Positions 1-20,914 of a DNA stretch of 20,914 bases are shown in pieces (positions within the stretch are counted from its first letter, which is position 1; the number at the start of each line of letters is the position of its first letter). The notes under the pieces are model-generated. The model worked only from the letters and a program-made list of their open reading frames with translations. It did not search any database and had not been told where the DNA came from. A program made the position numbers and the translations under genes. The stretch is from an uncultured Flavobacterium sp. Its GTDB lineage: Bacteria > Bacteroidota > Bacteroidia > Flavobacteriales > Flavobacteriaceae. The stretch covers positions 1 to 20,914 of the forward strand of contig NZ_CAMLMK010000050.1 in the NCBI RefSeq assembly GCF_946481155.1, written 5' to 3'.

Positions 1-552
1 CTCACAATGCTTTTTCACTTTTCATCTCCGACCCAATGAAAGATGTAAACTTATAAAACTATCGCTGAATAGGGGAAAGATCCACAATACTCCCTCTGAT
101 CTTCATTATTTTCTCAACATCGCTACAACTCAATGTAAATCATAATTTAAATAGACTACCTAAAGGATAATAACTTTGGGATAACAATGCCCTTTGGTAT
201 TCATTTAGTATTTTTTGAATCTCTAAAAATAATTAGTTACAAATAGATGCGACAAAGCTCATTTTTAAGTATTTAATTCTTTAGCAAACAAGTACAGGAC
301 ATAAATATATCATATTTACTATTTCTAATAGTTAATCTAGCATCTTTTTGAGGCGCTGCAGTCAGCTTCAATCAATCATAACAAAGTTTTCTAAAGATAA
401 TTTATCTGTTTTCCTTCATTATTATACCACAAAAAACACTAATTATCTACAAAATAATTCCACAATAGATTAATTAGCTTATTATAAATCAAAATTTGAC
501 TTATAAATCTTTTATTTAAAAATTTGCAGTATAAATAACTATACCTAATTAA
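1..552. other. Gene-free AT-rich leader upstream of mesX
   Basis: I see no convincing reading frame on either strand in this stretch; all six frames are broken by frequent stops. It is very AT-rich. I looked for an S-box (SAM-I) or other recognisable methionine-related riboswitch ahead of the methionine synthase genes and found none of the usual conserved blocks. The only regulatory signal I can point to is the possible promoter at 495-526. Confidence 0.6.
495..526 (+). promoter_or_regulatory. Possible Bacteroidetes-type promoter for mesX
   Basis: TTTG at 495-498 is followed after 20 bases by AAAATTTG at 519-526, which matches 7 of 8 positions of the Bacteroidetes -7 consensus TAnnTTTG. Spacing fits the usual -33/-7 arrangement. 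It would start transcription near 533, giving a leader of about 70 bases to the ATG at 601. Such motifs also occur by chance in AT-rich DNA. Confidence 0.35.
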
Positions 553-600
553 ATGGAAGCGATCATATTAGGAGATTCAAGAATAAACGAAAAGAAAGAT

Positions 601-1605
601 ATGAAAAACACCAAAAATACAATCAAGTCTGATTTTGCATTCAAGCTCGATAGTACTTGTCTAGATGAAAACTATCACCCCTCAAGTCAAACACGTCTGA
701 CGACCAATTTTGCAAACTTGGCTAGAGGAAATAATCGTCAGCAAAACTTACGTAATGCCTTAAATATGATTAACAATCGATTCAATGCATTGGCTCATTT
801 GGATAATCCTAAAGCTGATCGTTATCTTGTAGAACTTGAAATCATCACAGTAACGATGACTATTGATGATAAGAATGGTATTAACAATCTGCCGTTGATT
901 GAAGTTTTAAAAACGAATATTTTTGACCGTAAAACTAACCAGCGTATCGAAGGTATCGCTGGAAATAATTTTTCTTCTTATGTCCGTGATTATGATTTCA
1001 GTATTTTATTGACCGAGTACAATAAAAATAAACCTGATTTTTGTATTCCTGAAAATTTTGGTGACTTGCACGGAAAACTGTATAAGTGCTTTGTGAATTC
1101 AGCCACTTATAAAGAGTACTTTAAGATGTCACCGATAATTTGTCTAAGTCTATCAAGCAACAAAACTTATACTCGTACTGAGTATCAGCATCCCGTTCTG
1201 GGTTTCGAGTATCTGCAGGATCAGTACTCTATCACTGATGAATATTTCTCTAAAATGGGTTTAAAAGTTCGTTTTTTCATGCCCCCGAACAGTGTTGCAC
1301 CGATGGCTTTTTATCATTCCGGAGATCTGCTTGCTGATTATACTGATCTTGGACTAATCAGCTCAATCAGCACGATGGAGACTTTCCAGAAGATTTATCG
1401 CCCTGAAATTTACAATTCAAATTCAGCGGCCGGGAAAATCTATCAACCTAGCCTTAAACACGAAGATTATTCACTGACCCGCGTTGATTATGACCGCGAA
1501 GAGCGCAGCCGACTGGCTGTCGAACAGGGTAAATATGCAGAAGAGTATTTCATTAAGCCTTACAAAAATGCCTTAGAGCAGTGGTCTGCCAATTTTGATC
1601 TTTAA
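601..1605 (+). CDS. mesX: DUF1852 protein MesX, partner of methionine synthase MesD
   Basis: This is a DUF1852 family protein of 334 residues. The family signature lies near the N-terminus (residues about 21-43, with LDENYHP then TRLTTNFANLARG), followed by RNALNMINNRFNALAH. From family knowledge, DUF1852 proteins (MesX) are found beside MesD methionine synthases in aerobic bacteria and are needed, together with oxygen, for MesD activity; their chemistry is not established. The mesD gene begins 30 bases downstream, so co-transcription is very likely. An in-frame ATG at 553 would add 16 residues that do not look like the family, so I prefer the ATG at 601, which is preceded by the purine-rich run AAAAGAAAG. 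No signal peptide or membrane segment is visible, so the protein should be cytoplasmic. Confidence 0.88.
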   Translation: MKNTKNTIKSDFAFKLDSTCLDENYHPSSQTRLTTNFANLARGNNRQQNLRNALNMINNRFNALAHLDNPKADRYLVELEIITVTMTIDDKNGINNLPLIEVLKTNIFDRKTNQRIEGIAGNNFSSYVRDYDFSILLTEYNKNKPDFCIPENFGDLHGKLYKCFVNSATYKEYFKMSPIICLSLSSNKTYTRTEYQHPVLGFEYLQDQYSITDEYFSKMGLKVRFFMPPNSVAPMAFYHSGDLLADYTDLGLISSISTMETFQKIYRPEIYNSNSAAGKIYQPSLKHEDYSLTRVDYDREERSRLAVEQGKYAEEYFIKPYKNALEQWSANFDL

Positions 1606-1635
1606 TTAATTACAGCACATTAAAAATATTTTATT

Positions 1636-2664
1636 ATGAAAAAATTAGTACCGACTTCAATTGTGGGAAGTTTACCTAAACCTGCCTGGCTTGCACCGCC
1701 CGAAAAACTCTGGTCGCCCTGGAAATTAGAAGGAGATCAGTTAATTGAAGGAAAACAGGATGCTTTGCGCATTTCTCTGCATGAACAGCAGTTGGCAGGC
1801 GTGGATATAATTAGTGATGGCGAACAGACACGCCAGCATTTCGTAACCACTTTTATCGAGCATTTAAGCGGTGTAGATTTTGAAAATCGTAAAATCGTAA
1901 AAATCCGTGACCGTTATGATGCAAGTGTTCCTGTCGTTGTAGGCGAGGTTGCACGCCAAAAAGCAGTTTTTGTCGAAGATGTCAAATTTTTACGCACGCT
2001 GACAGATCAACCTATAAAATGGGCACTGCCGGGACCGATGACAATGGTAGATACTTTGTATGATGACCATTACAAAAGCCGTGAAAAACTGGCATGGGAA
2101 TTTGCGAAATTGCTTAATGAAGAAGCAAGAGAACTGCAAGATGCCGGGGTAGATATTATCCAGTTTGATGAACCGGCATTTAATGTGTTCTTTGATGAAG
2201 TAAACGATTGGGGAATGGTAGCATTGGAACGTGCCATTGAAGGTTTAAAATGCCAAACTGCGGTACATATCTGTTACGGTTATGGCATACAAGCTAATAA
2301 TGACTGGAAAAAGACATTGGGTTCAGAGTGGCGCCAGTACGAGGAAATTTTCCCTAAAATTCAAAAATCCAATATTGATATTGTCTCATTGGAATGCCAT
2401 AACTCGCGTGTGCCTTTTAATTTAATCGAACTGGTTCGCGGCAAAAAAGTAATGGTCGGTGCAATTGATGTGGCAACCAACACTATCGAAACACCGGAAG
2501 AAGTAGCAGATACCCTGCGTAGAACTCTTGAGTTTGTAGATATCGAAAACCTTTATCCTTCAACAAACTGCGGTATGGCTCCTTTGTCCCGAGACGTGGC
2601 AAGAGGCAAGTTAAATGCCTTAAGTGCAGGAGCAGAAATCATACGCAGAGAATTTGGGATGTAG
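1636..2664 (+). CDS. mesD: Core (folate-independent) methionine synthase, MesD type
   Basis: A 342-residue protein matching only the C-terminal catalytic half of MetE; the N-terminal folate-binding half is absent. It should transfer a methyl group to homocysteine to make methionine. The zinc-site pattern is complete: His211 and Cys213 (HICYGYG), Glu253 (SLECHNS) and Cys312 (STNCGM). SIVGSLPKP (8-16) and QFDEPAF (176-182) are further family landmarks. Placement in the MesD family rests on the adjacent DUF1852 gene and on overall sequence character. Known MesD enzymes need neither 5-methyltetrahydrofolate nor cobalamin; the methyl donor is not established. The short gap to mesX suggests one transcript. 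Databases may label it generically as a cobalamin-independent methionine synthase. Confidence 0.9.
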   Translation: MKKLVPTSIVGSLPKPAWLAPPEKLWSPWKLEGDQLIEGKQDALRISLHEQQLAGVDIISDGEQTRQHFVTTFIEHLSGVDFENRKIVKIRDRYDASVPVVVGEVARQKAVFVEDVKFLRTLTDQPIKWALPGPMTMVDTLYDDHYKSREKLAWEFAKLLNEEARELQDAGVDIIQFDEPAFNVFFDEVNDWGMVALERAIEGLKCQTAVHICYGYGIQANNDWKKTLGSEWRQYEEIFPKIQKSNIDIVSLECHNSRVPFNLIELVRGKKVMVGAIDVATNTIETPEEVADTLRRTLEFVDIENLYPSTNCGMAPLSRDVARGKLNALSAGAEIIRREFGM

Positions 2665-2765
2665 TCTCAATCTACAATGCGTTTCCTGAATTACAGTTTT
2701 ACGAAAACTCCTTTATAGGCCAGATTGGCTTTAAAAAATTCTTAATTGACATATTAAATATCATA

Positions 2766-3758
2766 TTGAAAAAGTTATTACAAGTATTAAGCAAAGCAGG
2801 TTTCGACGGTTTCCTGCTAATGATAGGCACCATGATCCTGCTGGCTCATTTTTTGCCTCAGCCGGGCATGGTCAAAGAACCTGTTTCGCTGGAAGAGATT
2901 GCCAATATAGGCGTGTCGTTTATTTTTTTGTTTTATGGTTTGCGACTGAGTGTAGAAAAACTAAAAACCGGGCTTACAAACTGGAAAATGCACATTGTCG
3001 TCCAGCTGACAACCTTTTTGTTTTTTCCACTCATCGTTTTGGCATTTCGCCCCTTGTTTGTCAACAACGGCTTCGAATTACTTTGGCTGGGTGTATTTTT
3101 TCTGGCGGCTTTACCGTCCACAGTTTCCTCTTCTGTGGTCATGGTTTCTATCTCCAGGGGCAACATTCCCGCAGCCATTTTCAATGCGAGCATCTCAAGT
3201 TTGATAGGCGTAGTGGTTACACCGATTTGGGTTGGACTGTTCATCGCTTCTGCAACAGGCGATTTTGACACCACTGATATCTTCATAAAGCTGATTCTTC
3301 AAGTCTTATTGCCTGTCATCATCGGCATCAGTCTCAACTCCCGTTTTGGCGCCATTGCCGAAAAATATAAGAAACAGCTCAAATATTTCGATCAGGGAGT
3401 TATCCTAACGATCATTTACACGTCTTTTTGCAAGTCATTCTCCCAGCATCTTTTTGAAGGCTTCACCGCTCTTGAACTTGCCGGACTAGCTGCGGGGATG
3501 GTGGGTTTATTTTTTGCTGTATTCCTTTGTGTAGGACTACTCAGCCGCTTGTTTGGCTTTTCAGTTGAAGATCGTATTACGGTCTTATTTTGTGGATCTA
3601 AAAAGTCATTAGTACATGGCACAGTCATGTCAAAAGTGCTCTTTCAGCATAGCACCATCACCGGTATCGTATTGTTGCCGCTTATGCTTTACCATGCCTT
3701 TCAATTAATTGCCTCCAGCGTCATCGCTCAGCGTATGGCTCAACGGAAAAAAGCATAA
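2766..3758 (+). CDS. Bile acid:sodium symporter family (SBF-like) membrane protein
   Basis: A 330-residue, very hydrophobic inner-membrane protein with about nine or ten predicted helices (for example 15-30, 76-98, 136-160, 173-190, 236-260, 298-320). It carries two SBF-like landmarks: ALPSTVSSSVVMVS (115-128) and CGSKKSLVHG (276-285). Relatives include YfeH-type proteins; their substrates are mostly unknown, so 'bile acid' is a family name only. The start is TTG at 2766. The first in-frame ATG (residue 19) lies inside the first helix and would remove the conserved KAGFDGFLL segment. It begins 101 bases after mesD, and a weak hairpin near 2716-2731 may separate the two. Sampled lines are about 45-52% G+C by hand count, well above the flanking DNA, which hints at transfer. 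Confidence 0.85.
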   Translation: MKKLLQVLSKAGFDGFLLMIGTMILLAHFLPQPGMVKEPVSLEEIANIGVSFIFLFYGLRLSVEKLKTGLTNWKMHIVVQLTTFLFFPLIVLAFRPLFVNNGFELLWLGVFFLAALPSTVSSSVVMVSISRGNIPAAIFNASISSLIGVVVTPIWVGLFIASATGDFDTTDIFIKLILQVLLPVIIGISLNSRFGAIAEKYKKQLKYFDQGVILTIIYTSFCKSFSQHLFEGFTALELAGLAAGMVGLFFAVFLCVGLLSRLFGFSVEDRITVLFCGSKKSLVHGTVMSKVLFQHSTITGIVLLPLMLYHAFQLIASSVIAQRMAQRKKA

Positions 3759-3875
3759 TATTCACAGAAACATCTTACATAATTAACTTAGCAAAAAAGA
3801 TCTCCCGCAGATGGCATAGATGAAGGTTTTTAGCTGCTTGTCTTTGATCAACAATAACAATTTTAAAAAAGTGGT

Positions 3876-4958
3876 ATGAAACTTTTAAAAAAAACACAGT
3901 TAGGCGGTGTCAGCCTAAAAAACAGAATGGTAATGGCTGCGATGACCAGGGGCCGTACAGACATAAATGGCTTAGTGGGTGATTTAACAGTAGAGTACTA
4001 CACCCAAAGGGCAAGTGCAGGTATGCTGTTAACCGAATCCATAAGAATCAGTGAAGAAGCTACCGGCAGTCCGCTCACTCCTGGTATTTTTACCAATCAA
4101 CAAATAGATGCATGGAAGAAAGTTACAGCGGCGGTACACGATAAGGGCGGAGTTATTATAGCTCAGCTTTGGCACACCGGCCGCATGGGACATTCTGTAG
4201 ACAGAAACGGCAGGCTCCCTTTAGCGCCATCACCCCTGCCTGTAAGGGGAATGCAGCATTTTACCTCCCAAGGTAAGAAGGATTACGAAATACCTCAGGA
4301 AATGACAATCCAAGAAATCAAGCAGACTATAAAGGACTATGGCCAGGCCGCAAAAAATGCCATAGCCGCAGGTTTTGACGGGGTTCAGCTTCATGCTGCC
4401 AATGGATATCTGCCCAACCAGTTTTTAGCAGAAAGTGCCAACCAAAGGACAGATGGTTATGGCGGCAGCATACCTAACAAAGTCCGCTTTGTACTGGAAG
4501 TGATGCAGGAATTAATCAGTGCCGTGGGTAGTGAAAAGGTGGGTATTAAAATATCCCCTTACCATCCCTATGGTGATATGGTATTGGATGACCCTGCCGG
4601 CACCTATACCTACCTGATTGAAGAACTGAACAAACTGGACTTTGCCCATGTTGAACTCATGAGACGAAGTTCCAATTTCCCTTCGCCTGAACATTATGCC
4701 GCTGAAAACGAGATTGAATTCTTTGGCAGTAAGATACGCCAAACACTTATTGCTAATTCAGGGTATGACAAGACTTCTGCCGAAGAAGAACTTGAAAAAG
4801 GTATAGCAAAGCTTATTTCCTTTGGCACGTTATACATCGCAAACCCTGACCTGCCTGAACGGTTTGAAAAAAGTGCCACGCTTAATAAACCAGACAGGAC
4901 AACAATGTTTGGGGGCGGTAAACATGGTTATACTGATTATCCGCTTTGGAATGAATAA
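3876..4958 (+). CDS. Old Yellow Enzyme family alkene reductase (NemA-like)
   Basis: A 360-residue FMN-dependent TIM-barrel oxidoreductase of the OYE family, expected to reduce activated C=C bonds, nitro groups or similar electrophiles using NAD(P)H. Visible landmarks are MAAMTR (20-25, with the flavin-contact Thr24), AQLWHTGR (96-103), and the substrate-binding motif HAANGYL, giving His173, Asn176 and Tyr178 in the canonical H-x2-N-x-Y order. QRTDGYGGS (190-198), IANPDLPERF and the terminal GYTDYP are also typical. Length is normal. The start has no in-frame rival nearby. It lies 117 bases after the symporter on the same strand, so linkage to the mesXD group is possible but not proven. The natural substrate cannot be read from sequence. 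Confidence 0.93.
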   Translation: MKLLKKTQLGGVSLKNRMVMAAMTRGRTDINGLVGDLTVEYYTQRASAGMLLTESIRISEEATGSPLTPGIFTNQQIDAWKKVTAAVHDKGGVIIAQLWHTGRMGHSVDRNGRLPLAPSPLPVRGMQHFTSQGKKDYEIPQEMTIQEIKQTIKDYGQAAKNAIAAGFDGVQLHAANGYLPNQFLAESANQRTDGYGGSIPNKVRFVLEVMQELISAVGSEKVGIKISPYHPYGDMVLDDPAGTYTYLIEELNKLDFAHVELMRRSSNFPSPEHYAAENEIEFFGSKIRQTLIANSGYDKTSAEEELEKGIAKLISFGTLYIANPDLPERFEKSATLNKPDRTTMFGGGKHGYTDYPLWNE

Positions 4959-5158
4959 AATCCATACAATATAGACAAGTAAACCAAACCAGTACACTAA
5001 AAAAGCATTCTACAAGCGGACTTCATATTGAAATATCAATCAGCTCAATTCGCTATGCGAAGTTATGTTATACAACTAAAAAAACTATCAGACATTCTTA
5101 CTTAAGAGAATTCAGCTGTTTTAAAACACAAAACAGGTGTTATTTATTTTTTTAAATG

Positions 5159-5166
5159 TATTTTTG
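5159..5166 (+). promoter_or_regulatory. Possible -7 element of the Lrp/AsnC gene
   Basis: TATTTTTG matches TAnnTTTG exactly and lies 23 bases before the ATG at 5190. I see no clear TTTG/TTG -33 partner at the right distance, so support is partial. Confidence 0.3.
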
Positions 5167-5189
5167 AAACTTAAGAAGATTTTTATTCT

Positions 5190-5651
5190 ATGGAAGAACT
5201 CGATACTACCGATCTGCTTTTGCTGAAAATACTGGGAAACAATTCAAGTTTTACCATCAAGGAACTGGCCGCGCAGGTAAATCTGTCTCCAACTCCTGTG
5301 CTGCAGCGTGTAAAAAGGCTCGAAAATAATGGGTACATCAAAAAATACATCGCCTTAATTGACCATGAGAAATTTGGACATGGATTTATTGTTTTTTGCA
5401 ATATAAAGCTCAAACAACATGATCGCAACATCGGCAACAGCTTTGTCGAGGATATTATGAAAATTGATGAAGTGGTGGAATGTTATAATATTTCTGGAGA
5501 TTATGATTTTATCCTTAAGGTTTTCGCTAAGGATATGAAACATTATCAGAATTTCGTCTTTAATAAATTAGGTTCCGTCGAAAGTATCGGCAGTACGCAG
5601 AGCACTTTTGTAATGTCTGAAATAAAAAATCTGCACAACATTAATTTATAA
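5190..5651 (+). CDS. Lrp/AsnC family transcriptional regulator
   Basis: A 153-residue regulator of standard length. The N-terminal winged helix-turn-helix spans about residues 5-50 (SFTIKELAAQVNLSPTPVLQ, then VKRLENNGYI). The RAM/AsnC ligand-binding and oligomerisation domain follows (about 65-145), with VECYNISGDYDFILKV as its typical core. Such proteins usually sense an amino acid and form dimers to octamers on DNA. It is on the same strand as the methionine synthase group but 231 bases past the reductase gene, with a possible promoter of its own. A role in methionine control is only a guess from position. A hairpin terminator follows directly. Confidence 0.92.
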   Translation: MEELDTTDLLLLKILGNNSSFTIKELAAQVNLSPTPVLQRVKRLENNGYIKKYIALIDHEKFGHGFIVFCNIKLKQHDRNIGNSFVEDIMKIDEVVECYNISGDYDFILKVFAKDMKHYQNFVFNKLGSVESIGSTQSTFVMSEIKNLHNINL

Positions 5652-5669
5652 ATAGATTGTTGCTAAAAA

Positions 5670-5702
5670 AAGCCCTGTCTGTATCAGTACCCAAAAGGGC
5701 TT
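5670..5702 (+). terminator. Hairpin after the Lrp/AsnC gene
   Basis: AAGCCCT (5670-5676) pairs with AGGGCTT (5696-5702) around a 19-base loop, 19 bases past the stop codon. An A-run precedes the stem and the T-run after it is weak, so it may work in either direction or only poorly. Confidence 0.55.
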
Positions 5703-6117
5703 CAAAAAATCAAAATTTAAAGTAAATAAAGGTGGACAACTTTTCGAACATTTAACCTTTACTATACATATAAACCGCTTTTACAAAAATTAAAAATATT
5801 TATCTTACAAGTAAACTTAAAAAACAGGCCAATTTCTTCAAATCCTGCATAAAATGGTTTGAAAATTGTATCGTAGGGGTCACAAAAAATCCCATTTCAC
5901 TATGAATTGGGATTTTTTTTATGGCTTTTTTTACTATTTACACATTAAACAGACTTGTAAAAGTTTTTTATCATAAAAATAGACCTAGTCAATCCTCCTT
6001 AAACACTCATAAATAACATTTTATTGATTTTTTAGATATTTCAAGATTCATGTGAGTTTATTTTTTCTAAAGTTTTATTTCATTTTTTTATATTTATGCA
6101 CTTTACCTACTAATAAC
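5703..6117. other. Gene-free stretch with an orphan terminator
   Basis: No coding frame is convincing between the regulator and the kinase. The stretch holds a strong terminator hairpin (5884-5920) with no gene immediately before it. Just upstream, short segments (TTCAAATCCTGC near 5837-5848, and AGGGGTCACA near 5875-5884) loosely recall the 3' end of a tRNA. No complete tRNA cloverleaf can be folded here, so any such origin is uncertain. Confidence 0.45.
5884..5920 (+). terminator. Strong hairpin terminator with T-run, no gene before it
   Basis: An ATCCCA/TGGGAT stem, extended by outer A/T pairs and inner TTC/GAA pairs across one mismatch, is flanked by an A-run and an eight-base T-run. This is a typical intrinsic terminator, but about 180 bases separate it from the preceding terminator and no reading frame lies between them. 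It could end a small RNA or be a relic. Confidence 0.6.
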
Positions 6118-8103
6118 ATGAATAATAAAGAAAAACCTGTACCCCATAACGAGCCAGAACGTCTAGCAGCATTAAAACGCTATAACATTCTTGACACACT
6201 ACCTGAGCACGCATTTGATGATGCAACAAAACTTGTTTCCTATATATGTGGTGTACCTATTGCACATATATCATTCATTGATGAAAACAGACAATGGTTT
6301 AAATCGGAAATTGGAATTGGAGTTTCAGAAGTACCCCGGGAAATTAGTTTTTGCCAGTATACTATTATGGATACAAAACTGGTTGAAATACCCGATACCT
6401 TTTTAAATGAACAATTTAGAAATGATCCTAATGTTGTTGACGGTTTTAAAATCAGGTTTTACGCCGGTATTCCACTTACAACACCTGACGGTTATAATAT
6501 AGGAACTATATGTGCTATTGACCATACTACCAAAGAGCTGAATGATAACCAACGAAATGCTCTTTCGATTATTGCGAAGCATGTAATAAACCAATTGGAA
6601 CTTAGAACAAAAAATATTGAACTGGACACTCAGAAAAAAATTGCAGAACTTGCCGTACTCGCAAAAGATAGTTTTTTGGCAAATATGAGTCACGAAATCA
6701 GAACACCTTTAAATGCTGTAATTGGATTTACTGATCTTCTGGCCCAAACAAAACTGGATAAGCTTCAGCGTGATTACATTGACAGTGTACAAATTGCCGG
6801 AGAAAATCTGCTTTTAATAATTAATGACATTCTGGATCTTTCTAAAATTGAATCCGGCAATCTGGCTATTGAAGCACAACCATTCAATCTAAAAAAGACA
6901 TTAAAACATGTTTATGATTTACTAAAAGTAAAAGCCTCGCCAGCTGTTGAATTCAACCTGTTTCTGGATGCCGATATGCCTGAAATGGTTATTGGCGATC
7001 ACGGAAGACTGAACCAAATACTGGTTAACCTTACTGGAAACGCCTTAAAATTTACTGAAGAAGGTGAAGTAACTATTTCTGTCAAAAAAATAGATGAAAC
7101 TGCCGATTATTATTCGCTTCGATTCTCTGTTAAAGATACCGGAATAGGCATTCCTGAGGATAAACTTAAAACTATTTTTGACCGTTTTACACAAGCTGAA
7201 GAAAGTACTACGCGAAGATTTGGAGGTACCGGACTGGGACTAAACATCGTAAAACAGCTAATTGAAATGCAGAATTCCCAAATTCACGTAAAAAGTAAAG
7301 AGAATCGGGGTTCAGAATTTTTCTTTCAAATAAATTACAAAAAAGCAAACCCTGTTGAATCAGAAACGGAATCAATTGCAGACGACGATCTTGGTAAACT
7401 TAAAATTCTTCTTTGCGAAGACAATATCATAAACCAGAAACTGGCAAAAAGTGTCATCCTTAATTTCGGATTTGAGTTAGACATTGCTGAAAATGGTGAA
7501 AAAGGAATCGATTTATTATTACAAAACGAATATGATTTGGTGTTAATGGATTTGCAGATGCCTTTTAAAGATGGTTATCAAACCACCGAATACATTAGGA
7601 ATGAAATGAATTCCAACATTCCTATTATTGCCATGACTGCTCATTCTCTGGTAGGTGAACAGGAACGTTGTTTCAAAATTGGTATGGATGCTTATGTGCC
7701 AAAACCTTTTAAGCAGCAATTACTTTTAGAGACTATAAAAACTGTAATAAACAAAGATAATAAGGCGCAACCAAAACGAAAGATTGATTTATCTTATTTA
7801 GATGATCTATCATGTGGAAATCCAAACTTTAAGCAGGAAATGATTGCTCTTTTTATCGAAAAAATCCCGAATGAAGCAATACAACTCGAAGAAGCAATCC
7901 AGAATATTGACCATGACAAAGTGAAAAAGTTGTCACATAATATGAAATCCAGTATAGATTTGTTCATGCTGGATGATCTTAGTCATTGTTTGTCAGTTAT
8001 TGAGCAAGAAGCTAAATCCGGACAGTTTACTGAAACTTCAAATAAAATTACTGTTTTACAGTACGGAATTGCTGATGTAATTAAAATTTTAAAGGAACTA
8101 TGA
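6118..8103 (+). CDS. Soluble hybrid histidine kinase: GAF-HisKA-HATPase-REC-HPt
   Basis: A 661-residue cytoplasmic hybrid sensor kinase. The GAF domain spans about 20-165 (FCQYTI and GTICAIDH are typical). HisKA carries phospho-acceptor His192 in NMSHEIRTPLNA. The ATPase domain has Asn308 (N box), DTGIGIP (340-346) and GGTGLGLNIV (369-378). The receiver has acidic Glu434/Asp435, phospho-acceptor Asp478 (LMDLQMP) and Lys529. The C-terminal HPt has His607 (SHNMKSS). All phosphorelay residues are intact. No membrane segment or signal peptide is present, so the signal should be cytoplasmic; the GAF ligand is unknown. I chose ATG 6118: a GTG at 6052 would add a Phe-rich tail with no family character. 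The next gene is a lone receiver, the likely final acceptor from His607. Confidence 0.93.
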   Translation: MNNKEKPVPHNEPERLAALKRYNILDTLPEHAFDDATKLVSYICGVPIAHISFIDENRQWFKSEIGIGVSEVPREISFCQYTIMDTKLVEIPDTFLNEQFRNDPNVVDGFKIRFYAGIPLTTPDGYNIGTICAIDHTTKELNDNQRNALSIIAKHVINQLELRTKNIELDTQKKIAELAVLAKDSFLANMSHEIRTPLNAVIGFTDLLAQTKLDKLQRDYIDSVQIAGENLLLIINDILDLSKIESGNLAIEAQPFNLKKTLKHVYDLLKVKASPAVEFNLFLDADMPEMVIGDHGRLNQILVNLTGNALKFTEEGEVTISVKKIDETADYYSLRFSVKDTGIGIPEDKLKTIFDRFTQAEESTTRRFGGTGLGLNIVKQLIEMQNSQIHVKSKENRGSEFFFQINYKKANPVESETESIADDDLGKLKILLCEDNIINQKLAKSVILNFGFELDIAENGEKGIDLLLQNEYDLVLMDLQMPFKDGYQTTEYIRNEMNSNIPIIAMTAHSLVGEQERCFKIGMDAYVPKPFKQQLLLETIKTVINKDNKAQPKRKIDLSYLDDLSCGNPNFKQEMIALFIEKIPNEAIQLEEAIQNIDHDKVKKLSHNMKSSIDLFMLDDLSHCLSVIEQEAKSGQFTETSNKITVLQYGIADVIKILKEL

Positions 8104-8153
8104 TAAAAGAGAAATATGCAATAGCTTTGTATAAATTTTAGATTTTGTAAAAT

Positions 8154-8161
8154 TAAGTTTG
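8154..8161 (+). promoter_or_regulatory. Possible -7 element for the receiver-HEAT-GT2 operon
   Basis: TAAGTTTG matches TAnnTTTG exactly, 23 bases before the ATG at 8185. The nearest upstream TTTG (8126-8129) is 24 bases away, slightly longer than ideal. If used, it would let the three downstream genes be expressed apart from the kinase. Confidence 0.35.
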
Positions 8162-8184
8162 TCCCAAAACAAATATTTAAAACA

Positions 8185-8550
8185 ATGAAAATAATCTTAT
8201 CTGAAGATAATGAAATCCTACGCAAATCATTATCTTTTTTCCTGGAGTCCAAAGGATTTACTGTTGACCAGTTTTCTGATGGTAAGGATGCCCTCGATGC
8301 TATACGTACAAATGAGTATGATCTGATTTTGACAGATATAAATATACCCGGCATCAGCGGAATGGAAATTACGCAATATGTAAGACAGAGCATTGGCTCA
8401 GATATTCCAATAATTATATTTACTTCATCGGGTATTGAGCAGACCGAATTGGATTCTTTTGACATAGGTGCAAACGAATTTATTGCTAAACCGGTGAGTC
8501 CGGCTGTACTTTTAGTAAGAATCAATAAGTTACTAAACATACGTGTTTAA
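8185..8550 (+). CDS. Stand-alone response regulator receiver (single REC domain)
   Basis: A 121-residue protein made only of a receiver domain. It has the acidic pair Glu7/Asp8, phospho-acceptor Asp51 (LILTDINIPG), the switch Thr80 (IIIFTSSG) and Lys102 (IAKPVSP). No DNA-binding, enzymatic or other output domain follows, so it must act by protein contact, like CheY or Spo0F. It sits 81 bases after the hybrid kinase and 13 bases before the HEAT-repeat gene. The natural reading is that it takes phosphate from His607 of the kinase HPt and acts on the products of the next two genes; that step is inference. Confidence 0.93.
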   Translation: MKIILSEDNEILRKSLSFFLESKGFTVDQFSDGKDALDAIRTNEYDLILTDINIPGISGMEITQYVRQSIGSDIPIIIFTSSGIEQTELDSFDIGANEFIAKPVSPAVLLVRINKLLNIRV

Positions 8551-8563
8551 TGACATTTCTGAT

Positions 8564-9388
8564 ATGATAAAAATAGCGGAACTTTATAAGAATAGTGACG
8601 CATGGATTGAGTCATTCCTAATCCTGTCAATTAGCCTGTTTATAGGGGCATCATTGATACTGTATCTATTGATTATCAGGAGTCGAAGCAATAATATTAG
8701 AAAAGAAAAACTCCGAATCGAATACAATATACTTATTGATAAATTAATGTTTTCGGTAGTTTTTCAGGATACTCCTTTTTCTGCCATTAAGGAAGACAAA
8801 AATTATAGTAAGCTTTCTAATACTACTTTCTTCAGATCAATTTTAACCGAATCCATTATAAATCTCCATACAAACTACGAAGGTATTTATGCCCAAAAGC
8901 TGGAACAATTTTATAAAGAGTCCGGATTAATAAATGATTCATTTAAAAAGCTCAAAAGCGCAAAATGGGAACTAAAGTGTAAAGGAATTACCGAACTTGC
9001 GGAATTGAATATAAATGAGGCTTTTGACAGTATAGTAGAAGTGGCTAAAGCCAAAAATAAAACTTTAAAAATCACAGCAATAAATGCCTGCATCAAACTT
9101 GCAGGTACAAAAGGAATAGTACACCTTACAGCGCATCCTTACCCTATTGACGATTGGACTCAGGTAAATATTATAAACGCTTTTAAAAAACACGATATAG
9201 GTGATATTAGAGGTGTAGAACTCTTATTAGAATCACAAAACACCACTGTTGTAACACTTGGATTAAAGCTTATTAAAGAGCTTAAACTTTCTCAAAAAAT
9301 CCCTCATGTAGAAAAATTAGTTGCCAGAACTCCAGACACACTAATACAGAATGAAGCACAAAACGTATTGCAGGCATTAACAATATAA
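8564..9388 (+). CDS. Single-pass membrane protein with cytoplasmic HEAT-like repeats
   Basis: A protein of 274 residues. One membrane helix (about 17-38) is followed by a basic stretch (RSRSNNIRKEK), which suggests that the C-terminal bulk is cytoplasmic. Residues about 125-274 form successive helical pairs resembling HEAT repeats (for example WELKCKGITELAELNINEAF, LKITAINACIKLAG, TTVVTLGLKLIKEL). HEAT arrays are protein-binding scaffolds. I chose ATG 8564, 13 bases after the receiver stop; a GTG at 8543 overlapping the receiver gene would add seven residues and is less likely. The GT2 gene starts 12 bases after it. Position between a receiver and a polysaccharide synthase suggests an adaptor that passes the signal to the synthase. 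No enzymatic motif is visible. Confidence 0.8.
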   Translation: MIKIAELYKNSDAWIESFLILSISLFIGASLILYLLIIRSRSNNIRKEKLRIEYNILIDKLMFSVVFQDTPFSAIKEDKNYSKLSNTTFFRSILTESIINLHTNYEGIYAQKLEQFYKESGLINDSFKKLKSAKWELKCKGITELAELNINEAFDSIVEVAKAKNKTLKITAINACIKLAGTKGIVHLTAHPYPIDDWTQVNIINAFKKHDIGDIRGVELLLESQNTTVVTLGLKLIKELKLSQKIPHVEKLVARTPDTLIQNEAQNVLQALTI

Positions 9389-9400
9389 CAATAGCAGCAA

Positions 9401-10831
9401 ATGACTTTTTTTAATAGTGAAATAAGCGCATTTTTTGAGATCTATCTAATCCTGATACTTGGGTATGCAATACTCATTATGTCTTCTTATCTTATATTAG
9501 CCTATCTTTCTACAAAAGAACTAAAAGAATATCTGAAAAAAAATAGTTTTGTAGACTACGAAGTGCTACTTACAAGTGAATTTGCGCCAAGCCTTTCACT
9601 AATTGCTCCAGCCTACAACGAAGGTTTCACCATTGAAGAAAATGTAAAATCATTACTTTCCTTAAACTACAATAATTATCAGGTAATTGTGGTGAATGAT
9701 GGCAGTAAGGACAATTCGATGGATATCCTCATTAAGACCTATGACCTTGTTCTGACGGAACTTGATATTCATTCAAAAATTGAAACGAAAAAAGTTAAAG
9801 GAATTTACACTTCCAGAAACGCTGCTTATAAAAAACTGATAGTGGTTGACAAAGAAAACGGCGGTAAAGCCGATGCTTTGAATGTAGGACTTAACATTGC
9901 ACAAAATCAGTATGTAGTATGTATTGATGTAGATTGTATCCTTGATAAAGATTCATTGCTTAAACTGGCAAAACCATTTCTTGAATCTTACGGTAAGCGC
10001 GTTATTGCTACCGGTGGTGTAGTAAGGATTGCAAACCAGTGTATCATCAAAAACGGACGCTTAGTCGAAGTAAATATTCCGAATGTGATGCTGCCAAGAA
10101 TACAGGTTTTAGAATACCTTAGAGCATTTCTTTTGGGAAGAATGGCCTGGGGAAGACTCGATGGATTATTGCTTATCAGTGGTGCATTTGGCGCATTTGA
10201 TAAAGAAATAGCTTTGCTTACCGGCGGTTATAGTACAAAAACCGTGGGTGAAGACATGGAACTGGTAGTACGCATGCGTCGTTATATGCTTGAAAACAAG
10301 ATACCCTATGCAGTTAGTTATATACCGGATCCTCTTTGCTGGACAGAAGCTCCTGAAGACTCTAAAATATTCAAAAAACAGCGCAGCCGCTGGATGCGAG
10401 GAACCATAGAAACCCTTAACATTCATAAAAAAATGTTCCTGAATCCTAGATACAAGCTACTGGGAATGCTCAGTGTACCTTACTGGACATTTTTTGAATT
10501 CCTGGCTCCTGCAATAGAGTTTATAGGCCTTATAATAACAATTTTGCTTATTGCATTTGGTTTATTGAACTGGTATTTTTTCTTTTTACTACTTCTATTT
10601 GTTTACTTTTTTGCTATATTATTTTCAGTTATGGCTCTTTACAGTGAAGAACATACCTACCACAAGTATCCAAAACAAGCCGATTTTTTAAAACTGTTGT
10701 TGGCTGCTTTTATAGAACCCTTGTATTTTCATCCTCTAACAGTATATGCTGCTTTAATTGGTTACAAAGAAAAAATGATGGGTACCAAAGGCTGGGGTGA
10801 AATGACAAGAAAAGGATTTACTAAAAGATAG
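9401..10831 (+). CDS. Processive GT2 membrane glycosyltransferase (PgaC/cellulose synthase-like)
   Basis: A 476-residue inner-membrane family 2 glycosyltransferase. An N-terminal helix (about 11-35) is followed by a cytoplasmic catalytic domain with Asp100 (VVNDGSKD), GGKADALN (154-161), the DXD motif DVD (176-178), GED (283-285, the acceptor Asp) and QRSRW (327-331), the mark of processive synthases such as PgaC, NodC and BcsA. At least three C-terminal helices follow (about 360-380, 382-400, 400-415), with hydrophobic stretches near 430-455. There is no PilZ domain, so no sign of c-di-GMP control. The likely product is an extracellular homopolymer, but sugar identity cannot be read from sequence. 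No deacetylase, PgaD-like or outer-membrane export gene is adjacent. It is the last gene of the operon. Confidence 0.9.
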   Translation: MTFFNSEISAFFEIYLILILGYAILIMSSYLILAYLSTKELKEYLKKNSFVDYEVLLTSEFAPSLSLIAPAYNEGFTIEENVKSLLSLNYNNYQVIVVNDGSKDNSMDILIKTYDLVLTELDIHSKIETKKVKGIYTSRNAAYKKLIVVDKENGGKADALNVGLNIAQNQYVVCIDVDCILDKDSLLKLAKPFLESYGKRVIATGGVVRIANQCIIKNGRLVEVNIPNVMLPRIQVLEYLRAFLLGRMAWGRLDGLLLISGAFGAFDKEIALLTGGYSTKTVGEDMELVVRMRRYMLENKIPYAVSYIPDPLCWTEAPEDSKIFKKQRSRWMRGTIETLNIHKKMFLNPRYKLLGMLSVPYWTFFEFLAPAIEFIGLIITILLIAFGLLNWYFFFLLLLFVYFFAILFSVMALYSEEHTYHKYPKQADFLKLLLAAFIEPLYFHPLTVYAALIGYKEKMMGTKGWGEMTRKGFTKR

Positions 10832-11061
10832 GACTATTTGTTCTTTAAAAATATTTTCGAAACTCAAAAATAGTATCCGAAAGGAAACTGAATCATCCTA
10901 AAATAGATTGACAAAGAGAAACCACGATAAGGATATCTAAAGAACTTTTATCAACACTAAAAAAGCATGTATTCAACAGAGCTTACTAAACTACTGCTTA
11001 CTATCCTCCAAAAATCTTATTTTTTTATTTATATTTAATCTAAATTAATAATAAATAATTT

Positions 11062-11069
11062 TATATTTG
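11062..11069 (+). promoter_or_regulatory. Possible -7 promoter element for the DUF4198 gene
   Basis: TATATTTG matches TAnnTTTG exactly. Transcription would start near 11076, leaving a leader of about 100 bases. No clear TTTG -33 partner is visible in the AT-rich sequence upstream. Confidence 0.4.
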
Positions 11070-11081
11070 CATCGATTTTAG

Positions 11082-11098
11082 ACGATTTTGAAAATCGT
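11082..11098. promoter_or_regulatory. Perfect 8-bp inverted repeat in the DUF4198 leader
   Basis: ACGATTTT (11082-11089) and AAAATCGT (11091-11098) are perfect complements around a single G. It lies just after the predicted transcription start, where an operator for a dimeric repressor or a leader hairpin would sit. A CGATTTT half-site also occurs at 11073-11079. Confidence 0.4.
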
Positions 11099-11173
11099 TA
11101 TTAACTACAAATTTTCCAGCCAAAATCTGTAAAAAGCAACAACTTAAACCGTTAACAAATAAATTTATCAAAT

Positions 11174-11899
11174 ATGAAAACAAACCTATTCCAAACAACA
11201 ATAATTGCTTTTTTGCTATTTGTTTCAGCACCTGCTGCATTTGCTCATGCACTTTGGATTGAAACTAAAGCTACCGGTAGTAAAGGAAAACCTCAGGAAA
11301 TTTCAGTGTATTTTGGTGAATTTTCAGAAAATGACATCACAAAATCTGATAAATGGTTTTCGGATTTAAAAGATTTCACACTACTGGTAATCAGCCCGAC
11401 GAAAAAAGAAATCAAATTAAAATCGACCGCACTGGAGAACAAATACCAGGCATTCTTTACTCCTGATGAAGAAGGGGTTTATACCGTAGTTATGCAGCAT
11501 ACCGTAAAAGACATTTATGGTACTATGGTACTGGATTACAATTCCAGCGCTAACATTGTGGTAGGAAACAAACTCAACGGAAACTTAAGCACTAACAACA
11601 GCAACAAAATAGCTGTTTTTACCGAAAACACAACTGATATACGCAAAAACCAAAAGATTACCGCTATTGCTATCTATAACAATGCTATTGCAAAATCACA
11701 AAAAGTAAAAGTTATTGCGCCAAATGGCTGGGAAAAAGAATTATGGACAAACGAAAACGGAGAAATTTCGTTTACTCCGATTTGGTCAGGAAATTATATG
11801 ATTGAGTTTTCTCAAACAGAGAAGAAATCCGGAGAACACCACGGAAAAAAATACGACGAAATATGGAAAATGGCAACTTACCAACTCGTTGTGAACTAA
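11174..11899 (+). CDS. Secreted DUF4198-like protein, possibly metal-related
   Basis: A 241-residue secreted protein. The signal peptide covers about 1-24 (hydrophobic core IIAFLLFVSAP, cleavage after AFA), so the mature protein would begin with His25 in HALWIE. This matches the start of DUF4198 proteins, annotated as periplasmic parts of cobalt/nickel uptake (COG5266); an N-terminal histidine is a metal ligand in some related systems. The rest looks like two beta-rich Ig-like modules, with a short His-containing segment near the C-terminus (EHHGKKYDE). No transporter or TonB receptor gene is adjacent, so metal binding is inference only. The gene has its own promoter-like element and a terminator shared with the convergent DUF3826 gene. 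Confidence 0.75.
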   Translation: MKTNLFQTTIIAFLLFVSAPAAFAHALWIETKATGSKGKPQEISVYFGEFSENDITKSDKWFSDLKDFTLLVISPTKKEIKLKSTALENKYQAFFTPDEEGVYTVVMQHTVKDIYGTMVLDYNSSANIVVGNKLNGNLSTNNSNKIAVFTENTTDIRKNQKITAIAIYNNAIAKSQKVKVIAPNGWEKELWTNENGEISFTPIWSGNYMIEFSQTEKKSGEHHGKKYDEIWKMATYQLVVN

Positions 11900-11918
11900 T
11901 CTTATTAATTGATTTCAT

Positions 11919-11961
11919 AAAAAAAGGTCTTAATGCTTATTTGCGTTAAAGACCTTTTTTT
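11919..11961. terminator. Bidirectional terminator between DUF4198 and DUF3826 genes
   Basis: An A-run and GGTCTTAA on the left face TTAAAGACC and a T-run on the right, with a one-base bulge. The A-run and T-run on opposite sides suit termination from both directions, as expected between these convergent genes. Confidence 0.8.
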
Positions 11962-11962
11962 A

Positions 11963-12622
11963 TTACTGTTTTTTAGCTGCTTTCTCAGCCTTAATTTTTT
12001 TGGTATAATCTGCGTACATCTGACGCCAGTTACGACCATTATTGTTCAAATATTGCTCGGCTTGTGTTTTATAAATTTCAAAAATTGCCGATATCTCCTT
12101 CATACTTTTATAATCAACGGCCTGTTCACGTGCTTTTTCTAATAATTTCTGAATTTCAGCAGTCTCAGCAGCCGTCATTTGAGGGACAATCGCCTGATAA
12201 CCCTTCATCGTAAAAGCAACTTTTCCGATAGTGTATTTATCCAAAACCAATGCTACTTGCTCTTCGCTCAAATCTTTTCTTAAGCCTGACATTAAATCCT
12301 GATGAATACTGGAAGGCATTGCTGAATCGGCAATAATTTGTCGATGCAATTCCGAAAGCGGCTTCCCGTCTAAAGGATTGATTCCAGCCGGAACTGTAGT
12401 AGCAGGATGGCTATTGTGCCAATCTTTTATTAATGAAAGGTGCGTTGCAACCACTTGGACTAATCGGTCTTCTTTTGCGTTATCCTTCAACTCTAATGTG
12501 CTGATCCATTCTTTTGCCTTTTTAACTTCTTCATCAGAAGCCTTTACTGATTGTGCATTTGCCAGAGTACCCAAAGTCATCAATCCAATGAGCAGTGCGA
12601 CTTTAATCTTTTTTGCTTTCAT
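11963..12622 (-). CDS. Secreted DUF3826 domain protein
   Basis: A 219-residue protein with a signal peptide (about 1-23, MKAKKIKVALLIGLM start, cleavage after ANA). The body is mostly alpha-helical and highly charged. Conserved DUF3826 blocks are visible: KYTIGKVAFTMKGYQAIVPQ (129-148) and SMKEISAIFEIYK (173-185). DUF3826 proteins are found in Bacteroidetes, often near polysaccharide-related genes, and have no established activity. Here it stands alone, convergent with the DUF4198 gene and divergent from the TPR gene. A short TGTGTT/AACACA inverted repeat (12652-12666) lies upstream and could affect its transcription, but I see no clear promoter. Confidence 0.85.
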   Translation of the reverse strand: MKAKKIKVALLIGLMTLGTLANAQSVKASDEEVKKAKEWISTLELKDNAKEDRLVQVVATHLSLIKDWHNSHPATTVPAGINPLDGKPLSELHRQIIADSAMPSSIHQDLMSGLRKDLSEEQVALVLDKYTIGKVAFTMKGYQAIVPQMTAAETAEIQKLLEKAREQAVDYKSMKEISAIFEIYKTQAEQYLNNNGRNWRQMYADYTKKIKAEKAAKKQ

Positions 12623-12799
12623 TTATAATTTTTTTTTGTTTTATATTATTATGTGTTAAAAACACAATTCCAATTAATATCAAAAAACAAGCCAAAAATG
12701 TCCTTTAAAATTTATTGTAATAAATTCATTTGTTTGCATCAAAAACAACTTTCAAATGCTTATTTTTAACCGACCCAATAAATTAAAAAATACCTGCTC

Positions 12800-13300
12800 A
12801 TGAAAAAACTACTTTTATTTTCTTTTCTTGCTCTGTCAACTTTAGGCTGGAGTCAAACTGCCGAAAACTATTTTGATCAGGCAATGAAAAAATCGGATGC
12901 CGGAAATACCCAAGGCGCAATAGCCGATTACAACAAAGCCATAAAAATGAAACCCGATTTTGTTGTTGCTTATTTAAACCGGGGCATGGAAAAAATAAAA
13001 ATCAATGATCTTCAGGGAGCATTGACTGACGTGAATAAAACAATAGAAATGCACGACGACAACACCTATGCTTATACCACCAGAGCTAATATTTATTACA
13101 AACTGAAAGACTACAAAGCGGCTTTGAATGACTGTAATACAGCCATCAAATTTAATTCGGGAGATTATATTACTTATAATTTAAGAGGTCTTACATACAT
13201 TCATCTGGAAGACAAAAAAAGTGCCTGCGCCGATTTTGCCAAGGCCCAACAACTGGGAAGCCAGAGTGCTGCTAAAAACCTAAAGATGTTTTGTAAATAA
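12800..13300 (+). CDS. Secreted TPR-repeat protein
   Basis: A 166-residue protein with a signal peptide (about 1-19, MKKLLLFSFLALSTLGWSQ) and four tandem tetratricopeptide repeats at roughly 21-53, 55-87, 89-121 and 123-155. The A-x2-DYNKAIKMKP-type turns are clear. TPRs bind partner proteins; nothing identifies the partner. It should be periplasmic or envelope-associated. It stands alone, with two hairpins following. Confidence 0.9.
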   Translation: MKKLLLFSFLALSTLGWSQTAENYFDQAMKKSDAGNTQGAIADYNKAIKMKPDFVVAYLNRGMEKIKINDLQGALTDVNKTIEMHDDNTYAYTTRANIYYKLKDYKAALNDCNTAIKFNSGDYITYNLRGLTYIHLEDKKSACADFAKAQQLGSQSAAKNLKMFCK

Positions 13301-13316
13301 TACAAATTATTAAACA

Positions 13317-13333
13317 GCCGGAAATTTTCCGGC
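13317..13333 (+). terminator. Short G+C-rich hairpin after the TPR gene
   Basis: GCCGGAA and TTCCGGC form a 7-bp stem around ATT, 16 bases past the TPR stop codon. No T-run follows directly, so it may stabilise the 3' end or work together with the next hairpin. Confidence 0.5.
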
Positions 13334-13339
13334 ATAACT

Positions 13340-13376
13340 AAAAAAAGCTGTTTCAATTTCTCGAAACAGCTTTTTT
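13340..13376. terminator. Bidirectional terminator between TPR and DUF4252 genes
   Basis: AGCTGTTTC and GAAACAGCT form a perfect 9-bp stem around an 8-base loop, flanked by an A-run and a T-run. It serves the convergent TPR and DUF4252 genes. Confidence 0.85.
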
Positions 13377-13391
13377 CTTTTTCTGTAAAAT

Positions 13392-13919
13392 CTATTTTTG
13401 GGTTAATTTTTTAAGTTCCGTTCCACCCGGAATTTGCATTTTATCAGTTAAAATAGCAATATCACTCAAATTAAAAACACCGGTTAACGACATTAAAACC
13501 GCCCTATTAATACCGTTGGCATCGTCTTCAATAAACATTAAAAACTCACTGAGCTGGTTGTTGCCTCCGGAGCGTTTTACATCAATTGTAATTTGTTTTC
13601 CATGTTCATTTACTTTTTTCAACTCTTCTAAAAAAGCTGCTTTTATATAACTATCAGCAACCGTTTTCATTTCCCGGGCTGCCTTAGTATTTGTTGTCGA
13701 AAAAACCTTTAAATTTTCTAAATTCTGAATTAATTTCAAATATTGCTGTGTTTCCTTGTCCGAAGGATCTACTTTTACCTTACTCATCAATTCAAACATT
13801 TTTTTGTTTACTACTACCGAAACAATTTCTTCCTGTCCGTCAAACTGATCAAAAACAGTTTGTCCGTAAAATAAATTTGAAGCAAAGGCAACTACTAATG
13901 TAATCAGTACTTTTTTCAT
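13392..13919 (-). CDS. DUF4252 domain protein, secreted
   Basis: A protein of about 175 residues with a signal peptide (MKKVLITLVVAFASNLFYGQ). The body shows the DUF4252 pattern: a VVVNKKMFELMSKV segment, then VFSTTNTKAAREM, and the C-terminal block FLMFIEDDANGINRAVLMSL followed by LTGVFNLSDI. The family is common in Bacteroidetes, often beside an ECF sigma factor gene; none is present here, so this is a solitary copy. Function is unknown. A start two codons upstream (13925) is equally possible; I chose the ATG giving the usual MKK signal-peptide start. Confidence 0.85.
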   Translation of the reverse strand: MKKVLITLVVAFASNLFYGQTVFDQFDGQEEIVSVVVNKKMFELMSKVKVDPSDKETQQYLKLIQNLENLKVFSTTNTKAAREMKTVADSYIKAAFLEELKKVNEHGKQITIDVKRSGGNNQLSEFLMFIEDDANGINRAVLMSLTGVFNLSDIAILTDKMQIPGGTELKKLTQK

Positions 13920-14124
13920 TGTCATATCTTTATATTAAAATTATGTTCTTATTTACAACTATACTTACCATTTCTATGCCAAAAAAAAAACACCTCTTCT
14001 AACAGCTGTCATAACCATAGAAAACGTAATTTTAGATAAAAAAACCAGCGTATCGATTCTAAAAAAACGAATAATAAAATTAAAGATAGTACTTTTACAC
14101 TAATAGCCCTAATAGTTAACCATT

Positions 14125-15564
14125 ATGAAAAGCCAATTCAAATATGTATTGCTGTTTTTAATTCCTCTTTTATCATTACAAAGCTGTCAGGATCAGGACG
14201 ATGTAATTACAAAACCTACTGACCTTGACATCCCTAAATTTATTTGGAGAGGAATGAACCAAATGTATTTGTGGCAGGCCGAAGTACCTGATTTAGCCAA
14301 CAATCGATTTTCATCAAATGCAGAATACGAATTCTTTTTGAAAAGCTACGCCACACCCGAAACACTATTTAATAATTTGCTCTACAAACCTCCTGTTCCA
14401 AATGATAATTCGGCCGAAGTTGTGGATCAATTTAGCTGGATAGTCAGTGATTACCTTACACTGGAACAACAACTGGGAGGAACCTCAAAAAGCAATGGTG
14501 TAGAATTTGGCTTAAGTTCTATTAAAGACAGCGACCAGATTATTGGGTATGTTCGTTATATTATTCCAAATTCTGATGCTGCCGCAAAAGACATTCAGCG
14601 AGGCGAAATATTTTATGCCGTAAACGGAGTTAGCCTAAATCTGGCAAACTACCGCAGTTTACTTTCCAGTTCCAATGAAAATTACACTTTACATTTTGCC
14701 GAACTTACCTATGACAGCAATAACAATCCAGTGATTACTCCTAATGGAAAATCACTGGCTTTAACAAAAACCGTCCTTGCCGAAAACCCAATTCTCATAA
14801 AAAAAGTCATTACAAACGGCAATCATAAAATAGGTTATCTGATGTATAATGGTTTTTTTCCAAGTTATGATTCAAAATTGAGTGAGGTTTTTGGCTACTT
14901 CAAATCGGAAGGAATTACCGATTTAGTTCTGGACTTAAGATACAATGGCGGTGGTTCTGTACTCAGCTCGGCAAGATTAGCCAGTATGATCACAGGACAA
15001 TTCAGAGGACAAATTTTTAGTGAATTAGCTTATAATCAGAAAAAATCATACCTCAACAGAAAATACACTTTTACAAGCACTATCAACGGAACCAGCATCA
15101 ACAGCCTGAATCTTACTAAACTTTATGTTTTAACAACCAAAAATACAGCTTCGGCAAGTGAACTCATTATCAACGGACTCGATCCTTACATTAATGTAGT
15201 ACAAATTGGCGATGCAACTTATGGGAAAAATGTGGCTTCGGTTACACTTTACGATTCTCCTAATTTGACTAAAAGCAATGCCAATAGCTCGCATCGTTAT
15301 GCCATGCAATTAATCGTGGCACAATCGGTAAACTCAGTAGGTTTTGGTGATTATTTAGATGGTTTAATTCCGGATTACAAATTAACCGAAAGGATAAAAA
15401 CCCTTGGAGTACTTGGAGATCCCAGCGAACCTTTGTTAAGTACCGCTATAGGAAAAATCACGGGAACAGCCCGATTGGTACCAACAGAAAAACCAAGCGA
15501 CGATTTCAAATACATCAATGATTCTAAGAATTTAAAAGGACAAAATCAAATGTATATAGAATAA
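14125..15564 (+). CDS. S41 family (C-terminal processing) peptidase, surface lipoprotein
   Basis: A 479-residue lipoprotein protease. The signal peptide ends in the lipobox LSLQSC with Cys21 as the lipidated residue. The acidic QDQDD that follows resembles the Bacteroidetes lipoprotein export signal, so the protein is probably on the cell surface. A PDZ-like domain spans about 125-215 (GVEFGLSS, AVNGVSLN). The S41 domain has LDLRYNGGGS (269-278), the catalytic Ser in NTASASE (Ser343 by spacing) and Lys368 in YGKNVAS, with Asp354 between them; the Ser-Lys spacing of 25 matches E. coli Prc. The active site therefore looks intact. Substrates are unknown. It stands alone, with a terminator directly after it. 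Confidence 0.9.
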   Translation: MKSQFKYVLLFLIPLLSLQSCQDQDDVITKPTDLDIPKFIWRGMNQMYLWQAEVPDLANNRFSSNAEYEFFLKSYATPETLFNNLLYKPPVPNDNSAEVVDQFSWIVSDYLTLEQQLGGTSKSNGVEFGLSSIKDSDQIIGYVRYIIPNSDAAAKDIQRGEIFYAVNGVSLNLANYRSLLSSSNENYTLHFAELTYDSNNNPVITPNGKSLALTKTVLAENPILIKKVITNGNHKIGYLMYNGFFPSYDSKLSEVFGYFKSEGITDLVLDLRYNGGGSVLSSARLASMITGQFRGQIFSELAYNQKKSYLNRKYTFTSTINGTSINSLNLTKLYVLTTKNTASASELIINGLDPYINVVQIGDATYGKNVASVTLYDSPNLTKSNANSSHRYAMQLIVAQSVNSVGFGDYLDGLIPDYKLTERIKTLGVLGDPSEPLLSTAIGKITGTARLVPTEKPSDDFKYINDSKNLKGQNQMYIE

Positions 15565-15565
15565 C

Positions 15566-15606
15566 AAAAAATGCCGTCTTTGTAACAAGACGGCATTTTT
15601 TTATTT
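15566..15606. terminator. Bidirectional terminator between S41 peptidase and rluD-like gene
   Basis: ATGCCGTCTT and AAGACGGCAT form a perfect 10-bp stem around TGTAAC, flanked by an A-run and a T-run. It begins right after the S41 stop codon and lies just past the end of the convergent gene. Confidence 0.9.
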
Positions 15607-15617
15607 TTTTAGCAATT

Positions 15618-16661
15618 TTATTCGTTTTCTTCAATAAGGTGCGATTTAGAATAATTGCGCCATTTCTCGATACAATCCTTAAAATCATCCGGAAGTTCGG
15701 TATCAAAACGCATCATTTCTCCGGTATTTGGATGAACAAAACCTAATGTTTTAGCGTGCAAAGCCTGTCTTGGCAAGGCTTTGAAACAATTTTCTATAAA
15801 CTGTTTGTATTTGGTAAACGTAGTTCCTTTTAAAATCAAATGACCACCATAACGTTCATCATTAAACAAAGGATGTCCTATGTGTTTCATGTGTGCTCTA
15901 ATTTGGTGCGTTCTTCCAGTTTCCAGAATGCAGGAAACCAAAGTTACATAACCAAAACGCTCTAAAACCTTATAATGCGTAATAGCAGGTTTGCCTATTT
16001 CAGGATCAGCAAAAACAGCCATTTGCATACGGTCTTTTAAGTGACGCGCCAAATTTCCTTCGATGGTTCCGCTATCATCAGCCACATTTCCCCAAACCAG
16101 TGCCACATATTCCCTTTCGGTAGTTTTAGCTTCAAATTGTTTGGCCAGATGTGTCATAGCGGCTTCCGTTTTGGCAATGACTAATAAACCTGAAGTATCC
16201 TTATCAATTCGGTGCACTAATCCCGGACGCTCACTGCTGTTCATTGGCAAATTCTCAAAATGAAAAGCCAGAGCATTTACCAATGTTCCGGTATAATTTC
16301 CATGTCCCGGATGCACCACTAATCCCGGTTCTTTGTTAACCAATAACAAAGCGTCATCTTCATAGACAATATTTAACGGAATATTCTCCGGAAGCACATG
16401 GTTTTCAAACGGCGGATGCGATAACATAATAGTCACCACATCAAAGGGTTTTACTTTATAATTGGATTTTACCTTAGCATCGTTTACAAAAATATTGCCT
16501 TCGGTAGCGGCATTTTGTATTTTATTTCGGGTAGCATTTGGTATTAACCCCATCAAATATTTGTCAATACGCAATAATGCCTGCCCTTTAGGAACTTCAA
16601 ATTTATAATGCTCAAATAATTCCTCGTCTTCTAAATCAATCGGCTCGATATTATTGTTCAT
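15618..16661 (-). CDS. RluA/RluD family pseudouridine synthase
   Basis: A protein of 347 residues. An N-terminal S4 RNA-binding domain covers about 28-80 (RIDKYLMGLIPNATRNKIQ). The PseudoU_synth_2 catalytic domain follows, with HRIDKDTSGLLV (150-161) holding the catalytic Asp153, then LETGRTHQIRAHMKHIGHPL. It isomerises uridine to pseudouridine in RNA; RluD acts on 23S rRNA, and this domain order fits RluD, though target sites cannot be read from sequence. I chose the ATG at 16661, which overlaps the end of the PASTA gene by 11 bases and implies translational coupling; a TTG nine codons earlier is unlikely. Confidence 0.93.
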   Translation of the reverse strand: MNNNIEPIDLEDEELFEHYKFEVPKGQALLRIDKYLMGLIPNATRNKIQNAATEGNIFVNDAKVKSNYKVKPFDVVTIMLSHPPFENHVLPENIPLNIVYEDDALLLVNKEPGLVVHPGHGNYTGTLVNALAFHFENLPMNSSERPGLVHRIDKDTSGLLVIAKTEAAMTHLAKQFEAKTTEREYVALVWGNVADDSGTIEGNLARHLKDRMQMAVFADPEIGKPAITHYKVLERFGYVTLVSCILETGRTHQIRAHMKHIGHPLFNDERYGGHLILKGTTFTKYKQFIENCFKALPRQALHAKTLGFVHPNTGEMMRFDTELPDDFKDCIEKWRNYSKSHLIEENE

Positions 16662-17280
16662 TTGGCAATTCTTCTGTTGGTTCAGCAACTACAGTACTAT
16701 CTGTTTCACTAGTAATTTCTTCTTCATAACTGGCTTTTCCATCACCTAAAACCAAATCGATTTTAGAAGATTTCAATACTCTGTCTCCGGGTTTTATATT
16801 TCTTCCTTTGTAGCGCATTTCTAAAACCATGTCTTTTCCAAGATTAGGAATATAGGTAATTGTACCTTCCTCAAGTCCTAATGCTCTCAATGTTGGCAAA
16901 GCCTCACGATAGGTTTTCTCAATCAGATTAGGAACCTTAACCGATGAAAACCCTGAACTGTTGATCTTAATATAAACTTTTCTTCCTTCTTTTACCTTAG
17001 CACCAGGCACCGGATCCTGCTGAACGACACTGTACTTAGGATAATCGCCTCTGTAATCAACACTGTCAAGCAATACGTAATCCAAATCCAATTCGTCTAA
17101 CTTCTCTTCCACCTGTTCTTCGGTGAGTTTTCTCAAATCAGGTACCGTAATTTCATTTCCATGATCGGTTGTAAAAGTCAACCAGTGCATAAAAAGATAA
17201 CCCAAAACGGCAATGATTAAAGCAGCAAGAAAAACCTGTGTAAAAAACACACGACTAGTAAGGTATTTACGTAAACTCAT
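16651..17280 (-). CDS. Membrane-anchored PASTA-domain protein without a kinase domain
   Basis: A 209-residue protein: short cytoplasmic N-terminus, one membrane helix (about 12-33), then two PASTA domains (about 44-108 and 113-180) outside the membrane and an acidic tail. PASTA domains bind peptidoglycan-type ligands in Gram-positive kinases and penicillin-binding proteins; here no kinase or transpeptidase domain is attached. The start at 17280 (MSLRKYL) is preferred over a TTG at 17328 because it is an ATG directly before the basic membrane-anchor start, and a promoter -7 motif lies just upstream. The gene overlaps the rluD-like gene and is divergent from ddl, a cell-wall gene, which suits a cell-wall role by context only. 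Confidence 0.9.
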   Translation of the reverse strand: MSLRKYLTSRVFFTQVFLAALIIAVLGYLFMHWLTFTTDHGNEITVPDLRKLTEEQVEEKLDELDLDYVLLDSVDYRGDYPKYSVVQQDPVPGAKVKEGRKVYIKINSSGFSSVKVPNLIEKTYREALPTLRALGLEEGTITYIPNLGKDMVLEMRYKGRNIKPGDRVLKSSKIDLVLGDGKASYEEEITSETDSTVVAEPTEELPNEQ

Positions 17281-17303
17281 AAATTTAATTTTTTCAAAGG
17301 TCA

Positions 17304-17311
17304 CAAAGATA
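17304..17311 (-). promoter_or_regulatory. Possible -7 element for the PASTA-rluD operon
   Basis: On the minus strand this reads TATCTTTG, an exact TAnnTTTG match, about 23 bases before the PASTA gene ATG. The upstream TTTG is only 14 bases away, shorter than ideal. Confidence 0.4.
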
Positions 17312-17352
17312 AAGCTATTTGGTTTCAAAAAAAATGATAATTTTGTTTAATG

Positions 17353-17405
17353 TAGCTCAGTCCCGGACTTATTTATAGGATTTGAGCTATGCCGATAGCT
17401 ATCGG
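17353..17405. repeat. Short palindromic repeat element between PASTA gene and ddl
   Basis: It contains a perfect 14-bp palindrome, CCGATAGCTATCGG (17392-17405), and next to it TAGCTCA (17353-17359) paired with TGAGCTA (17383-17389). The compact nested structure in an intergenic region looks like a REP-type element. I recall similar CGATAGCTATCG palindromes scattered in Flavobacterium genomes, but copy number cannot be checked here. It lies in the ddl leader. Confidence 0.5.
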
Positions 17406-17446
17406 GGCTAAAAAACAAATCGATTTTAAAATACAAACGCAACTAA

Positions 17447-18418
17447 ATGAAAAACATTGCCATCATCATGGGCGGCTATTCCAGCGAGTACAAAATCTCT
17501 CTTATTAGCGGTAACGTAGTTTACAAATTTTTAGATCAATCAAAATACAACGGATTTCGAATCCATATTTTCAAAGAAAAATGGGTTTATGTAGATGATG
17601 CAGACAACGAATTCCCAATTGACAAAAACGACTTTTCAATAACGGTGAACGGCAACAAAATCAGTTTTGACTGCGTTTTCAACGCCATCCACGGAACTCC
17701 GGGTGAAGACGGTTTGATGCAGGCTTATTTTGAATTGTTAAACATTCCGCAAACTTCCTGCGATTATTACCAATCGGCGTTGACATTCAACAAACGTGAT
17801 TTACTTTCTGTTTTAAAACCATACGGAATTAAAACGGCCATTTCTTATTATCTAAACAAAGGCGATGTAATCAACACTGCTGAAATTATCAACAAAGTAG
17901 GTTTGCCTTGTTTTGTAAAACCCAATAAAGCCGGTTCCAGTTTCGGGATTTCGAAAGTAAAAACCGAAACCGAATTGCCAACTGCCATCGAAACCGCTTA
18001 TAAAGAAGATAACGAAATTATCATTGAAAGTTTCCTTGACGGAACCGAAGTTTCAGTAGGTGTAATCAATTACAAAGGAGAAATTATTGTATTGCCAATC
18101 ACCGAAATTGTTTCTGAAAATGACTTCTTCGATTACGAAGCCAAATACCAGGGGAAATCTCAGGAAATCACTCCGGCAAGACTTTCTGACGAAATGACTC
18201 AAAAAGTAGGTGCTATTGCCAAACGTGCTTATGAAGTGTTGAAAATGAAAGGATTCTCCCGTTCTGAATTTATCATTGTCGATGGAGAACCACACATGCT
18301 CGAAATGAACACCATTCCGGGATTAACCACCGAAAGTTTGATTCCGCAACAGGCAAAAGCTGCCGGTATTTCATTGGAGGATTTGTTTACTAACGCTATT
18401 GAATTGGCATTAGCTTGA
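17447..18418 (+). CDS. ddl: D-alanine--D-alanine ligase
   Basis: A 323-residue ATP-grasp ligase that joins two D-Ala for peptidoglycan precursor synthesis in the cytoplasm. Landmarks are the N-terminal Glu14 in SSEYKISLISG, the NAIHGTPGEDGLMQ motif (79-92), the ATP-binding FVKPNKAGSSFGISKV (156-171), YQGKSQEITPA (234-244) and the metal/substrate motif EMNTIPGLT (286-294). In the motif usually written RVDF the protein has RSEF (272-275), so Glu replaces the usual Asp metal ligand; I believe this is normal for Bacteroidetes Ddl. Length is standard and the enzyme looks complete. The gene is divergent from the PASTA gene. The palindrome after it could act as its terminator. Confidence 0.97.
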   Translation: MKNIAIIMGGYSSEYKISLISGNVVYKFLDQSKYNGFRIHIFKEKWVYVDDADNEFPIDKNDFSITVNGNKISFDCVFNAIHGTPGEDGLMQAYFELLNIPQTSCDYYQSALTFNKRDLLSVLKPYGIKTAISYYLNKGDVINTAEIINKVGLPCFVKPNKAGSSFGISKVKTETELPTAIETAYKEDNEIIIESFLDGTEVSVGVINYKGEIIVLPITEIVSENDFFDYEAKYQGKSQEITPARLSDEMTQKVGAIAKRAYEVLKMKGFSRSEFIIVDGEPHMLEMNTIPGLTTESLIPQQAKAAGISLEDLFTNAIELALA

Positions 18419-18433
18419 TAAAAACATCTTTTT

Positions 18434-18475
18434 AAGCCACAGATTTAAAGGATTAATCTTTTAAATCTGTGGCTT
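18434..18475. repeat. 42-bp near-perfect palindrome after ddl, likely terminator
   Basis: Arms AAGCCACAGATTTAAA (18434-18449) and TTTAAATCTGTGGCTT (18460-18475) are perfect complements, and the 10-base centre contains the palindrome GATTAATC, so the whole forms one long hairpin with a single G-T wobble. A short T-rich tract follows (TATTTTTG). It may terminate ddl but is far longer than the other terminators here and looks like a dispersed intergenic element. Its inner 18 bases recur at 18743-18760. Confidence 0.7.
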
Positions 18476-18555
18476 TATTTTTGACATTTGTTAAGCAATT
18501 CTAAAACCATCCAATAAATTAATTATTTCATTAACTTTGTAAAAAAGAACGCAAT

Positions 18556-18756
18556 ATGATTGATTACAAACAACATATTACCATTAATTCAGAGATTCGA
18601 TTTGGTAAGCCTATCATTATTGGTACCAGAATTACAGTTTTTGATGTTTTAAACTGGTTAGCAAATGGAATGTCGTTTGATGAGATTATTACTGATTTCC
18701 CTGAATTAAACGAAAATCACATAAAAGCCTGTCTTGCCTACAGATTAATCTTTTAA
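18556..18756 (+). CDS. DUF433 protein, antitoxin-like, apparently C-terminally truncated
   Basis: A 66-residue DUF433 protein. The family pattern is clear: ITINSEIRFGKPIIIGTRIT (9-28), then VFDVLNWLANGMSFDEII and the helix NENHIKACLAY. DUF433 has a homeodomain-like HTH fold and usually pairs with a DUF5615 PIN-like protein as a presumed antitoxin-toxin module. The protein stops four residues after CLAY (RLIF), where relatives usually continue for about ten more residues, and no DUF5615 gene follows. The abnormal end is encoded within the 18-base copy of the upstream palindrome. It may still be functional, or be a relic of a module. Confidence 0.75.
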   Translation: MIDYKQHITINSEIRFGKPIIIGTRITVFDVLNWLANGMSFDEIITDFPELNENHIKACLAYRLIF

Positions 18757-18760
18757 ATCT
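18743..18760. repeat. 18-base partial copy of the ddl-distal palindrome
   Basis: GATTAATCTTTTAAATCT here is identical to 18451-18468 in the large palindrome. It overlaps the last codons and stop of the DUF433 gene. The match is AT-rich, so chance is not excluded. Confidence 0.5.
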
Positions 18761-18894
18761 TTAGTTTACAAAGATTTCCTCTCAACCTTGTAAATTTCAA
18801 CAAAGAAGGAATCTCATCTAGTGGAGCAAAGTTTAAAACCTTTACTTATCTATGTTAATACGGATTAAAACCTTAAGTCCACATTGTTAATATT

Positions 18895-19548
18895 TTATAT
18901 CTCTATTTTTCTTGCTATCCAATTTCCTTCCTTCGAATATTTCCAAATTCTCCAATGTTTATCTGAAATTTTAAATGGTAAATTTAATTTTAAATCTTCT
19001 ATAAATTCCTTTTCACATTGATGAATTTCCTCAAAAGGAAATGCAAACCAAACAGAAACAGTTGATTTTTCAGATATTCTCAAATACACTTGAGAATTTT
19101 TTAATCTAAAATCTATTTCTGGTATTAAGTCTTGATTTAATAATTCTAATTGTGTCTTAGGATCTTTAAAATAAAAATTCCATTTAAAATTTAATGAAAT
19201 AGGTCCAAGTGGATTTTCAGATAGTTGTTTATTGAATTCTAAAATTTCAAATCCTCTTTTTATCTGTCTATTAGTCAAATACCAACTCCAAGATTTTAGA
19301 TAGCCGTCATTTCTATATTTCGGAATTCCAAATTTTAGAATTATTTTAAACATAATTTGTGTAATCGAATATTTTTTTTCTTTCGATTTATATAACGTTA
19401 ATTCTACTTGCTCTTCATTAATTCTAGAAGCATATCTGTTCAAGAAGTCTAAAATTTTATCATAATTTTCTTTTCCATTTTTATTTTTTAATGTATGTGC
19501 CCCACCTGATTTAATTGGCAGCCCCTGATATGAGACAAATTTTTTCAT
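18895..19548 (-). CDS. Unrecognised 217-residue protein
   Basis: I do not recognise this family. It is predicted cytoplasmic: no signal peptide or membrane helix. It is rich in Lys, Ile, Trp and aromatic residues, with predicted mixed alpha/beta content. Notable segments are the Trp-rich GYLKSWSWYLTNRQIKRGFE (81-100), PISLNFKWNFYF, VSVWFAFPFEE and the terminal KHWRIWKYSKEGNW. The aromatic beta-strand segments recall small stand-alone immunity-type proteins, but I cannot name a family and do not claim that function. It is flanked by gene-poor DNA in the variable region after ddl. The unbroken frame with a good ATG supports a real gene. Confidence 0.75.
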   Translation of the reverse strand: MKKFVSYQGLPIKSGGAHTLKNKNGKENYDKILDFLNRYASRINEEQVELTLYKSKEKKYSITQIMFKIILKFGIPKYRNDGYLKSWSWYLTNRQIKRGFEILEFNKQLSENPLGPISLNFKWNFYFKDPKTQLELLNQDLIPEIDFRLKNSQVYLRISEKSTVSVWFAFPFEEIHQCEKEFIEDLKLNLPFKISDKHWRIWKYSKEGNWIARKIEI

Positions 19549-19891
19549 AAATATTACCTAACTGGTTTAGAATAAATATCTTCAATCCTCTTCAACATTC
19601 AAAGAAATTAACAAAACTTTGCCTCGTTTTTTAAACTAATCAAATATATAAATATTATCTTTCAAAAACATTTTCTTTCTACTTCTTCGAACAATAAAGC
19701 TTCTAAAAAACACACTCTTCTAAAAACTTTTTAACTTAGCAACTCACAAGCTGGAAACCTAAAAAGCAACTAACTTTTCTATAACGAAAATTTCCTAAGA
19801 ATTGAGAATCCTTTTTAGCAAAAACAATAAATAAGCTACAGAAAGAATTATCAATTATTGCTATATCTTTTAAAATAAACAGTTATTAATA
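19549..19891. other. Gene-free AT-rich stretch
   Basis: No coding frame is convincing. It is C/T- and A-rich with short direct repeats of CTTCTAAAAA near 19699-19730, too short to be meaningful. TATCTTTT just before the next gene (about 19864-19871) matches 7 of 8 positions of the -7 consensus and may be part of its promoter. Confidence 0.45.
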
Positions 19892-20692
19892 ATGAACTTA
19901 AGGCAACTACTAATTGTAATGCTCTTTCTTTCTGTTCCAACACAGGCTCAAAACACCGACAATCAAGAATTTGAAGTTCTCAATCAATCTAAGGAATGGC
20001 AATTAGAATTTCAGGACAAAGGGACTAAAAACTGGCAATCCAAATGGTTTCTGGACGGACTTCAGGCTACTGTTAAAAATTCCAAAGCCGGAATGCTTTT
20101 CAATGCCGGAGCAAAAGCAGCATCCGATTCGGATCATGCAGTTCTTTGGACAAAGGATTCTTTTAAGGGAAATCTAAAAATAGAATTCAATTTTACCAGA
20201 AAAGATGCTGCAACTAAATGGGCTGTCATTTTATACCTTCAGGCAACCGGTACCGGCATTGCTCCTTATGTTGAGGATATTTCAAAGTGGAATCACCTAA
20301 GAGAAATTCCGGCAATGAAAACCTATTTCAACAATATGAAAGCCCTGCATATTAGCTATGCTTCTTTTGAAAACGACAATACCAACAGCAAAAAAGATTA
20401 CATCAGAGTACGCCAATATCCTGTAGTTCCCGGACAAAATTTTAACACTACTACCGAAATCCCGAATCCTTATTTTGAAACCGGATTGTTCAAAACGGAT
20501 GAAACCTATAAAATTACAGTGATTAAAACCAATTCAAAACTCTATTTTAAAGTAGTTGGAAAAAACAGTTCCAAATTATTCTCCTGGAATCTTAAAAACC
20601 ATCCCGAACTTATTGAAGGTAGAATTGGTTTTAGACAAATGGCTACCCGGACAGCTTTATATAAAAACATTTCGATTTACACAATTAAGTGA
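19892..20692 (+). CDS. Secreted DUF1961 (YesU-like) protein
   Basis: A 266-residue secreted protein. Signal peptide about 1-20 (MNLRQLLIVMLFLSVPTQAQ). The rest looks like a concanavalin-type beta-sandwich of the DUF1961 family: HAVLWTKDSFKGNLKIEFNF (82-101), VILYLQATGTG (112-122), the WNHLREIPAMKTYFNNM helix (133-149), HISYAS (153-158), DYIRVRQYP (169-177) and EGRIGFRQMATR. B. subtilis YesU, a relative, lies in a rhamnogalacturonan-use cluster; the activity is not established. Here there are no SusC/SusD or glycoside hydrolase neighbours within the window. The sequence changes character abruptly right after its stop codon. Confidence 0.8.
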   Translation: MNLRQLLIVMLFLSVPTQAQNTDNQEFEVLNQSKEWQLEFQDKGTKNWQSKWFLDGLQATVKNSKAGMLFNAGAKAASDSDHAVLWTKDSFKGNLKIEFNFTRKDAATKWAVILYLQATGTGIAPYVEDISKWNHLREIPAMKTYFNNMKALHISYASFENDNTNSKKDYIRVRQYPVVPGQNFNTTTEIPNPYFETGLFKTDETYKITVIKTNSKLYFKVVGKNSSKLFSWNLKNHPELIEGRIGFRQMATRTALYKNISIYTIK

Positions 20693-20709
20693 GAATTTTA
20701 CAGAACTCG

Positions 20710-20914
20710 ATGCAGAACATCACGCGCTGGCCTTTTGCGGACGATCTGATTCACTGGTTGGACCGGTTTTGGGCCGTGCGGAGCCTGGGCGGGGCGATGG
20801 ATTCGATGTTCGTGGCGGCCGGACACGCCGACGCATGGATCGAGCAGGGCGCGAAGCCGTGGGATTTGGCCTCAATCCAGGTAATCACGGAAGAAGCCGA
20901 CGGCGTTTTTTTCA
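20710..20914 (+). CDS. Partial inositol monophosphatase/HisN-like phosphatase, foreign composition
   Basis: An open frame runs from here off the end of the window. The 68 encoded residues resemble the C-terminal half of inositol monophosphatase-family enzymes, including histidinol-phosphatase-like members. RSLGGAMDSMFVAAGHADAW followed by KPWDLASIQVITEEADGVFF matches the family's WD-x-A...EA-G metal-binding motif, with the metal-ligand Asp in PWDLA. The ATG at 20710 is not a credible true start: about 170 N-terminal residues of the family are missing. G+C by hand count is about 61% over 20711-20914, against about 35% in a sampled line just upstream, with high-G+C codon use. I read it as an internal fragment of a gene from another organism joined to this contig. 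Confidence 0.7.
   Translation, partial: MQNITRWPFADDLIHWLDRFWAVRSLGGAMDSMFVAAGHADAWIEQGAKPWDLASIQVITEEADGVFF

Follow-up and report, generated by a model that had tools for sequence, protein, structure and literature searches.

Gene layout and protein features

The window, a stretch of 20,914 nucleotides from an uncultured Flavobacterium sp., is 99.7% identical to Flavobacterium palustre over positions 1-20702. It carries on one strand a hybrid histidine kinase, a stand-alone receiver, a membrane protein with a predicted HEAT solenoid and a membrane glycosyltransferase of family 2 (GT2) (Table 1). The kinase and receiver genes lie 81 bases apart, and the spacings narrow to 13 bases between receiver and HEAT genes and 12 bases between HEAT and GT2 genes; an alternative GTG start would give an 8-base overlap of the HEAT gene with the receiver gene. 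The genes, the spacings of 13 and 12 bases and the residues His192, Asp478, His607 and Asp51 are just as the first-pass annotation had listed them.

Table 1. Coordinates of the features of the locus and the evidence for each (window numbering).
Feature	Position	Strand	Evidence
Soluble hybrid histidine kinase, GAF-HisKA-HATPase-receiver-Hpt, 661 aa	6118..8103	+	Pfam, residue conservation, no membrane segment
His192, HisKA phospho-acceptor	6691..6693	+	H in 79/80 aligned rows (window included), one gap
Asp478, kinase's own receiver	7549..7551	+	D in 80/80 rows
His607, Hpt domain	7936..7938	+	H in 78/80 rows, two gaps
Stand-alone receiver, 121 aa, without output domain	8185..8550	+	Pfam; Asp51 and Thr80 kept
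Asp51, receiver phosphorylation site	8335..8337	+	D in 41/44 distant-receiver rows (window included)
Receiver-HEAT gap; site of YaiO barrel gene in most of 80 related loci, none in window	8551..8563	+	
One-pass membrane protein with predicted cytoplasmic HEAT solenoid, 274 aa	8564..9388	+	AlphaFold2 model, fold matches, K/R bias
Predicted membrane helix of HEAT protein, residues 20-38	8621..8677	+	Membrane segment predictions
Membrane GT2, processive-synthase type, 476 aa, no PilZ match	9401..10831	+	Pfam, NCBIfam, motif alignments
DVD motif of GT2 (Asp176, Asp178)	9926..9934	+	Both Asp invariant, seven-member alignment, 41-54% identity to window
QRSRW motif (QxxRW) of GT2	10379..10393	+	Q327, R328, R330, W331 invariant

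Rfam and tRNA scans of the window were empty, and sigma-70 promoter and terminator scans stayed at chance level. With the Bacteroidetes-type promoter consensus, a match was found before the receiver gene at 8126-8161, the window holding 2 matches where 2.57 are expected. Among relatives, the core motif occurs in 15 of 75 kinase-receiver gaps versus 2.3 in shuffles, a figure uncorrected for relatedness, and the full promoter pair in 1/75.

The kinase matches the Pfam families GAF, HisKA, HATPase_c, Response_reg and Hpt, the last with 22.8 bits, just below the cut-off of 24.6, and no membrane segment was predicted in it. With its HisKA, HATPase, receiver and Hpt domains and the His, Asp and His residues in place, it has the composition of a tripartite hybrid kinase in the style of ArcB and BarA; both kinases from other lineages that were scanned likewise end in receiver-Hpt. 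The next protein matches Response_reg only and has the acidic pair, the Asp, the Thr/Ser and the Lys of a single-domain response regulator, without an output domain. Asp51 and Thr80 are present in 81/81 receiver rows (window included), and Lys102 is kept in all 44 rows of the distant-receiver alignment, while three retained receivers do not have Asp51 (L146, L147, L177).

For the third protein, the HEAT_2 match (19.7 bits) falls below the Pfam cut-off of 27.7, but AlphaFold2 folds it confidently into a helical solenoid, with a mean pLDDT of 88.6. Foldseek scores for this model are weak: the single match at E <= 0.001 is a designed oligomer, and the next ones are mostly alphaRep or armadillo proteins with query TM-scores of about 0.3-0.4. 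Searched with the HEAT profile, the sequences of solved structures returned designed alphaRep proteins only, at E 0.016 or worse. A membrane segment is predicted in 134/135 HEAT-family ORFs, with an excess of K/R on its C-terminal side in 134/134, and the C-terminus is predicted to be cytoplasmic. Both the window's HEAT protein and most of the others examined have the start of the helix among their first 42 residues; some relatives (L117, L122, L138) have N-terminal extensions before it, and L117 gives a SPOR match below threshold.

The fourth protein matches GT2 families in Pfam and shows the Asp, DxD, ED and QxxRW motifs, all invariant, together with membrane helices (two segments in a simple hydropathy scan). 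Its sequence thus points to a GT2 of the processive-synthase type, which would presumably form a polymer. In NCBIfam the best match is TIGR03937 (PgaC/IcaA), at 127.7 bits, far below the cut-off of 422.3, and membership of the PgaC/IcaA poly-N-acetylglucosamine synthases was ruled out on this ground. Seven distant GT2 enzymes were found among the sequences of solved structures (best E 2.9e-6, 29.7 bits). The model of the protein is of low confidence (pLDDT 60), and its nearest structures, hyaluronan synthase, the mannosyltransferase PcManGT and BcsA, in this order, lend weak support given that value, with TM-scores of at most 0.49 and identities of about 15%.

Conservation of the gene grouping

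Searching with the synthase alone yielded 466 loci, the best 80 of which were examined. Among these 80, the strict order kinase-receiver-(YaiO)-HEAT-GT2 is found in 73, and the HEAT gene directly precedes the synthase gene in 79/79 complete loci. A second set comprised 56 distant loci, 36 of them selected by their HEAT match and 20 by their GT2, and here the HEAT gene lies directly 5' of the GT2 gene in 51/56 (35/36 and 16/20, respectively). In the other five, L134 among them, the script found no HEAT gene directly upstream of GT2. Mechanical ORF calling accounts for part of the irregularities: the HEAT gene of L134 is masked by an antisense ORF and the GT2 gene of L141 was missed by the script, and in both loci the coordinates of the HEAT and GT2 matches adjoin on one strand. 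No GT2 was found in L152, and four distant HEAT matches (L168, L172, L173, L178) are weak, at 25-41 bits. Natural receiver-HEAT or HEAT-GT2 fusions were not seen in the loci examined.

Across 395 sampled genomes of the phylum, HEAT was detected in 42 and GT2 in 93. All 42 HEAT genomes are GT2-positive too; were the two independent, the expected overlap would be about 10. The remaining 51 GT2-positive genomes, 19 of which were examined, gave no HEAT match at E <= 1e-5. Conserved order and co-occurrence together rule out a chance adjacency of the module genes: the locus is genuine, with wide conservation in the sampled Bacteroidota, and the receiver-HEAT-GT2 order, which the first-pass annotation had proposed to look for in other genomes, is not rare.

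The link with the hybrid kinase, also anticipated there, held in part. It is strict in the closer loci, as the 73/80 figure shows, but a kinase gene lies directly upstream of the receiver gene in only 16/56 distant loci, and in relatives it is often encoded away from the module. The receiver's position shifts among the distant loci: a receiver-only gene stands in the same-strand run in 43/56, within five genes in 48/56 and directly beside HEAT in 32/56, whereas eight have none within five genes. Farther out in the same distant stretches, none of 145 ORFs is a receiver-only gene. Additionally, in 17 of 18 genomes, each with 9-37 receiver matches, the module's own receiver is the best match to that of the window. 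The receiver is thus tied to HEAT and the synthase rather than to the kinase (43/56 in the run versus 16/56 with a kinase directly upstream).

Most of the closer relatives carry a further gene, encoding an outer-membrane TPR barrel of the YaiO family; the one scanned (L016) scores 127.8 bits with PF19413 and 155.4 bits with TIGR04390. It is present in 60/80 of the synthase-found loci (best 80 of 466) and lies strictly between receiver and HEAT genes in 59/80. The window's operon is without such a gene, which is invisible from the window and was missed in the first-pass annotation. In the genomes whose locus is YaiO-less, distant YaiO paralogues only were found (14/14 searched). With YaiO, the module of the relatives looks like a whole synthase-dependent export machine.

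Search for signs of c-di-GMP control

Where synthase-dependent polysaccharides are controlled after translation, c-di-GMP is frequently involved, according to the available text of PMC12802240. In the window's GT2, no PilZ or MshEN match was found with Pfam at E <= 0.01. We tested 30 module-bearing genomes other than the window's own: GGDEF was found in 0/30 (control, 8/14) and PilZ in 0/30 (control, 5/14). For these genomes, control of the synthase by c-di-GMP is judged unlikely, which supports the independence from c-di-GMP that had been supposed from the window. Two outlying loci have their receiver within a receiver-GGDEF-receiver protein, so GGDEF is not wholly missing from the wider family.

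Proposed mechanism and alternatives

The recurrent gene grouping and the missing signs of c-di-GMP suggest that a phosphorelay switches the polymer directly. Our best explanation, to which we give a probability of roughly 0.6, is that the phosphorelay controls a synthase-dependent polysaccharide machine via a membrane HEAT adaptor, the locus being the control and synthesis part of that machine. Phosphate from His192 of the soluble GAF kinase would travel via Asp478 and His607 to Asp51 of the receiver, which once phosphorylated would bind the cytoplasmic solenoid of the one-pass inner-membrane HEAT protein. The latter, presumably docked on GT2, would then switch synthesis or extrusion of a putative polymer, up or down, and in most relatives the chain would leave through the YaiO outer-membrane barrel of the same operon. 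Phosphorelay would thereby fill the place that c-di-GMP with PilZ or MshEN domains holds in other synthases. As for the chain from phosphorelay through HEAT to synthase drawn in the first-pass annotation, the gene association and the c-di-GMP result (0/30) speak for it, while its wiring we still infer. The HEAT protein itself counts against the adaptor reading: its mean conservation is 0.71, compared with 0.87 for the receiver and 0.89 for the synthase, much lower than a tight two-sided adaptor would lead one to expect.

HEAT solenoids often serve as scaffolds for binding, and this, with the alphaRep and armadillo fold matches, argues against an arrangement in which the receiver contacts GT2 directly and HEAT, as a subunit of the synthase, does no more than assemble or anchor it. 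Such an arrangement, rather unlikely in our judgement, gains from the tighter adjacency of HEAT with GT2 than with the receiver (51 versus 32 of 56 loci, 36 of which were chosen by HEAT) and from EpsW-EpsZ of Myxococcus, where a stand-alone receiver acts directly on the initiating transferase, as described in the available part of PMC12802240. A receiver away from HEAT is usually still in an operon with both genes, however, so gene order does not discriminate.

The full His-Asp-His relay of the kinase and a receiver without output domain would also suit a phosphate sink or relay intermediate, in the manner of Spo0F, with another regulator as the true output and the operon place reflecting co-expression only. 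We regard this as less likely again, because the receiver's lineage tracks HEAT-GT2 and not the kinase (43/56 against 16/56, and 17/18 best matches). Least probable to us is that receiver and HEAT position the synthase in the envelope, setting where and not whether polymer forms; the N-terminal extensions and the sub-threshold SPOR match of L117 hint at it, but a helix starting so close to the N-terminus in the window and most HEAT proteins leaves no room for such a domain.

For control through a HEAT adaptor, the nearest precedent appears to be EpsW-EpsZ, with another target and no HEAT. In Myxococcus xanthus, phosphorylated EpsW, a stand-alone receiver, activates polysaccharide synthesis post-translationally, likely by contact with a membrane sugar-transfer enzyme (PMC12802240, available text). 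The likeness would lie in a stand-alone receiver acting on such an enzyme; the Myxococcus target is the phosphoglycosyl transferase that initiates a Wzx/Wzy pathway, whereas the enzyme gene neighbouring our receiver encodes a GT2 synthase and no monotopic phosphoglycosyl transferase. The main text of PMC12802240, as far as available, contains no Bacteroid- term and the word 'heat' twice, both in methods. The operon for NfrBA-YbcH of Escherichia coli likewise joins a processive GT2 (DxD, TED, QxxRW) to an outer-membrane barrel rich in TPRs, but NfrB has an MshEN domain, with c-di-GMP as its switch, and the three genes include neither receiver nor HEAT (PMC8669469, in the part available).

It may be, with chances about even, that in Bacteroidota a dedicated stand-alone receiver acting on a synthase-docked membrane HEAT solenoid replaced c-di-GMP control and spread through much of the phylum, fed by kinases that differ between lineages, a class undescribed in the literature searched. 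The 30 genomes without GGDEF and PilZ raise the question of how such synthases are switched, and the locus offers a concrete answer of four or five genes. The module would also serve as a widespread marker for a surface polymer, possibly relevant to biofilm formation, gliding and phage adsorption.

Gene content of the window and the GT2 enzyme

The hybrid kinase carries His192, Asp478 and His607, and the stand-alone receiver Asp51, exactly as the first-pass annotation had placed them, and the gene spacings that it gave are likewise exact. Its description of a receiver with no other domain and of a GT2 lacking PilZ also stands, since Response_reg is the sole Pfam match of the former and GT2 families, with no PilZ match, are those of the latter. 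In a simple hydropathy scan, no membrane segments were found in the kinase or the receiver, while one was predicted in the HEAT protein (residues 20-38) and two in the GT2.

Coordinates and Pfam domains of the module genes in the window
Feature	Coordinates	Strand	Pfam matches
Hybrid kinase	6118-8103	+	GAF, HisKA, HATPase_c, Response_reg; Hpt sub-threshold
Stand-alone receiver	8185-8550	+	Response_reg alone
HEAT protein	8564-9388	+	HEAT_2, sub-threshold
GT2	9401-10831	+	GT2 families

Alignment of the window with a Flavobacterium palustre contig (L001) gives a 99.7% match over positions 1-20702 and none over the final 212 bases. The last 164 bases of this end piece (20703-20914), which is probably a chimeric contig end, have 62% G+C; the 250-base blocks measured elsewhere range from 24% to 42%. 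At 553-2664, the window encodes MesX (PF08908, 562.6 bits) and then a protein with a cobalamin-independent methionine synthase catalytic domain (PF01717), a pair that we take to resemble the MesX/MesD core methionine synthase.

The best family match of the GT2, PgaC_IcaA, reaches 127.7 bits, far under the cut-off of 422.3 bits, and membership was rejected. Across seven aligned members, the other six being 41-54% identical to the window protein, Asp100, Asp176/Asp178, Glu284-Asp285 and Gln327-x-x-Arg330-Trp331 are invariant. Together these residues form the set of motifs that processive synthases carry, as set out for NfrB (PMC8669469). The top three matches of a low-confidence GT2 model are a hyaluronan synthase, the mannosyltransferase PcManGT and a Bcs cellulose synthase. 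In the two other lineages scanned, a Sulfatase-family domain is fused to the GT2 (L124, 8752-12186) or an LtaS-like Sulfatase-family protein is encoded beside it (L121, 11334-13757), which suggests, for these lineages, a polymer decorated with a phospho-substituent.

Conservation of the module in near and distant relatives

A scan of genome contigs that used only the GT2 as query confirmed 466 relatives, from which the best 80 loci were retained; these belong to Flavobacterium (F. palustre included), Litoribacter, Lacihabitans, Anditalea, Aquirufa, Fluviicola and MAGs. The conservation of the receiver-HEAT-GT2 order, which the first-pass annotation had left to be checked, is borne out here: 73 of these best 80 pass strict spacing criteria for the order kinase-receiver-(YaiO)-HEAT-GT2. 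The failures are a late HEAT start (L023), a split kinase ORF (L050), a kinase beyond the rule's distance (L067), a wider receiver-HEAT gap (L069), a contig end (L072), a locus without kinase (L073) and one at a contig end without kinase (L079). The kinase lies 5' of the receiver in 76/80, and HEAT is directly 5' of every complete GT2 (79/79). With the window included, His192 is kept in 79/80 kinase rows, Asp478 in 80/80 and His607 in 78/80, and Asp51 in all 81 receiver rows. A Fluviicola MAG (L080, 11553-12790) has an additional receiver-HEAT pair immediately 3' of its GT2, and no further GT2 was seen in that locus.

YaiO orthologues occur in 60 of the same 80 loci, in 59 of them strictly between receiver and HEAT; one such protein (L016) consists of TPR and the YaiO barrel (PF19413, 127.8 bits; TIGR04390, 155.4 bits). 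The gene is absent from the window, and no orthologue was found elsewhere in 14 searched genomes with a YaiO-less locus, all 14 giving weak best matches (about 115-162 bits), while two control genomes gave 716-728 bits for the orthologue.

Among 395 genomes sampled from the phylum of F. johnsoniae, 93 carry the module GT2 (E <= 1e-90) and 42 a HEAT-family match (E <= 1e-5); all 42 fall within the 93, about 10 being expected under independence, and the other 51 give no HEAT match at that threshold. Distant loci were drawn from 38 HEAT places and 20 GT2 places, the latter from 19 of the 51 HEAT-negative genomes plus a second locus of one genome (G255). The GT2 was found by script in 56 of these 58 (L141 and L152 were dropped), and HEAT is directly upstream of it in 51/56 (35/36 HEAT-chosen, 16/20 GT2-chosen), the HEAT scores being weak (25-41 bits) in GT2-chosen L168, L172, L173 and L178. 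Some genomes hold a second, divergent module copy with other or longer HEAT proteins (L117, 6432-11492; L118, 4334-8090; L144; L148), the GT2 being a 1260-1266 aa fusion in the last two.

A receiver-only gene is directly 5' of HEAT in 32/56 distant loci, in the same-strand run in 43/56 and at most five genes off in 48/56; none was seen among the 145 ORFs farther away in the same stretches, a small background. A kinase directly precedes such a receiver in 16/56, and YaiO lies within five genes in 38/56. The receiver's position varies: it is seen 5' of HEAT, 5' of YaiO, on the opposite strand or at the 3' end, yet it is usually retained, which speaks for a functional link with HEAT and the synthase rather than a frozen order. 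In the alignment of distant receivers, window included, 41 of 44 rows retain Asp51 (exceptions L146, L147 and L177) and all 44 retain Lys102. When the window receiver was searched against 18 whole module-bearing genomes, each with 9-37 matches at E <= 1e-8, the module's own receiver, its coordinates read by eye, was the best match in 17 and ranked second in one (G400), which points to a receiver lineage inherited together with HEAT-GT2.

The HEAT protein and a proposed model for control of the synthase

The AlphaFold2 model of the HEAT protein (mean pLDDT 88.6, alignment of 39 sequences) shows a single long helix (11-67) across the membrane, followed by a helical-repeat solenoid. Searched with Foldseek, the PDB yields chiefly alphaRep and armadillo-type repeat proteins for this model, at modest scores; a designed oligomer alone reaches E <= 0.001. 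A membrane helix is predicted in 134 of 135 HEAT-family ORFs, the exception (L023) starting late, and the C-terminal side is K/R-richer in all 134, which puts the predicted solenoid on the cytoplasmic side. Extra regions precede this helix in L117 (6876-8789; sub-threshold SPOR), L122 (7395-8969) and L138 (7173-8618, minus strand; LysM-like by eye, without Pfam report), and could serve envelope sensing or anchoring.

With regard to the c-di-GMP independence proposed by the first-pass annotation, neither GGDEF (PF00990) nor PilZ (PF07238) was found in 30 module-bearing genomes, F. palustre not among them, while 8/14 and 5/14 controls, respectively, were positive. In two outlying loci beyond these 30 genomes, a receiver-GGDEF-receiver protein takes the single receiver's place upstream of HEAT or GT2 (L172, 4667-6454; L174, 4907-6532); by eye its GGDEF signature is degenerate, so it may not make c-di-GMP.

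Among the matches listed in searches of open-licence PMC text, no paper on a receiver-HEAT-GT2 module was found. The closest published mechanism is EpsW-EpsZ of Myxococcus, in which a stand-alone receiver, once phosphorylated, activates a transferase that initiates a Wzx/Wzy pathway (PMC12802240), whereas the module's enzyme is a GT2. Of systems that combine such an enzyme with a barrel, NfrBA-YbcH (PMC8669469) comes closest, but it is controlled by c-di-GMP.

Taken together, our findings establish the module as real and conserved. Phosphate would pass from His192 through Asp478 and His607 to Asp51 of the receiver, which would then act on HEAT and, through it, on the GT2. In line with this notion, the two adjoining kinases scanned in other lineages (L068 and L124) also end in receiver-Hpt, as expected if Hpt feeds the stand-alone receiver. 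On the sequence evidence, this wiring from relay through receiver and HEAT to the synthase is plausible and the most likely reading of the module.
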